Assembly (NCBI GenBank): GCA_003225315.1 | Contig: QHZD01000019.1 | Span: forward strand, 262,311-326,310 | DNA: 64,000 nt | Direction of reading: 5' to 3' | Source of the DNA: Acidobacteriota bacterium | GTDB taxonomy: Bacteria; Acidobacteriota; Terriglobia; Acidiferrales; UBA7541 | In this document: piece by piece, positions 1-64,000 of the stretch | Position numbering within the stretch: position 1 is the stretch's first letter | How the letters are laid out: every line of letters starts with the position of its first letter | Made by a program: the position numbers and the translations under genes | The notes under the pieces: generated by a model | The model's database searches: none | Told to the model about the DNA's origin: nothing | What the model saw: the letters and a program-made list of their open reading frames with translations, nothing else

Positions 1-621
1 GCGGTCGCTACGCGGCGGACGATTGTGCTGCTGAAGCCGGGAGCGATGAGTTCGGCGAAGAACCCGGCAGTGCAGTTGGACGCTCATTTCGCGAATCACG
101 CGACTCTGACTCTCACGCACATTTTGCCGGCCATGCTTTTTATGGTGCTTGGACCGTTGCAATTCGTGCGCGGGTTGCGTGCAAAATATCCGCAGGTTCA
201 CCGCTGGTCAGGACGAATTTTTTTGACCGCCAGCGCCGTCGTGGGAGTCACCGGGCTGACCATGGCGTTCGGAAAAACGATCGGCGGCATCGATGAGAAA
301 GCGGCGATCACCCTGTTTGGAACTTTTTTCCTGATCGCGCTGGCGAAAGCGCTGTGGCACGCACTTCGGCGCGAGTTCGCGCAGCACCGCGAGTGGATGA
401 TCCGCGGATACGCCATCGGACTTGCCGTCGCGACCATCCGGCCAATCATGGGAACGTTCTTTGCTGCAGCGGTGCTGCGCGGTCATGCGCCGGAACCAAG
501 AGAATTTTTTGGCACGGCGTTCTGGGTCGGATTCACGTTGCAAACGATCGCTGCCGAAATTTGGATTAACTATACCAGGCCTACCGCCGCCGCCCAGCTG
601 GCGATGCTTCCGGCAAAGTAG
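1..621 (+). CDS. DUF2306-type membrane protein, 5'-partial
   Basis: The reading frame is open to the left edge, so the gene probably starts upstream; the GTG at 25 is only the first start-like codon inside the window. About five hydrophobic segments can be seen (roughly residues 28-50, 62-85, 93-112, 125-150 and 158-182, counted from the GTG). The pattern of H-x-x-x-G-R after the second helix and a late H-R-x-W-M-I-R-G-Y motif resembles the DUF2306 family of inner-membrane proteins of unknown function, which keep conserved His and Arg residues near helix ends. It is followed by a convergent oxygenase gene with a short gap. Membrane location is clear; the family call is from memory of its motifs. 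Confidence 0.7.
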   Translation, partial: AVATRRTIVLLKPGAMSSAKNPAVQLDAHFANHATLTLTHILPAMLFMVLGPLQFVRGLRAKYPQVHRWSGRIFLTASAVVGVTGLTMAFGKTIGGIDEKAAITLFGTFFLIALAKALWHALRREFAQHREWMIRGYAIGLAVATIRPIMGTFFAAAVLRGHAPEPREFFGTAFWVGFTLQTIAAEIWINYTRPTAAAQLAMLPAK

Positions 622-662
622 TTGTGCGCAGGTTGTCAAAAAAGCGCTCCTCCAGCCGCTAG

Positions 663-1823
663 TCAATCCGCGGCCGCGGGCCGAGTCAGCGCATTTGTGA
701 GATCGGCGTGGAGCAAGCGATGGAAGAGATGTTCGCCGGCTTCGCGGCGAACGGAGAGGCGGCCCGCGACGTAGGCGCGGGAAGCAAGACCGCGCTGCAC
801 GGCGTCGCAGATGGCCTCATCTTCCTCCTGCACTTTTTCGCTGACCTTAATGCTCGCTTTATTTTTCGCCGAGGCTTTCTTGCTGGTGTCCGCAAAGTAG
901 TAGTCGAAGACCACGGCGCATTTGTCCACGCCCAGGGGAAGAACGAGATTGGTATCCATCACGCCTTCGTAGGCGTTGATCATGAAGTTCGGATAAATCC
1001 AGAGATAGAACGCGCGGCCCTGGCGCGTGGCCGCGACGCCCGATTCCGACTTGGCGCCCGAAGAAAGCGGGCTGGACTGCAAACAGGCGCGCTCGAGATT
1101 CTCGATGGTGTACTTCGTGTACTCGATCACGCTGCTCAATCCTTTGTGCGCGTGGGGAACGTGGTAGCCGCCGTCAAGATAATTGTCCACGTAGACTTTC
1201 CAGTTACAGTGCAGCGTATAGACGCGGCGGTCGAAGTATTTCAGTTTTTTCTTCAACTTCAGCGGCGCGACCAGCTCCGGAACCTTTCCGAGGAATTCCA
1301 GGAGCGGGATGGCGCGTCCGTCCAGATTGACGAAAACAAAATTCTCCCAGGAGTCCACCTTGACCGGCACGAGTCCGTTTTTCGCGCGATCGAAATTGCA
1401 GACGCCCTCGAACTCCACCATGCCTTTGAGCGCGCCATCGTTGCCGTACGTCCAGCCGTGGTACGGGCAACGAAACTGCTTTGCGGAGCCCTCCGCTTCG
1501 GTGACCACAGCGGCGGCATGATGCCGGCAGACATTGTAAAAGGCGCGCAATTGGCCGTCATCGCCGCGCGCGACGACGATAGGCTCTCCGGCGAGGTCCG
1601 CGGTGAAGAAGCTGCCTTTGTCCTTCACCTGATCGGCGCGGCCCACCATCTGCCAGGTTATCGCAAACACGCTGCGCTGCTCGAGTTCGTGGATGCCGGG
1701 ATCGAAGTACCACGGTGAGGGAATCGTCCAAGCATGATCCAGCGGATCATTCGGGTTGTAGAGATTGAGCAGGTCTCGTACATTTCGCTCCATGTGAAAC
1801 TCCAGGGTGCCTTGATTGTCCAT
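663..1823 (-). CDS. Rieske non-heme iron oxygenase, choline-monooxygenase-like alpha subunit
   Basis: 386 aa, the usual size for the alpha subunit of ring-hydroxylating or choline-type oxygenases. The Rieske [2Fe-2S] site is complete: C99-x-H101 and C119-x2-H122. The catalytic Fe(II) site is visible as DNYLDGGYHVPHAH (residues 213-226), giving H221 and H226; this wording is very close to that of plant choline monooxygenase and related GbcA-type enzymes, suggesting a quaternary-amine or similar small substrate rather than an aromatic ring. No beta subunit, ferredoxin or reductase gene lies next to it, so electrons must come from elsewhere. An alternative start is Met11. It is transcribed towards the upstream membrane gene. 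The family call is firm; the substrate is inferred. Confidence 0.88.
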   Translation of the reverse strand: MDNQGTLEFHMERNVRDLLNLYNPNDPLDHAWTIPSPWYFDPGIHELEQRSVFAITWQMVGRADQVKDKGSFFTADLAGEPIVVARGDDGQLRAFYNVCRHHAAAVVTEAEGSAKQFRCPYHGWTYGNDGALKGMVEFEGVCNFDRAKNGLVPVKVDSWENFVFVNLDGRAIPLLEFLGKVPELVAPLKLKKKLKYFDRRVYTLHCNWKVYVDNYLDGGYHVPHAHKGLSSVIEYTKYTIENLERACLQSSPLSSGAKSESGVAATRQGRAFYLWIYPNFMINAYEGVMDTNLVLPLGVDKCAVVFDYYFADTSKKASAKNKASIKVSEKVQEEDEAICDAVQRGLASRAYVAGRLSVRREAGEHLFHRLLHADLTNALTRPAAAD

Positions 1824-2524
1824 GTCATAACTCGAAACGCCGTTGGAGAGAAGGGCAAAGAGAGCACCCGGTCTTCGATTGTAGGTTCCAATACTGGCCC
1901 CATCCCCCCATCGTTTTTGTAAAAGATTGAGCTAACAGGGGTTAGGGGGTGGGGGTCGGCAAAAGGACTGAAGCGTAAGGGTTTAGGGGAAAGGGGATTA
2001 GAATGTCGGGAATGCCCCCTCCCCGCACCGTTTTTGAAACGACATGATTCCAAAGAAGTTAGGAGGTGGTGGTCGGTAAACGATATGACAGAAAAGGACT
2101 TAGAGAAGAAGAAGTAAGAACGTAGGGAGGTTAAGAGGTAAGAAACCGAGCAAGGACGTAGAGAGGTGTCCAAGGCGCAAGTTCCGGCAAAAGGGAAAGA
2201 TTGCAGCCGAGGCTCAGTGCGATTCAACACGACTCAAAATAGCTTAAAATTTAACGATTGTCAAGTTATTTGTTGGATATCATTCGAACGGAGCGGGGAG
2301 GTGTTGGAAAGGCAGGGGGTTAATTGGCTGAGGAATGGATGCCGTCCCGCTGAACTAGCACAGATTTGTTATGACCACCGCAGGTCCGGCAAGAACGATC
2401 TCAACTTGACACACGGGGGGGCCTGCTGTACCGTGGCACTAGATAGCAAGCAGAAATTTACATCGCGCGTGGCTCGCGGAGAAAGGGGTGTCCACCAACA
2501 CACGCAGAATAAAGACCAACCCTC
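1824..2524. other. Gene-free interval with purine-rich sequence
   Basis: No convincing reading frame on either strand. It holds the upstream region of the Rieske gene, the imperfect repeat at about 1898-2100, and a strongly G/A-rich plus strand from about 1930 to 2170. The rest (2171-2524) shows no recognisable signal. Confidence 0.5.
1898..2100 (+). repeat. Imperfect tandem repeat, about 115 bp per unit
   Basis: Two diverged units in the same orientation. Each has a C-rich stretch followed by an ACCGTTTTTG / ATCGTTTTTG block (near 1908 and 2024) and then a GTTAGG-GGTGG-GGTCGG block (near 1943 and 2059). The units are highly G-rich on the plus strand. They lie upstream of the Rieske gene on its 5' side. 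I see no coding content. Confidence 0.5.
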
Positions 2525-3055
2525 ATGTACAGCGTCTACGAAATATTCGAGGTCTTACCGAACGGGTCCACGTTGAAGATCAGCCGCGTATCCGGCTTAG
2601 AATTTGCCAACTTGGCGCTTCGGGAGCTGGCGAAACGTACGAGCAACGAATGTTTTGTTGCCGATGCAAGAACGAGGCGAGTTGTCGCGCAACTGAATGT
2701 GTCGAAGGAAAAGTGGCGAGCGGCCAAGCGGATTTTTCAAATCGCTTACGATGAGCAATTAGGCCTTCGAAGAGCTGAACTGCTAAGGTCGCTCGGTTAC
2801 GGCGTAATCTCGGTGATTGGCAACGATCCCGCAAGAGTTCTCTTAACTTCGATCCAGCACTACGACCTCTTTATCGTCGGGCATGCAGCACCTGAAGAGA
2901 CCAGAACAGAAATGATTGATTGGATTAGGGTGAAATACCCAAAAGTCAACATCCTTGCTTTGAATCCTCCCCATCAACAACTGCTCAACGCAGATTACAA
3001 CGTCACACTCAACGGTCCGGAAAACTGGCTTCCGATCGTGACACTACATAGCTGA
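2525..3055 (+). CDS. Hypothetical protein with degenerate receiver-like domain
   Basis: 176 aa. The N-terminal 75 residues are not recognised. Residues about 83-155 read like a response-regulator receiver fold: a helix with R-x-E-L-L-R-S-L-G-Y, a strand VISVIG, then YDLFIVGHAAPEE at the point where a receiver carries its phospho-accepting Asp, and a later strand VNILALNPP. The acceptor position is occupied by Gly/His, so if this is a receiver it cannot be phosphorylated in the normal way. No kinase is adjacent. Such stand-alone pseudo-receivers are common in Acidobacteriota, but the call is inference from the pattern. Confidence 0.55.
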   Translation: MYSVYEIFEVLPNGSTLKISRVSGLEFANLALRELAKRTSNECFVADARTRRVVAQLNVSKEKWRAAKRIFQIAYDEQLGLRRAELLRSLGYGVISVIGNDPARVLLTSIQHYDLFIVGHAAPEETRTEMIDWIRVKYPKVNILALNPPHQQLLNADYNVTLNGPENWLPIVTLHS

Positions 3056-3212
3056 ATCCGCTGTAACCCCCCCCCGTGAATTGAGGTATTTCTCTGATTC
3101 CCGGTTCTTCATCATCGACGCAAGCTCAATTGTTAGCTTTGTTCCGTTAAACAGATGTAGGATCAAAGCACCAGCTCTCCTTCACCCAACGATTATCGTG
3201 AGAGGCGAGAAT

Positions 3213-3437
3213 ATGTACCTGCAATCCGGACTGAACCTTTGGCGTGATTTCTACAACGGCGCATTCTGCGAGACTGGTGATAAGACCGCTCGGCTGGTCA
3301 AGGTCAATCTTGCGATAAGCGTCTGCCTTTGGCGTCTAACGGCAATTTCACGGGAAGGGTCATCAGAGTGCGAAAATATCTTGACTGCACTGGATGACCT
3401 GAAAATTCTCAAGGGCCTGTACAGAAAATGTGCTTGA
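3213..3437 (+). CDS. Small hypothetical protein
   Basis: 74 aa from the ATG at 3213, which follows GAGAGG at 3202 with suitable spacing; the frame is open further upstream to 3081. Not recognised. It ends 3 bases before the first KH-domain gene, so the two may be cotranscribed. Its 3' end shares sequence with the region just upstream of the second KH gene at about 6594. It could also be a chance frame. Confidence 0.3.
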   Translation: MYLQSGLNLWRDFYNGAFCETGDKTARLVKVNLAISVCLWRLTAISREGSSECENILTALDDLKILKGLYRKCA

Positions 3438-3724
3438 ATCATGGCTTCTCCGACAAGCAATTTGTCTCGCAAGGAACTGGCTATAAAAGATCTCTTAGCG
3501 GAGATCGCGAAAGCACTCGTGGACCATCCCGAGGGAGTGCAAGTCAGAGCGGTAGAAGGTTCCCACGTCACCGTCCTAGAATTGAAAACTCATCCGGAAG
3601 ATTTGGGCAAAGTGATCGGGCGGGAGGGACGCATAGCCAAAGCGATTCGCACGCTCCTGGGCGCAGCCGGAATGAAATTGCACAAGCGATTCACACTTGA
3701 GATTTTGGATTGAAGAAACTCACT
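3419..3724 (+). repeat. Duplicated block R1, copy a (KH gene)
   Basis: About 300 bp matching 6594-6905 in the same orientation. The match starts about 20 bp before the KH gene start codon and ends just after its stop codon. Differences are mostly scattered substitutions. Confidence 0.85.
3441..3713 (+). CDS. khpA: KH-domain RNA-binding protein, KhpA family (copy 1)
   Basis: 90 aa, the normal size for KhpA (formerly YlqC), a single-KH protein that binds RNA and in other bacteria works as a dimer or with KhpB. The signature [11 protein letters not shown] (residues 53-63) contains the GxxG loop (G60-R-E-G63) that grips nucleic acid, followed by [12 protein letters not shown]. The usual genomic home of khpA is between rpsP and rimM/trmD; here it stands apart, next to small hypotheticals, so this may be an accessory paralogue rather than the housekeeping copy. 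A second copy with about 80 percent identical residues lies at 6617. Confidence 0.88.
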   Translation: MASPTSNLSRKELAIKDLLAEIAKALVDHPEGVQVRAVEGSHVTVLELKTHPEDLGKVIGREGRIAKAIRTLLGAAGMKLHKRFTLEILD

Positions 3725-3997
3725 GTTCGAGAAATACTCAAAACATCCGCATGATGTTCACCTTGCGCTAGAAATCAAAACAATCGATGACGAAATTGCG
3801 GAAAGGCCCTGCCCTCTCGTTTTTTGACGGCGGGAACTGCGGCGGTCGTTTTGGGCCAATCACGTCACCCAATGAAAGAAGATTCGAACTGTTGCTCAGT
3901 GGTGCGCCCAAAATTGCAGAACAGAATTGATTGCAGGTCTACGACCCGGCAAGGACTGCGTTGACGAGTTCAGCCGCCTTGACCATCATCCTAAAAG

Positions 3998-4288
3998 TCA
4001 TTTGCCCACGATTTGTAACCCAACTTCTCCCACCTGCTCTAACTCTGTTTTGCCGGTCCATACAACTTCGCATCGCAGCGAATCCACGGGGTCATCCAAA
4101 ACGATTTCCACGAGTTGTCCGCGTCTCAGCCTGAAGTTACCCTTCAACCTAAGACCCTCTTGGGACCTATCGACAATAAGACAGGGAAACATTTTCTGGA
4201 CTCCCCTGAGAGTGATGACAAGGCTGGCGCGCTTCTTCGTAACGGTCCGGTTGGATCGGCGGCGTCCGTGGGTAGGAGAGCTGGGCAT
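3998..4288 (-). CDS. PilZ domain protein
   Basis: 96 aa, a single PilZ domain. An Arg-rich N-terminus (GRRRSNRTVTKKR, residues 8-20) stands where the c-di-GMP-binding RxxxR motif is expected, followed by CLIVDRSQEGLRL, matching the D/NxSxxG motif, and beta strands ending in CEVVWTG and EVGLQIVG. Stand-alone PilZ proteins act as c-di-GMP receptors or as adaptors. The start is supported by AAGGGG seven bases upstream of the ATG. Whether the first motif still binds nucleotide is uncertain because the exact RxxxR spacing is not clean. A second PilZ protein lies at 5847. Confidence 0.75.
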   Translation of the reverse strand: MPSSPTHGRRRSNRTVTKKRASLVITLRGVQKMFPCLIVDRSQEGLRLKGNFRLRRGQLVEIVLDDPVDSLRCEVVWTGKTELEQVGEVGLQIVGK

Positions 4289-4296
4289 TGATTTGC

Positions 4297-4535
4297 CCCT
4301 TGCTCCGGTTTACGGCCTGAGTTAATGGAGCGTGGGCTACTTTCCGGCGACGTAATTGGCGAACATGACCTCCACTCCTTCGCGTGTAAGCTCGTCTCGA
4401 AAACCTTTGATTTCCTTGATGTCCCGCCCGTCCATCTTCGCGGAGTACACAAAACCGGACTTCCGGTCTCCCTCAATCTTGAAGGTCACGGTTTTGCCGC
4501 TCGGCGATTGCTTCGTCCAACTATCAATCATTTCA
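4297..4535 (-). repeat. Duplicated block R2, copy a
   Basis: About 240 bp matching 6157-6399 in the same orientation. It covers the whole small gene at 4337-4531 and ends at its start codon, plus some sequence beyond its stop. Confidence 0.8.
4337..4531 (-). CDS. Small conserved hypothetical protein, intact copy
   Basis: 64 aa. Not recognised, but it reads like a real small beta-rich protein: GKTVTFKIEGDRKSGFVYSA followed by MDGRDIKEIKGF. The start at 4531 is chosen because the similarity to the second copy (6219-6395) stops exactly at this ATG; the frame itself is open to 4642. The second copy is altered by one base near its 3' end, so this one is the better guide to the ancestral protein. 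Confidence 0.55.
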   Translation of the reverse strand: MIDSWTKQSPSGKTVTFKIEGDRKSGFVYSAKMDGRDIKEIKGFRDELTREGVEVMFANYVAGK

Positions 4536-4800
4536 AAAAACGCTCCGCCGTCTACGACGCCCGTTGTACCTGTTTGGCGACGGCGCGGTACACCTCGGGA
4601 TAGCGCTAGGGCAATTGCCCGACAAGCGGGTGAATAATGCAATTGGGGATGGGGAAAGTTCTAAGTCGTCGTTGAGGAATTAGGAGCTGCCAAAGGTCTT
4701 CCTATCCGAAAGGACAGCGACAGCTCCGCCAAGGAAGAAATACCTCCGAAGGGCCCTGGATGGACTTGCAGATTGACCAGCCGCCCGTCAGCATAGTGCA

Positions 4801-5103
4801 ATGAAACACCGAAGAGAAAACAGGCGCGCTCCGCAGACTCATCCATCCGCTTCGGCAGTACCTTCGTATCATCGCATTCTGGTCAAGCATGGCCTGATTG
4901 AAAAAAACCTGTCCATTTCCGATGCGTATGGAGTGTTCTTGAAAGTGGGCGCCGACCCGGAAGTAGAGAAACTCCGTCGCAAGGTAGAACTCGGCAACAA
5001 AATGAAACACGTTCCCGCCTTGCACCTGGCCACAGCGATGGCTCTGCAGGGCATGACCAAGCAGGAGCTTGAAGCTCTGAAATTGCGAATTGAAAAGAAG
5101 TGA
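4801..5103 (+). CDS. Small hypothetical protein
   Basis: 100 aa, not recognised. The second half (from about residue 34) is rich in charged helix-forming residues (DPEVEKLRRKVELGNKMK, KQELEALKLRIEKK) and looks like genuine protein; the first 25 residues are Arg/Pro/Ser-rich and the true start may lie further in. It stands alone between two unrelated small genes. Confidence 0.4.
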   Translation: MKHRRENRRAPQTHPSASAVPSYHRILVKHGLIEKNLSISDAYGVFLKVGADPEVEKLRRKVELGNKMKHVPALHLATAMALQGMTKQELEALKLRIEKK

Positions 5104-5352
5104 GTATAAGCGCGCGACCCCGTGAGCGGTGGCCGTCTACATCGTTTATGAATCCAGCAGGGACCTCTTGTCCAGGCGAGTCTACAATTTGAGTTAAACG
5201 ATGACCCGGCGCTTCATCCCTGGTGTTCACTTTTGAACAGACGAACCCCGCCACGCCCGTCGTAGCTTTCATTTCAGGGAGGAGGGGAAACTGGTGCCCG
5301 CCATAGGTCTTTTAGACAAAGACATCCGCTCTGCTACGAGCATCATTGCGAG

Positions 5353-5673
5353 ATGACGATTCGTGAGTCTTCTTCAAGCGAAGATGGGGTGTGCTACGCC
5401 TGCCAGGAACCTGATTGTTTCGTGAGCTACAGCAGGTCGGATGGCTATTTCCTGAGTACGCAGAATGAATCCATTATCAAGCGATGTCCGATTCCTCCCC
5501 ACCAGTATTGCGGGCAGGACCGCTATCCTATGTACTTGCTCGAAGTGCAGCCGGAACAACCCGACTTCCGCCTCTGGAGATGTCCCCACTGCAACATGAG
5601 CCGCCTGGGCGGCCAGCTAATGGACCACGACGATACGTCAACGGCTTCCGATGCTGCTCCGCAGCGTTCTTGA
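5353..5673 (+). CDS. Hypothetical Cys-rich protein, possible zinc-binding
   Basis: 106 aa. Seven cysteines are arranged as CYACQEPDC near the N-terminus, CPIPPHQYC in the middle and CPHC near residue 77, which suggests one or two zinc sites. Not otherwise recognised. It lies between repeated blocks in a patch of small genes; the sequence directly after its stop leads into repeat R3a. Confidence 0.5.
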   Translation: MTIRESSSSEDGVCYACQEPDCFVSYSRSDGYFLSTQNESIIKRCPIPPHQYCGQDRYPMYLLEVQPEQPDFRLWRCPHCNMSRLGGQLMDHDDTSTASDAAPQRS

Positions 5674-5714
5674 TGCACCGCTCTCAAGCAGTGGACCTGC
5701 CTGACCCAAACCGA

Positions 5715-5787
5715 TTATCGAGCTACAGGGAATTTCGCAACGATTACAGGTCTTCTGCCGATTGACGGCTCAGTGTGTGGTGGGAAA
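5715..5787 (+). repeat. Duplicated block R3, copy a
   Basis: About 73 bp matching 6479-6556 in the same orientation; both contain the run ATTACAGGTCTT followed by TGCCGATTGACGGCTCA. No gene is evident inside either copy. Confidence 0.75.
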
Positions 5788-5846
5788 CTCTTGATAGCGC
5801 AAAGGACGCGCTGTGGGGCACCCTCATCCCCGCGAGGGAGCCAGCG

Positions 5847-6146
5847 ATGAATGGCAGGATTGAGAAACGCTTTCCTACTTCAGTTCCCGTCTATCTCGCA
5901 AGCCTAGATGAACCACGCGCTCGGGAGCGAACACTTACTGAAAATGTCAGTTCCCAGGGTGCGCGCGTAATCAGCCAGCGGTCCTGGCGGTCTGGTGAAG
6001 GGTCGCTTATTAGCCTTTTGACGGAAGAATTTCCGCAGGTAGGAAGGGTGATTTATTGTGTGCCAAAAGCGGGGGATTGCTTTTGTGTGGGCGTAGAATT
6101 CCAGGGTCGCACGGTTAAATGGGGTGAGCAGGACGTGATTCCGTAA
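5847..6146 (+). CDS. PilZ domain protein
   Basis: 99 aa from the ATG at 5847, chosen because the PilZ motif RIEKRF (RxxxR, c-di-GMP binding) follows directly; the frame is open to 5775. The second PilZ motif is visible as TENVSSQGARV, matching the D/NxSxxG pattern, and the domain closes with GRVIY and FCVGVEF strands. Both nucleotide-binding motifs look intact, unlike the copy at 3998. It is followed by the R2b repeat. c-di-GMP receptor function is family knowledge; the target is unknown. Confidence 0.75.
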   Translation: MNGRIEKRFPTSVPVYLASLDEPRARERTLTENVSSQGARVISQRSWRSGEGSLISLLTEEFPQVGRVIYCVPKAGDCFCVGVEFQGRTVKWGEQDVIP

Positions 6147-6156
6147 ATCAATGAAC

Positions 6157-6399
6157 ACCCCTTAGTCCGGTTTGCGACCTGGGCCGGATCAGCGTGGGGC
6201 TACCTTCCGGCGACGTAACTAGCGAACATAATCTCCACATCTTCGCGCGTAAGCACCTTCAGCGAACCGGGTGATTTCCTTGATGTCGCGCCCGTCCATC
6301 CCCGCCGAGTATACGAAACCGGACTTCCTATCTCCCTCAATCTTGAAGGTCACGGTTTTGCCGTTGGCGGATTTCTTCGTCCAACTGTCAATCATTTCC
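6157..6399 (-). repeat. Duplicated block R2, copy b
   Basis: Second copy of the block at 4297-4535, same orientation. One extra base near 6258 relative to copy a shifts the reading frame of the small gene it carries. Confidence 0.8.
6219..6395 (-). pseudogene. Frameshifted copy of the 64-aa hypothetical
   Basis: The first 41 residues (ATG at 6395 to GRDIKEIT) match the gene at 4337-4531 almost exactly. After that, one extra base relative to the intact copy changes the frame, giving an unrelated 15-residue tail and an earlier stop; the remaining homologous DNA down to about 6195 still encodes the lost ending in another frame. It may be a decayed paralogue or a gene with a new short C-terminus. 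Confidence 0.6.
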
Positions 6400-6478
6400 G
6401 GCCCTCTGAATTGGAGTCAGGTCTCCCGCAATCGGGGCACTGACTTCCATCCGTTCCGACATTTTGGCAGGAGCCGCG

Positions 6479-6556
6479 TTATAGAGCTACAGGGAATTGC
6501 CTGTGCAGCGATTACAGGTCTTTTGCCGATTGACGGCTCAATGTGTCGTGGGAAGC
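6479..6556 (+). repeat. Duplicated block R3, copy b
   Basis: Second copy of the block at 5715-5787, located just upstream of the second KH gene. Confidence 0.75.
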
Positions 6557-6593
6557 TAGGCCGATGTTTTGGCGACGGCGTTCAATTCGCCCG

Positions 6594-6905
6594 ATGTAGA
6601 AAATGTGGGTGAATCGATGGCTTCTACAAGCAATTTGTCAAGCAAGGAACCCGCTATAAAAGACCTGGTAGCGGAGATTGCTAGAGCACTCGTGGACCAT
6701 CCCGAGGGAGTACAAGTCAGTGAGGTAGAAGGTTCTCAAGTCACCGTCCTAGAATTGAAAACTCATCCGGAAGATTTGGGCAAAGTGATCGGGCGGCAGG
6801 GACGCACAGCGCAAGCGATCCGCACGCTATTGGGCGCAGCCGGAATGAAACTGCACAAGCGATACACACTAGAGATTCTGGATGGAGATTGAACGAGACT
6901 CTTCC
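6594..6905 (+). repeat. Duplicated block R1, copy b (KH gene)
   Basis: Second copy of the block at 3419-3724, same orientation. Confidence 0.85.
6617..6892 (+). CDS. khpA: KH-domain RNA-binding protein, KhpA family (copy 2)
   Basis: 91 aa from the ATG at 6617, which corresponds to the start of copy 1 at 3441. The GxxG loop is intact but reads GRQG (59-62) instead of GREG; other changes (TAQAIRT for IAKAIRT, SEVEGS for RAVEGS) are conservative, suggesting both proteins remain under selection. One residue is deleted near the N-terminus and two (GD) are added at the C-terminus. As with copy 1, none of the usual khpA neighbours (rpsP, rimM, trmD) is nearby. Confidence 0.88.
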
Positions 6906-7227
6906 TACCTCTAAGTGCCCGTCGAGTTACATGTCCGGAAGGCGGGCTGGGCTAACTTGTGGCGCGCCTACGGCGCTTATCTGTGGGTAGCAGACGGGGT
7001 ACAAACAGCCTGTCCGCCAATAGCCAGTCCACTTCAGGATGAAGCGACGGACAAATCGCATTCGATTGATCTGACTTCCACCGATTTGACCTGACCTGCA
7101 GCGAGTTTATCTTCTGTTTAGACTTGACGCGATAGCTTCTTCCGTGATGGAGAGCCAAGCTCTCCAGACAACCGCTAGGACATCCATAGAGTTGTTGGAA
7201 TTTCTTCAATCGCAAGGGAGGGTTCGC
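6893..7227. other. Gene-free interval
   Basis: No supported gene. The last bases carry AAGGGAGG at 7213-7220, the ribosome site of the propeller gene. Confidence 0.5.
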
Positions 7228-8281
7228 ATGAAGTCTTATCGTTTAGGGCGTCTTGCTGGTGGCATGCTGGTGATCTTACTGGGTACGTTCTCACTCTCGA
7301 TGGCAGCCACGAACGTTTATCACCTGCTTAAGAAATACAGTTTCGGAGCGGCCGAGGGAAGCACGCGCGAGTACTTCGACTACATCACCGTCGATTCTGC
7401 CGCGCCGCGTCTATCTTTCCCACGGCACGGAAATCAAGATCATCGACTCCGACAGCGGCGCCCTCATCACCAACATTGCCGGTCTGAAGCAAACTCACGG
7501 GGTGGCCTTGGCCAGCGAGTTTGGCAAGGGCTTTATCAGCGACGGGGCTGAAGGCAAGGCGATCATTTTCGATCTGCAGACCTTCAAAGTGACCGGCGAA
7601 GCCAAAGCTGACAAGGATGCCGACAGCATCATTTATGATCCTTTCTCGAAGCGTGTCTTCGTCATGAATGGCGATCCCCACAGCTCCACGGTGATTGATG
7701 CCAAGAGCGGAAGCGTGGTGGGGACCATCGATCTTGGCGGCGGGCCCGAGTTTGCCGTCGCTGATGGTAAGGGAACGGTTTACGTCAATCTGGAAGACAA
7801 AAACGAACTTGTCGGCATTGATTCGCAGTCGCTAAAGATTAAATCGCGCTGGCCGCTCGCTCCCGCGGGAACGCCCACAGCCCTCGCCATGGACGTTCAG
7901 CACCACCGGCTCTTCAGCGCCGGCCGCAATCCTCAGATGCTCGTGGTGCTCGACTCCGACAGCGGGAAAGTCCTGCAGTCATTCCCGATCTCAGCTGGCG
8001 CGGATGCCGCGGCCTATGAACCCGAAACTGGGCTGGTTTTCGTCTCAACGCGCGACGGCATGGTCCATGTATTCCACGAAGACTCTCCCGACAAATTCAG
8101 CGAAGCTGAGACTATCAAGACCGAGTTCGGCGCAAAAACCATGGGGCTCGACACCAAGACCCACAACCTGTTCCTAGACACAGCGGACTTTGGTCCGGCT
8201 CCTGCTCCTACTGCGGATCGGCCGCACCCGTCACGCCCGCCGATTCAAGGGACGTTTCACGTGTTGGTTTACGGGCGCTGA
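7228..8281 (+). pseudogene. Secreted YncE-like beta-propeller protein, interrupted by one frameshift
   Basis: Starts at the ATG at 7228 after a strong AAGGGAGG ribosome site. It opens with a signal peptide (MKSYRLGRLAGGMLVILLG..SMAA). The frame is correct to YITVDSAA (about 7402) and then continues one base out of phase as RRVYLSHGTEIKIIDSDSG, the classic repeat of YncE/NHL-type seven-bladed propellers, running through several blades (FDLQTFKVTGEA, VIDAKSGSVVGTIDLGG, VLDSDSGKVLQSFP) to 8281. Missing a single G/C in the run GCCGCGCCGCG would explain it, so either the gene is broken or the base was lost in sequencing. The joined product would be about 350 aa. The role of such propellers is unknown. 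Confidence 0.8.
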
Positions 8282-8384
8282 CGGATATTCCCATCCGATG
8301 CAAAAGCGAGATTGTATAGAACTGGAAACCGTTTAGCTGATGAAGTCGATACGACAGGGGAATGTTTCGCTATCAGCGAAGTCT

Positions 8385-8471
8385 TGGTGCGGAAGGAGGG
8401 ATTTGAACCCCCACGGCCTTTCGGCCACAAGATCCTAAGTCTTGCGCGTCTGCCAGTTCCGCCACTCCCGC
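8385..8471 (-). tRNA. tRNA-Leu (UAG anticodon)
   Basis: 87 nt with a long variable arm. The acceptor stem pairs GCGGGAG with CTTCCGC (one G-U pair); the anticodon stem CAAGA/TCTTG encloses CTTAGGA, giving anticodon UAG; the T arm contains GGTTCAAATCC. The terminal CCA is encoded. Confidence 0.97.
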
Positions 8472-8748
8472 AGTGGTGGCTCTATTCTACAAGCTTGAGA
8501 CTCGGAGCTCCAATGGGATTTGGGGCCAGCCGCTACAAAACTGGGAGGTTTCGATACGAATTTCCGGGATGAAACACTAGAACTGGTAGCAGGCCGCGCG
8601 AAAGCGCAAGTGTTGGTGCTGGATTCGAGGAGGGGGTAAGGGCATAATACCGTTGTCGAGAATAGAACTGCTTGGCCAGTCTCCTGCCAGGCCGATGCGC
8701 CAATGCTAGGCGCGGGCTCCAACCGACGCTGCGAATGAGGGCAGCGGC

Positions 8749-9591
8749 ATGATCATTCAAGAGCAAGGCGATCATCTGATCGTGATTCGCCAGACGGACC
8801 ACGCGGTTCTGTCGGGGTATTTTGCGCGCGAAGCAGGCAACGAGAATTTTGCGCGACCCGAGCCCCTGGAATCATTCCAACTTGCCGCCACCGAGCACGA
8901 CAATGGGTGGAACGAGTGGGAACTCCAGCCGCGAATCGATCCCGTCACCTTCTTGCCGTACAGCTTCATGTCGGTGCCAACGCAGGAGCACATCGACCTC
9001 TATCAGCGGGGCATCGAACGCGTTGTAAAAGTGGACCGTTACGCCGGCCTACTCGTCAGCATGCACTGCGCGGGACTATACGATCGGACGCGTGCCACCA
9101 TGCCGGGATTTTCGGCGAAGTATGTAAAAACGCAGGAAGCCGCCGTTGTAAATGATTTCCTGCAAAGGTTGCGGCTGCAACAATTGCGGCTAAAAGTGGA
9201 CCTGCGGGGGGACCCCGCGACAAAAGATTTTGCCGACGAAAAGTGGGTGCAAGCCAACGCGCAGAGGCTCGAAGCCCTGGACCGCCTCTCACTTTACTTT
9301 TGCCTGGGCCCGCTGGGGCCGGCCACGATCGACGCTGTGCCGGCCAATTACCAGGGCAATGAAGTGGATTGGGATCTACATCCGGAGGAAAATAACGGAG
9401 CTACGCTGGAACCCTATCCTTTCCGCCGCGATCCGCTGGAAATCAGCATTCTGGCGCGGCGAATTCCAAAGGACCGGTATGCGGACAGTCTAGACCTTCA
9501 GAAGGCGCTGGCCACGGCGCCGTACTTCGGGCAGAAATTCACGGTGCGGGCGGGCGGGACACAGATGCGGGCGCGCGTCGCCGGCATCTGA
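8749..9591 (+). CDS. DUF3891 family protein
   Basis: 280 aa, near the typical length for DUF3891, a family of unknown function. Recognisable stretches are the opening MIIQEQGDHLIVIRQTDHA, the TEHDNGWNEWE motif around residue 48, and SMHCAGLYD around residue 105; the conserved His and Asp residues (TxHDxGW, SxH) suggest a metal-dependent enzyme of HD-like type, which is inference. No signal peptide or membrane segment. It stands alone downstream of tRNA-Leu, followed by a convergent small gene. Confidence 0.85.
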   Translation: MIIQEQGDHLIVIRQTDHAVLSGYFAREAGNENFARPEPLESFQLAATEHDNGWNEWELQPRIDPVTFLPYSFMSVPTQEHIDLYQRGIERVVKVDRYAGLLVSMHCAGLYDRTRATMPGFSAKYVKTQEAAVVNDFLQRLRLQQLRLKVDLRGDPATKDFADEKWVQANAQRLEALDRLSLYFCLGPLGPATIDAVPANYQGNEVDWDLHPEENNGATLEPYPFRRDPLEISILARRIPKDRYADSLDLQKALATAPYFGQKFTVRAGGTQMRARVAGI

Positions 9592-9632
9592 ACATGCCGG
9601 CTGGCGCCCTGCGTTTCAAACGCGGTTAGTTG

Positions 9633-9929
9633 CTAGACGCCGGTGCGCGTGGCGCGCTCGATTCCTTCCGCGATTCGCATAATGAGCAACGCCAGCTCGA
9701 GGAACAACCGGGTAATCAGAATGCCCACGAACAAAGACACGATTCCCGCGACGAGATTGATTAGCGCATCCGCGGGAGATTGCTGATAACCGAGCACCAC
9801 GCGGGCGACCACGAAGATGCCACCGCCGATGATACCGATGACATACAGCAGCTTGACGAGACTGCGAAGGAGCGAATGATGGAATGCGAAATCGAATAGT
9901 CCCGCAAAGAAATTCTTTTCTTCGGGCAT
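9633..9929 (-). CDS. DUF4282 family small membrane protein
   Basis: 98 aa from the ATG at 9929, supported by AGGAGG four bases upstream; the frame also contains an upstream Met at 9947. The layout matches DUF4282: FFAGLFDFAFHHSLL before a first membrane helix (LVKLLYVIGIIGGGIFVVARVV), a loop, then a second helix (IVSLFVGILITRLFLELALLI) ending in MRIAEGIE. Two membrane segments, function unknown. Confidence 0.8.
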   Translation of the reverse strand: MPEEKNFFAGLFDFAFHHSLLRSLVKLLYVIGIIGGGIFVVARVVLGYQQSPADALINLVAGIVSLFVGILITRLFLELALLIMRIAEGIERATRTGV

Positions 9930-10187
9930 GCGGCCTCCTGGGCACACAAATTACTTTTGATTGCTGGGGTAATAGAGTTAGTAAAGCCATTCCGTGCTGG
10001 AAGTCAAGCGAAGTGAATCGGCTGCGCCTAATTGGTCATGGAGTCCGTCGCGGGAAATGTAGGAAGTCGAAATGAAATGGCAGCAATCCTTTCTTCTTGA
10101 CAATCCCGGCGCCCACGTACATCTTGGTTGGCTTCGTCGCGCTTCCATGCGAATCGTGTGGAGTGGAAGAGGCGAACTCGCTCACCT

Positions 10188-11147
10188 ATGACCAAGGTCC
10201 GGCTCTGTTTTCACGATCGCTGTTTTGATGGCACCGCTTCGGCCGCTCTCTTTTACAGGTTTTATCGCGAGCGATTTGACCAGAGCGCGGAGTTCGGTTT
10301 TACGGGGATGACGCACCGCGCGGCGCAGTCCTGGGAAGCAGGCCTTTTCGACGGCGACGAAAATGTAATTGTAGATTTCAAGTTTTCTAATTCGCCGAAA
10401 GTGACGTGGTGGTTTGACCATCATCAAAGCGCGTTTCTGACGCCGGCCGACGCTGAACAATTCCGCAAGCAGCCTGGCCCGCACATGTTTTACGAACCAG
10501 ACTACAAATCCTGCACCAAGCTGATTGCCACCATCGCGAAGGAAAGATTTGGGTTCGATACCAAACCGCTCGCGGACTTGATTCATTGGGGAGACATCAT
10601 CGACGGCGCGCAATATCCTACGCCGCAATCGGCCGTCGAGCTTGCGGAGCCGGCGACGCAACTGGCGTTGGTGATCGAAGCGGCGCCGGAAAATGGCCTG
10701 CCGGCAAAGATTATTCCGGAACTGGCGTACCGCCCACTGGGCGAAATGGTGAGGCTGCCGCTGGTGGCCAAACATCTGGGACCGCTTCTCGAACGGCATC
10801 GCAAATCGATTGAAATCCTGCGTGAACGCATCGAGGCCCGCGACGGCGTTATTTTTTTTGACGTTAGCGACCTGGATTTTGAGGGCTACAACAAGTTCAT
10901 TCCATACCTGCTGCACCCGGAATGCGTGTATTCCGTGAGCGTTAGCGCTTCTGCCGTGCGCGCGAAAGTCTCGCTGGGCACGAACCCGTGGAATCAGGCC
11001 GCCGCGAATCAGAACCTGGCTTCACTCGCGGAAAAATTTGGCGGCGGGGGACATCCGCGCGTCTCTGCAATCTCGTTCGAACCCGGTGATTTGCAGCGCG
11101 CGCGAGAAGTTGCTCGCGGCCTGGCCGCCACGTTGCGCGCAAAATAA
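10188..11147 (+). CDS. DHH family phosphoesterase
   Basis: 319 aa from the ATG at 10188, chosen because the conserved domain begins there (the frame is open to 10128). Metal-binding motifs of the DHH superfamily are visible: FHDRCFDG (H9, D10, D14), VIVDF (D63), and WWFDHH (77-79). The C-terminal DHHA1-type motif GGGGHPRVSAI sits near residue 285. Relatives include NrnA-type oligoribonucleases and RecJ-like enzymes; this member is closest in layout to stand-alone DHH proteins of undefined substrate. It lies between DUF4282 and tRNA-Lys. Confidence 0.85.
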   Translation: MTKVRLCFHDRCFDGTASAALFYRFYRERFDQSAEFGFTGMTHRAAQSWEAGLFDGDENVIVDFKFSNSPKVTWWFDHHQSAFLTPADAEQFRKQPGPHMFYEPDYKSCTKLIATIAKERFGFDTKPLADLIHWGDIIDGAQYPTPQSAVELAEPATQLALVIEAAPENGLPAKIIPELAYRPLGEMVRLPLVAKHLGPLLERHRKSIEILRERIEARDGVIFFDVSDLDFEGYNKFIPYLLHPECVYSVSVSASAVRAKVSLGTNPWNQAAANQNLASLAEKFGGGGHPRVSAISFEPGDLQRAREVARGLAATLRAK

Positions 11148-11228
11148 GGCATGTCTCGCGGAGCCGTGCCTGATTCCTGCTGTTCGACAAAATTGTTTGT
11201 CCCATGTAAAATTCCAAATTGTCACCCT

Positions 11229-11303
<75 letters not shown>

Positions 11304-11304
<1 letters not shown>

Positions 11305-13097
11305 TGTTTCTTTCTAACTTCTTGAATCACAACGACCAGTTGAACCGGCTGACGGGAAAGACGTATCCTGATAGCACCACAGTGAATTACACGTATGACA
11401 ACGACTCGCGCTTGACGCAGGTGAACGATCCCACCGGCACCTATCAGTTCACGTTTGACAATATGGGGCGGCTGACAGGTACAACGACAAGCTACACGTT
11501 CCTGGCCAGGAATTTCACCGCGAGCTACGCATACGACAAGGCGTCGAATCGCACGGGGTTCACTGATCCCGAAAACGGCGCGACGAGCTACGTGTACGAC
11601 ACGCTGAACCGGCTGCAAACGCTGACGCCGCCGAGTGCGTTCACAGGGAGCGGGAATTTCGGATTCAGCTACGACGCACTCTCACGCCGTACGCAGATGA
11701 CGCGCCCGAACAATCTGGTCACGAATTACGGCTACGACAATCTTTCGCACCTGCTTAGTGTGCTGCACCAGAGCGGCTCGACCACTTTGGACGGCGCGAG
11801 CTACGGTGTGGACAACGCCGGGAACCGAACCAGCCGCACGCCGCAACCTTCGGGAACCGCCAGCAATTACACGTACGACCCGATCTATGAGTTGACCCAG
11901 GTTACACAAGGTGGCTCCACGACGGAAAGCTACACTTATGACCCCGTTGGCAATCGCCTCAGTACGCTCGGCGTGTCACCGTACAACGTGAACACGTCGA
12001 ATGAGCTGACTTCGACGCCAACCACGACCTACACGTACGATTCCAACGGCAACACGCTGACCAAAGCGGTTGGCTCCAATGCCACGAACTACACTTGGGA
12101 CTTCGAGAACCGCCTTGCGAGCGTGACGCTCCCAGGAAGCGGCGGCACGGTCAGCTTCAAATACGATCCCTTCGGCAGAAGAATCTACAAATCCTCCAGT
12201 TCCGGCACTTCCGTTTATGCATACGACGGGGATAATCTGATCGAGGAAACAAACGCGAGCGGCACAGTCGTCGCTCGCTACTCCCAAACGGAGTATGTTG
12301 ATGAGCCGCTCGCCATGCTGCGCAGCGGAACCACGAGCTACTTCCACACCGACGGGTTGGGATCAACCACATCACTGAGCAATGCCTCGGGAGCGCTGGC
12401 GCAGACGTACACATACGATTCCTTCGGGAAACGGGTTACTTCTTCCGGCTCGCTGACGAATCCGTTTCAGTACACGAGCCGCGAACTTGACGACGAGACT
12501 AGTCTCTACTATTTCAGGGCGCGCTACTTCGACCCGAGCACTGGTAGGTTCATCTCCGAAGACCCGTTGGGATGGGATGTCGGACCAAACTATTACTCCT
12601 ATGTGGATAACAGTCCCCTGTTTCTCATTGACCCATCGGGATTGGCACCCTGCAAAATCGACGCGAAATGCCGAGCGAACCGAACAACACCATTGCGGGT
12701 CATTCGCATTGGAACCCTCGGCATTGTGAATATCAAACACTGCTACATCGGTGTGACGGACGCCAACGGAGACACGTCCATAATCTCTGCCGGACCAGAC
12801 CGCAACGACTTCCACAAAATGACGTCGGGGGTCAAGCCGGTTAAGGATTCAGACGAAAAGAATAATTTTAATAAGGACAAAGATTTGAAGTTGAAATGCT
12901 CAAATGGCGACGATCCCTGCCACCAAGTTGATTGCCTCGTGGCAGCCGGGAAGGAGTACCAGAACCGTTTCCCCGTTTACGATTTTCGAGGACAGAAAGC
13001 GCCAAACAGCAATTCATTCACAAATCAGGTAACCCAAGCTTGCGGCCTTACGTATAGCTTTCCTAGATTTGCAACCGGTTCGGGTTTTCAACCATGA
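11304..13097 (+). CDS. RHS/YD-repeat protein, 5'-truncated at the tRNA, with a C-terminal tip domain
   Basis: About 597 aa of open frame. From the first residues it is composed of YD repeats (NRLTGKTYPD, YTYDNDSRL, YDTLNRLQ, YDPVGNRL, YDPFGRRIYK), then the RHS core with YFHTDGLGS, FGKRV, YYFRARYFDP and GRFISEDPLG, ending at the usual DPxG border (IDPSGLA, near nucleotide 12640). The last 150 residues are a variable tip with HCYIGVTD and a late NSNSFTN motif, reminiscent of papain/NlpC-like tips but not proven. No start codon or signal peptide is present: the frame runs into the tRNA, so the N-terminal part is missing. It overlaps the next gene by ATGA. Confidence 0.85.
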
Positions 13098-14092
13098 CAA
13101 TAACGCTTCATGATCAACTCGGGATGAAGACCTTTCGCAGGGCGCGCTGTACGATACCAGCAATGGCCTGCGGGTTGGCAATGATACTAGCGTTGCAAAT
13201 CGCGCGTGCGAAAGATGCACTTCTTTCGGAACTGCAAAAGAGCCAGGCCACCGAGGCTATTTCCATAGTTTGGAATGACGGAGGGAGCGTCGGAGTTCTC
13301 CTGTTCGGGGACGGTAAACTTCACGAGACTCGAATTCTGCCAAGCGCTGTCGTTGGGAGAGATGTCAGTCTCACGTCCGATGGCGAACAGGTTGCCTTTG
13401 GTCTCTTTGAACAGCCATCAGACCTTCACCAACCGACCCTTTTAGCAGTCGCTAGCTCAGACGGAAGTAATCTCCGGAAAATTCCAACCATGCAACAGCC
13501 CATGATGATTTGCTGGTCTCCCCGAAAGGACCGCCTCGTACTTTGGGCATCCAAAACCGATTCGGGCAAGGGGTCGAAAGCGTCCGGACTCTGGACCCTC
13601 TGGCTTGACACTGGCGAATCTACTCTTATCGACGCTCACGGAAGCGCTTATTGCCCTAGCTGGTCGCCGGACGGCGCAAAGCTGGTGTACTCCGCGAAGG
13701 GTGCCGTCAGCATTTATGACACGGAAGCAAGAACCTCTCGTCGCCTCGCTGAAGGGGACTATGCGACGTGGTCCCCTGACGGAAAATGGATCGCGACCAG
13801 CAAAGGAAACGACTACTGGTTGCTGGACCCAGAGAGCGGCGCAGGCAAGGTTCTTTTCAAACAGAAAAATGCGTTCACTCCCCTGTGGTGGTCCCCGGAC
13901 TCCCAATATCTCGCATACGCCACCCATGTTGGTGTTTCGTTGAGCATTGTGGAGCAGGTGGACCTCCGGGTGAGGCGGGTCCACGATGGCGCAGACGTAA
14001 GACTGCAACGGTCCGCCTGGAAGACCGGCGTCCCAGACGTTCAGTGGGTTCGCAGCTTGCTCCTTCTTGCCCGCGCTAAGAGCGGCAGTTGA
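13094..14092 (+). CDS. Secreted TolB-like beta-propeller protein coupled to the RHS gene
   Basis: 332 aa. The start overlaps the RHS stop (ATGA), so the two are translationally coupled, the position where an immunity or accessory gene normally lies behind an RHS tip. An N-terminal hydrophobic stretch (about residues 22-38) suggests export. The body contains TolB/WD40-like blade motifs: SLTSDGEQVAFGLF, ICWSPRKDRLVLW, YCPSWSPDGAKLVYSA, YATWSPDGKWIATS, LWWSPDSQYLAYAT. The last 45 residues no longer look like a blade and may be out of frame. A role as immunity protein is only a guess from position. Confidence 0.7.
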   Translation: MTITLHDQLGMKTFRRARCTIPAMACGLAMILALQIARAKDALLSELQKSQATEAISIVWNDGGSVGVLLFGDGKLHETRILPSAVVGRDVSLTSDGEQVAFGLFEQPSDLHQPTLLAVASSDGSNLRKIPTMQQPMMICWSPRKDRLVLWASKTDSGKGSKASGLWTLWLDTGESTLIDAHGSAYCPSWSPDGAKLVYSAKGAVSIYDTEARTSRRLAEGDYATWSPDGKWIATSKGNDYWLLDPESGAGKVLFKQKNAFTPLWWSPDSQYLAYATHVGVSLSIVEQVDLRVRRVHDGADVRLQRSAWKTGVPDVQWVRSLLLLARAKSGS

Positions 14093-14122
14093 GGCATCTG
14101 AGGGCCTCTCAGGGCCGGTTAA

Positions 14123-14344
14123 TGACCTGCCCCCAGGCTCCGCGCACGGGATCATACGACACCAAGCTCTCCTGAACTCATGACTTCTGCCTCTTTCCGT
14201 TCTTCGCATTGCCGCTCGCAGGTGACCTGCCCCCAGGCTCCGCGTGACCTGCCCCCAGGCTCCGCGCACGGGATCATACGACACCAAGCTCTCCTGAACT
14301 CATGACTTCTGCCTCTTTCCGTTCTTCGCATTGCCGCTCGCAGG
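14123..14344. repeat. Nested copies of the IS3-element left end
   Basis: Three starts of the same IS end in a row, each beginning TGACCTGCCCCCAGGCTCC: a 100-bp copy at 14123-14222, a 22-bp copy at 14223-14244, and the copy that is continuous with the element from 14245. The 100-bp copy repeats the tail of the transposase gene. Confidence 0.85.
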
Positions 14345-15176
14345 GAGCCGTAGGCGACCGGAGCGCGGCAATGCGTCGAGCAAACTCCCGCGGTGCCAAA
14401 TATCCCAAGCTGCTGTGCGGTCGTTCTTCGTTGTACTCTTCTCTCCACGCACTAATCTTCACCCGCGCTTCAAACAAATTCCCAAACCAACTCGCATTTA
14501 GACACTCATCCCGCAACTTTCCATGGAAACTTTCCACATGCGCGTTCTGCACCGGCCGCCCCGGTTCAATATGCACTAACTCGATCTTCCGCTCCATCCC
14601 CCACGCCAGAAAATGCCGGCTCGTGAACTCCGGCCCGTTGTCACAGCGAATTGCTTCCGGCAATCCGCGTTCTGCAACGATCCGATCCAACTCCCGCGTC
14701 ACTCTCCGGCTCGCAAAACTCGTGTCCACTTCCAGTGCCAAACATTCCCGCGTGTACACGTCGATCACGCTCAACACGCGGAACTTCCGTCCGCTCTCCG
14801 CTGCATCGTACACAAAATCCAAAGCCCATTCCTGGTTCGCTCCCGTCACCACCGGACGCACAACACCCGCTCGCACCAAGCGTTTTCTTCTTCTCCGCCG
14901 AATCAACAACCCCGCTTCCCGGTATACCCGATACACTTTCTTGTGGTTCACGTGCATCCCTTTCGCCTCCAACTTCACCTGCAACCGCCGGTATCCCCAC
15001 TTCGGCTTCTCTCGCGCCGCCGCAATCAGCCCTTCCCGTAACGCTTCATCGTTCCGCCGACTCACATACCGCTGGCTCGACTCCGCCACGTTCAACAGTT
15101 CGCAGATCCGCCGCTGGCTCACCAGAAATTTTCCCCACAGCCAGCGCACTTCCTCCTTGCGCTCTACGAGCTCCAT
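14274..15176 (-). CDS. IS3-family transposase OrfB (DDE)
   Basis: 300 aa. Begins with an HTH_21-like helical part (RRICELLNVAESSQRY), then KWGYRRL, and an rve integrase core with the catalytic triad in LDFVYDA, RCDNGPEFTS and a final HVESFHGKLRDECLN carrying the Glu. The C-terminal RPHSSLGYLAPREFA is standard. The last 28 residues run into the element end. Made mainly as an OrfAB fusion through the frameshift site at the orfA end. All catalytic residues are present, so the element may still be active. Confidence 0.93.
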   Translation of the reverse strand: MELVERKEEVRWLWGKFLVSQRRICELLNVAESSQRYVSRRNDEALREGLIAAAREKPKWGYRRLQVKLEAKGMHVNHKKVYRVYREAGLLIRRRRRKRLVRAGVVRPVVTGANQEWALDFVYDAAESGRKFRVLSVIDVYTRECLALEVDTSFASRRVTRELDRIVAERGLPEAIRCDNGPEFTSRHFLAWGMERKIELVHIEPGRPVQNAHVESFHGKLRDECLNASWFGNLFEARVKISAWREEYNEERPHSSLGYLAPREFARRIAALRSPTAPCERQCEERKEAEVMSSGELGVV

Positions 15177-15439
15177 CCGTTTTTTTCAATCACCGCTTTC
15201 AGCATCTCCTTGTCCAGACTCAAGTCCGCCACCAGCTTCTTCAGCCGCCCGTTCTCATCTTCCAGCTGGCGCAGTCGCTGCGCCTCTCCCACACTCATCC
15301 CGCCATACTTCGCCTTCCACGCATACACCGTGTGCTTCGACACTCCCAGCTCCCGCCCCACTTCCGCCGCGCTCCGCCCTGCCTCCATCTGCTTCAGCGC
15401 CCCAATCATCTCCACTTCGCTATACTTCCTCTTCGTCAT
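15164..15439 (-). CDS. IS3-family transposase OrfA (helix-turn-helix)
   Basis: 91 aa. An HTH_8-type DNA-binding domain (KRKYSEVEMIGALKQMEAG, then AAEVGRELGVSKHTVYAWKAKYGG) followed by a leucine-zipper coiled coil (LRQLEDENGRLKKLVADLSLDKEMLK). It overlaps orfB by 13 bases. In its last codons GAA-AAA-AAC it carries the heptamer A-AAA-AAC, a canonical -1 slippery site that would join it to orfB. Confidence 0.93.
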   Translation of the reverse strand: MTKRKYSEVEMIGALKQMEAGRSAAEVGRELGVSKHTVYAWKAKYGGMSVGEAQRLRQLEDENGRLKKLVADLSLDKEMLKAVIEKNGWSS

Positions 15440-15511
15440 GTCTTCTCCTTCCCAACTCCGCGACTTACGATTTTCATATACACCCGTGCGCGGAAAATGG
15501 GGAGCAGGTCA

Positions 15512-15900
15512 GATCCCGACGGCACGGTCTACTGCCGACCAGCTAACGACACCGAAAAGAATCAGGGAGTGAGCCAAGTTTGCGACGTGACCGACACCGA
15601 GTACGTCAATTCCAGTAAGCAACAGCGAGATGCATATGACCAGGCTGGGTACCACCACTACTTTTGCTCTTGCGACACGCCTGCTGACAGGGCCGCTTGG
15701 ATGCGGTTCGCGGGCGGCGCTACAACCGACGTTACAGCGGATTACTTCTTCAACTTCCCAGCGCTATTTTCGGGAGTGAAAGGGATATTCAACCTTGGGC
15801 GTGCAGCAGGCGCCTTTGAACTCACGACGATTGGTTCTGGTGCAAAGCTTCCGCGGCGCTGGAGAGCGGCGCACGGTTCCTATACGGGAACTCGCGGAAA
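15512..15900 (+). pseudogene. Orphan RHS C-terminal tip
   Basis: The frame begins directly at the IS right end with DPDGTVYC, the DPxG border that separates RHS core from tip, and continues through a Cys-rich stretch (VCDVTDTEYV, YHHYFCSCDTPADRAAW) and a hydrophobic GVKGIFNLGRAAGAF. There is no core, start codon or ribosome site, so it is a silent tip cassette. The end is uncertain: the frame is open to 16057, but the part beyond about 15900 overlaps the minus-strand gene and loses protein character. The activity of the tip is not recognised. Confidence 0.6.
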
Positions 15901-15947
15901 ACAAAGACACGCGGTTAAGGATAAAAGGAGCACCGCACGCCATGAGG

Positions 15948-16337
15948 TCACTGGATGCGCTCCCGAGCGAAGCGGTCGTGACCAGCCCAGTAAGGACACT
16001 GCGGGCAGGATTTCCCCTCGGGGTAGTCGATGCCCTCCTCATGAGGACATCCGATAAGGCCATCGGTGACGATCACGGACTTGGCGGCGTGCTCTTTGAG
16101 GAAGGCGAGAACCTTATCGCCAACTTCGAGGTCGGAACGCACGTCGGAATGCTCGGAGAACCAACGTTCAAGGGGGTCGGGTTCGTGGCCTTCGTCACGC
16201 ACGACGGCGACAACGACTTTCGTAGCGAGTTCGGCCGTTGGGCCGTAGAAGGCGATCGTGGCGATAGGATAGCCGCGAAAGCCCTGCTTGACTTTCCTAC
16301 GCAACCACGGCGACGAGGGCTTCCATTTCTTGCTCAT
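15948..16337 (-). CDS. Conserved hypothetical protein with C-terminal Cys cluster
   Basis: 129 aa. I recognise the pattern as a conserved uncharacterised protein found in scattered bacteria: FRGYPIATIAFYGP near the N-terminus, TKVVVAVV, KSVIVTDGLIGCPHEEGIDYP, and GKSCPQCPYWAGHDR at the end. The spacing C-P-H-E-E-G ... C-P-Q-C-P suggests a metal site. It lies in the mobile interval on the opposite strand to the RHS parts and is probably cargo. No function is known to me. Confidence 0.7.
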   Translation of the reverse strand: MSKKWKPSSPWLRRKVKQGFRGYPIATIAFYGPTAELATKVVVAVVRDEGHEPDPLERWFSEHSDVRSDLEVGDKVLAFLKEHAAKSVIVTDGLIGCPHEEGIDYPEGKSCPQCPYWAGHDRFARERIQ

Positions 16338-16549
16338 GGAAGTTCAACTTGGCGAATCTGTTCAGTCGGACGCCGAGGGCATTACAAATAATGACTTGCT
16401 CCGAAACCCAATCAGAATCATACGACAATTTGAAGGCTTGCGAAATCTGGGCACAAATTTGGGAACAAAACCCTGCCAAACACCATCAGAAACCGTGATA
16501 CATGACGCATGGAAATGCAAGAAAAGCCAACTACATAGCATTTCTGGAT

Positions 16550-18067
16550 TTAACAGCGGGTTGGAGGTTCGAGTCCTCCCCGGTTCACCACCTTTTCATC
16601 AGCACTCTCAAACGGCGCCAAGTAATTGAAAAGTGGTGCCGTTGCGGCGGTTCGATTGAATCGATCGCCGTCGTACGCAATTCCTTCCGGAAAGAACAGC
16701 TGCTGCAGTCGCTGCTTGTAGTCGAGGGACGCCTGGACCCACAGGTCTGATGCGCGCGGCAGAATACGTTCTGCGAACGCCAGGATGCCCTGTACGTCGA
16801 GTTCGTCGACCGCTTCGGTGTGCCGATCAATCTGCGCGAGCGTCAGTTCCTCGCGGAGCTTGTCGCGTTGACGGCTGTAGCTCGTGAGGTCAATCGATTC
16901 CGAGTAGAGGAACGCTTCGTCGAGCCGGTCGAGCTTCTGCTGGATCGCTTTAACGCGGCGCTCCCGTTCCGTCGTCCGCTCGTTCGCTTCGGCACGCCGC
17001 TGCTCCCATACGTGAAGGATGCGATCCTTCACCAGGCGCATGTAGCCGGGCGTCGGCTGCAAAAGCGCCAGTTCGTCAACAAACGCGCCTTCGAGCTCGG
17101 CTCTGCTGACATTGACCGCGCGGCATTGCCGCTGACAGTGGTAGTAGGCATAACGACCGTTGCGGCCCTTCGACCAACTGCCCGTCAGCGGCTGGCCGCA
17201 GGCTTCGCAGCGCACGAAGCCGCGTAGGGGGAAGTCCGGGCGGTTCCGCTGTCGCGGGCCGGAAACAACGACGCGACCGTCGAGCACGGCCTGCGCGCGG
17301 TAGAACGTCGCCTCGTCCACGATCGGCTCGAAGTCACCTCGTGTCGAGACGCCGTAGTCCGGGCTTTCAATCCTTCCGATGTAAATCGGGTTTCGCATCA
17401 ATTGCCCGAAGCTCTGTGGCGATAGTGTCAGACCCTTGCGGCTTCGCAGCCCCGCCGCGGTCGCACGTGCGATCACTTCCTGCTTCGTGTATCGCCCGGT
17501 CGCCAGGTCCTCGAATGCTCGTTTCACTAGCTTCGCGCGATCGGGATCGTGAACGAGACTCTTGCCGGACCATTTCGGAGCGTTCAAGTATCCGAGCGGC
17601 GCCGGGAATGTCCACCGTCCGAGCTCCAGTGCCGCCCGCATGCCGGCGCGCGTTCGATCCGAACGCACGTCGTTGTCGAACTGCGCGAACGCCGCCAGCA
17701 CACCTTCCATCAGCTTGCCGGTGGACGTGTCGTCGATGGGCTCGGTCGCCGACCGCAGCGAGATGCCGAGGGAATTCAGGTGCGCCCTGAGCGCGAAGTG
17801 GTCGTACTTCTCTCGCGCGAAGCGCGTGAGGTTGTACACGATGACAAAGTGGACTCTACCCTTGTGCGTCCGGCAGTACTTCGGCAACGCCTGGAGCTTC
17901 GTCCGATCTGTTGTCTTGGCGCTCTCGCCCTCTTCGTGGAATCGTTCGAGGATCTCGTAGCCGTGGCGCCGGCAGTACTCCTCGCACGCGCGGAGCTGAG
18001 TCGGCAGACTGAGGTTCTCGGTCTGTTCCTTCGTGCTGACGCGAACATAGATCACCGCGCCGATCAT
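16550..18067 (-). CDS. Large serine recombinase
   Basis: 505 aa from the ATG at 18067; the frame is open further but the resolvase domain begins here (MIGAVIYVRVSTKEQTEN). The N-terminal catalytic domain has Y-x-R-V-S with the nucleophilic Ser, then QLRACEEYC and NLTRFAREKYDH; a recombinase domain follows (FPAPLGYLNAPKW), a zinc ribbon (CEACGQPLTG..YYHCQRQC) and a coiled coil (RRVKAIQQKLDRLDEAF). The final residues NRGGLEPPTRC are antisense tRNA-Lys sequence: the attachment repeat lies inside the gene's 3' end. It probably catalysed integration at tRNA-Lys, an inference from position. Confidence 0.9.
   Translation of the reverse strand: MIGAVIYVRVSTKEQTENLSLPTQLRACEEYCRRHGYEILERFHEEGESAKTTDRTKLQALPKYCRTHKGRVHFVIVYNLTRFAREKYDHFALRAHLNSLGISLRSATEPIDDTSTGKLMEGVLAAFAQFDNDVRSDRTRAGMRAALELGRWTFPAPLGYLNAPKWSGKSLVHDPDRAKLVKRAFEDLATGRYTKQEVIARATAAGLRSRKGLTLSPQSFGQLMRNPIYIGRIESPDYGVSTRGDFEPIVDEATFYRAQAVLDGRVVVSGPRQRNRPDFPLRGFVRCEACGQPLTGSWSKGRNGRYAYYHCQRQCRAVNVSRAELEGAFVDELALLQPTPGYMRLVKDRILHVWEQRRAEANERTTERERRVKAIQQKLDRLDEAFLYSESIDLTSYSRQRDKLREELTLAQIDRHTEAVDELDVQGILAFAERILPRASDLWVQASLDYKQRLQQLFFPEGIAYDGDRFNRTAATAPLFNYLAPFESADEKVVNRGGLEPPTRC
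16554..16591 (+). repeat. Attachment-site repeat, right copy (tRNA-Lys 3' fragment)
   Basis: Identical to 11267-11304. It encodes only the 3' part of the tRNA and overlaps the last codons of the recombinase gene on the other strand. Confidence 0.9.
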
Positions 18068-18123
18068 CTCGGGCAGCGTAGCGCCATCATCGGGCGCTGG
18101 CAAGGTGTGTCTTTTCGCCACGG

Positions 18124-18306
18124 CTAGAGGACGCGATCGTGCTGCACGGCAAGTTCGATCACCACGCGCGCCAACGAGTCGGCGTGGTGCGCGATGGCGA
18201 GAACCTGTTCGTCCGACATCGTCTTCGCTTCTTCTCCGAGCAACTCCCGGCACTGCGCAATCGAGATGGATTCCGATTCCGGTTTCACACGATCGAGTAC
18301 GTCCAT
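18124..18306 (-). CDS. Small protein upstream of the recombinase
   Basis: 60 aa, MDVLDRVKPE start at 18306, ending 56 bases before the recombinase start and on the same strand, so likely cotranscribed. Acidic and helical (AQCRELLGEEAKTMSDEQVLAIAHHADSLA). Not recognised by name; its position suggests an accessory or regulatory factor of the recombinase. The frame is open upstream, but the sequence before this Met is low-information Arg/Ser-rich. Confidence 0.5.
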   Translation of the reverse strand: MDVLDRVKPESESISIAQCRELLGEEAKTMSDEQVLAIAHHADSLARVVIELAVQHDRVL

Positions 18307-18937
18307 GGCCGCATCCTCTTGAACGCGAGTCGCGACGATTCGTGTTGGATGGATGGCGCGCTCGGACACATGGGTTCGATGCCCCGAGTGATGAGCGCGG
18401 ATGCGGGCCTGAGGCCGGCATGAAGCGCAGGACGCTGACGTCGTGCGCCGGTCGCTGGACCGCGACCATGGGCGAGGGGATCGGCGGCGAGTTGCGTCGC
18501 GCGCGACCACGTAGAGGACCGTGGCCGATGCCGATCGACGGGCGTCAGGTCCGGACGGCTGAGCCCTCGCAGACGTTGAGCCCTGTGATCCTATGAACGC
18601 GCGGAGCGGACGATTCCTGACATACGAATTCTTGCAGCGACCTGAGCACCGCTCGATGCTGAACGACGTGATGGCCACGTGTCAGCTCTTGTTCGCCGCA
18701 GGCAGACCGAGAGTTGACCGATCACGAGTATTCGCTTTCCGGCTGCGATGCGTAGGCGATGGCGGGAAGCACCGACGTAGACAACGCCCCAGCCTCCCGT
18801 ATTGACACGTCGGCGCTGTCCCTGCGGGCAGCAAAACACGCCGACCGTCGCGCGCGAGCGATCATCTGCAAGGGCATGAATCGTGGGCGCTTCGCTTCGG
18901 TGACCATCATCAGGATGGAGCGCTCGATCCGTGTTGG
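18307..18937. other. Gene-free interval in the mobile element
   Basis: Several frames are open because of high GC, but none resembles protein or has a clear start. No repeats or hairpins of note. Confidence 0.45.
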
Positions 18938-20114
18938 CTATACCTGTACATGAGGGGGAACGCTGCTCCCGCGAGCTTCATCCCCCCTCGTTTTGCCCAT
19001 CCGTCGGACGCCACGACGGCCGAGGGCCACGAGATGCGCGAAGTCGTGAGGCAATGTCACGCACTCGATGCGTCCCCGCCCACTCGCTATCGCGTCGCGC
19101 GAGATCGGCGAGGTTGCGAGGTAGATCGAACGATTGCCTTCAGCGATCCAGTACCGTCGAAGCGCAGCGAAACGAGCAGCGCGAAACGCTCTCCGATTGG
19201 CGCGCCAGCGAGAGAATTCGGCGGCGGACGTGTCCGGTGCCGGCGCGTCTGGCTGTCGAAAGAACGATTCCAACTCGTCCCTCTGCGAGAGTGTCAACGA
19301 CGTCGCCAGGAGCTCGTGAGCGGCGTCCGAGTACGCGTTCGTTGCATGGCCCATAGACCTCGGAAACAGCACACGAATGGTCCAGAACCCGAGCGCGTTG
19401 AGCAGCTCGAGATGCCGCAGAATGAATATGCGAAAGTCCATCGGCGATTGGGTGCGCGCGAGATAGAGGAACACGTGGCGGCGCCGGTCCGGCTCGTAGC
19501 CGATCGGCAGCTTGTCCGGAAAGTACCGGATGGTCAGATCGGGCGGCTTGCCGAACACCAACCTCGGATACTTGTCGTCCCGGAGGTAGTCGCGCAATCG
19601 CTCCTCGAAGTAGCACCGCTTCTCGCGCTCAGAGCGGAGCCAGTTGACGGACCGGTCCGCGAGCACCGCGTCCAGAATCATCAGACGATGAATCGTCCGG
19701 TCGATTGTGACGCGTCGTCGATTCCGGTTGTCCGGCTCGCCGATCGCCGCGTATAGCGGCTTGTAGTGCACGTGAATGATTCTCGTGCGTCCGGTCGTGC
19801 CGAGTTCGATCAAGGTCGCGAACCGCCGGGCGACCAGCGTCCGGATGAAGTCGTGGACCTTCTGTCCGTGCGTGATGCCGGCGAACGCCGCATACTGTCG
19901 GCCCGACGAATACGCCGGCGTGACGCATGACGGTGACGAGGAAACGCGTCTGACGGTCAGTGAGCGCGAACGACGCCAGCGATCGATCGCACCCACGGGA
20001 AAGGCGGCGATCCACATTCGGCCCATGTGGTTCCGTGTTCCATGTTGTGACCATCTCAAGGCCTGCTCGTATAAACGCTCCGAGATGGCCGATTCCTGAC
20101 ACCAGGATTGACAA
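18938..20114 (-). pseudogene. Conserved mobile-element protein, broken by a one-base frameshift
   Basis: The N-terminal part is in one frame (SLASFALTDRQTRFLVTVMRHAGVFVG) and the rest in another (RQYAAFAGITHGQKVHDFI ... YKPLYAAIGEPDNRNRR ... MILDAVLADRSVNWL ... to 18938). Removing one C from the GGGCCGACAG run near 19903 restores a single frame. The joined protein of about 350-390 aa resembles a conserved uncharacterised protein I associate with mobile elements (LTxRQxRFLVTVMxHxGVxVGRQY). No enzymatic motif is recognised. It may be a DNA-binding accessory; that is speculative. The exact start is unclear. Confidence 0.6.
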
Positions 20115-20142
20115 GCTTCGGAATCACTCCTATGCTGGCTTG

Positions 20143-20355
20143 GTGTACCTGCAGGTTCCGCCCGAACTCGAAGCGAAGCTGGTACGCCTAGCCGCGAAGA
20201 CTGGCCGCACGGCCGACCAAGTGGCGCTCGACCTGTTGGCCTCTTCGATGGACCACGACGGGTGGTTCCGCACGGAGGTTGAAAAGGGCCGTGTTGCCGC
20301 GCGAGAAGGCAGGCTAATCGAGCACGATGAGGTCGCTGCTCGGATCAAGCATTGA
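20143..20355 (+). CDS. Small antitoxin-like protein (ribbon-helix-helix type)
   Basis: 70 aa from GTG at 20143 (TTG at 20140 is an alternative). The sequence VPPELEAKLVRLAAKTGRTADQVALDLL matches the strand-helix-helix of RHH antitoxins, and the tail FRTEVEKGRVAAREGRLIEHDEV matches the toxin-wrapping segment of RelB/ParD-like proteins. No ParE/RelE toxin follows; the next gene is a DUF6883 protein 48 bases downstream, so it may be an orphan or an unusual pair. Confidence 0.65.
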   Translation: MYLQVPPELEAKLVRLAAKTGRTADQVALDLLASSMDHDGWFRTEVEKGRVAAREGRLIEHDEVAARIKH

Positions 20356-20403
20356 ACAATTCGAGCCCGAGACTTTAGGGTTCATCGGCCGTAGGTAGTC
20401 GCG

Positions 20404-20760
20404 ATGAAGGTACCGAACGCCGATCGCGCAATCATTGCGACGGACAAGCTCACTGGCTACCTCCTGAACGTTTCGCACAAGCGAGGCGGGCCGAAAGCCA
20501 GACTGCTCTTGAGCGTCGGATATCGTTCGGACCATTCACAATCGCTGGAGTCGGACTTGCGATCGCAGCACCTTTTGCTCGATGTGAGCCGTACGCATGA
20601 GAACGCATACGATGCCGTATCCGGCGTGTCTGAGGAAGGCTATTCAGTTGAGTTTTTCGACATGACTGGGAACACCGTGGCGGTGGTCACGTTGCCTGCG
20701 AGCGCCTTGCGCCTCCCCACACCGGCGGATCGTCCGGCCGTTCGTGCCCTGAGCGCCTGA
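20404..20760 (+). CDS. DUF6883-like protein
   Basis: 118 aa. The opening MKVPNADRAIIATDKLTGYLLNVSH followed by GGPKARLLLSVGY matches the pattern of DUF6883 (PNAxRAxVxxxKLxxYLLNxxHxxGxxKAxxF), a small domain of unknown function often found near toxin-antitoxin or contact-toxin genes. The middle (SRTHENAYDAVSG) is less typical. Same strand as the RHH protein just upstream. Confidence 0.65.
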   Translation: MKVPNADRAIIATDKLTGYLLNVSHKRGGPKARLLLSVGYRSDHSQSLESDLRSQHLLLDVSRTHENAYDAVSGVSEEGYSVEFFDMTGNTVAVVTLPASALRLPTPADRPAVRALSA

Positions 20761-20972
20761 GTCTTCTCAGCGGTTTACCGGTGGGCGCAGCAATTGTCTG
20801 GGTGTCAGGGACGATTTCCGCAACTGGTTCGTGCACAAGGCCGCATAAGGCTGTCAATTACGAGTCCGTCGCCCATTTTGCACAATCTTGAGCTGACGAT
20901 GAGGGCGCGCTAGACTTCGACCGCGTATCGTCGAAAGACACGCTCACCGATGATCGGTCGTCCGGAGATGCC

Positions 20973-21476
20973 ATGACAAGAAAACGTGTCGATAGGACTC
21001 GGCTTCTCGCATTTGTCAGCGTCCTGCTGTTCTCTTTGACGCCAAAGGCCATGGGCCAGGAGGTCGCCGTTAGCCACAAGGCCGACCGAGAGCAACTTAC
21101 AGCGATCATCGACAAATGGGAGAAGGCTTGGAACAGTCACGACATGCATGCGTTCGCAAGCCTATTCCACGAAGATGGTGTGTGGATTCTATGGACCGGC
21201 GACGTATGGAAGGGAAGAAAGGCCATCGAAGAGGGCCATGCAGCGGTCCACAAGACGGTCTTCCGCAACAGCATTCAGCGCGAGCGGCTCGAGGAGTTGA
21301 CCTTCGTCGGATCCGACGCCGCGGTTGTGCGGTTCTACAGCACGTTAACAGGAGACGAACGTGCTCCAGGCAAGACCATTCGGAGCCGCAAGATCTTGAT
21401 CGTGACGAAGCGAGCCGGGGCGTGGAAAGTTGGATGGGGACAGAACACGAGGCTTGCCGACTCGACGCCTGAATGA
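20973..21476 (+). CDS. Secreted SgcJ/EcaC-like (SnoaL-fold) protein
   Basis: 167 aa. N-terminal signal peptide (RTRLLAFVSVLLFSLTPKAMGQ, cleavage about residue 29), then a NTF2/SnoaL-like domain: REQLTAIIDKWEKAWNSHD, ASLFHEDGVWILWTG, WKGRKAIEEG, and a final GAWKVGWGQN. Families of this type (DUF4440, SgcJ/EcaC) are small cone-shaped proteins with various or unknown activities. The gene stands alone; an upstream promoter is not evident. Confidence 0.8.
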   Translation: MTRKRVDRTRLLAFVSVLLFSLTPKAMGQEVAVSHKADREQLTAIIDKWEKAWNSHDMHAFASLFHEDGVWILWTGDVWKGRKAIEEGHAAVHKTVFRNSIQRERLEELTFVGSDAAVVRFYSTLTGDERAPGKTIRSRKILIVTKRAGAWKVGWGQNTRLADSTPE

Positions 21477-21831
21477 ATTGCGGAAGAACTTGGTTGGCTG
21501 TTTTAGGGACTCGAACTACGCCGCAAGTCTGAGGCGCTCGACCTGACGCAACCAGGTTGTCAGCCGGTTCCAACTCGTGAAAATCCGGCTCACCATCATT
21601 CCCTCTTGACTCCCTGAACTCGCTTCTTCGCCGGAACTGCATCTGGCATGTGATGCGAAATTGTGGTTCATCCTTGGTTTGCAACCCAATCAGTTTGTGA
21701 AATAGAGAGCTTTAACGCTCTGTTGCGCTTACGAGAGGCGCGTTGCTCACGCCGGAACCGCATTGGTAGTGTCGATTCCTGCTCCTGCGCTGGTACAATC
21801 TTGGTGGTGTGGATAGGCCGAGACGACGGCC
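21477..21831. other. Gene-free interval
   Basis: No supported gene. A TACAAT box at about 21795 lies 40 bases before the efflux adaptor start and might be a -10 element, without a clear -35. Confidence 0.4.
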
Positions 21832-23145
21832 ATGGGCGCACGTCAAAACGCTAAAGGCGGGAAATTGCCAGCCACTGTGCTGCGGAGGATAGACCGAAGG
21901 CGTGATTCTCGGCGAGGGCTAAGCTACCTCGTTCCCTCCTTAGTGTTGGCTGCGGTATTAGCCGGTGGGTGTTCGAAGGCCCATACGGCTAGCGTTTTGG
22001 GGGATGCGGCGCACCCTACCCCCGTTCACTTCTACACCGTTGCTGAGGAGACGGCGCGGAGGCGCATCCAGGCGGTGGGCTCGCTCTACGCGTTTGAAGA
22101 AAGCACGCTGAGTTCGCAAGTCGAAGGCCGCGTGTCCGAAGTGCTTGCCGATGTGGGCGACAATGTCAAAGCAGGCCAGGCACTGATCACACTCGACCCG
22201 CAAGAATTGCAATTTGAAGTGGACCGCCAGCGTGGCCTCGTAACCCAAGTGCGCGCGCAACTAGGCATCGGCCCAAACGATCCCCCGCCGACTGATCCAA
22301 AAAAGATTGCCTCCGTGCAACGCGCGGAAGCGGACTTGTTTGACGCCGATCACAAATACAGCCGCGCGCAACAAATGTACAAAGACAATCTGATCTCGCA
22401 GCAGCAACTTGACGAAGCTGCGAGCCGCTTCCAGAGCACCAAGGCAACTTACACCGTTGCACTACAGGAAGTCGATCGGCTGAAGGCCCTGTTGATTTCC
22501 AGTGAAGCCAGCGAGAAGCTGGCCGAAAAAAAGCTCGCTGACGCGGCCATTCGCGCGCCATTTCCCGGCGCCATCAAAACGCGGAACGTGCATCCCGGTG
22601 AGTATGTGAAAGTGCAAAGTCCGGTAATGGTGCTGGTTCGAACGGACCGCCTGCGAGCGCGTCTGGCTGTGCCGGAACGGTGGGCAGGGTGGGTGCGGGA
22701 CGGCGCCACGGTCGATCTGCACGTGGAAGCGTTTCCCGGCGAAACCTTTCAAGGAAAGATTTCGCGCATCAATCCGGTGGTAGAGCAGGATTCGCGCACC
22801 TTCGAGGCCGAGGCGCTCCTAACCAATCTCGATGGAAGGCTGAAACCCGGTTTCTTTCTGCAAGCGTCCATTCCCAGCGAGAAAGAAGAGAAAACCATCT
22901 TTCTTCCTGAACGAGCCGTGAATTATCGATACGGCGTCTACAAAGTTTTTCTGCTGAACGGCAATCGCGTTTCGGAACATCAGATTCGCCCAGCGGGCCA
23001 GACCGAAGACGAACATGGGCGGCGTTTTGAAGTTGCCGAGGGGCTGAAGCCGGGCGACAAAGTCGCAGTGGCCATTTCCGGTGATTTGAGCGAGGGGTCC
23101 ATCGTTCGAGAACAATTGGAAGGGACTGCACCGGCTGCGAAGTAA
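21832..23145 (+). CDS. RND efflux periplasmic adaptor (HlyD/AcrA family)
   Basis: 437 aa. A lipoprotein signal is likely: hydrophobic stretch ending LAGGC with Cys47; the 30-residue leader before it is long, so the true start may be later. The adaptor parts are in order: barrel-sandwich half (VQAVGSLYAFEES...VGDNVKAGQALITLD), a coiled-coil hairpin (about residues 125-220, KYSRAQQMYKDNLISQQQLDEA), the second lipoyl half (AAIRAPFPGAIKTRNVHPGEYV), then beta-barrel and membrane-proximal domains. It links the inner-membrane pump encoded 52 bases downstream to an outer-membrane channel; no TolC-like gene is in the window. Confidence 0.93.
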   Translation: MGARQNAKGGKLPATVLRRIDRRRDSRRGLSYLVPSLVLAAVLAGGCSKAHTASVLGDAAHPTPVHFYTVAEETARRRIQAVGSLYAFEESTLSSQVEGRVSEVLADVGDNVKAGQALITLDPQELQFEVDRQRGLVTQVRAQLGIGPNDPPPTDPKKIASVQRAEADLFDADHKYSRAQQMYKDNLISQQQLDEAASRFQSTKATYTVALQEVDRLKALLISSEASEKLAEKKLADAAIRAPFPGAIKTRNVHPGEYVKVQSPVMVLVRTDRLRARLAVPERWAGWVRDGATVDLHVEAFPGETFQGKISRINPVVEQDSRTFEAEALLTNLDGRLKPGFFLQASIPSEKEEKTIFLPERAVNYRYGVYKVFLLNGNRVSEHQIRPAGQTEDEHGRRFEVAEGLKPGDKVAVAISGDLSEGSIVREQLEGTAPAAK

Positions 23146-23197
23146 TCCCAGTGTGAAAACAAGTACGTCCATTTTGCAAAGATGAACTGATGAACCG

Positions 23198-26100
23198 ATG
23201 AAGCTCGCCGAAACCTGCGTAAAGTATCCCGTCTTCACCGTAATGCTGGTTGCGTTTCTCGTGACGCTGGGCGTGTTCTCCTACCGGGGTCTGGCCGTCG
23301 ACCTTTTTCCCAAAGCCGACCCTGCCACCGTAAACGTGGAAGTCAGGCTGCCGGGAGCGACCCCTGAAGAGGTCGTTACAGGTGTGGTCCTGCCTCTGGA
23401 AGATGCCATCTCTTCTGTGAGCGGCATTGACGAAATCACCGTCTATTCCTTCGAAGGCTTCGCCGACATTACCTGCACGTTTGTCCTTGAACGCGACATC
23501 GAGGGTGCTGCGCAGGACATCCGTGAAAAAGTTGCCGGAGCGATTGACCGGCTGCCGCGCGACACTCTTCCTCCCATTATCACCAAGCTGGATCCGCAGT
23601 CTGATCCCATCATGACGCTTCTCGTCAGCGGCCCTATGAGCCGCCGCGAACTGACCGAAATTGCCGACAAGCAGGTGCGTCGCGCCATTCAAGCCGTGGA
23701 TGGAGTTGGCAGTGTCGATCTCAATGGCGGACAGGGCCGCCAAATCCGTGTTTTGCTGGACGCCCAAAAACTCACGTCGCACAACTTCACGGTCCTTGAT
23801 GTTCGGTCAGCGTTGCAACGCGAGAACATCGAAGCGCCGGGCGGGCGCATGATCACCGGTCCCCAGGAACTGGGTCTTCGCACGCTGGGTCGCGTCACGT
23901 CCGCGGAACAATTCGGCGAAATCGTGATCGGGACACGCGGGGGCACGCCGGTACGCATCCGCGATGTAGCGCAAGTCGAAGACGGCGCACAGGAACTGCG
24001 AACCTGGTCGGCACTTTTTCGAAAGGGCGCCGCGGCACAAGACGTTGTCGCCATTCAGGTCCTGCGGCAATCGGGCGCCAACACTGTGCGCGTGGCAGAC
24101 GACGTCCGAAGCAAGCTTACGGAATTGCGTGCTCAGTTGCCGCCCGGCGTGCAACTTCAAGTGGTCCACGATATCTCCGACTTCATCAAGGCTTCCGTCC
24201 ATTCGCTGATTGAACATCTGATTTTTGGCAGCATTCTGGCAAGCATGGTCGTCTGGCTCTTTATTCGAAATTGGCGTGCGGTGCTGATTGCGGCCGTAGC
24301 CATTCCCGCTTCCATCATTGCGACTTTTACGTTGATGCGCGGCATGGACTTTTCCCTGAACAACATAACGCTCTTGGCGTTGACGCTAGCCGTTGGAATC
24401 GTCATCGACGATGCCATCATCGTCCTCGAAAACATTTTCCGATTCATGGAAGAGAAGGGAAGAGATCGCGTTCGCGCGGCGATCGAAGCCACCAAGGAAA
24501 TTGGGCTGGCGGTGATGGCCACTACTCTCTCGCTGGTGATTATATTTCTGCCCATCGCGTTCATGACTGGTTATGCGCGCAAATACGTGAATTCTTTCGG
24601 ATGGACCATGGCGATGGCTATTCTCGTCTCGCTGCTCGTGGCCTTCACGCTTACGCCGATGATGAGTTCGCGTTTCCTCAAGTTAGGCGGTGCGGAAAAG
24701 AAAGCGCACTCCGAAGGGTTCCTACACTCTGTGGAGGTGCTCTATCTCAGGATGTTGCACTGGTCCCTCGCGCACCGGCGCGCCATTATCCAGATTTGCC
24801 TCGCGACTTTTCTCTCCACTTTCGGTTTCTACCACTTGGTCGGACGCGACTGGATTCCCGCGGATGACCAATCCGAACTAATCAGTTCGTACACGCTTCC
24901 CGAAGGCACTTCGCTCGAAAAAACCACCAATCTTGCGAAGGATATCGCCAAGCACTTGATTGCTTTGCCGGAGGTGGCGCTCGTCCAATCGTATACGCAC
25001 GGGCCGACGAATCACGGGCACTTTTTCATCGTGCTGGTGCCGCGCAGCGAGCGAAGCCGTAGTCACACGCAGATGGCAACGGCAGTTCGCGGAATTCTTT
25101 CCACTTACCGGAACCTGACCTACAACGTGCGCTTGCCTTCGGTGCTTGGCGGTGAAATCTATTTTCCCATCGCCGCGGTCATTCGTGGACCGGAGCTCAC
25201 GCAACTCGCGGAGATTAGCAAGCAGGCGGCCGGTCGCATGATGAATTATCCGGAACTTGTAGACGTCAATCCCAGCCTGAACCTGAACACCCCGGAACTT
25301 CAGGTGAAGGTGGATCGGCAGCGAGCCGCGGATATCGGTGTGCGCATGACCGACGTGAGCGATGCCGTCAGATTGTTTTATTCCGGCGAGGACGAGATTA
25401 CCAGGTTCAAGGAAGGCTCGGAACAGTATCCCGTTACGATGCAATTGCTGCCGGAGCAGCGGGATAATCCTGATGTCCTCGCACGAATGATGGTGCCCTC
25501 GACGAAACTGGGGCAGGTGCGGCTTGAAAATGTCGCCACGATAGGGCGCGGCGCCGGACCGGCCAGCCTCCAGCGCTACAACCGGGAATTTCAAGTCAGT
25601 GTTTACGCCAACGTTGCTTCGGGCTATCCGCTCGACTTGGCCGCGGCGCACACCGTGCAATCCATCAAGGAAGTCGGACTGCCGGCCGGTTACTCGTATC
25701 TCTTTTCCGGACAAGTGAAAGTCCTTGAGGAAACCACCTGGAATCTTTTGCTGGCGATGCTGCTGGCATCTATTTTTATGTACATGGTCCTGGCGGCACA
25801 GTTTGAGAGCTTCACTTACCCGTTCATCATTATGCTGACGCTTCCACTTAGCGTGCCTTTCGCGCTTTTCTCGTTGTGGATTACGGGACGCGCGTTGAGC
25901 TTGTGGAGCGCCTTGGGAATGTTTCTGCTGCTCGGCATCGTGAAAAAGAACGGCATCCTGCAAGTGGATTACACGAATCGGCTGCGCGCCGAAGGGATGC
26001 CTGTGCGCGATGCGATCATTGAAGCGAATCGCGTTCGCCTCCGGCCCATCCTGATGACCACGCTTTCCATCATCGCTGGATTGATCCCCGTGGCAATCGG

Positions 26101-26302
26101 GATTGGCGCGGGCTCGGAGCAGCGCGCCTCGATAGCGGTAACGATTATCGGCGGGCAGACGCTCTGTTTGCTGCTGACCTTGCTGGTCGTGCCGGTAGCG
26201 TATTCCTACCTTGCGGAGTTCGAGTCCGTGCCTTGGACCGATTGGGCCGCGCGACTCCTTGGCCGCGCCCGCAGCTCCGTCCGCCCCTCCGACAACGATT
26301 AA
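23198..26302 (+). CDS. RND family efflux pump, inner-membrane transporter
   Basis: 1034 aa, full length for the AcrB/HAE family. First membrane helix at residues 9-29, followed by the first periplasmic porter domain; helix 4 carries the proton-relay pair D404-D405 in LAVGIVIDDAIIVLENI. The second half repeats the layout (helix 7 near residue 535, final helices with LGMFLLLGIVKKNGILQVDYTNR and SIIAGLIPVAIGIGAGSEQRASIA). The sequence is closer to general multidrug or lipid-exporting pumps than to metal CusA-type pumps, as no Met cluster is seen. It forms an operon with the adaptor upstream. The substrate cannot be told. Confidence 0.95.
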   Translation: MKLAETCVKYPVFTVMLVAFLVTLGVFSYRGLAVDLFPKADPATVNVEVRLPGATPEEVVTGVVLPLEDAISSVSGIDEITVYSFEGFADITCTFVLERDIEGAAQDIREKVAGAIDRLPRDTLPPIITKLDPQSDPIMTLLVSGPMSRRELTEIADKQVRRAIQAVDGVGSVDLNGGQGRQIRVLLDAQKLTSHNFTVLDVRSALQRENIEAPGGRMITGPQELGLRTLGRVTSAEQFGEIVIGTRGGTPVRIRDVAQVEDGAQELRTWSALFRKGAAAQDVVAIQVLRQSGANTVRVADDVRSKLTELRAQLPPGVQLQVVHDISDFIKASVHSLIEHLIFGSILASMVVWLFIRNWRAVLIAAVAIPASIIATFTLMRGMDFSLNNITLLALTLAVGIVIDDAIIVLENIFRFMEEKGRDRVRAAIEATKEIGLAVMATTLSLVIIFLPIAFMTGYARKYVNSFGWTMAMAILVSLLVAFTLTPMMSSRFLKLGGAEKKAHSEGFLHSVEVLYLRMLHWSLAHRRAIIQICLATFLSTFGFYHLVGRDWIPADDQSELISSYTLPEGTSLEKTTNLAKDIAKHLIALPEVALVQSYTHGPTNHGHFFIVLVPRSERSRSHTQMATAVRGILSTYRNLTYNVRLPSVLGGEIYFPIAAVIRGPELTQLAEISKQAAGRMMNYPELVDVNPSLNLNTPELQVKVDRQRAADIGVRMTDVSDAVRLFYSGEDEITRFKEGSEQYPVTMQLLPEQRDNPDVLARMMVPSTKLGQVRLENVATIGRGAGPASLQRYNREFQVSVYANVASGYPLDLAAAHTVQSIKEVGLPAGYSYLFSGQVKVLEETTWNLLLAMLLASIFMYMVLAAQFESFTYPFIIMLTLPLSVPFALFSLWITGRALSLWSALGMFLLLGIVKKNGILQVDYTNRLRAEGMPVRDAIIEANRVRLRPILMTTLSIIAGLIPVAIGIGAGSEQRASIAVTIIGGQTLCLLLTLLVVPVAYSYLAEFESVPWTDWAARLLGRARSSVRPSDND

Positions 26303-26379
26303 ACATCGCATTCTCTGGCACGGGGCAGACAGTTTCGAATTTCAAGAAAATAGCGGAGCGAAACGGAGTATTGAGAAGC

Positions 26380-26832
26380 TCAGAAACCCTGAGAAGCGCC
26401 ACGGGCTGTGAGGGAACCTTCGGGGGACGCTGTGGATTGGACGAGGGTAAGGCGCGGAGCGCGCAACAGGAGGAAGAGTTCGCCGGCCCAGAGCAAAATG
26501 TCCAGCAAGCGTCCGCGCTGAAGGTTGCTGAGATTTTCAGACTGCAGGCTGACGTCGAGCGCCTTTCGCGAACATTCTTCGATGAAGGCGCGCATGGAGA
26601 CGAGGTCGACCGGTTCAGCGCTGAACTTGCGCCCCCGCGGGTCAAAACCCTCAAGCTTTTCATAACAGCGCAGCAAGAAATGGTTCAGGCAGAGAGCCTG
26701 GCGATCCAGTGTAGTAATCGCGGAGCGGCTACAAGAACCCATCCTGCAGTTTCGTTTCTCAAGCATCGCAACCATTTCCCCTAGACCCACTGATTTACCT
26801 CTACGAACGGTGTCATTCTCTTTCGGATCCAT
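26380..26832 (-). CDS. Hypothetical protein
   Basis: 150 aa, not recognised. Soluble, helix-rich, with ALCLNHFLLRCYEKLEGFDPR in the middle and DILLWAGELFLLL near the end; no catalytic motif seen. It follows the gene at 26848 by 15 bases on the same strand, so the two form a small operon, transcribed towards the RND pump. Confidence 0.55.
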   Translation of the reverse strand: MDPKENDTVRRGKSVGLGEMVAMLEKRNCRMGSCSRSAITTLDRQALCLNHFLLRCYEKLEGFDPRGRKFSAEPVDLVSMRAFIEECSRKALDVSLQSENLSNLQRGRLLDILLWAGELFLLLRAPRLTLVQSTASPEGSLTARGASQGF

Positions 26833-26847
26833 ACATATTAGGATGCG

Positions 26848-27219
26848 TTATGCGACGCAAACGGTTTCGTCTGCGGATTCGAGGTCCTGCATCGCAGCGC
26901 TTTCGCCAGCAGCAACGGTTTCCGGTTGGTTCATCGGCAACACCGGCAAATGAGCGACCATCGTTTGCATGCGGAGGCGATGATCGAGATAAGGCGCCAG
27001 CAGAGCATTTACCCAGCGCACATTTTGGTTGCAACTTTTCGTCCGGTCGTGGCCGGACCAGAGAGTGACGACCGTGACCAGCCTCGCTTCCTGATCTGAA
27101 ACCATCACTAGGCATCCGGCGAAACCGGTCACGTCCTTGAGCGCACCGGCGACGGCGGTTGGAATGGCGACTTCGACGCGGTGGGCTTCCTGGGGCTTGG
27201 CCGTAAGGGTAGGCGACAC
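26848..27219 (-). CDS. Hypothetical protein
   Basis: 123 aa, not recognised. The middle has a strand-rich stretch (FAGCLVMVSDQEARLVTVVTLWSG) followed by a short Lys/Arg/Asn-rich loop and VRWVNALLAPYLDHRLRMQTMVAHL. First gene of a two-gene operon with 26380-26832, divergent from the sigma-factor operon, so the 300-bp gap between them probably holds both promoters. Confidence 0.55.
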   Translation of the reverse strand: MSPTLTAKPQEAHRVEVAIPTAVAGALKDVTGFAGCLVMVSDQEARLVTVVTLWSGHDRTKSCNQNVRWVNALLAPYLDHRLRMQTMVAHLPVLPMNQPETVAAGESAAMQDLESADETVCVA

Positions 27220-27532
27220 CTTGTGTCTTACTTGGATAATACACCGAACTTGCCATCAATCCTCCGATGATCCCCCATTGAAATGACCACCCTTTGAGAG
27301 AAGGGAGGCGCATCCTCACCCGTTCAGGGGCAGGCCTGGATGCGCCCATTGGGCACATGGGGACCGGGGAGGGCTCCCCATGGATAAGGACTCCCGAGCG
27401 TTACGGGGGCTCCTACGCCTGAGTAGTGCGTGTGCCGCAGCTTCCGTTTCACCCTTTGTGAACGAAAATAAGTCTCATTTGCCCCCTAGAGGGGCGCGAC
27501 GGTATACTCCTCACCCAAAGTCCGAGGATTGT
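27220..27532. other. Divergent intergenic region before the sigma-factor operon
   Basis: Contains GC-rich dyads (around 27310-27385) and the short palindrome GCCCCCTAGAGGGGC at 27481, next to a candidate -10 box. The plus-strand frame is open from 27380, but I place the sigma factor start later. Confidence 0.45.
27481..27508 (+). promoter_or_regulatory. Candidate promoter/operator of the sigma-CHAT operon
   Basis: TATACT at 27503-27508 matches a -10 box in five of six positions; TTGCCC at 27479 is a weak -35 with 18-bp spacing. The palindrome GCCCC-CTAGA-GGGGC lies between them, a natural operator position. Confidence 0.35.
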
Positions 27533-28123
27533 GTGGATTTCTTCACTTTTGATAAGGCGTACGTGGAACGGCTGCGGGAAGGGGACCCTTCAACCGAGGA
27601 GCACTTTGTCGGCTATTTTGAGCAACTTCTGCGGATCAAGCTCCGCTCCCGGATGCTTACCCCCGACAAAGTGGAGGACTTACGGCAGGAGACGTTCATT
27701 CGAGTCATCGCCGTGGTACGCAAGGATGGCGTGCGCCAGCCAGAACGCTTCGGAGCCTTCGTTAACTCCATATGTAACAACGTTTTACTGGAGCATTACC
27801 GGTCTTCCGCCAAGAGTCAGCCTCTGGAAGACGCGCACATGGATATGCCGGACAAAATGTTGGACCTGGACGGCATGCTCGTTACCAAGCAGTCCGCGGA
27901 GCGAGTGCGACGCACACTCGATGGAATGCCAAAACGCGACCGCGACCTCCTGCGCGGTATCTTCCTGGAAGAAAAGGAGAAAGATAGCGTGTGCCAGGAA
28001 TTGGGGGTCGATCGTGAATATCTGCGGGTGCTGGTTCACCGCGCCAAGGATAAGTTCAAGGCCCTCTATGAGAAAGGCCAAGTGGGGATTGCCCAGCGGG
28101 CGACCGGGTTGGGGAGGCAGTGA
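27533..28123 (+). CDS. ECF-type RNA polymerase sigma factor
   Basis: 196 aa from GTG at 27533 (the frame extends to an ATG at 27380, but those 51 residues are unlike sigma factors and overlap the putative promoter). Region 2 is seen as FVGYFEQLLRIKLRSRMLTPDKVEDLRQETFIRV, ending in the LRQETF motif; region 4 as ERVRRTLDGMPKRDRDLLRGIFLEEKEKDSVCQELGVDREYLRVLVHRAKDKF. It directs transcription of a target set, usually including its own operon. The next gene, 33 bases downstream, is its likely anti-sigma factor. Confidence 0.9.
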   Translation: MDFFTFDKAYVERLREGDPSTEEHFVGYFEQLLRIKLRSRMLTPDKVEDLRQETFIRVIAVVRKDGVRQPERFGAFVNSICNNVLLEHYRSSAKSQPLEDAHMDMPDKMLDLDGMLVTKQSAERVRRTLDGMPKRDRDLLRGIFLEEKEKDSVCQELGVDREYLRVLVHRAKDKFKALYEKGQVGIAQRATGLGRQ

Positions 28124-28156
28124 AACGTTTTAGCGGCCTCTGGCACTACCTTTCGG

Positions 28157-28861
28157 ATGGCACCTATGGACCATAACGGGGCAATACGACTGCAAGCTGC
28201 AGTAAAGTACGTGCTCGGCGAACTCTCCCAGGCCCAGCGAGACGAATACGAAGAGCATTATTTCGATTGCGCGGAATGCGCAGTGGACATCAAGGCGCTG
28301 GCCACTTTTGCGGACACTGCGCGCGAAGTCCTGCGACAAGAAAAGGCCAACAACCTTGCGTTAGCCCCTGGTACTGCTCGTCCAGCATGGCTACGCTGGC
28401 TTCAGCCCGTGGTCGCCGTGCCAGCGTTCGCGGCTCTTCTGTTGATCATCACTTATCAGAATACGGTTACGATTCCGCGCGAGCGGCAAGACGCCTCGTC
28501 CGGTGCAGCCCAGCTTTTTGTCAGTTCTCGTGCACCAAAAATGGCAGTTACGCGTGGCGACGATGACATCGCAAAATACTCGGTTCGCCAGGGGCAGAGC
28601 CTTCCGCTCAAATTCGACTTCACGCCCAAAAGGTCCTTTGATGCTTACGTTTGCCAGCTTCAGGACGAGTCCGGCCGCGCCGCACTTCAAGTTCGCGTCC
28701 CCGGATCGTTCACCAACAAAGAGCTGAATCTGGTGGTCCCTGCCAGTAGCGTCAAGCACGGGAGATACACGCTGGTTTTTACGGGAGACCCAGGATCAAT
28801 AGGACAGCCGACCAAGGACGAGGTTCTGCGCCTCGACTTTACTGTTGAATTTCTTCAGTAG
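28157..28861 (+). CDS. Zinc-finger anti-sigma factor
   Basis: 234 aa. The N-terminal zinc-binding anti-sigma domain carries H33-Y-F-D-C37-A-E-C40 (the HxxxCxxC motif) after LGELSQAQRDEYEEH; one membrane helix follows (about residues 81-99, VVAVPAFAALLLIITYQN), then a periplasmic beta domain with VRQGQSLPLKFDFTPKRSFDAYVCQ. It would hold the upstream sigma factor at the membrane until a periplasmic signal releases it. The start could be Met4. Confidence 0.88.
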   Translation: MAPMDHNGAIRLQAAVKYVLGELSQAQRDEYEEHYFDCAECAVDIKALATFADTAREVLRQEKANNLALAPGTARPAWLRWLQPVVAVPAFAALLLIITYQNTVTIPRERQDASSGAAQLFVSSRAPKMAVTRGDDDIAKYSVRQGQSLPLKFDFTPKRSFDAYVCQLQDESGRAALQVRVPGSFTNKELNLVVPASSVKHGRYTLVFTGDPGSIGQPTKDEVLRLDFTVEFLQ

Positions 28862-28884
28862 ATGAAAGAGTATCGAACTCCAAG

Positions 28885-29706
28885 TTGGCTAATCGAGGTT
28901 CTCTAATGTCCCCCAAGCCCAAGAAGAAGCCCCGGAATACTAGCGACGGCAAAGACCCAGAGCGACACATCCCCTTCCATTTCCATGGAGAGGCTCACGC
29001 GTTCAGTGCGCGGTTTCACCGGCCGATTCATATCCCGATTGAAGCGCAGGCATCCGTCTCGTTGCCGACCATCGGCGGCCATGCACGATCGCGCGTTGAA
29101 AATTTCGTAGGCGACCACCTCGTGCGCTTCAAAGCTGCCCACTCCCACGTCTCCGGCAGCTGGATGGACAACAAGGTTGCCACAACGCACGCCACCGCCA
29201 GCATTGAAGGGCTAAATATTCTTGATTTTGTTACTGCCGACCGTATCGTGGCGCGCCTCACGTCTGAGCACGCCGTCGGTGACCCAGAGGGGCACTTTAT
29301 CGCCCTTGGCAGCACGTTTGAAGGCTTGAAAATCGCCGGTCACGACGTCAAGGTGACGCTACGCCACGAGTTGTTCGTGGAAAACAGAACTTTCGGTGCG
29401 CTGCGAGAACAGCTTGCAAAAGACAGGGAACCAGACAAAATAACTGATATCACGACAGACCGAGTCGCATTATGCTCCCTTGCCGAAGACATCGACGTAA
29501 AGTTTCCCGGTCTCAAGAAGAGGGGTCACATTCTGCAGATCGAGCATTTTGGCGAAATCGCTATTGCCGAGGTTTTTGCCGCATTTGGCACTCGCACGCT
29601 AACCATGTTGCGCTTCAGACTTGGCTCGCCCAGCGGAGGCAGCGGCACAGTCACCGAAGCCACCACCAACGGCCAGCCAGCCCCACCTACACCCAGCGGA
29701 AACTAG
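28885..29706 (+). CDS. Conserved hypothetical protein of the sigma-CHAT operon
   Basis: 273 aa; Met8 at 28906 is an equally good start. A Lys-rich N-terminus is followed by a His-rich stretch (HIPFHFHGEAHAFSARFHRPIHIP). The body SLPTIGGHARSRVENFVGDHLVRFKAAHSHVSG, then GLNILDFVTADRIVARLTSEH, and the late TLTMLRFRLGSPSGGSGTV resemble an uncharacterised bacterial family I recall only as hypothetical. No signal peptide or membrane helix, so it is probably cytoplasmic. It lies between the anti-sigma factor and the CHAT protein and overlaps the possible start of the latter. Confidence 0.6.
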   Translation: MANRGSLMSPKPKKKPRNTSDGKDPERHIPFHFHGEAHAFSARFHRPIHIPIEAQASVSLPTIGGHARSRVENFVGDHLVRFKAAHSHVSGSWMDNKVATTHATASIEGLNILDFVTADRIVARLTSEHAVGDPEGHFIALGSTFEGLKIAGHDVKVTLRHELFVENRTFGALREQLAKDREPDKITDITTDRVALCSLAEDIDVKFPGLKKRGHILQIEHFGEIAIAEVFAAFGTRTLTMLRFRLGSPSGGSGTVTEATTNGQPAPPTPSGN

Positions 29707-32171
29707 TCTCTCTTTGCCAATTCTTAGGCTGCATCTTTGTCGGGGCCTGCCATTCTGCTCCAAAGCCGCAAGTTGCCTACGACCACATTGTCCAAGAGAT
29801 TCGCCATGGCGAATTAGACCTTGCTAGTGCCGACCTAGACCATGCCTCCGAAGAGTACGGATCCAAGAATGAAGAGTGGACGTGGCGCTTTCGCATCCTG
29901 AAGGCACAGCTCTTTGTATTTCGTAGGGAATACAAGGAGGCTCTGCTCGTCCTCAAAGAGAGCCTTCCACCCTCATTGGCCGCCACTGGCATGGCGGCAC
30001 GCAAGGCTATGGTCGAAGGTGTTGCTTACAGGTATGCCCAGCAATTTGAGGACTCCGAGAAGAAATTCATAGAAGCGGAACGATTGGCTTCTTCTTATCA
30101 ACCGCAAATCGTGGGTGAAATCCTGAACAACCGAGGCGCGCTTGAAGTTGAAGAAGGCAAGTATGTTGCAGCCCAGGAAACGTTTCACCGTGCCCTTCTC
30201 CTTGCTCGAAGGCAAAGGGACCAAGTCCAGGAAGCAAATGCTTTGACGAATCTCGGCTATACCTCGACAAAACAAGAACACTTCGACGAGGCCCTTGATT
30301 GGAATCAATCGGCGCTGAGACTCTCCCGCTCGCTGGAGATGAAGGACACGGTGGGAGTGATCCTTGGAAACATGGGTTGGAATTATTTCGATTTGGGGGA
30401 CTTCGAAAATGCCATGCCTCTTTACAAAGAAGCAGCTGAGGACTCGGAACGGCGCAAAATCCCCGCAACACAGGCGTACTGGCTCGCCGGGGTGGCCAAT
30501 TCCCACTATGCCTTACATGATTACACGGCTGCTCAAGCAATTCTTGAACAAGCCCTAAAAATTGCGAGGGGCCTGGATGAAAAGAGCATACTCACCAAAT
30601 GTCTAAACGACCTCTCCGCTGTTGAACTGCAGCTAGGCCGCGTGGACCTTGCTGAGCAATACAACAATGAGGCCTTGGAGAACGAGAGGACCGGCTCGGA
30701 TAAGTCCGGCATCCTGGACTCACAGCTAGTGAAAGCCCGCATTCAAGTGTTTCGTCGCCATTCCGTTGACGCCGAGCGGATTTTTCGCGCTGTCATCCAG
30801 AGCCCTAAGGCAGACAAGCCTCAGGTGTGGGAGGCTCAGGCCCGTTTGGCTAAAGCATCTGACCAAGCAGGGAAGTCAGTTCAGGCTCAAAAAGAATACC
30901 GCGAAGCGATTGGAACCGTCGAAACAGCGAGACAGTCTCTGAATCGGGATGAATTTCGGCTGACGTTCCTAGCGAGCGCAATCGAATTCTACGACGATTA
31001 TGTGGATTTCCTGGTTGCCCACGGCCGATCGAACGACGCGTTAGGCGTTGCTGAATTGAGCCGCGCAAGAACTCTAACGGAAGGGCTGGCATCCGCGACG
31101 GCTGACGACCCAAGCGCACCGGGAGAGTCTGATCCCCAGCAGACTGCCCGGAGACTAAGTGTCTCGCTGCTCTTCTATTGGGTCGGGCACAACCAATCCT
31201 ATCTTTGGGTGGTCACTCCAGCGAAGACGAGCTATTTCAAACTGCCCTCTGCCTCGGTGATTGAGCCCATAGTCGCGGACTATAGGAAAGCTCTCTTGCG
31301 CATGCACGACGCGCAAGAGGACGGCGGCGCCGAAGGGAAAAAGCTTTTCGCAATGCTGGTTGAGCCGGCAAGGAAGCTGATTCCTCCAGGTTCACGAATC
31401 ATTGTGTTGCCGGCTGAGAGCCTATATGGATTGAACTTTGAAACCTTGATCGTTCCCGATCCGCAGCCACACTTCTGGATCGAAGATGTCACACTGTCAA
31501 CGGGCAGCTCGCTCACTATGCTGGCCGCCTCCGCCAACCGGCCCATGCCCAAAGACAGGACTCTTTTCCTTGTTGGAGATACCAAGCCCCCTAACCCTCC
31601 CTTTGCCCCGCTCCCGCAAGTTGCCGACGAAATGAAGCAAGTCCGGAAATATTTCCCCGGAGGGCAAACAAAAGTCCTAGAAGGAGGCAGCGCCACTCCT
31701 ACAGCCTTCCTCAAGAGCAATCCCGAACAGTATTCCTATCTCCACTTTGTCACTCATGGGACGGCCAGTCATACTCGCCCCCTTGAATCTGCCGTGATTC
31801 TCAGCCAGGAAGGCGACTCCTACAAGCTGTATGCGCGAGACATCGTCAAGCACCGCCTTAATGCCAACCTCGTGACTATTTCGGCGTGCAACGGTTCCGG
31901 CACCCGCGCCTACTCCGGCGAAGGCCTCGTCGGCCTGTCCTGGGCCTTCCTCCGCGCCGGGGCGCACAACGTTATTGGCGCGCTGTGGGAAGTGAGCGAC
32001 GCCTCCACCCCGCAATTGATGGACGCGTTTTACCGCGAATTGAGCCAGGGCAAGGACACCGCCACAGCCCTCCGCGACGCCAAGCTCAGCCTCCTGCATT
32101 CCTCAGACCCGGACTCAGTTTTCAGAAAGCCGTTCTACTGGGCACCGTTCCAGCTCTACTCCGGGTCGTAG
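29472..32171 (+). CDS. TPR-CHAT protease-like protein, probable lipoprotein
   Basis: Frame of 899 aa from the only in-frame ATG (29472), but the true N-terminus is probably near 29700, where RKLVSLCQFLGCIFVGAC reads as a lipoprotein signal with lipobox VGAC. About ten tetratricopeptide repeats follow (for example NNRGALEVEEGKYVAAQETF, LTNLGYTSTKQEHFDEALDW, GNMGWNYFDLGDFENAM), then a CHAT caspase-like domain from about 31150. The catalytic pair is visible: His in HFVTHG (codon 31755) and Cys in SACNGSG (codon 31887). Last gene of the sigma/anti-sigma operon. CHAT proteins of this type are proteases or scaffolds in signalling and conflict systems; the substrate is unknown. Confidence 0.85.
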   Translation: MLPCRRHRRKVSRSQEEGSHSADRAFWRNRYCRGFCRIWHSHANHVALQTWLAQRRQRHSHRSHHQRPASPTYTQRKLVSLCQFLGCIFVGACHSAPKPQVAYDHIVQEIRHGELDLASADLDHASEEYGSKNEEWTWRFRILKAQLFVFRREYKEALLVLKESLPPSLAATGMAARKAMVEGVAYRYAQQFEDSEKKFIEAERLASSYQPQIVGEILNNRGALEVEEGKYVAAQETFHRALLLARRQRDQVQEANALTNLGYTSTKQEHFDEALDWNQSALRLSRSLEMKDTVGVILGNMGWNYFDLGDFENAMPLYKEAAEDSERRKIPATQAYWLAGVANSHYALHDYTAAQAILEQALKIARGLDEKSILTKCLNDLSAVELQLGRVDLAEQYNNEALENERTGSDKSGILDSQLVKARIQVFRRHSVDAERIFRAVIQSPKADKPQVWEAQARLAKASDQAGKSVQAQKEYREAIGTVETARQSLNRDEFRLTFLASAIEFYDDYVDFLVAHGRSNDALGVAELSRARTLTEGLASATADDPSAPGESDPQQTARRLSVSLLFYWVGHNQSYLWVVTPAKTSYFKLPSASVIEPIVADYRKALLRMHDAQEDGGAEGKKLFAMLVEPARKLIPPGSRIIVLPAESLYGLNFETLIVPDPQPHFWIEDVTLSTGSSLTMLAASANRPMPKDRTLFLVGDTKPPNPPFAPLPQVADEMKQVRKYFPGGQTKVLEGGSATPTAFLKSNPEQYSYLHFVTHGTASHTRPLESAVILSQEGDSYKLYARDIVKHRLNANLVTISACNGSGTRAYSGEGLVGLSWAFLRAGAHNVIGALWEVSDASTPQLMDAFYRELSQGKDTATALRDAKLSLLHSSDPDSVFRKPFYWAPFQLYSGS

Positions 32172-32442
32172 TGGATGCGGGCATAGACCAAGGCACGGAT
32201 CGATTGCTCGCTGCGTATCCTGCCACCTGCTGCCCTTGTTGGCGCATTTCCGCAGACTGATCGATTGCATTCAAAACTTGATTCGAAGCATTGAAGGTTT
32301 CCACAGGCGCTGCTCTTGTGCTTTCGGACCGTCTCGGCATAAACTTCCTCGCAGCATTTATTGATTCTTGCGAGCCGCCTCAACCTCTTGAGGAACTCAA
32401 GGCTCGATCGAATGTGGGGTTGTGATGTCTGGGGGAGACAAA

Positions 32443-35400
32443 ATGAGAAAAGTGTTGTGTGCGTTCTTTGGTGTGGCACTCGTGCTGGGATTTGCTGCGT
32501 CGGGGTGGGGCCAATCGCAGATCACCGCTGGCACCGTGCAGGGAGACGTGGTCGATGAAAAAGGCGGGAGCGTCGCGGGTGCAACCGTTGAAGCAAAAAA
32601 CCTCGCGACCAACTTCGTGCAGACGGACGCCACCAACGCGGACGGTCACTTTGCCTTCTTGAGCCTTGCGCCAGGCCGCTACACGCTCACCATCAGCAAA
32701 CCCGGGTTCGCCACCATCGTTCAGGAAAATGTAAACCTCACCGTAGGCCAGACCATTACGTTGCCCGTCACCATGAAGGTTTCTTCTGTCGCGCAGCAGA
32801 TTGTGGTCAGCGATGTGCCGATTGTGGAAGTTACAAAGACGACATCTTCTTCCACACTTGACGAGATCTCCGTAGCCACAACCCCGGTGCTCGGCCGCAA
32901 ATTTGAAGACCTGTTGACATTGACCCCCGGCGTCAGCATCACTCAGGGTCCGGACGGCGACGAAATAAACATCAACGGGCAGCGGGGCATCTTCAACAAC
33001 ATCAGCCTCGACGGTGGCGACTACAACAATGGATTCTTTGGCGAGCAGATGGGCGGCCAGCGCGCGGCCATTGACATTACGCTGGAAGCGGTCAAAGAAT
33101 TTCAAATCACGGCGAGCGGCGCCAACGCGGAGTTCGGCCGCAGCGCCGGAGGCATCATCAACGTCGTCACGAAATCCGGCACCAACGCCATTCATGGTTC
33201 CGGCTTCGAATACTTCCGAACAGAATCCTTAACTGCCGCGACCTCTGACGGCAAGCCGCTGCAGGATTTTCGTCGCAATCAGTTTGGCGGTAGTTTTGGC
33301 GGCCCGCTTATGAAGGATAAGCTGTTTTTCTTCGCCGCCGCCGAGGGCATCCGAGAGAATCTGACGCGCGCGAATCTAAGCGCACCCGTCGGCACTGCCT
33401 GCGCCTCGAGCCCCATTTATGACGGAACCGCCGCTACGGACTCGGTAATCAATTCCAGCCCCGATTGCCAGCGCGTTGCCCTGATCAGTTTCTTTAAGTC
33501 GACGACTTTCCCGGCGCCCTTCAAGAACACTAACGAAGGACTCCCCGGTATCCACCAGCAGCGCAATGCCTCGATATTTGGCCGCGTGGACTATAACCTG
33601 AACTCGAAGAACCAGGTTTTTGGCTCGTACGGCTTTGACTGGTCCAAGAATCCCAATCAAACCTTCGACGTTCCGACATACGGCACGAGTGCTAATGGCA
33701 TCGAAGGCCCTTCGAAAATTCAGGATATTAACGGCAACTGGTTCAGCACACTCTCCAACACCATGTTGAACGAGGCCCATTTCACCTACGCTAGAGAAAA
33801 CCGCCCGCGCAACACCATCAATCCTTCCAGCGTGCCTGACACGGCCATGGGCTTTGCCACGACATTCCGCTTCGGTGCGCCATTCTTCCTCGAGCCTGCC
33901 GTAGATGAAGTCTTTTGGCGCACCGACATCCGTGACAATTTCTCGATCGTCAGGGGCAAGCACACCTGGAAGGTCGGCGGCGAATGGATTCACAGCGACA
34001 ATGCTCAGATTTTCCGGGGATTCTTTACAGGACGCTATATCTTCGACAGTGTTACCGGCTTCATGCACTTCGTCTCGCAAGGCCCCACGTATAGGGAGTG
34101 TTCAAACGGAACCACCGTAGTTGGGGCGTGCCCTGCGGGAACCAGTGTCGTCGGCCCTCTACTCCTTTACCTGCAGCACGGCCCGGCGACGCAGGGTGAA
34201 TCGTTCGATCAATCCGGCGCTTCGGACATCAAGAATGAGGATATCGCGCTGTTCATTCAGGATTCCTGGAAGCTGTTTAGGAATTTGACATTAAACTATG
34301 GCCTGCGTTGGGACGCGCAACATTTTCCCGATCCCACTGTAGCGCCTTCCAAGACTTCCTATGGCGCAGATCTGACTAATCCCAAGTTCCCTTCGACCGG
34401 CTTCATCCCCAACCAGAACAAGGAGTTTCAGCCGCGGGTTGGCTTCGCATGGGATCTTTTCGGCAATGGAAAGTCCGCGCTGCGAGCCAGTTGGGGCATG
34501 TTCTATGCCCGGCAGAATATGCTCACCCAGGTCGGCGCCATCACCACGAACGGTGTCCAGCAGCAGTCCTTCGCCGCGGGTTCAGCGTTTGGGACACCGC
34601 CGGCTTACGGAACCAACGCATCTGTGTTTAACAATGCTAATCTTCCTCCGCCGGGAACAACCCCGCCTCCCGGCGCGAGCGTAACGGTCTTCAGCAAGGA
34701 CTACCAAAATCCTCGGATTTACACTACGAACGTTGGCTACGAACAGCAACTCTATGGTGACTACGCTGCTTATTTGGACTTTACGATGTCCAAGGGAGTG
34801 CACCTGACACGTTTTATCGATCCCAACAAGGGGGTAAGCACTACCTTTGTTTGCGGAGCCGGTTTTACGAATATTAGTCCTGGCGTTTGCTTGCCGAATA
34901 ACGGTTCCACGGTTACTTATCCTAGCGACGTATTCGGTTCTGGCGTCGCACCGCCCTTCACGGATCTCACCAGCGTCACTGACACCGTCAGCTCCGCGAA
35001 GTCCCTGTACCGCGGGTTCACCATCGGGATGCGCAAGCGCATGAGCCACAAATTCTTGTTTGACGCGAACTACACGTATTCTCGGGACTGGGACGACGAC
35101 TCCAACGAACGCGATCCGTTCACTTTCCGTTATGCCAATCTTTTCAACCTGGCATCGGAGTATTCATTGTCCGACCGGAACGAAACGCACAAGTTCAACG
35201 CTTATTCTGTTGCAAATCTGCCCTGGGGATTCAACGGCAACGTCCGCATGCAGGCGCATTCCGCCCAGCCGATTACACCATCCCCGCGCTTTCAAAACGG
35301 CAAAGACCTGGGCCGCAATACACTGCTGAAGGACAATGCTTTCTTCACCTTCGACTTCGGTGTCGATCGCCCCATTCATTTCGGCGAGCGCATGCAGCTG

Positions 35401-35550
35401 ATCCCGAGGATCGAAGTATTCAACACTTTCAACAACAAGAACAACGTGAACCCATTGAGCACGCCTGGTCTCTTCAATTTCGACGGGTTCCTCCGCGTTG
35501 GCGTCGGCGATCCGCGCCAGGCGCAACTCTCGGTGCGCTTCGAGTTCTAG
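32443..35550 (+). CDS. TonB-dependent receptor with carboxypeptidase-regulatory N-domain (Oar-like)
   Basis: 1035 aa from the ATG at 32443, which follows GGGGGAG with good spacing. Signal peptide (MRKVLCAFFGVALVLGFAASGWGQ), then a CarboxypepD_reg domain (GTVQGDVVDEKGGSVAGATVEAKN ... SLAPGRYTLTISKPGF), a plug domain (LLTLTPGVSITQGPDGDEININGQRG, SAGGIINVVTKSGTN) and a long beta-barrel ending in the terminal F (QLSVRFEF). This layout is a hallmark of Acidobacteriota outer-membrane receptors, usually taking up oligosaccharides or other large nutrients. It follows the CHAT gene by 270 bp; the substrate cannot be read. Confidence 0.93.
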   Translation: MRKVLCAFFGVALVLGFAASGWGQSQITAGTVQGDVVDEKGGSVAGATVEAKNLATNFVQTDATNADGHFAFLSLAPGRYTLTISKPGFATIVQENVNLTVGQTITLPVTMKVSSVAQQIVVSDVPIVEVTKTTSSSTLDEISVATTPVLGRKFEDLLTLTPGVSITQGPDGDEININGQRGIFNNISLDGGDYNNGFFGEQMGGQRAAIDITLEAVKEFQITASGANAEFGRSAGGIINVVTKSGTNAIHGSGFEYFRTESLTAATSDGKPLQDFRRNQFGGSFGGPLMKDKLFFFAAAEGIRENLTRANLSAPVGTACASSPIYDGTAATDSVINSSPDCQRVALISFFKSTTFPAPFKNTNEGLPGIHQQRNASIFGRVDYNLNSKNQVFGSYGFDWSKNPNQTFDVPTYGTSANGIEGPSKIQDINGNWFSTLSNTMLNEAHFTYARENRPRNTINPSSVPDTAMGFATTFRFGAPFFLEPAVDEVFWRTDIRDNFSIVRGKHTWKVGGEWIHSDNAQIFRGFFTGRYIFDSVTGFMHFVSQGPTYRECSNGTTVVGACPAGTSVVGPLLLYLQHGPATQGESFDQSGASDIKNEDIALFIQDSWKLFRNLTLNYGLRWDAQHFPDPTVAPSKTSYGADLTNPKFPSTGFIPNQNKEFQPRVGFAWDLFGNGKSALRASWGMFYARQNMLTQVGAITTNGVQQQSFAAGSAFGTPPAYGTNASVFNNANLPPPGTTPPPGASVTVFSKDYQNPRIYTTNVGYEQQLYGDYAAYLDFTMSKGVHLTRFIDPNKGVSTTFVCGAGFTNISPGVCLPNNGSTVTYPSDVFGSGVAPPFTDLTSVTDTVSSAKSLYRGFTIGMRKRMSHKFLFDANYTYSRDWDDDSNERDPFTFRYANLFNLASEYSLSDRNETHKFNAYSVANLPWGFNGNVRMQAHSAQPITPSPRFQNGKDLGRNTLLKDNAFFTFDFGVDRPIHFGERMQLIPRIEVFNTFNNKNNVNPLSTPGLFNFDGFLRVGVGDPRQAQLSVRFEF

Positions 35551-35584
35551 CGAAGCGGCCGCAAGTTACACGCTCAATTCACCG

Positions 35585-35617
35585 AAGAGGGGCGCTACGG
35601 CGCTCCTCTTTGTTTTT
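35585..35617 (+). terminator. Rho-independent terminator after the TonB receptor
   Basis: Stem AAGAGGGGCGC / GCGCTCCTCTT (11 bp, one mismatch) closed by a TACG tetraloop, followed by TGTTTTTG. It lies 34 bases after the receptor stop codon. Confidence 0.8.
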
Positions 35618-35772
35618 GCGAATTACGATGCGAAATCTGCGCCACAAGAATGGACACACGCCCTTTCGTGGCTCTTGCTTGGGCGTCGCGAATCCCTGAC
35701 AATCTAAGGTTTATACCTACGTGATTTTCCGCACGGTAGCGGTTGTCCGCGCGGAAATGAAAAGCGAGTGAA

Positions 35773-37557
35773 ATGGCAGGTCAGCTGAATTCCACGAAGC
35801 GATTGATCGCTTATTTTTCGATGGAGATTGCGCTTGAGAACGCCATGCCAACCTACAGCGGGGGGCTGGGCGTTCTTGCGGGTGACACAATTCGCGCCGC
35901 AGCGGATTTGCGTCTGCCCATGGTGGCCGTTTCTTTGCTTTACCGCAAAGGATACTTCACGCAGCGTCTTGCCGAAGACGGCTCGCAGACGGAAGAGCCG
36001 GTCGAATGGAGTGTGGGAGACTTCTTGACCGAGGATTCCGCGCGCGCAAGTGTGTCCATTGAAAACCGCCGTGTTGAGCTGCGCTGCTGGCGTTATTCCG
36101 CAAAAGGTGTGCGTGGGTTTGAAGTGCCCATCTATTTTCTCGACGCCGATCTCCATTCCAACACCGAAGCAGATCGTAATCTCACCGGCAGTTTGTACGG
36201 CGGCGATTCTTACTACCGTCTGTGCCAGGAAGTCATCTTGGGAATCGGAGGCGTCCGCATTCTCCGCGCCCTTGGCTACAACGACCTCACCCGCTACCAC
36301 ATGAACGAAGGCCACGCGGCGCTGCTCACGTTGCAATTGCTCGACGAAGAAGCCGCAAAAGAGGGACGCAAATCCATCCGCAGCGAGGACATTGAAAAGG
36401 TCCGCAGCAAGTGCGTCTTCACCACCCATACTCCTGTGCCCGCGGGGCACGACCGTTTTCCGATGGAATACTTCACGCGCGTGTTTCCGGGCCAGACTGG
36501 GTTTCTCGATTTGAAGGATGCTTCCTCGGCGGATTTGATGAAGCGCGTTTTGCAGGCGGAACAAAATTTTTTGGACTTGCAGGAAGCGGCGCGCCGCGGG
36601 GCATCCCTCAACATGACGCAACTGGCCCTGAGCCTGAGCACATACGTCAACGGAGTCGCCAAGCAGCACGGCGAAACTTCCCGTCAGATGTTTCCGGAAG
36701 TGCCGATCGAGGCCATCACCAATGGCGTTCACGCCGGCACGTGGACCTCTGCTCCATTTCAGCAACTCTTCGACCGCTACATTCCCTCGTGGCGCGAAGA
36801 CAATTACAGTTTGCGGAGTGCCTTGGGCCTGCCTGCGGAGGAAGTGTGGGCAGCTCACCTGATTGCCAAGCACAAGCTGCTCGAGACGGTTCGTGAGAAG
36901 ACCGGGCTCAAGTTCGATCCCGAAGTCTTCACGATCGGTTTCGCGCGCCGTGCGACGGGATACAAGCGCGCCGACTTGATCCTGGCCGATCTCGATCGGC
37001 TCCGGGAGATTGCCAAGAACTCTGGACATTTCCAGATTATCTACGCCGGCAAGGCCCATCCGAATGATGCCGGCGGGAAGGACATTATTCGCCGGATTTT
37101 TCACGCGAAGAAAGCGCTGCGGAAAACGGTGCCGGTGGTTTTCCTAGATGACTACAACCTCGAGCTCGGCGGAAAGATCACTTCCGGCGTGGACGTCTGG
37201 CTCAACACGCCGCAATTTCCTCTGGAGGCTTCCGGCACCAGCGGCATGAAGGCCGCGCTGAATGGCGTGCCAAGTCTGAGCATTCTCGACGGCTGGTGGG
37301 TGGAAGGCCACATTGAAGGCGTCACTGGCTGGTGCATCGGCGAATCACGGCGAACCGCTGCAGGCAATACTCCGGCCGACAATACTGCCGAAGCGGAATC
37401 GCTCTATAACAAGCTGGAAAGTGTGATTCTTCCGCTGTACTACAACGATCGTGCGAAATTCCTGGAAGTCATGCAGCACGCCATCGCCATCAACGGCTCG
37501 TTCTTCAACACCCAGCGCATGGTGCAGCAGTACATCACGGATGCGTATCTGCACTGA
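35773..37557 (+). CDS. glgP: Alpha-glucan phosphorylase, short GT35 form
   Basis: 594 aa, a short member of the glycogen/maltodextrin phosphorylase family. It cleaves alpha-1,4 glucans with phosphate to glucose-1-phosphate. Visible motifs: [27 protein letters not shown] at the N-terminus, [46 protein letters not shown], and the pyridoxal-phosphate lysine K493 in [14 protein letters not shown]. It lacks the long N-terminal regulatory region of the large phosphorylases. No other glycogen genes are adjacent; the his operon is convergent. Confidence 0.93.
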
Positions 37558-37609
37558 AGCTCCGGGGATTGTATTCCTGTAGTTGTATCTGGAGCGGTTT
37601 ATTTCCTCT

Positions 37610-38299
37610 TTAGCGCAATCGGTTCTTATACATGGCCATGCCGACGGCGGCGTCCATGCCCATCTTTTCTAGTGCGGCGATCTCGCTCCTTGTTTTGATG
37701 CCGCCTGCGGCAATAATCGGATGGGCCGTCGTGTTGCGCAGCTTGCGAAACCAGTCGAGGTTCGCGCCCGTCATTGTCCCCTCGCGGTCTACGTCTGTGC
37801 AGAGAAATCCCGCGCAGTAGGGTTCGAGTTGCGTCATCACTTTCTCAACCTGCAACCTCAGCTTCTTCCGCCAGCCGTGAATGGTGATTTTCCCGTCCGC
37901 TGTGTCGAGTGCGATGACGATTTTCTCGCGGGCGATGTTCTCTGTGAGCTCCTGCAGAAAGTGCGCATTCACTTTTCCATCTTTGAACGCTGCGCTTCCG
38001 ACAATAATCTGGTTCGCCCCCCAGCTGACAACTTCTTGCGCGCGGAAGATGCTTCGAATGCCGCCGCCGACGCGCACCTTCATCCCGAAATCAGTTCTTG
38101 CTTTCGCGCAAAGGTTGCGAACGAGATCATCATTTGCGCCCTTGCCCATGGCAGCATCCAAATCAATCACATGTAGCCAGAGATGTTTCTTGAACTTTTC
38201 CAGTTGTCCAAAGACATCCGCAACCGCCAGCTCGCGCTTCCGCCCGTGCACCAGCTGAACAGCTTGCCCGCTTTGCAAGTCGATGCAGGGAATCAGCAC
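37610..38299 (-). CDS. hisA: HisA, phosphoribosylformimino-AICAR-phosphate isomerase
   Basis: 229 aa TIM barrel, last gene of the his operon; the start overlaps the end of hisF by 7 bases. HisA opens the ribose ring of ProFAR to give PRFAR. Motifs: IPCIDLQSGQAVQLVHG at the N-terminus with the catalytic Asp, VRVGGGIRS, VIALDTADG with the second Asp, TDVDREGTM, and HPIIAAGGI. The first motif is PCIDLQ rather than the usual PAIDLK, and the segments differ enough from standard HisA to suggest a divergent subgroup, but position in the operon makes the assignment firm. Confidence 0.9.
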   Translation of the reverse strand: MLIPCIDLQSGQAVQLVHGRKRELAVADVFGQLEKFKKHLWLHVIDLDAAMGKGANDDLVRNLCAKARTDFGMKVRVGGGIRSIFRAQEVVSWGANQIIVGSAAFKDGKVNAHFLQELTENIAREKIVIALDTADGKITIHGWRKKLRLQVEKVMTQLEPYCAGFLCTDVDREGTMTGANLDWFRKLRNTTAHPIIAAGGIKTRSEIAALEKMGMDAAVGMAMYKNRLR

Positions 38300-39057
38300 G
38301 GGAGGCGAACCTCGACTCCGCTTGAGGCCAGAAATTGCTTCAGCGCGTGAATGGATTGCACTTCATCGTGAAAGATCGAGGCCGCCAAAGCCGCGTCCGC
38401 CGCCCCTTCCCGGAAAACCTCGACAAAATGAGCGGGCGATTTGGCACCGCCGGACGCAATCACCGGAACCGTTACGGCGCCGGAAATTGCCGCGGTCAGT
38501 GTCACGTCGAAGCCGCTTTGCGTGCCGTCGCGGTCCACAGAGGTCAGCAAAATTTCGCCGGCGCCTGCTGCCACTCCCATGCGCGCCCACTCGATGGCAT
38601 CGCGTGATGCGGATTCGCGTCCGCCGCGAACCATGACGTCCCAGTGATCTCCGGAGCGCTTTGCATCGATCGCCAGGACAACGGCTTGCGCGCCAAACTC
38701 CCGCGACAATTCGGAAATTAACTCCGCCCGCTCGACTGCTGCGGTGTTCACCGTTACCTTGTCTGCACCGGCGCGCACCACGGCGCGGCCGTCTTCGAGC
38801 GTTCGAATACCGCCGCCAGCGGTGAGAGGAATCGCCAATTGCGCGGCGACGCGGCGGATTGTTTCGAGAAAAGTGGGGCGGCGGTCGCGGGAAGCCGCAA
38901 TGTCGAGCACCACCAATTCGTCAGCGCCCTCGGCATTATAGCGAGCCGCGAGCGCAACGGGGTCGCCCGCATCGCGCAGACCCACAAAGTTCACGCCCTT
39001 CACGACGCGTTCGCCGTCAGTATCGAGGCACGGGATGATGCGGTGCGCGAGGCTCAT
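38293..39057 (-). CDS. hisF: HisF, imidazole glycerol phosphate synthase cyclase subunit
   Basis: 254 aa, standard length. Catalytic Asp in RIIPCLDTDGERVVKGVNF (the usual family reading is LDVDxGRVVKG), second Asp in LAIDAKRSG. Phosphate-binding loops AGGGIRTLEDG, SVDRDGTQSGFD and VIASGGA are present. It takes ammonia from HisH to make imidazole glycerol phosphate and AICAR. The start overlaps the hisH stop (ATGA). Confidence 0.96.
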   Translation of the reverse strand: MSLAHRIIPCLDTDGERVVKGVNFVGLRDAGDPVALAARYNAEGADELVVLDIAASRDRRPTFLETIRRVAAQLAIPLTAGGGIRTLEDGRAVVRAGADKVTVNTAAVERAELISELSREFGAQAVVLAIDAKRSGDHWDVMVRGGRESASRDAIEWARMGVAAGAGEILLTSVDRDGTQSGFDVTLTAAISGAVTVPVIASGGAKSPAHFVEVFREGAADAALAASIFHDEVQSIHALKQFLASSGVEVRLPC

Positions 39058-39656
39058 GCCGCGAGCCTCAGGAAATTCTGGAGAATGCGAGCGCCAGAAT
39101 CACCGCTCTTTTCGGGATGAAATTGCACGGCAAAAATATTTCGTTGCTCGATAACGGCCGCAAATTCCGCACCGTGGGAGCAGGTGGCCGCTGTGTCATT
39201 CGAATCGAGCGCGGCGTAGGAGTGCGCAAAATAGAAATACGCTCCAGCGTCAATGCCTGAGAGCAGGGAAGACTCCCGTTTCTTTTCAATTTGGTTCCAA
39301 CCCATGTGCGGCAGCTTCACGCCCGGCGGCAAAGCGGAAACGATTTCTGGTAGGAGATTCAGGCCTCGGAGTTCAGAGGCTTCTTCGCTCAACTTGAAAA
39401 GAACTTGCAGCCCGAGGCAAATCCCCAGAAAGGGCACGCCGCGGTGGATGGCGTCAATCAGAGGCGCGCGGAGATGCTTTTCGTCGAGGGCGCGAACCAG
39501 CGCGGCGTAGTGACCGACGCCGGGAAGCAGCAGGGCTTCCGCCTTAGAGATGCATTCAGGTGACGACGTGCGATGAGACTCCACGCCGAGGCGCTGGAGG
39601 GCGCGCTCGACGGAGGGCACATTGCCGGCGCCGTAGTCGAGGATGGTTATTTTCAT
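39054..39656 (-). CDS. hisH: HisH, imidazole glycerol phosphate synthase glutaminase subunit
   Basis: 200 aa class-I glutamine amidotransferase. Nucleophile C80 in [12 protein letters not shown], and the His/Glu pair in [10 protein letters not shown]; oxyanion segment LLPGVGHY. It supplies ammonia to HisF. Starts with ATGA overlap on hisB and ends with ATGA overlap on hisF. Confidence 0.96.
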
Positions 39657-40243
39657 AGCAGCCCCTTGGTGCTGGGCAAAACCTGGCGAAGGCGCTTGTC
39701 GCGAGACACGGCGAAACGCAGCGCGCGCGCAAATGCCTTGAAGATCGCTTCGACTTGATGGTGCGAGGATCGGCCGTACAGGGCGCGAAGATGGACATTG
39801 GCTTTTGCCGACTGCGCGAAGCCTTGAAAAAAATCCTCTATCAGTTCAACCTGGAAATCACCGATGCGATTTGCACTGATCTTTGCATCTACAACGCAGT
39901 AGGGCCGGCCACCAAGATCAACCGCAGCGGCCGCGAGCGTTTCGTCCATAGGCATCAGAAAATAGCCCGCGCGCAGAATTCCTCGCTTCGAGCCAAGAGC
40001 TTTCTGCACCGCTTCGCCGAGCGTGATGCCGACATCTTCGACCGTATGATGTTGGTCCACGTCGAGATCGCCGCGCGCGTCCACGATCAGATCAAACGCA
40101 CCGTGTCGCGCCACCAATTCGAGCATATGGTCGAAGAAGCGGATTCCAGTGGCGATGCGAGCGTTCCCGCGGCCGTCCAGATTGAGTTTCAGGCGGATGT
40201 CCGTCTCGTTTGTTTTGCGATGAATGTTGGCAGTTCGCGGCAT
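39653..40243 (-). CDS. hisB: HisB, imidazoleglycerol-phosphate dehydratase
   Basis: 196 aa from the ATG at 40243 ([16 protein letters not shown]), preferred over an upstream Met because the family begins here. It is the monofunctional dehydratase, without the phosphatase half seen in enterobacteria. Metal-binding motifs: [45 protein letters not shown]. Separated from hisC by 23 bases, the only real gap within the operon. Histidinol-phosphate phosphatase must be encoded elsewhere. Confidence 0.95.
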
Positions 40244-40266
40244 TTTTATCTTTGCGATCCCACAAT

Positions 40267-41331
40267 TCAGGCTGGCGCTTTCCATTCCTTTCGAATGGCC
40301 TTCAACAGCTTCTTCATTTCAGCTGGCGTTCCTATGGAAATGCGGACGAATCCCGGGCCCATGTCCTTGGTGCGCTCGCGCAGAAGAATCCCTTGCCTCT
40401 CAAGCTTTCCAAAGAGTGCGGGTCCCTTTGCCCCGAAATTGGCCAGCAGAAAATTTCCGGCGCTGGGGAAGGAGCGCACGCCGAGCTTCTGCAGTTCGGC
40501 GGCCAGCCACGCACGAAACCGTTTCACTTCGCTGACATATGCTTGCATCGTCATGCGGTCTTGAACGGCAGCTTCGGCGGCTACCAGTGCGCCAAGATTC
40601 ACAGGAAAGGGCGGCATGGCGCGGCGCACGAGTGCAAGCGATTCTTTGCAGCCGACGACCGCGCCGAGCCGCAGCGACGCGAGGCCAGCGACCTTTGAAA
40701 ACGTTCTGGCGACAAACAGGTGGCGAAACTTGCGAATCCAGGGCACTGCGGTGAAGCCTGAAAACTCCGCGTAAGCTTCGTCCATCACAACGGCGGTGTG
40801 CGTGGCGGCATGCAGGATTTTCTCCAGTTCCTTGAAACCAAAGAGAGTGCCAGTAGGATTGTTGGGGTTCGCGAGAAAAAGGACACGTGGCTCTTTCCGC
40901 AGCGCCGCAAGGATGCCCTCCAGCGGGAACTCCATTTCGGTGCCGTAGTGCAATGCCGAGATTCGAGCGCCGTATATTTCCGCGTAGTAGCGATACATAG
41001 GAAACGTCGGCTCGCAAATTAGGACACTGCTTCCAGCCTCGACAAACGTGTCGAAGAAAACTCGCAGCGCATCGTCTCCGCCGTTGGCGAGAAGAAGTTC
41101 TTCCGGACGAACGCCGAAGTAGCGGGCCAGACGCGTTGTTGGCGCCTGATATTCCGGGTACATTGCCAGTTGCTTGGAGGTGAGCTTTGCCAGCGCGCGC
41201 AGCACTGCGGGAGAGCAGCCGGTCGTGTTCTCATTGAAGTCCAGCCGCACTTTATCCGCGCGGCCTTCCGCAGGCGCTTCATACGTGCGGCGATTCAGAA
41301 TCGCTTTTCGCACTGGCAAGTGAACCTTCAT
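40267..41331 (-). CDS. hisC: HisC, histidinol-phosphate aminotransferase
   Basis: 354 aa class-I/II PLP enzyme. LANPNNPTG around residue 153, [10 protein letters not shown] at 181-190, and the PLP lysine K213 in [15 protein letters not shown]. Converts imidazole acetol phosphate to histidinol phosphate. The start overlaps the hisD stop (ATGA). Confidence 0.95.
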
Positions 41332-42581
41332 CTGCGAACCCTTACGGCGTTGCGGTGAGCCATCAAGCCTTCGGATTCTGCCAGAGTTTCGACTGTATCG
41401 GCGAGGCGAAGGAAACCATCGCGACTAATGGTTTGCACGCTGATGCATTTCACAAAGTCGGCCGCCGAAAGCCCGCCTCGTTTGTGTGCCCAACCCCCAG
41501 TCGGGAGGACGTGATTGCTGCCGGTAGCATAGTCGCCAAGCGGCTGGGCGCCCCAAGGGCCAAGAAAGATGGTGCCGGCTGATCGGTTTTTTTGCAGGAT
41601 CCGTTCGGCGTTCTCAGGAAGGCTAAGATGTTCCGGGGCGAAGCGATTGACGAATTCGCAGGCCTGCTCGAGCGAATTTGCCACGAGAATTGCGCCGGCC
41701 GTTTCCGTGGAGACGCTAGCCATTCCAGGAGGAAGTTCGGCGAGTTGCCATTTAATCTCGCGTTGCACTTCTTGGGCGAGCGAGTGTGAAATGGTGACGA
41801 AATAGCTTGCGGCGTCTCTTGCGTGCTCCGCCTGGGCAAGCAAATCGGCAGCAATCCATCGAGCATTGCCATCGGCGGCGGCGAGTACAACCGCCTCCGT
41901 GGGGCCCGCCGGCAGATCGATGGCGCAATCGCTGCTGACCAGTTGTTTGGCGGCGGTGACGTACTTGTTGCCCGGGCCGAAGATTTTCTCCACGCGCGGA
42001 ATCGAATTTGTGCCATATGCGAGAGCGGCAATCGCTTGCGCTCCCCCAACGCGGGCGATCTTTTCAATGCCGAGTAGATTTGCGGTTGCCAGCAGCTCGG
42101 GATTCGGCCGCGGGCAAACGGCAGCGATATGCGGAACTCCGGCGACTTGCGCGGGGACCGCCGTCATGACGAGCGTGGATACGAGGGAAAAGCGGCCGCC
42201 GGGGATGTAGCAGCCGACGGATTCGATAGGGGAAACGCGCTGACTGATCTTGACGCCAGGTTCGGTCTCGGTGGTCCACGGGCGGGGAAGCTGCTGTTCG
42301 GCTACCTGGCGGACGTTCTTCGCAGCTCTCCGGATGGCCTTCAGGAAATCAGGACTCACCTGTGCTTTGGCAGAGCGGATTTCTTCTCTCGAAATCCAGA
42401 CTCCAGCTCGCGAGAGGTCTAAATCATCCAGTTTCTTGCTCCAGGCAAAGAGAGCGGAATCGCCGCGCCTTCGCACATCCGCGACGATTTCGGCGGCCAC
42501 GGATTGGGCTTCATCGTCGCGCTGGGCGCGGCGCGCGAGGAGCCACTTTTCGGTTCGCGGAGTGAGCTTGAGGATGCGCAT
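41328..42581 (-). CDS. hisD: HisD, histidinol dehydrogenase
   Basis: 417 aa, usual length. Signature stretches: VGCYIPGGRFSLVSTLVMTAVPAQVAGV, KIFGPGNKYVTAAKQLV, IDLPAGPTEAVVLA, LAQAEHARDA, and NRFAPEHLSL; the zinc and catalytic residues (Glu/His of the APEHL motif, Asp and His near DYATGSNHVLPTGGWA) are present. Carries out the last two oxidations to L-histidine. Its start codon overlaps the hisG stop (TGATG). Confidence 0.97.
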   Translation of the reverse strand: MRILKLTPRTEKWLLARRAQRDDEAQSVAAEIVADVRRRGDSALFAWSKKLDDLDLSRAGVWISREEIRSAKAQVSPDFLKAIRRAAKNVRQVAEQQLPRPWTTETEPGVKISQRVSPIESVGCYIPGGRFSLVSTLVMTAVPAQVAGVPHIAAVCPRPNPELLATANLLGIEKIARVGGAQAIAALAYGTNSIPRVEKIFGPGNKYVTAAKQLVSSDCAIDLPAGPTEAVVLAAADGNARWIAADLLAQAEHARDAASYFVTISHSLAQEVQREIKWQLAELPPGMASVSTETAGAILVANSLEQACEFVNRFAPEHLSLPENAERILQKNRSAGTIFLGPWGAQPLGDYATGSNHVLPTGGWAHKRGGLSAADFVKCISVQTISRDGFLRLADTVETLAESEGLMAHRNAVRVRR

Positions 42582-43453
42582 CAGAGGACGATTTTGTTCA
42601 AAGGATATTCGACGATACCTTGGGCCTTGGCGGCTTTCAGCTTGGGTAGGATCTGCCGCACAACGGCTTCCTCGACGATCGTGTTGATGGCTACCCAGTC
42701 CGGGTCGCTGAGAGCAGAGATAGTGGGGTTCTTGAGCGCCGGGAGAGCGCCCAGCACACCCTGTAAGTCGTCGCGATGCACGTTGAGAAGAAGGCCGACT
42801 CTGCTGGCTGCCGCGATAGCGCCCTGAAGCATCAGGATCAGGTTTTCCGCCTTTTCACGCTTCCAGGAATCGGCCGCGCTGGCGCGATTCATGATGAAAA
42901 CAGTTGCGGATTCCAGGACCGTATCTACGATGCGCAGACGATTGGCGCGCAGCGACGAGCCGGTCTCAGTAACTTCGACGATGGCGTCCGCGAGCTGCGG
43001 CACCTTCACTTCCGTGGCTCCCCAGGAAAACTCCACGTGGGCCTTCACGCCGTGCTTGGCGAGGTAGTTCTGCGTAATCTGTACGACTTCCGTGGCGATC
43101 ACTTTGCCTTCCAGGTCGCGTGGCTGGCGGATTGCGCAGTCCTCCGGCACGGCCAGGACCCAGCGCACGCGCGCAAGACGCTGCTTGGCATAAACCAGTT
43201 CCGAGAGTTCTTCCACGGCCGCGCTCGTTTCCACCACCCAGTCGTGCCCCGTGATTCCTGCGTCCAGGGCGCCGGATTCGACGTAGCGTGCCATTTCCTG
43301 TGCGCGCACCATCAAACATTCGATTTCCGTGTCGTCAATGGTTGGGACGTAACTGCGCGAACTCAATGTGATTTTCCAGCCGGCGCGCGAAAAAAGATCA
43401 AGCGTCGCGTCCTGAAGGCTGCCTTTCGGAATCCCCAGCTTCAGTCGGCTCAT
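42581..43453 (-). CDS. hisG: HisG, ATP phosphoribosyltransferase (long form)
   Basis: 290 aa, so the long form with the C-terminal ACT-like regulatory domain that gives histidine feedback inhibition; it does not need HisZ. Motifs: [41 protein letters not shown], and the PRPP loop [20 protein letters not shown]. First committed step of histidine synthesis. ATGA overlap with hisI upstream. Confidence 0.96.
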
Positions 43454-43842
43454 CGGGATTTTTCCTTACCGTAAACCTTCTCCGGCGCGAAAGTACGCCC
43501 AGAGATAATTTTTGCGTTTCCATCCGCTTCGATCGACCGGAAGAAGCAGCTCCGGTATCCCTCATGACAGACGCCCGGCCCAACGGCCTCGACACGCACG
43601 AGTAGCGCGTCTGCATCGCAATCCACGCGCATCTCGCGAACCCGCAAGATGTGGCCGCTGGATTCGCCCTTTTTCCAGAGCTTGTTTCGCGAGCGGCTGA
43701 AAAACACGACTTCGCCCGTGCGCCGCGTTTCCGCAAGGGATTCCGCATTCATGAACCCAAGCATCAGGACGTCGCCATTACTCCCGTCCTGAATGATGGC
43801 CGGTACCAGTCCGCCGCTTTTCTGAAAGTCGATCTCCACCAT
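43450..43842 (-). CDS. hisI: HisI, phosphoribosyl-AMP cyclohydrolase
   Basis: 130 aa from the ATG at 43842 ([11 protein letters not shown]), supported by AGGAG at 43848-43852; the frame is open upstream but crosses the attenuator. Family motifs: [47 protein letters not shown], and [13 protein letters not shown] with the zinc-binding cysteines. The HisE pyrophosphohydrolase domain that is often fused behind HisI is absent here and no separate hisE is in the operon. First structural gene of the operon. Confidence 0.95.
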
Positions 43843-43852
43843 TTTGTCTCCT

Positions 43853-43891
43853 AAAAATAAAAATCCCGCTGGAGCTTGCTGCGCCAGCGGG
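43853..43891 (-). terminator. his operon attenuator (intrinsic terminator hairpin)
   Basis: On the minus strand: CCCGCTGG, an 11-nt loop, CCAGCGGG (8-bp perfect stem, 43865-43872 with 43884-43891), followed by ATTTTTATTTTT. It lies directly in front of the hisI ribosome site and behind the His-rich leader peptide, with no other minus-strand gene upstream to terminate, so it fits an attenuator. The loop segment CAGCAAGC can instead pair with GCCTGCTG inside the leader reading frame (complement of 43931-43938), a candidate antiterminator. Confidence 0.8.
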
Positions 43892-43918
43892 CCAAAGCGT
43901 GCTTTGTTTAGCGAATCG

Positions 43919-43999
43919 CTATGCACACCTCAGCAGGCGCGGCGTGTGGCCGTCATGATGATGGTGGCGATGCGCCCGAGTTGTATGTGTGCGGTTCAT
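43919..43999 (-). CDS. hisL: Histidine operon leader peptide
   Basis: A 26-codon frame, ATG at 43999, TAG at 43919-43921, encoding a peptide that begins [18 protein letters not shown] and then ends in a short Arg/Leu-rich tail. Seven of 26 residues are His, four of them consecutive (residues 12-15). It stops 28 bases before the terminator hairpin and 77 bases before hisI. This is the arrangement of hisL in enterobacteria: ribosome stalling at His codons when His-tRNA is scarce would favour an alternative fold and let transcription continue into hisI. No strong ribosome site precedes it; the upstream promoter places it very near the 5' end of the transcript. The His content and context make chance unlikely. 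Confidence 0.8.
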
Positions 44000-44010
44000 T
44001 TCCACTATCT

Positions 44011-44039
44011 AAGGTAAAAGAACTCGTCGAGCCTGTCAA
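44011..44039 (-). promoter_or_regulatory. Promoter of the his operon
   Basis: On the minus strand, a perfect -35 box TTGACA (complement of 44034-44039), 17 bp, then TACCTT (complement of 44011-44016) as -10. The predicted start site, near 44004, is only about five bases before the hisL ATG. Confidence 0.65.
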
Positions 44040-44181
44040 CGATAGGATTAGAGAGGCGAAGTCGGGCCCATTCCCGCAACAAGTGGATCGGCTATCAAGA
44101 TTCAACTGGCGTTTGAAACGTGAAGCAAGGGAGTTGAATCTGATAGTGTGGGAAAGCTCAAGACACAGGAGAGGAAGCGCC

Positions 44182-44577
44182 ATGGAAGGAAAGGTCCGTA
44201 AGGATGACACGGCCTGGAAGAAGCAACTTACGCAGAATCAATACTATGTAACGAGGCAGAAAGGCACCGAGCCTCCTTTCACTGGCGAATATGAGGACAC
44301 CGAAACGCCCGGCACCTATAGGTGCGTCTGTTGCGGTCAATCCCTCTTTCGTTCCGAAACCAAGTTCCATTCGGGCTCCGGGTGGCCTAGTTTTTGCGCT
44401 CCGGCCAGCGAAGAGGCGGTGGACGCCGAAACCGATACAAGCCACGGCATGCGGCGGACAGAAGTGAAGTGCAGCCGGTGCGACGCCCACCTCGGGCACG
44501 TCTTCGACGATGGACCGCAACCCACCGGGATGCGGTATTGCATCAACTCGGTCGCGCTGGAATTGGAGGAAGACTAA
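44182..44577 (+). CDS. msrB: MsrB, peptide-methionine (R)-S-oxide reductase
   Basis: 131 aa from the ATG at 44182 (ribosome site AGGAAG just upstream); the open frame further upstream overlaps the divergent his promoter and is not coding. Zinc ligands C48, C51, C97 and C100 in CVCCGQ and [12 protein letters not shown]; catalytic C120 in [15 protein letters not shown] contains a further Cys at 72 that may act as resolving residue. Repairs oxidised Met-R-SO. Divergent from the his operon. Confidence 0.96.
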
Positions 44578-44609
44578 AAGAGCGCTCTGACCCGTCAGAA
44601 CGCTCTTTT
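44576..44609. terminator. Bidirectional terminator after msrB
   Basis: A 16-bp stem AAAAGAGCGCTCTGAC / GTCAGAACGCTCTTTT with one mismatch and a 2-base loop; the A-rich and T-rich ends make it work for both strands. It overlaps the msrB stop codon and faces the convergent gene at 44646. Confidence 0.85.
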
Positions 44610-44645
44610 CACTCGCTGGTTTTCAGGGATTAGGAAAAAAGGAGT

Positions 44646-44915
44646 TTATGCCGCCGGGCAGGAACACGACACCATAGCGGCTACCGGATCGTTTTCGCGG
44701 TCCCATACGCCCAGCAGCAGCACTTTCGTGCCTGTCGGATACTTGAACACGTAGTACGTGCTTGAGAGGCCTTGTACTTCATAAAAACCAGGCCTGCGCG
44801 GATCTGGCCGCGATGGCGCGCCCACAGCGAGAAGTTGACGCAATTCAGCGATCTGTTCCTGCGAATGGTTCCGCAGATCTTCCACAAGGGGCGGTTGTTT
44901 TGGGACGTTTACCAT
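44646..44915 (-). CDS. Small conserved hypothetical protein
   Basis: 89 aa from Met at 44915 (MVNVPKQPPLVEDLRNHS); the frame is open to 44936. The N-terminal half is helical (SQEQIAELRQLLAVG) and the C-terminal half strand-rich: FYEVQGLSSTYYVFKYPTGTKVLLLGVWDRE, ending in a CSCPAA tail. Not recognised. Convergent with msrB and sharing its terminator. Confidence 0.6.
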   Translation of the reverse strand: MVNVPKQPPLVEDLRNHSQEQIAELRQLLAVGAPSRPDPRRPGFYEVQGLSSTYYVFKYPTGTKVLLLGVWDRENDPVAAMVSCSCPAA

Positions 44916-45251
44916 GATTATGTTTCTCCGCCACATTCAGCTTAAATTCTCCTCACTGGTAAAGACGTTGAAAATCGAAAAATGTTTCGTAGCTCGCAAA
45001 CAATTTTCCCGACAAATTGGCCTGCCGGTTCCATCATTCTGCTGGACTGAAACACTCTGTTAATAAAGGCGGTCCTATTAATACTCCGGGAGGTTAGGAG
45101 ACAGCCGCCTAGTTTGCCCTTTTCAGGAGACTTCCTGCTGTGCGTTTGCTTGTTTTTCTGCAGTAATAAAGCGCAGGTTACTATCTTCTCTGGTACTTGT
45201 GCGGAACTCGCTCCCTGTGAGATAGTCCACTGCTGAACTTCTTCCAATAGG
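44916..45251. other. Gene-free interval
   Basis: One minus-strand frame is open across most of it but lacks any protein-like pattern. Short AT-rich stretches near 44975 and 45065-45080 may contain promoters for the flanking genes; none is clear. Confidence 0.4.
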
Positions 45252-45479
45252 GTGGCCAACGTGACAAAAGCGGATACGAAAAAAACGGGGATCCGAGGCA
45301 AGACTTCTTTTGACAAGGATCGCCGCCGCAAGCATCACCATTTCCTCGTCAGCGTGTTCTACGCCGACGGGGAAAAGTTCGGTCGCGTTTACACCGACAA
45401 AGATAAGGCTACCCGCTTCGCAGAGCGCCAGCGTCGCTCACCTGTAGTGAAGTCCGCCCGGATAACTCAGGTTTCCTGA
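45252..45479 (+). CDS. Small basic hypothetical protein
   Basis: 75 aa from GTG at 45252 (an internal GTG four codons on is also possible). Basic N-terminus, then HHFLVSVFYADGEKFGRVYTDKDKATRFAERQRRSPVVKSARI, a strand-helix-strand pattern I associate with small uncharacterised proteins in soil bacteria. No ribosome site is obvious. Confidence 0.45.
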   Translation: MANVTKADTKKTGIRGKTSFDKDRRRKHHHFLVSVFYADGEKFGRVYTDKDKATRFAERQRRSPVVKSARITQVS

Positions 45480-45570
45480 TCGATCTGGCCTTGGAGTGTT
45501 GGCACAGCCAGTATGGGCAGGGAAGGCTTGTTGCTCCCGCGTGGGCATGTTATAAAAAGAAGGTAGTTGA

Positions 45571-45644
45571 GCGGCCTTAGTATAGTGGTAGTACGGAACC
45601 TTGCCAAGGTTCAGGTGTCGGTTCGATTCCGATAGGCCGCTCCA
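45571..45644 (+). tRNA. tRNA-Gly (GCC anticodon)
   Basis: 74 nt. Acceptor stem GCGGCCT/AGGCCGC, anticodon stem GAACC/GGTTC around TTGCCAA (anticodon GCC), T arm GTCGGTTCGATTCCGAT, discriminator T, CCA encoded. Confidence 0.97.
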
Positions 45645-45947
45645 TAAAATCAAGCACTTACAGACTCTCCTTTCTCAACGCGGGAACACAAAGGAACAGA
45701 AGCTGTCCAACGCGCTGGCCGGATCATCTCAACCGCTTTCAGATGTGCTGCCAAGTGTTATCGTTTTCTATCCGTACCGATCAGTTGGCCAATCTGCATG
45801 CGGCAGGTGAGGGAATGTTTCCTGGGAAAGTTGCATCGGTCAGTATGGGGGCAGAGGACATGCACTGGCTTGACAATACCAAGCTGCGTTTCCCAAACTG
45901 CATCCGGCGTCTAGTTTCTGATTTTTTGGCTTGAGAGGAGCCTTGCC
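45645..45947. other. Gene-free interval after tRNA-Gly
   Basis: Only short frames without protein character. The end carries GAGAGGAG at 45934, the ribosome site of the next gene. Confidence 0.4.
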
Positions 45948-47075
45948 ATGCGAGTGAGGATGCTGGTGCGACAATTCGTGTTTCCGGCGGCCCTTCTAAT
46001 GGCGTTGAATGTTCTCGACACTCAAGGCGCTGGTGCGGCCCCGAGTCCGTCTGAGAGCAAGACACGCATTGCCATCGTGGGACTTGACCACGATCACGTT
46101 TGGGGATTGCTGAAGTACCTAGAAGCTGAACCCGACGCGGAACTAGTGGCGATCGCGGAACCTCAGCCGGTCCTCCTGAATGAGGCGAAATCGAGGGTGC
46201 CAAGCAGCGTGAAGTTTTATTCCGGCTACGTCCCCATGCTGGACGAAGCCAAGCCCGACGCCGTCATCGTCACTACTTCAAACGACCGGCACCTGGAGAT
46301 TCTGCGCGAATGCGCCAAGCGGCACATTCATTATTCCGTCGAGAAGCCCATGTCGACGAATGCGGCCGACGCCCGCGAGATGGAGAGGTTGGCCAAGGAG
46401 GCTGGAATCAAGCTCATGGTGAACTACTGGAACGCGTGGGTGGCCCCGAGCCACGAGCTTTTTCATCGCGTGAAAGACGGACAGCTTGGCGACGTCCAGA
46501 AAATCATCGTCCAATACGGGCACGCGGGTCCCAAGGAGATTGGCGTGTCGGAGTACTTTGCAAATTGGCTTTACGATCCGGTCAAAAATGGCGGCGGTGC
46601 AATCATGGATTTCGGATGCTACGGGGCAGAGTGGGCGCTGTGGCTGAAGGGCCGGCCCATAGGCGTGCAGGCCATCGCTCAAAAGTTGAAGGTTTCACAA
46701 CACAACCAAGTGGATGACGACGCAACGATTCTTCTTGATTACCCGGATGCCGCTGTGATTGTTGAGGCTTCCTGGGACTGGCCGTACAGCATGGGGCAGG
46801 TGCAGGTCTTTGGCCCAAAGGGGAGCTTGCTTGCAACACGGGACACACTGTTCTACCGGCCCACAGCAGATCGCGGGAAATCAGAGGGCGAGCCGGTAGC
46901 CCTCAACGCACCGCATGGAGCCACGAGTAATCCCGTTGCGTACTTCGTGGACTGTATCCGCCACGATAAAGCAATCGAAGAGCCGCTGTCGGCTCAATTG
47001 AACGTGCAGGTGCTGGACATTTTGGATGCAGCGCGCGAGTCTGTACGAACGGGCCGCAGGCAGGAGCTAAAGTGA
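45948..47075 (+). CDS. Secreted Gfo/Idh/MocA family oxidoreductase
   Basis: 375 aa. A signal peptide precedes the enzyme (about residues 1-30, VFPAALLMALNVLDTQGAGAA). The Rossmann fold begins TRIAIVGLDHDHVWGLLK, with the usual GxGxxG loop replaced by GLDHDH, a variant seen in some secreted relatives; the catalytic EKP motif is in YSVEKPMST, and NGGGAIMDFGCYGAEWALWL is the second-domain GGG-x3-D-x3-H region with Tyr in place of His. NAD(P)-dependent sugar or polyol oxidation is the family role; the altered motifs make the substrate unclear. Confidence 0.85.
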   Translation: MRVRMLVRQFVFPAALLMALNVLDTQGAGAAPSPSESKTRIAIVGLDHDHVWGLLKYLEAEPDAELVAIAEPQPVLLNEAKSRVPSSVKFYSGYVPMLDEAKPDAVIVTTSNDRHLEILRECAKRHIHYSVEKPMSTNAADAREMERLAKEAGIKLMVNYWNAWVAPSHELFHRVKDGQLGDVQKIIVQYGHAGPKEIGVSEYFANWLYDPVKNGGGAIMDFGCYGAEWALWLKGRPIGVQAIAQKLKVSQHNQVDDDATILLDYPDAAVIVEASWDWPYSMGQVQVFGPKGSLLATRDTLFYRPTADRGKSEGEPVALNAPHGATSNPVAYFVDCIRHDKAIEEPLSAQLNVQVLDILDAARESVRTGRRQELK

Positions 47076-47223
47076 GACGTGGCGGTTTCGTCGGGCAAGC
47101 TTGACGGATTGAAGTAGTTACCGGACTCAGCGAGAATCTCCTGTCGAGTTTTCCTCAGCCCTGCGAAATTACCGTGAAATGCTTGTCCAACTACCGCTAG
47201 AATTAGCCGTCGCCTTCTTCCAA

Positions 47224-47877
47224 ATGAAAACAATCACTATCGCTGTCGGCAGCAAGCGCGGCCCCAAGCTCAGTGCGGTTACGGAAGCCCTCCAGTCATT
47301 CTCTGCGACGCTAGCTCACGATGCTGAATTCGAGGTCGTCGGCGTGGAAGTGGAAAGCGGAGTCAGCCATACGCCTACGTCGCGCGAAGAATTGATGCGC
47401 GGCGCCCGCCAGCGTGCGGAAGCTCTGTGGGAAATCGCGCTCCAGCAAGGCGCAGCCTGGCAATACTTCGTCGGCCTGGAAGGTGGGCTCGATGTTGTGC
47501 CGGAAGGCGAGTCAACGGACGAGATGCTGCGTCATCCCGGAATGCGGCAGAATGGGCAGCACCGCGTCTTTCTGGAGAGCTGGGCGTATGTTTCCGATGG
47601 CACGCGAGGCTATTACGGCCGCTCCGGCAGTATTGAGCTCCCTGAAGCTTTGGCTCACGATGTTCTCGAAAATAGCGTGGAGCTTGCCATAGCGATCGAC
47701 CGGTTTGCCGGCACCGTTGGGATTCGCGACGCGCAGGGCGCCTGGGGCGTGCTCTCCAACAATTTCATCAGCCGGCAGGAAGCATTTCGCGTTGCCGTGA
47801 TTGCCGCGTTTGCGCCGTTCTATAATTCCAGGATGTATCGCATCCAAGCCGCCGGCGCATCAAATTCTTTAGCGTAA
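47224..47877 (+). CDS. DUF84 family NTPase (YjjX-like inosine/xanthosine triphosphatase)
   Basis: 217 aa from the ATG at 47224, where the domain starts (MKTITIAVGSKRGPKLSAVTEAL). TPTSREELMRGARQRAEALWE, YFVGLEGGLD and the late NNFISRQEAFRVAVIAAFAPFYN match the YjjX/DUF84 pattern (SGVxxQPxSxEET, GxEGGL, T-x-G-x-I-x-R-x). The family removes ITP/XTP and protects against oxidised or deaminated nucleotides. The frame is open 15 codons upstream but that part is not conserved. Confidence 0.82.
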   Translation: MKTITIAVGSKRGPKLSAVTEALQSFSATLAHDAEFEVVGVEVESGVSHTPTSREELMRGARQRAEALWEIALQQGAAWQYFVGLEGGLDVVPEGESTDEMLRHPGMRQNGQHRVFLESWAYVSDGTRGYYGRSGSIELPEALAHDVLENSVELAIAIDRFAGTVGIRDAQGAWGVLSNNFISRQEAFRVAVIAAFAPFYNSRMYRIQAAGASNSLA

Positions 47878-47972
47878 ATTTGCGGCCGATATCGGATAAT
47901 AGCGTCAAAGAATGAACTTCTTTGCCGAACACTGATTATTGAAAACGGATAACTGGTCTTAAGGGAGCGACC

Positions 47973-48605
47973 GTGGACATCGTCAAAGGCAATATGGGCT
48001 GGATCGAAGTCGTCGTCGGCCCGATGTTTTCCGGCAAAAGTGAAGAGCTGATTCGCCGCCTGCGCCGCGCGGAGATCGCGCGCCAACGCGTGCAGATTTT
48101 CAAGCCGGCCATCGACGCGCGCTACACCGCCAACGAAATCGTGTCCCACTCCGGCCTCGGCATTCCTTCTGACAACGTCCTCAAAGCGGCCGAGATCATG
48201 GAAAAATTGTCGCCGCGCACCGAAGTCATCGGCATTGACGAAGCCCAGTTCCTTGGCGACGAAGTTGTCGACGTTTGTACCAAACTTGCCAATCTCGGCA
48301 AGCGTGTTATCGTCGCCGGCCTTGACACCGATTACCGTGGCCGCCCGTTCGAACCAATGCCGCGCCTTCTGGCGATCGCTGAAGAAATCACTAAGCTCCT
48401 TGCGATTTGTGTCCGCTGCGGCAATCCCGCCGTGCACACCCAGCGCCTGGTTGAAAGCGAAGAGCTCATCGTGGTCGGCGCAATGGGTGCCTACGAAGCC
48501 CGCTGCCGCCGCTGCTTCGAGCCGAACCCCGCCCTCGCGCAGGAGAAGAAGGACGGCCCCCAGCTCATTGCTCGCAACCGCGCCGCCTCTGCAGGCGTCA
48601 GTTGA
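47973..48605 (+). CDS. tdk: Thymidine kinase, type II
   Basis: 210 aa from GTG at 47973, supported by AAGGGAG five bases before; Met8 at 47994 is an alternative. P-loop GPMFSGKS (16-23), DEAQF (89-93) with the catalytic Glu/Asp pair, and the structural zinc site C146-x2-C149 ... C178-x2-C181. The lasso segment [10 protein letters not shown] positions thymidine. Phosphorylates thymidine for salvage. Stands between the YjjX-like NTPase and a GHMP kinase on the same strand. Confidence 0.95.
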
Positions 48606-48732
48606 TTTTTCTCTGATACGCGGGTCATTGCCTTTCCGTGGACATTCATCACCGTCATTTCTTGAGATAGCCGTCGCATTCCGTCAAACTGGCTCGGCAG
48701 AAAATCCTCTTGAATCGAGCTAGCTCGCGCCC

Positions 48733-49743
48733 ATGATCATCGAATCCAAAGCACCGACGCGCGTGGACTTCGCCGGCGGAACGTTGGACATCTGGCCGCT
48801 CTACTTATTTCACCCGAGCGCGGTCACCGTGAACGCCGCGATTTCACTCTACGCCTCCTGCGTTATCGAAACCAATGATCCCGACGATAGCCGTATCAAG
48901 CTGGTCTCTCGCGACATCAAACGGGAAGAAAGTTTTGCTTCCTTTGCGGCTCTCGTAAAAGCCAAGCGCTACCGCCTCCCTCTCCTCGCGGAAATCACCA
49001 AGTTCTTTCACCCTCAAGGCGGCTTCACACTCACCACGGATTCGGAAGCTCCCGCCGGCGCAGGCATCGGCGGCTCCAGCGCCATGGCCGTAGCCATTTG
49101 CGCCGCGCTCGACCGCTTTACCGGAGCAGGGAAGAGCAAGGTCGACTGGATTCACATCAGCCGCGACGCCGAAGCCATCGTCATCAATGTTCCCACTGGA
49201 ACGCAGGACCACTATCCTCCAGCGTTTGGCGGCGCCGCTGCCATCGAACTCCCACCCGGCGGCGAACATCGCGTTGAATTGCGCGTCAATCTCGACGAGC
49301 TTGAGCGCCGCGTGATGGTCGCTTACACCGGCAAGCCGCGCCAGCATGGCATCAACAACTGGGAAGTCTTCAAGGCGCATATCGGGGGCAAGCGCTCGGT
49401 GCAAAACAGCCTCGAGCGCATTTCTGAAGTGGCCCAGGAAATGCGCGTAGCCATGGAAAAACCGGATTGGCAGGAGGCTGGCCGCCTCATGCGCGAGGAA
49501 TGGTCCTTCCGCAAGCGAAACTTGCCTACCATCTCGACGAAAACCATCGACCGCGTCATCGACAATGCCCGCCGCAACGGCGCGCTGGCAGGCAAAGTCT
49601 GCGGGGCGGGCGGTGGCGGGTGTGTTGTCCTTTTGATCGAGCCAACCGCTCGCGACCGCGTGGAAAACGCCATTCGTGAAGCTGGGGCCAAAGTGCTGCC
49701 CATGACCATCGACCGTCAGGGCGTTCAAGTGGTTTCCCGCTAG
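48733..49743 (+). CDS. GHMP family sugar kinase (heptose-7-phosphate kinase-like)
   Basis: 336 aa. IIESKAPTRVDFAGGTLDIWPLYL is the N-terminal GHMP motif; the ATP loop is EAPAGAGIGGSSAMAVAI (motif 2), and the third motif is KVCGAGGGGCVVLL. The opening and GTQDHYPPAFGGA resemble HddA-type D-glycero-D-manno-heptose-7-phosphate kinases and fucokinase-like enzymes rather than galactokinase. No other heptose or capsule genes are adjacent, so the sugar is uncertain. Confidence 0.85.
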   Translation: MIIESKAPTRVDFAGGTLDIWPLYLFHPSAVTVNAAISLYASCVIETNDPDDSRIKLVSRDIKREESFASFAALVKAKRYRLPLLAEITKFFHPQGGFTLTTDSEAPAGAGIGGSSAMAVAICAALDRFTGAGKSKVDWIHISRDAEAIVINVPTGTQDHYPPAFGGAAAIELPPGGEHRVELRVNLDELERRVMVAYTGKPRQHGINNWEVFKAHIGGKRSVQNSLERISEVAQEMRVAMEKPDWQEAGRLMREEWSFRKRNLPTISTKTIDRVIDNARRNGALAGKVCGAGGGGCVVLLIEPTARDRVENAIREAGAKVLPMTIDRQGVQVVSR

Positions 49744-49892
49744 AAACTTGGCTCTAATCCTCGTCCGGTCGTACAGCTTGGCCCAATCGAGGACAGGTAA
49801 GGGAGAAGCGTCTCCTCCGCACCGAGGCACCTGTTCACCGGCTTCCCGGCATCGTAGAATAGGGTAAGTGGGCCCCCCGGTCTGGGTCCGCC

Positions 49893-50828
49893 GTGCATAT
49901 GAACTGGCTTGCTTTATCCCTGACGCTTCTCTTTTTCGCTGACGCAGATGTTCCGCGCGTCAGCAGTCTTCGTCCGCCCGCGAACCCGTCTCCCAGCTTT
50001 CCGGCCGACGATGAGATTCCTCTCTTTCCAAACGGCGGCGCAACTCCTGATAACACGCAGTCTGGCAGCCAATCTCAGTCGAAAGCCACGCCTCCTGCGA
50101 AGAACTCCAACGCGACACTTCAAGAAAGTTCAAAGCTCACTCTGATCCGTTACGTCTCCGGCGAATTTGCAAAAGCCGTCAAGGCACTGCCGGCGGGCAA
50201 AGACGGTTTCCACGTCACTGTCGGCAAGCCGCTGGAGCCGGAGATGCTCGATCGCGCCGTTGCCACGCACGGTCCGGCCGTGAATACCGGCGATGACGTG
50301 CAGATCACCAGGCTGGAGTTCCGCGACCATCAGATTATTGTCGATGTGAACGGCGGTGGCCGCGGCAAGAGGCACTGGCGGGATCATATCCAAATCGGCA
50401 TGGGTGGCGGTTATCCGACCATGCAGCCGGCCTCAACTCAGGATCAGGGCCCGCCGGGGATGCAGCCCGGCATGGGCAGCACGATTTTCCTGGAATTCAA
50501 CAAGCCAGTTCCAGACCTGGCGCCGGATGAATTGAAGCAGCTCCTGACGCCGTTTCTCAATTTTTCCAAGGAGCGTTCTGCCGCTGTACAGTGGTTCGAT
50601 ACTCTTCCGCCGGAAATGAAGAAGGCCATCCAGGATCGCAGGCCCGTCGTGGGCATGGACCGCGAAGAACTGATTGCCGCCATCGGCAAGCCGGACCACA
50701 AAGTGCGCGAGCGCGATTCCGACGGCAACGATATCGAGGACTGGATTTACGGCCAGCCTCCCTCGAAAACCGTCTTCGTCCGCTTCCAGGGCGACCATGT
50801 CACTTCGATTAAGCAATTCCCCCAGTAA
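49893..50828 (+). CDS. Secreted hypothetical protein with SmpA/BamE-like C-terminal domain
   Basis: 311 aa. Signal peptide (MHMNWLALSLTLLFFADA), a Pro/Ser/Gln-rich linker to about residue 75, a middle domain (LTLIRYVSGEFAKAVKALPAGKDGFHV), a Gly/Met/Pro-rich loop near residue 175-195, and a final segment PVVGMDREELIAAIGKPDHKVRERDSDGNDIEDWIYG..KTVFVRFQGDHV that reads like the SmpA/OmlA fold (xGMxxxEVxxxLGxPxxV). Probably periplasmic. Function unknown; family resemblance of the tail only. Confidence 0.65.
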   Translation: MHMNWLALSLTLLFFADADVPRVSSLRPPANPSPSFPADDEIPLFPNGGATPDNTQSGSQSQSKATPPAKNSNATLQESSKLTLIRYVSGEFAKAVKALPAGKDGFHVTVGKPLEPEMLDRAVATHGPAVNTGDDVQITRLEFRDHQIIVDVNGGGRGKRHWRDHIQIGMGGGYPTMQPASTQDQGPPGMQPGMGSTIFLEFNKPVPDLAPDELKQLLTPFLNFSKERSAAVQWFDTLPPEMKKAIQDRRPVVGMDREELIAAIGKPDHKVRERDSDGNDIEDWIYGQPPSKTVFVRFQGDHVTSIKQFPQ

Positions 50829-50845
50829 GAAGAAGCCTCCACCAA

Positions 50846-52456
50846 TCATTCCCGCGGTTCCATGGCAGGTGGCCACTCCAAGACGGCAATTCTTCCGTCC
50901 GGCTGTCGTTCTAACGTGGGAGCGTACAGGCCAAGCTGCTGCCTCCTCCACCACGTTCCTTGTGAACGTTTTTCCGCTGGCGTGGTAAACCAATATTGCC
51001 AAATCACGGCGCGTACCTGCCGCGGTGGACTGTGCGGAAACGGATTCCCGGCAAAAAGCAGCAGCACGTCCGCATCGCCACGGAGTAAACTCTCCTCCGT
51101 TCGGACGACAATCGGCTCCTGCCGCCACGTACTCAGCGAGGCAAACCACAAATTCCAATCGAACCGTGGCTGATACGGCGCGTAAATTCCCGGCGCCTTG
51201 CTCGGATCTTGTGGCTTGAAACGGAAGGGATAGATGAGCCAAGTTTGTCCGTCGTCAGAACCCTGGAACTCGATTTCATAGCGACCGCGCGTCATCACGG
51301 CAAACAGCCCATAACGGTTTGCGATACGAAATGGCTCCAGCGCGGAGACCGGTGTCGTCCACCTCGGCCACGGCTTGACCATCCACACCATTTGCGCCAG
51401 CGTCGCATAGAAAATCCAGGTCAGCATCCCTGCCGTCACGGCGATTTTCAACCCGGGGACTTGTGCCCGGAGTCTCGTTCGCCATTTGTCTTCGGGAGCC
51501 GGTACGTTAAGAGGCTTGGCCTCTTTCGTGGTGAGGTAACTCCTTTTCATGAGTCGCGGCAACCAGGGGAGCACGAACCGGTCATCGAGCAGCAAAATCC
51601 CCAGTGCCAGCACGAGGTAATTCAGAAACGTGTAGTTAGCCGAAAGGATGATGCCGATCTGCCATGGCGTAATGATCAGAAAACACAAGATGTGCAGTCG
51701 CCGCGGCAGGAACATCATCCATGCCAGCCCCAGCTCCAGTGTCAGCGTTCCCATCGCCGTCGCCGCGTGGAACAAGTGCGGCAGGTGCTGCATATACCAG
51801 CCGATCCAAGTCGGCAGTGGCCCATTCTGGTAATACTCGTCGAGCGCTGTGAAATTCCGCCATTGCGGGTCGCCCCCCATGATCTTCGCCACGCCCGATT
51901 CAAAATAAATCCGGAAGCATTCCCACACCGGTAGAAACAAGCTCGCTCGCGACGGTCTGTTTTCTTCGCCCCAACCCGGCCGGAATCCCGCCGGTGCGAA
52001 AAACAGGGAAATGAATCCAGCCTCCAGCAGCATTCCGTCGGATTGATATGCGGAAAAATCCTGCGCCGCGCTCACGAACGAGAGAAAGCACACCAAACAA
52101 ATCGCCAGCATGCCCCGCGGCCAGAAATTCAAAACCAGCAGCACCGAAGCGATCATGCCCGCCCAGCAAATTCCCGTGAGCATGTGCGCGTTGCTCGAAA
52201 ACCACAACAGCGTCGGCGCATACCAGTAGGCCGTGTGGCCAAAACGTTCAGCGAGTGCTCGCAGGTATTCGCCGGCGGGAAGAATCCCGTGCGGCCCAAT
52301 CAATCCGCGAATTTGCGGCAGCAGCGAGAAAAATGCCGAGTAATAAATCAGGCCCAGCGCGCGCAAAAATATCCATCGCGGAATCAGGCGGCCGGAAGCG
52401 CCATGTTCGGGGTCAAACAGCCATCGCAATGCGGACGCAGGTGACCAGCCGCTCAT
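50846..52456 (-). CDS. Lipase maturation factor family membrane protein
   Basis: 536 aa. Multiple membrane helices in the first 360 residues (for example LIPRWIFLRALGLIYYSAFFSLLPQI, MIASVLLVLNFWP) and a soluble C-terminal domain with FRIANRYGLFAVMTRGRYEIEFQGSDDGQTW and YQPRFDWNLWFASLSTW, the conserved core of the LMF1/LMF2-like family. In animals LMF1 matures lipases in the ER; bacterial homologues are uncharacterised. Convergent with the upstream secreted protein. Confidence 0.9.
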   Translation of the reverse strand: MSGWSPASALRWLFDPEHGASGRLIPRWIFLRALGLIYYSAFFSLLPQIRGLIGPHGILPAGEYLRALAERFGHTAYWYAPTLLWFSSNAHMLTGICWAGMIASVLLVLNFWPRGMLAICLVCFLSFVSAAQDFSAYQSDGMLLEAGFISLFFAPAGFRPGWGEENRPSRASLFLPVWECFRIYFESGVAKIMGGDPQWRNFTALDEYYQNGPLPTWIGWYMQHLPHLFHAATAMGTLTLELGLAWMMFLPRRLHILCFLIITPWQIGIILSANYTFLNYLVLALGILLLDDRFVLPWLPRLMKRSYLTTKEAKPLNVPAPEDKWRTRLRAQVPGLKIAVTAGMLTWIFYATLAQMVWMVKPWPRWTTPVSALEPFRIANRYGLFAVMTRGRYEIEFQGSDDGQTWLIYPFRFKPQDPSKAPGIYAPYQPRFDWNLWFASLSTWRQEPIVVRTEESLLRGDADVLLLFAGNPFPHSPPRQVRAVIWQYWFTTPAEKRSQGTWWRRQQLGLYAPTLERQPDGRIAVLEWPPAMEPRE

Positions 52457-52613
52457 CAGCGGTCATTATAACGGCCTAGTGTTGGCGATGGGCCAGTTTC
52501 CGATTTGGAGGAACATGCACTGTGCAGCCGTAAAGTCCGAATCAGAAAATAACCGGTTAGAATGTCTTGCCTTTGCGAGTACTGCGCTGAACCATATCGA
52601 TCAGGAGACCAGC

Positions 52614-53003
52614 ATGCAGATTAGGCTAGCCAGCGTAATGGTTGAGAATCAGGAGAACGCTCTCCGCTTTTACACCGCCAAATTGGGCTTCGTAAAGAAC
52701 AAAGACATACCGATGGGGCAATTTCGTTGGTTGACCGTGTCTTCGCCGGAAGGCGCCGAAGGCGTCGAACTAGTATTGGAACCTATGAGTTTCCCGCCAG
52801 CTCAGACGTATCAGAAGGCCTTGTTTGCCGCTGGCATTCCTGCCACGGCTTTCCTGACGAGCGACATCCACGCTGAGTTCCGGCGCCTCAAGGCGCTTGG
52901 TGTTAAATTCCGTGGTGAACCAGCGAGTATGGGGCCCATCACCGCCGTCCTGTTCGAGGACACCTGCGGCAACCTCATCAACCTGGTTCAACCTGCGGCC
53001 TAG
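52614..53003 (+). CDS. VOC family (glyoxalase-like) protein
   Basis: 129 aa from the ATG at 52614, after AGGAG at 52602; the frame is open upstream but unlike protein. One VOC module pair: MQIRLASVMVENQENALRFYTAKLGFVKNKDIPMG, GVELVLEP, and FEDTCGNLINLVQP with the metal-binding Glu. Typical reactions are on metal-bound small substrates or antibiotic sequestration; the specific role is unknown. Confidence 0.88.
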   Translation: MQIRLASVMVENQENALRFYTAKLGFVKNKDIPMGQFRWLTVSSPEGAEGVELVLEPMSFPPAQTYQKALFAAGIPATAFLTSDIHAEFRRLKALGVKFRGEPASMGPITAVLFEDTCGNLINLVQPAA

Positions 53004-53301
53004 CGCTACGGCCGATAGCGATTTGCCACGCGGAGCGCGTCCGTCCCCGAGTGTAAGGTCAGCATTGGTTGCCGCAATCCATTTCTTCAGAATCGACGTT
53101 ACCCACTGTTTGAGGTAGTAGAAGGCGGGATCCCTGCGGCGAGATTCTCCCTCAATAACCGTTAGATGGGCCTGCAAGTAATCCGCTTCGGTACAAATCT
53201 TCAATTTCGTTCTCAGTGGTTGTTCCTACAGCGGGAAACTCCCCCCTGGGCTAAAACAGCTTTTCGCAAACAACAATCTTTCGTCGAAAAAAACGACAGC
53301 G

Positions 53302-54855
53302 TCAGTCTCGCTGCTCTGTTACCGGCTGGGTTGCGACTGACGGCACGGCTGCGTGCAACCCTCCTCCTAACCCTTGCCTTATGAGTTTGAAAATTGTGTG
53401 CCGATTTTCAAAAATCGTTTTCAGCCAGGCGAAGCGGCCCATTTGGGGAAAATAGATTCCCCGGAAGCAGAGGCGTGCAATCAGGATGTTGATACGATAA
53501 CCCAGCGGCTTGTGGTTCAGTGAATCCACGGCGCTTTCGATTGCCTCCGGACAGTAAGAGCTGATCCACCCCTTGCGTACCTCGTTATGCGCTTCGTCGA
53601 TGCTCATCTTCAGCGGCGTATGGGCCATCGCAAAGGGAATGAACTCTTGCCAGTGCTTCGGGCGGGTGAGCCGCCCCGCGGCTTCCAACTTTTTGTATAA
53701 GGGCGTCGCAGGAAGAGGGGTCATCAAGCCAAAGATAGGCAGCCCCGGAGGCCAACTGCGAATTTCCTTGAGTGTTCGCTCCGCCACGCCGGGCGTGTCA
53801 TTATCCATGCCAAAGATAAAAGAGGTGATGGCAAAAACGTTGCGCTGGGCAAGCCGATCGAGCACTACGGCATATTCACCCGGCTTGTTGAAGCCCTTTT
53901 TTACGTCAGCAAGGTTGGCCGGATCGATGGATTCCATTCCGATGAAGATCCACTTGCCTCCCGCGGCCGCGATCAGATCAACTAATTCCTCATCGCGCAG
54001 CAGATTGGCGCTGATCTGGGCGACCCAATGCACTTGCGCGTTAGCCGCAATGATGTCTCGCAGCAATGATTTTGTGCGCTTTACGTTGATGGCAAAATTG
54101 TCGTCGATGAAAAATACGGCAATCTGGCCGCCCTCCTTCCGCGCGCGCGCTTTCAGCAGCAAGAGTTCGTTCACCACGCTTTCATTGGTACGAAAGCGGA
54201 TGGAGTCGCCAAAAAATCCTGTCACTGTGCAAAACTCGCATCCGTAGGGACAGCCGCGCCCGGACTCCACGGGAATAATTCGAAAAGTTCCCCATCCGGC
54301 GCCCACTCGCTTGAGCAGTGGGTGCAATATGCCCGGGAGCAAATTGAATTGGTCCAGTTTGATTTTGTCCCAGGGAATCTCCGGATAGGACTGCAGCGAT
54401 GGTTTGCGCTCTTGGCCAAAGTCGTCCACTGGCGCGTAGACATCCTTGAGCGCCCCGCGCACGGCATCTTCCACAATTCTGGGCCATGTCTCATCAGCTT
54501 CGCCAAGAGCAACCGCGTCGGCATGGCGCGAGCCGCCATCACGCCCCAAGGCCTCATCGGCCATTTCCGTTACGTGAGGGCCGCCCATTACCACCTTTAC
54601 TCCTACCGCGCGTACTGCGTCCGCCATGCGATAGGCTTTGGCGATCATCCTGGTCATCGCACCGATGCCGACCAGCCCGACATTTTGCTCACGCACGTAT
54701 CGCGCTATGCTTTCTTCGTCCATGGGCTGCGCGTTGCCGTCAATCAGCACCACTTCGTGGCCAGGCGGAGTCAGTGCTTGCAGCAGAAACATCCAAAGAT
54801 GCGGCATAAAGTTGCGGGTCACGCCGTTGTCCGGGTTGTACAGCAAGATTTTCAT
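53302..54855 (-). CDS. B12-binding domain radical SAM protein
   Basis: 517 aa. N-terminal cobalamin-binding Rossmann-like domain (MKILLYNPDNG, VGLVGIGAMTRM, KVVMGGPHVTEM), then the radical SAM core with the [4Fe-4S] cysteines C202-x3-C206-x2-C209 in GRGCPYGCEFCTVTGF, followed by FFIDDNFAINVKRTKSLL and FIGMESIDP. C-terminal helical region. Members build or modify lipids, hopanoids, porphyrins and natural products; this one resembles the general BchE/hopanoid-type class, but no pathway partner is next to it. Confidence 0.9.
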   Translation of the reverse strand: MKILLYNPDNGVTRNFMPHLWMFLLQALTPPGHEVVLIDGNAQPMDEESIARYVREQNVGLVGIGAMTRMIAKAYRMADAVRAVGVKVVMGGPHVTEMADEALGRDGGSRHADAVALGEADETWPRIVEDAVRGALKDVYAPVDDFGQERKPSLQSYPEIPWDKIKLDQFNLLPGILHPLLKRVGAGWGTFRIIPVESGRGCPYGCEFCTVTGFFGDSIRFRTNESVVNELLLLKARARKEGGQIAVFFIDDNFAINVKRTKSLLRDIIAANAQVHWVAQISANLLRDEELVDLIAAAGGKWIFIGMESIDPANLADVKKGFNKPGEYAVVLDRLAQRNVFAITSFIFGMDNDTPGVAERTLKEIRSWPPGLPIFGLMTPLPATPLYKKLEAAGRLTRPKHWQEFIPFAMAHTPLKMSIDEAHNEVRKGWISSYCPEAIESAVDSLNHKPLGYRINILIARLCFRGIYFPQMGRFAWLKTIFENRHTIFKLIRQGLGGGLHAAVPSVATQPVTEQRD

Positions 54856-55112
54856 TTAAGGGGAATTTCTATTTCAGAAACAGGACAGGAGGGACTGCCC
54901 AGGTTCCAATGTCAATAAAAGCGGACAAAGCTTTTGGGAAGCTCCATCAATGCAGTATGAGCCACTAAGGAAGGCACAACTGTTCAAAATTGCACATCCG
55001 ATGGGTAAGAGTCATCATCTCCAAAGTCCTGACAGCTGACTCGACGCGACCTCGACGAAACAGCAGCTATTTCAGCTCTCGACCCAGACGCGCGCTATGC
55101 AGCCGCGCTCGG

Positions 55113-55502
55113 TCAGGCGGGCTGCTGGTAGAGGCCGATCACATTCCCGGATGGGTCGCGGAATCTCGCGGTGATTTCCGGCGCATCCATCCCGATCGGT
55201 TGCACGATCTCGCCGCCGTTGGCGACTACCGCGTCAACGGTCGCGGCCACACTGTCCACCATAATGTAAAACAGGAGGCCGGGTTTTGCGGCGGGCGACC
55301 GGCCGAGTACCCACGCGCCGCTCACTTCGCCGGTCGTGTCGTCAAAAGCGGTGCTGCCATCGCCACGTTTCCGGACGTTCCACGCGAACACCTTTTTGTA
55401 AAACTCGGCCGAGCGCGCAATGTCCGTTGCGGGAAGTTCGATATAGCAAATTTTGCCGTTGACCATCGTTGGAGGCATCCATGTACCCTCAGGGCGCTGC
55501 AT
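55113..55502 (-). CDS. VOC family (glyoxalase-like) protein
   Basis: 129 aa. Begins with a short extension; the conserved part starts MVNGKICYIELPATDIARSAEFYKKVFAW, and ends FRDPSGNVIGLYQQ with the terminal Glu position replaced by Gly-Leu. The middle VNDSVAATVDAV-like stretch (VDSVAATVDAVVANGGEIVQP) is typical. Related to CFP-30B-type single-domain dioxygenase/lyase superfamily members of unknown role. Divergent from gap. Met13 is an alternative start. Confidence 0.85.
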   Translation of the reverse strand: MQRPEGTWMPPTMVNGKICYIELPATDIARSAEFYKKVFAWNVRKRGDGSTAFDDTTGEVSGAWVLGRSPAAKPGLLFYIMVDSVAATVDAVVANGGEIVQPIGMDAPEITARFRDPSGNVIGLYQQPA

Positions 55503-55507
55503 CTTAG

Positions 55508-56644
<1,137 letters not shown>

Positions 56645-56683
56645 AGCCCGGCTGAGGAGTGGCAAGAACGGGCTCGGTTTTTT
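56645..56683 (+). terminator. Possible terminator between gap and pgk
   Basis: AGCCCG (56645-56650) pairs with CGGGCT (56669-56674) across an 18-base loop and is followed by CGGTTTTTT. A weak stem; it may lower pgk expression relative to gap. The spacer also contains an inverted GAGTGGC / GCCACTC pair. Confidence 0.4.
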
Positions 56684-56720
56684 CGCAACTAGCCACTCGT
56701 CACTCGCCACTTCTTAAACC

Positions 56721-57917
56721 ATGAACAAGCTCACCATCAACAACCTCGACCTCCGCGGCAAACGCGTCTTCATCCGCGTGGACTTCAACGTTCCGCTCAA
56801 AGACGGCGTCGTCACCGACGAGACTCGCATCCGCGAAACGCTGCCCACCGTTCGCCTTGCTATTCAAAAAGGCGCCCGCCTCGTCCTTGCTTCGCACCTC
56901 GGTCGACCCAAAGGCGGCCCCGACCTGAAATATTCCCTGAGGCCCGCCGCGAAAAAGCTGGAAGAGCTCCTCGGCAATCCCGCTGCGTTCGCGCTCGATT
57001 GCGTCGGCCCAGGCGCCGAAGGCCAGAGCAAAGCCTTGCGCGACGGTGAAATTCTCGTCCTGGAAAACGTTCGCTTCCATCCCGAGGAAGAAAAAAACGA
57101 TGAGGCTTTTTCCAAACAGCTTGCCGCTCTCTGCGACGGCATTTTCATTTGCGATGCCTTCGGCTCCGCGCATCGCGCGCATGCCTCCGTTGTCGGCATC
57201 ACGCGCTTCGTCCAGCAAGCCGCCGCCGGCCTGCTCATGGAAAAGGAACTGGCCTATCTCGGCCAAGCGGTTACGAATCCTGCGCGCCCCTTCGTCGCGA
57301 TTCTTGGCGGCGCCAAAGTCAGCGACAAAATCGAAGTTGTCGAGAACCTCATGAAGATCGCCGACGCCATGCTCATTGGAGGCGGCATGGCCTACACGTT
57401 CCTCAAAGCCGAAGGCCAGCCCATCGGCAAGTCGCTCGTCGAAGACGACAAGCTCGATCTCGCCAAGCGCCTCCGCGCCGAAGCTCAGCAGAAAAAATTC
57501 GCCCTGCTTCTTCCCGTCGATCACGTCGTTGGCGCTGAATTCAAACCTGACGCCGCCACGAAAACGGTTTCCGTTTCCGCAACGCCCGACGGTTGGATGG
57601 GTCTCGACATCGGCCCGAAAACCATCGACACCTACCGCCAGAAAATTGCCTCCGCCAAAACCATCGTCTGGAACGGCCCCATGGGCGTATTCGAGATGCC
57701 CGCGTTCGCCAAAGGAACTCTCGAAGTAGCCAAAGCCGTCGCCGCGGCTACCACGAGTGGCGCCACTTCCATCGTTGGCGGCGGCGATTCCGTCGCCGCC
57801 GTCCATCAATCCGGCGTAGCCGATAAAATCTCGCACATCTCCACCGGCGGCGGCGCATCTCTCGAATTCCTCGGCGGACGCAAACTCCCCGGCGTCGAAG
57901 CCCTCACCAACAAATGA
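56721..57917 (+). CDS. pgk: Phosphoglycerate kinase
   Basis: 398 aa, standard length. [15 protein letters not shown] at residue 17, [27 protein letters not shown], the hinge, then [16 protein letters not shown] and [10 protein letters not shown] in the ATP domain. Makes ATP from 1,3-bisphosphoglycerate. Second gene of the glycolytic cluster. Confidence 0.97.
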
Positions 57918-57996
57918 CCTCCTTTTTTCTCTGCGAATCCTCTGCGTTCTCAACTTCTCTGCGTTGTCTTTTTCTTTCTTTTCTTCGGAGGCTCAC

Positions 57997-58749
57997 ATGC
58001 GACGCCACGTAATCGCTGGCAACTGGAAAATGTACAAAACACTCGCGGACACCCGCGCGTTTTTCTCCGCGTTACTCCCGCTCGTTCCGAACGCAAAGCA
58101 TTGCGACATCGTCGTCGCCCCGCCGTTCACTGCGATCTCGACCGCCGTCGACGCTGCGAAAGGCTCCAGCGTGGCCATCGCCGGCCAAAACGTCTCCTGG
58201 AGCAAGGAAGGCGCCTTCACCGGCGAAGTTTCCGCCCCCATGCTTGCTGAAGCTGGCTGCCGCTACGTTGTCATCGGCCATTCCGAGCGACGCCAGCTCT
58301 TTCGCGAAACCGACGACAACGTCGCCAAAAAAACTTTGATGGCGCTGGAAAGCGGCCTGACCCCCATCGTTTGCTTGGGAGAAACACAAGAAGAGCGCGA
58401 CGCCGGCCTCGCCGAGGCAATCCTAAGCCGCCAATTCAACGGCGGCCCCGGCGCGTTGACCGCGGACGAGTTCTCCCGTATTCTGATTGCATACGAGCCT
58501 GTTTGGGCCATCGGCACGGGCCGCACGGCGACGCCGGAAATTGCCGCCGAAGCGCATCGGATGCTCCGGCGCTGCGCGGGAGAGAAGTTTTCCGTCCGCC
58601 TCGCTTCTGCCCTGAGGATTCTCTACGGCGGCAGCGTCAAGCCTGACAATATTCAGGGATTGATGGCGCAGGAAGAACTGGATGGCGCGCTCGTGGGCGG
58701 CGCAAGCCTCGACCCGAAATCTTTCGCTGCGATTGTGAATTTTAAGTAG
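57997..58749 (+). CDS. tpiA: Triosephosphate isomerase
   Basis: 250 aa from the ATG at 57997, behind GGAGG; the frame is open a further 11 codons through a pyrimidine-rich spacer that is not coding. N9 and K11 in AGNWKMYK, H95 in VVIGHSERR, catalytic E167 in AYEPVWAIGTG, and LYGGSVKPDN near the end. Interconverts the two triose phosphates. Confidence 0.97.
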   Translation: MRRHVIAGNWKMYKTLADTRAFFSALLPLVPNAKHCDIVVAPPFTAISTAVDAAKGSSVAIAGQNVSWSKEGAFTGEVSAPMLAEAGCRYVVIGHSERRQLFRETDDNVAKKTLMALESGLTPIVCLGETQEERDAGLAEAILSRQFNGGPGALTADEFSRILIAYEPVWAIGTGRTATPEIAAEAHRMLRRCAGEKFSVRLASALRILYGGSVKPDNIQGLMAQEELDGALVGGASLDPKSFAAIVNFK

Positions 58750-58765
58750 AGGCGGCTTTTAGCCC
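58746..58765 (+). repeat. REP-like fragment
   Basis: GTAGAGGCGGCTTTTAGCCC overlapping the tpiA stop codon; same beginning as the palindrome at 59385, but the second arm is incomplete. Confidence 0.4.
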
Positions 58766-58804
58766 TCAAGTCTCGCGTTCTTGATTTTCTGATGGAAGGG
58801 AAGC

Positions 58805-59374
58805 ATGGAAACAAAAACTGCAATGAAGTGGGCACTCGCTCTCCTCGTCGGCTTTGGCATAATTATCATCGGCTTCCGGTTTGCCGGGTGGCTGCTCACA
58901 AGCTTTTTCGTTTTGAACTGCCTCGTTCTGATCATCGTCGTGCTGCTCCAGAGCGGCAAAGCCGCCGACCTCGCCGGCGCCTTCGGCGGCGCGGGCAGCC
59001 AGACTGCTTTCGGCCCGCGCGGCGCAGCCAACGTTCTCTCGAAGGCTACCACATGGTGCGCCGTCATGTTCATGGTGTGCGCTTTTGCTATGGTGCTGCG
59101 CACCGATAAGGCTGTCGGCGCAGGCAGCTCGGTCCTCGAAAAAGTTTCGCAGCCCGCGCCCAAGCCCGCTCCTGTAACAATCCCGGCAACTCCTGCGCCT
59201 GCTCCCGGGACTTCGCCTTCGACGACACCGGCAACCATGCCGGCCAATTCGCAGCCCGCCTCAGCCCCGACCAAGCCGGCAACCGCTCCGGCCACGTCGC
59301 AGCCCAGCTCGAAACCCGCTTCGCAACCGCCGGCCGCTTCGCAGCCAGCCCCCGCGCAGCCGAAAAAACCCTAA
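58805..59374 (+). CDS. secG: SecG, preprotein translocase subunit, with Ala/Pro-rich tail
   Basis: 189 aa. The first 100 residues are SecG: two membrane helices ([15 protein letters not shown] and [18 protein letters not shown]), the conserved [25 protein letters not shown] loop, and a last helix ([13 protein letters not shown]). The next 75 residues are almost only Ala, Pro, Ser, Thr, Gln and Lys, an extension often seen in Acidobacteriota SecG. It stabilises SecYE during protein export. Fourth gene of the glycolytic cluster. Confidence 0.93.
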
Positions 59375-59384
59375 CGGGTTACTT

Positions 59385-59406
59385 GTAGAGGCGGCTTTAT
59401 GCCGCC
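59385..59406 (+). repeat. REP-like palindrome
   Basis: GTAGAGGCGGCTTTATGCCGCC: GTAG followed by a GGCGGC/GCCGCC hairpin with a TTTAT loop. It sits ten bases after the secG stop codon and could act as its terminator or mRNA end stabiliser. Confidence 0.55.
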
Positions 59407-59477
59407 ATCTTGTTTTTCCTCAATTTCAAGGCGCTCATTTGACACTCTCCATCATTGCCCTTACGATGGTTCTTATC

Positions 59478-59562
59478 GCGGTCGTGGCGGAACTGGCAGA
59501 CGCACTAGCTTGAGGTGCTAGCGCCGCAAGGCGTGGAGGTTCGAGTCCTCTCGACCGCACCA
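59478..59562 (+). tRNA. tRNA-Leu (GAG anticodon)
   Basis: 85 nt with a long variable arm. Acceptor GCGGTCG/CGACCGC, anticodon stem CTAGC/GCTAG around TTGAGGT (anticodon GAG), T arm GGAGGTTCGAGTCCTC, CCA encoded. Confidence 0.97.
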
Positions 59563-59592
59563 AAATTTCCGCAGTCAATCGCTATCCATGTC

Positions 59593-60597
59593 ATGTTCAG
59601 ACTCAAGGTGATTCTCGCGTGTACGCTAGGCTCCGCAATTCTGTTTTTCGATCCTGCCAGCTCGGCGCAATCTTCGCCTAATCCTGGTGTCCCGGAGAGA
59701 GCTTCCCCCGAAAAAGTCATCATCGACACTGACATTGGCGACGACATTGACGACGCCTTCGCTGTCGCCCTCGCTCTGCGTAGCCCCGAACTTCAAATCC
59801 TCGGCATCACTACAACCTTCGGCGACACGGAAACCCGCGCCAAGCTTCTCGACCGCTTCCTGGCAGAAGTTGGTCGTCCGGACACCCCCGTAGCCGCTGG
59901 CATACCCACTCCGCCCAAAGGTACTTTCACCCAGCGCCGCTACGCCGAGAACAGCCATTTCGCCAAGCCGTCCCGCTCGGACGCCGTCGCCTTCCTCCTT
60001 GACCAAATCCGCCACTACCCCGGTCAAATCACGCTCCTGGCCATCGGCCCGCTGGCGAACGTCGGCGCCGCTATCGACAAAGACCCCGCCACCTTCCGTA
60101 AACTCAAGCGTGTCATTATGATGGGTGGCTCCATCAAGCGAGGCTATGGCGACTTTGGCTTCGGCCCGCCCCCGCCACCGGAGCCCGAGTGGAACATCCT
60201 CAATGACATTCCCTCCGCGCAAAAACTCTTCGCCGCAGGTGTGCCCCTCTTCGTCATGCCCCTCGACGCCACCCAGCTCAAGCTTGACGAGGTCAAGCGC
60301 GCCTTCCTCTTCAGCCAAGGCACTCCGCTGACCGATGCCCTCACCATCCTCTATCACCAGTGGGGCCAGCAAACGCCCACCCTCTTCGATCCCATGACCA
60401 TCGCCTTCCTTGTCAATCCCGCCCTCTGCCCCGTCCAACCCATGCATATACGCGTTGACGACAAAGGTTTCACTCGGCCCGACCCTGGCCCGTCCAACGC
60501 CGCCAACGCCCCCAATGCCCCCAATGCCCAGGTCTGCCTCGACTCCAACCCAGACGCGTTCTTCCGCTTCCTCCTTCCCCGCCTCGCCGCCCCGTAA
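59593..60597 (+). CDS. Secreted inosine-uridine-type nucleoside hydrolase
   Basis: 334 aa from the ATG at 59593; the open frame before it is tRNA sequence. Signal peptide (residues 1-25), then the metal-binding signature IIDTDIGDDIDDAFAVALAL (44-63), LLAIGPLANVGAAI, VIMMGGSIKRG, EWNILNDIPSAQKLF and VMPLDAT. Cleaves N-ribosidic bonds of nucleosides; export to the periplasm suggests a scavenging role. A small repeat (NAANAPNAPNAQ) near the C-terminus is low-complexity. Confidence 0.9.
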   Translation: MFRLKVILACTLGSAILFFDPASSAQSSPNPGVPERASPEKVIIDTDIGDDIDDAFAVALALRSPELQILGITTTFGDTETRAKLLDRFLAEVGRPDTPVAAGIPTPPKGTFTQRRYAENSHFAKPSRSDAVAFLLDQIRHYPGQITLLAIGPLANVGAAIDKDPATFRKLKRVIMMGGSIKRGYGDFGFGPPPPPEPEWNILNDIPSAQKLFAAGVPLFVMPLDATQLKLDEVKRAFLFSQGTPLTDALTILYHQWGQQTPTLFDPMTIAFLVNPALCPVQPMHIRVDDKGFTRPDPGPSNAANAPNAPNAQVCLDSNPDAFFRFLLPRLAAP

Positions 60598-60630
60598 TCC
60601 TCGAGCATAGCTATTCGACGGCAAAGGTTT

Positions 60631-61026
60631 CTAGGGTCGTATCACCACCAAGCCCATCTCAGACTCGAACGCCTCGAAGTCTCGGTCCCGGTGTAGCAAG
60701 GAATGGCGCTCCCGAATGCAAAAAGTCGCAATCCAGCAGTCAATGGTTTTGCGGACCGTGTAACCGCGTCGGCGCAGGTCGCGATAATTCCGAGCCGCCA
60801 CAATCGCCAGCTCTGTGCCGGCCGTCTCGAAAATCTCGAATCGCCGGAATTCGCGCAGCGCCCGGCCAAACGAGGCATCATCGCGAATCCCCTGCAAGAC
60901 CTCGCATAAAATCAGGTCCGTCAATCCCAAGCGCTGCTGGTCCAATTCACGGTCCAGCCAGCCCGTCTCGCTATTCCGGACGCCGGTTAGATAATCAATC
61001 CAGACGGTCGTATCTACGATCACCAT
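60631..61026 (-). CDS. vapC: VapC-type PIN domain toxin
   Basis: 131 aa PIN nuclease. Acidic residues D5 (VDTTVWIDYL), E42 (LILCEVLQGI), D96 (VRKTIDCWIAT) and D114 (LLHRDRDF) form the Mg-binding site. Such toxins cut RNA, often initiator tRNA or rRNA, when not bound by VapB. Starts 52 bases after the antitoxin gene on the same strand. Confidence 0.92.
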   Translation of the reverse strand: MVIVDTTVWIDYLTGVRNSETGWLDRELDQQRLGLTDLILCEVLQGIRDDASFGRALREFRRFEIFETAGTELAIVAARNYRDLRRRGYTVRKTIDCWIATFCIRERHSLLHRDRDFEAFESEMGLVVIRP

Positions 61027-61078
61027 GCGCGGGCCTGTCTCGATTCTGGCTGTAGTGGCGGGCCTTCAGACGCGTGCT

Positions 61079-61309
61079 TTATCTTGCCTTCGAGGGTAGT
61101 GTTGTACCTTCAGATCCGTGGCCGGTCCGTGACGTTTCCAGGTCGCCCTCCCACCGGACCTTGCCCCTTAACCGCCGCATCCTCCCTTGCGCCCGTGTCT
61201 GCACCAGCAATCGCAGCCCCGCTTCCACCGCCGCCCGCTTTGTCCTCTTCCCCGAACTTCGCATCGCCTCGCCCATTAACCGGTCGTCGATCTCAATGTT
61301 TGTTCGCAT
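61079..61309 (-). CDS. vapB: VapB-type antitoxin
   Basis: 76 aa, start supported by GGAGGCGGGAAG in front. MRTNIEIDDRLMGEAMRSSG..TKRAAVEAGLRLLV is the ribbon-helix-helix-like DNA-binding half of VapB proteins of the DUF2191 type, and RMRRLRGKVRWEGDLE is the toxin-binding arm. The tail after WEGDLE is about ten residues longer than usual. It neutralises VapC and represses the operon. Confidence 0.88.
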   Translation of the reverse strand: MRTNIEIDDRLMGEAMRSSGKRTKRAAVEAGLRLLVQTRAQGRMRRLRGKVRWEGDLETSRTGHGSEGTTLPSKAR

Positions 61310-61331
61310 CTTCCCGCCTCCTTTCCATGCC

Positions 61332-61360
61332 TATGTGTAAACTTCCCATATTTATGTGTA
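61332..61360 (-). promoter_or_regulatory. Candidate VapB operator
   Basis: Two identical TATGTGTA boxes (61332-61339 and 61353-61360) 21 bp apart, that is two helical turns on the same DNA face, 22 to 51 bp upstream of the vapB start. Confidence 0.35.
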
Positions 61361-61542
61361 CCAGTCAACGTTCTGTTGGTGCACAATATGACTGATCCTC
61401 CTGCTTGTCCCAGCTTCTTCGCTCTAGCCCTGCACGCCATTGGATTAACTCATTGGAATAGCGGTGACCTGCCGTTATTGATTCGTGCCGGGAGCGGCCC
61501 GATCATAGAAGTATCGCTCGCTCTCACGTCGAAAGGCAGGTC

Positions 61543-63222
61543 ATGAAACGCTACCTATCGCTGGTCTTGTTCGGACTGGTGTCCGCTTGTGCGGCGTCAG
61601 CACACCCCAATCTGGTAAAAGTTCGAGTCCGCGTGATCCTGGTGGACCAGGATCTGAATCAGAAGCCCGTGCCGTTCTTCGTTGTATCGCTCAAGAGCGG
61701 CGCTAAGGCCACGGAAGTAAAGACCAGCTTGGATGGAGCTGCGGAAGCGCAGCTTCCTCCGGGGCGTTATACGGTTTCGTCGCCAAAGGCCGCCGAACTG
61801 GGAGGTAAGCGCTTTTCTTGGACTATTCAAGTGTCGCTTTCCGGCGGCGAACAGAACATTGACCTGACCAATGACAACGCCAAGGTGGAGGAGACCGCTG
61901 CTCCCGCATCTTCCGCAAAGGCCGCTACCAATGACCTCACGGAACACTTCAAGCGGCTGAAGAACACCGTGGTGACTGTGCGGAGCGAATCGGGGCACGG
62001 CACGGGATTTTTCGTTGACGCTAAAGGGCTCATCTTGACCAATCAGCACGTCGTGGCCAATTCGGAGTATTTGGCCGTCCAGTTTGATCGCACGCACAAA
62101 GTCGTGGCCAAGCTGATTGCCGCCGATCCCCAGAAGGACGTCGCGTTGCTCTCCGTCAACATGGCCGCTTTGCCAAACGCTTCACCCGCGCCGCTGTATC
62201 GGCCCGGGGCTGGCAGGACTCCTGTCCAGGAAGGCGAGCGCGTGTTTACCATCGGCAGCCCGCTCAGCCTCGATAAGATCATCACCACCGGCATCGTCAG
62301 CAAGGTCGAGCCGCACACCGTCATGTCGGACATCAACATTAACCCGGGAAACTCTGGCGGGCCGCTCTTCAACGCTGCGGGCCAAGTCATCGGGTTGACT
62401 ACCTTCGGCACACGCGGAGAAGGCGGGCCGGGCGTCTCCGGTATCGTGCGCATTGAAGAGGCGCTCGCGCTTCTCGATCAGAATCGCGCAAGCGCCAAGG
62501 GTACACCGCCGCCGGGCGCGCTCCTTCCCGTCGAGCCTCTCACCCCTTATCCGATCGAAGGGCTCAAGGAAGCGTTGCGCGCGGAAAAATACGATTCGCG
62601 CCCCTACTATTTCGCCGCCGGAGATTTCAATATCGCTCTTTCCACACCTCCCTTGGATTACCGCGAGCAGGAGGAGAAGCGGCTGCAAGCCGAGCGCGAG
62701 CATAAGAAGCGCAACAAGAAACAACAAACCGCCGGCGAAAATACGGGCGATTCCGACGCGCCCAAGGACTGGGAACAGGAAGCCGGCGCGCATCCCGCGA
62801 TATTCGCCATCTACGTGATGCCCAAGGCCAAGGAAGGCCTCGGATCGGCGTTCGGCCGCTCGTTCAGCCTGAATTCGGCGGCGAAGCTCAAGTTCAAGAC
62901 CGATTTCCAGGCCATGAAACTGTTTTGTGGAAATAAGGAAGTGCTCCCGATCCATCCTGGCAAGGTTCCCGTAACCGTGTCGATCCAAAACCGGTTGGTA
63001 AAGATGGACGACTCTACCTACAAAGGAATTTACGTGTATTCGCCGGACTCCGTGAATCCGGACTGCGGCCAGGTGAAGCTGGAGATTTATTCCTCAAAGG
63101 GCGCGGAGCCTACTATCAGGGCTTTCGACGAGAAGACTGTTCAGCATGTCTGGGCGGATTTCGACGCCTTCCGCAAGGCCCAGGCCGCAGGCACTCAGTC
63201 AGCCTCCGCCGCAAAACCCTAG
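61543..63222 (+). CDS. Secreted trypsin-like serine protease (S1C, HtrA-like) with N-terminal Ig-like domain
   Basis: 559 aa. Signal peptide (MKRYLSLVLFGLVSACAASA), a carboxypeptidase-regulatory-like beta domain (28-110), then a trypsin-2 domain with the triad H169 (LTNQHVV), D199 (KDVALLSV) and S271 (NPGNSGGPL). There is no PDZ domain; instead a 280-residue C-terminal region follows, with a charged coiled-coil stretch (EQEEKRLQAEREHKKRNKKQQ) and an unassigned beta-rich end. Probably periplasmic protein quality control or specific cleavage. The gene is alone. Confidence 0.88.
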   Translation: MKRYLSLVLFGLVSACAASAHPNLVKVRVRVILVDQDLNQKPVPFFVVSLKSGAKATEVKTSLDGAAEAQLPPGRYTVSSPKAAELGGKRFSWTIQVSLSGGEQNIDLTNDNAKVEETAAPASSAKAATNDLTEHFKRLKNTVVTVRSESGHGTGFFVDAKGLILTNQHVVANSEYLAVQFDRTHKVVAKLIAADPQKDVALLSVNMAALPNASPAPLYRPGAGRTPVQEGERVFTIGSPLSLDKIITTGIVSKVEPHTVMSDININPGNSGGPLFNAAGQVIGLTTFGTRGEGGPGVSGIVRIEEALALLDQNRASAKGTPPPGALLPVEPLTPYPIEGLKEALRAEKYDSRPYYFAAGDFNIALSTPPLDYREQEEKRLQAEREHKKRNKKQQTAGENTGDSDAPKDWEQEAGAHPAIFAIYVMPKAKEGLGSAFGRSFSLNSAAKLKFKTDFQAMKLFCGNKEVLPIHPGKVPVTVSIQNRLVKMDDSTYKGIYVYSPDSVNPDCGQVKLEIYSSKGAEPTIRAFDEKTVQHVWADFDAFRKAQAAGTQSASAAKP

Positions 63223-63234
63223 GCTCATCTTCCT

Positions 63235-63260
63235 GTAGGGGCACGATACATCGTGCCCTT
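63235..63260 (+). repeat. REP palindrome 1
   Basis: GTAGGGGCACGATACATCG followed by TGCCCTT: GTAG head and a GGCACGAT/ATCGTGCC hairpin, 13 bases after the protease stop codon. Confidence 0.85.
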
Positions 63261-63275
63261 CTTGGTCCCTTCCCC

Positions 63276-63300
63276 GTAGAGGCACGATACATCGTACCTC
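63276..63300 (+). repeat. REP palindrome 2
   Basis: Variant copy, GTAGAGGCACGATACATCG then TACCTC; lies at the 3' end of the RAYT gene. Confidence 0.8.
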
Positions 63301-63302
63301 CT

Positions 63303-63869
63303 TCACTCGAATCTACTCGGCTTGATTCTTCCCTCTGGGTTTTCCCTGTCCCACTCCCATCGCTGGGGATTTTCGAGAATGTATCGGCTCGCGTCCGCGT
63401 ATTCTTTTCCATCCCTTAGCACCCGTTCAAAATAGTTTCGTTGCCAGATGTCATTGCTGCTGATTCCCAATTCTTTTTTTGCTCGGCGCGCAACCGCTGC
63501 CTTGAACGTCCGGACAACCGTCGGTATGGAGCCTTTCACCGGCTTTTGAAATTTTTCCGGAGTTCTCGCCTCCCGATCGAAGGGCACGATGTATCGTGCC
63601 CCTACGGTCAATCCAAGGATTCCGTGCATGTGATTCGGCATCACCACGAATTGGTCCGCCGATGCTCTTGGAAAATGTTCAGGAATCTCGATCCAACACG
63701 CTCGAACGATTTCTCCAAGTGGGCTCAAAATAATTCGTTCCTTGTCAATTTTGCCGAAAATACTCCTGCGTTCCGCGGCGCAAATCGTAATGAAATACGC
63801 CCCCGGTTCCGAATAGTCCGCTCCTCCCAATCGGATTGACCTACGATGAAGTTTCCGCTCTTCAGACAA
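63303..63869 (-). CDS. REP-associated tyrosine transposase (RAYT)
   Basis: 188 aa Y1/HUH single-strand transposase. GAYFITICAAERRSIFG near residue 24, the HUH metal pair in VVMPNHMHGILGL (about residue 76-88), and the tyrosine region in FKAAVARRAKKELG..NDIWQRNYFERVL with Y at about residue 148. RAYTs move or maintain REP palindromes; matching GTAG-type palindromes lie on both sides. Unusually, one palindrome lies inside the gene and encodes VGARYIVPF (about residues 91-99). Confidence 0.92.
   Translation of the reverse strand: MSEERKLHRRSIRLGGADYSEPGAYFITICAAERRSIFGKIDKERIILSPLGEIVRACWIEIPEHFPRASADQFVVMPNHMHGILGLTVGARYIVPFDREARTPEKFQKPVKGSIPTVVRTFKAAVARRAKKELGISSNDIWQRNYFERVLRDGKEYADASRYILENPQRWEWDRENPEGRIKPSRFE
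63581..63605 (-). repeat. REP palindrome 3, inside the RAYT gene
   Basis: Inverted copy (reads GTAGGGGCACGATACATCG on the minus strand). It is in frame with the RAYT gene and contributes residues GARYIVP. Confidence 0.85.
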
Positions 63870-63915
63870 GCCAATTCACGCGCACTCTACCCATACTTTG
63901 CGATTTTACTCTCCC

Positions 63916-63940
63916 CGTACGGGCACGACACAACTTGCCC
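63916..63940 (+). repeat. REP palindrome 4, degenerate
   Basis: GTACGGGCACGACACAACT then TGCCCC; GTAG head altered to GTAC and loop changed. Confidence 0.6.
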
Positions 63941-63974
63941 CGGCCGGCCGGTATCGTTCCATCCGTTTCTTCCC

Positions 63975-64000
63975 GTAGGGGCACGATACATCGTGCCCTT
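63975..64000 (+). repeat. REP palindrome 5
   Basis: Copy identical to REP 1 as far as the window end. Confidence 0.85.

Follow-up and report, generated by a model that had tools for sequence, protein, structure and literature searches.

The histidine operon of the Acidobacteriota bacterium considered here is preceded by a candidate attenuator of transcription. The translating ribosome would sense charged tRNA-His and thereby control hisIGDCBHFA; we assign this reading a probability of roughly 0.9. A predicted leader frame with its His codons, the promoter position, the terminator, and the complementarity between the segments denoted 2 and 3 below emerge from sequence comparison. The comparison supports a variant of known attenuation that is widely distributed in the phylum.

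The window, that is, the whole analysed stretch of 64,000 nucleotides, contains the element on the minus strand. Positions 44039 to 43842 are occupied, in this order, by a promoter, a His-rich frame, a GC-rich hairpin with two T5 runs, an AGGAG box and hisI. The sequence-only reading had listed a promoter, a 26-codon leader with seven His codons, an 8-bp terminator, a U tract, a Shine-Dalgarno box and hisI, and all of them are present. The first gene of the regulated operon, hisI (43450..43842, minus strand, ATG at 43842), matches PF01502 and, above the cut-off, NF000768. The remaining genes hisG, hisD, hisC, hisB, hisH, hisF and hisA (37610..43453, minus strand) were identified by domain or NCBIfam matches; hisA falls under its NCBIfam cut-off, the top match being TIGR00007. 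The operon comprises eight genes in the order hisIGDCBHFA. The Shine-Dalgarno box AGGAG of hisI (43848..43852, minus strand, read directly) lies immediately 3' of the U tract. No minus-strand gene ends upstream of the terminator, as had been claimed: the upstream neighbour, msrB, is divergent and lies on the plus strand.

The predicted hisL-like leader frame (43919..43999, minus strand; ATG at 43999, stop codon TAG at 43919) has 26 codons and no Shine-Dalgarno box. Seven codons encode histidine (residues 5, 10, 12-15 and 18). The four successive His codons at residues 12-15 (43955..43966, minus strand, read directly) are the likely stall site, and the His run is kept in relatives. Of 151 relatives, 121 have a hisI match, as do 248 of 396 genomes sampled from the phylum. 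We compared 130 upstream regions (own genome included), 106 from the 121 relatives and 24 from others; because genomes were chosen by HisI similarity, distant lineages are under-sampled. A short frame with at least four His in 10 residues was observed in 112 of the 130 regions upstream of hisI, source genome included; dinucleotide shuffling produced one in 20 of 2600 sequences, and none of 130 reverse complements has it. With at least three His in 10 residues, the counts are 115/130 upstream regions, 201/2600 shuffles and 8/130 reverse complements. The His frame upstream of hisI is beyond chance. The leader peptides are 18-32 residues long with a median of six His, and codon use is mixed (CAT 392, CAC 328). 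As anticipated by the sequence-only reading, relatives keep the His frame, the terminator and the U tract, and their sequence and spacing vary. The opposite pattern, with nucleotides kept and the frame or hairpin lost, is absent in 102 of 110 same-class genomes.

A candidate promoter (44011..44039, minus strand) was identified by direct reading: TTGACA at -35 (44039-44034), a 17-nt spacer, and TACCTT at -10 (44016-44011). A strict scan found no promoter at 44011..44039, because TACCTT matches TATAAT at only three of six positions. In the relatives, the region searched began 60 nt ahead of the leader start and ended 6 nt beyond it. Promoter candidates were obtained for 112 of 115 leaders, and 101 of the 112 score at least 8, against 210 of 2300 shuffles. 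Among these 101 candidates, the distance from the -10 box to the start codon is 8-11 nt in 86 and 6-16 nt in 99; the two outliers are at 35 and 38 nt. As a rule, transcription starts about 7 nt downstream of the -10 box. With this spacing, some 1-5 nt of transcript would precede the AUG in most relatives, and in the source genome the leader would begin about 5 nt after (about +6 from) the expected transcription start. Four-mers resembling a Shine-Dalgarno box precede the leader start in 4/115 cases, compared with 95/115 near the hisI start. Since its start is mostly 8-11 nt past the -10 box and lacks a Shine-Dalgarno box, the predicted sensor frame looks leaderless or near-leaderless. About 13% of genes are predicted to be leaderless in three Acidobacteria genomes, according to the available part of PMC3160421.

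The candidate intrinsic terminator (43853..43891, minus strand) consists of the 5' arm CCCGCTGG (43891-43884) and the 3' arm CCAGCGGG (43872-43865), forming eight pairs, and the U tract ATTTTTATTTTT (43864-43853). Its energy in the source genome is -19.1 kcal/mol. Hairpins of -8 kcal/mol or lower with a T-rich tail follow 114 of 115 leaders, 18-49 nt past the leader stop, and all 114 tails have at least six T in 12. In the alignment of 62 family sequences (A1), the arms pair in 99.0% of cells, with two-sided changes in three of eight pairs; slid partners pair in at most 51.7% of cells in the same alignment. A hairpin at this place could alternatively mask the ribosome-binding site of hisI and so attenuate translation, and in the source genome the Shine-Dalgarno box does follow the U tract immediately. 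However, that box lies outside the hairpin, and the distance from the terminator to hisI, with a median of 35 nt, exceeds 40 nt in 38/114 cases and extends to about 185. The U-rich tail in all 114 cases and the widely varying distance favour termination over hiding of the Shine-Dalgarno box, and we consider translational attenuation very unlikely.

Two further observations concern the hairpins of this region. In four genomes of the clade labelled f1g12 (G046, G056, G063 and G072), the terminator stem is longer and a pyrimidine tract similar to CTTCTCCTTTTT replaces the pure T run. The small hairpin CAAAG-CACG-CTTTG (43893..43906, minus strand), already pointed out in the sequence-only reading, is indeed present at 43906-43893 in the minimum free energy fold. 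Its conservation fails, as it is intact in just three of 31 genus rows; it was rejected as a conserved pause hairpin and is probably incidental.

The candidate antiterminator is formed by the end of the leader frame and the region of the terminator 5' arm. Its 5' strand, segment 2, is CCGCGCCTGCTGAGGTGTGC in leader codons 20-26 (43923..43942, minus strand), delimited by duplex energy and pair counts; its 3' strand, segment 3, is GCACGCTTTGGC together with CCGCTGGCGCAG (43879..43902, minus strand) and overlaps the terminator 5' arm. In the source genome, the duplex has 12 continuous pairs plus outer ones, with an energy of -31.0 kcal/mol (z -2.1; 5 of 100 shuffles equal it). In 82 of 114 leaders at most 5 of 100 shuffles pair as well with segment 3 as the leader end does (mean z -2.44); the other 32 miss this threshold. 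Pairing is weak in the clades labelled f7 and f8 (mean z -1.6). Distant clades preserve the pairing with other bases: in f6, for example, UGUCAGUGGG pairs with CCCGCUGACA, and in f8 UGCCAGCGG pairs with CCGCUGGCA. When partners were swapped across clades, own partners were clearly better in f1g5, f1g10, f1g7, f3, f54 and f34, and the swapped ones were about equal in f8, f7, f1g2, f38, f25 and f56.

The two helices of the antiterminator differ in conservation. The outer helix is paired in 84.2% of cells of A1, with slid partners at 52.9% at most, and shows two-sided changes in five of nine pairs, a number reached in 17 of 500 shuffles. For the inner, lower helix the paired fraction of A1 cells is 66.8%, and its covariation does not exceed that of shuffles (117/500); it shifts from one genus to another, and in the genus itself 298 of 372 cells are paired. 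An antiterminator that overlaps the leader end and excludes the terminator is seen in these sequences, and it is weak in some clades. The antiterminator originally proposed, GCCTGCTG with CAGCAAGC, had to be abandoned: only nine of the 62 family sequences, and eight of the 31 from the genus, keep six or more of its seven pairs, and 43902-43879 is a better partner of the leader end. Finally, in the minimum free energy fold of the ribosome-free leader, segment 1 (CGGGCGC, 43972..43978, minus strand) is paired with the beginning of segment 2 (43940-43934); CGGGCGCA is largely conserved in the genus alignment.

The sequence-only reading had suggested folding the leader with and without a stalled ribosome. 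At equilibrium, the mean probability of the terminator is 0.98 with the ribosome at the stop codon. For a ribosome halfway along the His run the mean is 0.76; in this state the probability falls below 0.5 in 21 of 114 leaders and is 0.99 in the source genome. The terminator thus dominates in most stalled states, and therefore the switch must rest on the order of co-transcriptional folding. We calculated the cost of freeing the terminator 5' arm in RNA extending only to the terminator loop, the 3' arm being not yet made. The cost averages 7.4 kcal/mol for the whole leader; a ribosome placed mid-run raises it to 14.9, and one at the stop codon lowers it to 4.6 (8.0, 13.4 and 4.4 in the source genome). 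In 112 of 114 leaders the stalled state, taken as the best of three positions, is at least 5 kcal/mol above the stop state. With the leader end shuffled, the stalled cost drops from 14.9 to 8.0; 113 of 114 leaders exceed the mean of their own controls, and in 86/114 at most one of 20 shuffles is as high. Length alone does not explain the effect, because the whole leader, although the longest, has a lower cost than the stalled one, and because shuffling of the leader end reduces the cost. That stalled and non-stalled ribosomes favour different structures is supported by the sequestration of the 5' arm ahead of 3' arm synthesis (14.9 against 4.6), and mostly not by equilibrium folding (21/114 leaders). 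The switch is likely kinetic rather than purely thermodynamic in these models.

We infer the following events in the cell. Transcription would start a few nucleotides upstream of the leader AUG, and a ribosome would load on the near-leaderless start. When His-tRNA is ample, it would reach the stop codon and cover segment 2, so that segments 3 and 4 could form the terminator and transcription would end before hisI. When His-tRNA is scarce, it would stall on the His run, leaving segment 2 free to pair with nascent segment 3; this pairing would occupy the terminator 5' arm, and RNA polymerase would enter the operon. If no ribosome is present, segments 1 and 2 would pair and the terminator would form. 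Ribosome-stalling his attenuation, proposed earlier for this locus, is supported by the conserved frame, terminator and U tract and by the mixed CAT and CAC codons.

At the gathering score, an Rfam scan of the window yielded four tRNAs only, with neither the His leader RF00514 nor a T-box. Twenty further loci, including some from lineages whose hisI lacks a his leader, were scanned; the E. coli control alone matched, and no T-box was found. The positive control, E. coli hisL, scored 131.6 bits against RF00514. It is conceivable that some other trans-acting regulator, such as a protein antiterminator, a small RNA or T-box-like reading of tRNA, uses the terminator and that the His frame is incidental, since the long leader folds stably without a ribosome (z -2.96). 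Such a regulator is also very unlikely, as neither a T-box nor any other cis element of Rfam exceeds the gathering score in the window and the His frame, with its mixed codons, is conserved far beyond shuffles. Least probable of all is a functional His-rich metal-binding small protein or trans-acting peptide encoded before the operon by chance: the frame is conserved and leader peptides can act in trans (peTrpL, in the accessible text of PMC7298713), but the peptide outside the His run varies freely among clades while RNA complementarity persists, and in relatives the frame is placed between the his promoter and the terminator.

The predicted attenuator resembles enterobacterial hisL (RF00514) in having a leader with His codons, a terminator before the first his gene and an alternative pairing by which the terminator is released or blocked. 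The enterobacterial his attenuator is a set of stems A-F, in contrast to the single antiterminator helix here. The Acidobacteriota element also differs in having hisI rather than hisG first and in lacking a leader Shine-Dalgarno box. For E. coli hisL, the same calculation of opening energy gave 1.5, 7.0 and 2.7 kcal/mol for the whole leader, mid-run and stop states, changes in the same direction. The enterobacterial layout suggested earlier holds only in part: the window has no match to RF00514, the stems follow a simpler 1:2, 2:3 and 3:4 plan, and the frame looks leaderless.

Ribosome-stalling his leaders had been regarded as mainly proteobacterial. In part this needs correction, as they have also been predicted in some Firmicutes: in the B. 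cereus group, Peptostreptococcaceae and Erysipelotrichales according to the available part of PMC9413887, and before hisS and hisZ of bacilli in that of PMC2965389. Like the element described here, the Firmicutes leaders of PMC9413887 have a His run in a short frame and comparatively predicted terminators and antiterminators; they belong to another phylum, and the likeness is one of description rather than of aligned leader sequences. Acidobacteria are not named in the accessible text of PMC9413887. As far as the available text of PMC2965389 goes, almost no predicted attenuator of Acidobacteria has a function. Leader genes of Acidobacteria were counted in PMC4833913, the accessible part of which mentions none of his. 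No his attenuator of Acidobacteriota was found in the open-licence literature, which is weak evidence, subscription papers being mostly outside its scope.

Leaderless attenuators are known elsewhere. The leader frame of S. meliloti trpL is at the 5' end of the RNA, as predicted here, in the portion of PMC7298713 available; that system differs in its Trp codons, its alphaproteobacterial host and its experimentally mapped start. Mycobacteria have leaderless attenuators with poly-Cys upstream ORFs (Canestrari et al. 2020, cited in PMC9031893). Their leaderless short ORF, in which a run of one codon senses an amino acid, resembles the apparently leaderless frame predicted here; according to the accessible text of PMC9031893, they sense cysteine, occur in Actinomycetota and control translation of the downstream genes.

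The leader is present in 102 of 110 same-class genomes; from elsewhere in the phylum, 13 of 20 genomes have it. No His frame was found in eight same-class upstream regions (G096, G101, G104, G109, G115, G118, G134, G142) and seven others (G172, G196, G345, G360, G438, G462, G463). In several of these 15 genomes out of 130, where inspected, hisI is not the first his gene and often lies behind other genes. In one of them, G345, a His-rich frame MLNLQISRFHAHFHHHALVKGA was observed 147-78 nt upstream of hisG (locus L189), in a lineage whose hisI lies elsewhere; the leader may follow whichever his gene comes first.

A covariance model, R1, was built from the 62 family sequences of A1. With E at most 0.01 and stricter filters applied, it matches 162 of 299 same-class genomes. 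In the window, the his element scores 120.7 bits, and the runner-up, at 15.6 bits, is the other strand of the terminator. Eight genomes (G007, G010, G077, G358, G521, G533, G557, G600) have two or three matches each. The HisI alignment also provided 80 named loci, 11 of which have a His frame. Ten of the 80 carry Acidobacteriota titles, and nine of these have the frame (L286 does not); the titles of the His-frame loci include Bryobacterales/Bryobacteraceae, Terriglobia, Acidobacteriia, Sulfopaludibacter and Vicinamibacterales. The other 70 loci have two His frames, in L283, titled Ferrithrix, and L285, titled Armatimonadetes; these bins share the same His leader and terminator and may be mislabelled or reflect transfer. 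Bryobacterales belong to the class Terriglobia and Vicinamibacterales to Vicinamibacteria, and therefore the element occurs in at least two named classes. These titles agree with the Acidobacteriota origin guessed in the sequence-only reading. New here are a predicted his attenuator that spans two named classes of Acidobacteriota and many lineages, and the apparently leaderless character of its sensor frame.

Leaders for other amino acids were sought as well. Because ilvD precedes ilvB in the genus of the source genome, the search was moved to ilvD. A second candidate attenuator was found in the same genome before ilvD-ilvB (G000:C39, locus L257), in the interval from about 310 to 120 nt ahead of the ilvD match. 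It has an Ile/Val-rich frame MLCLSITNHRIFSRHGNARIVDSIVVRIIPVPKRGNRRMMAA, followed by GGCCATCATCC...GGTTGATGG with a T tract, and the leader end GGATGATGGC pairs with GCCATCATCC at -23.5 kcal/mol (z -3.6). Of 16 genus loci, 14 show the terminator pattern, with a mean pairing z of -2.7 over these 14, and a frame rich in Val, Ile and Leu codons before ilvD passes the filter in eight of the 16. In another family of the class (G098, locus L122), a frame LLRTVIIVGVVPGPA starting with TTG lies about 180-130 nt before ilvB and precedes a strong hairpin with a T tract. No convincing Trp leader was found before the trpE matches in 24 loci, a weak null result because trpE matches often lie inside an operon; L102 and L105 have frames with two Trp codons each and L111 has one, all of which were judged to be due to chance.

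We lean slightly towards a broader interpretation, in which Acidobacteriota would own an old lineage of amino acid attenuators with a leaderless sensor. The 70S ribosome would load on the emerging AUG, coupling transcription and translation from the first codon; his would be the widest member of this lineage and ilv would follow the same plan, with none in Rfam 15 at the gathering score where scanned.

For many lineages of a phylum that is abundant in soil, the candidate attenuator now has a signal, a target and a mechanism open to testing. Its near-leaderless sensor frame would provide a natural test of attenuation without initiation led by a Shine-Dalgarno box. Model R1 and the structure could become an RNA family. 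The element would show where the his transcription unit of these genomes truly begins, and its predicted effect is that the his genes would be transcribed only when histidine is short.
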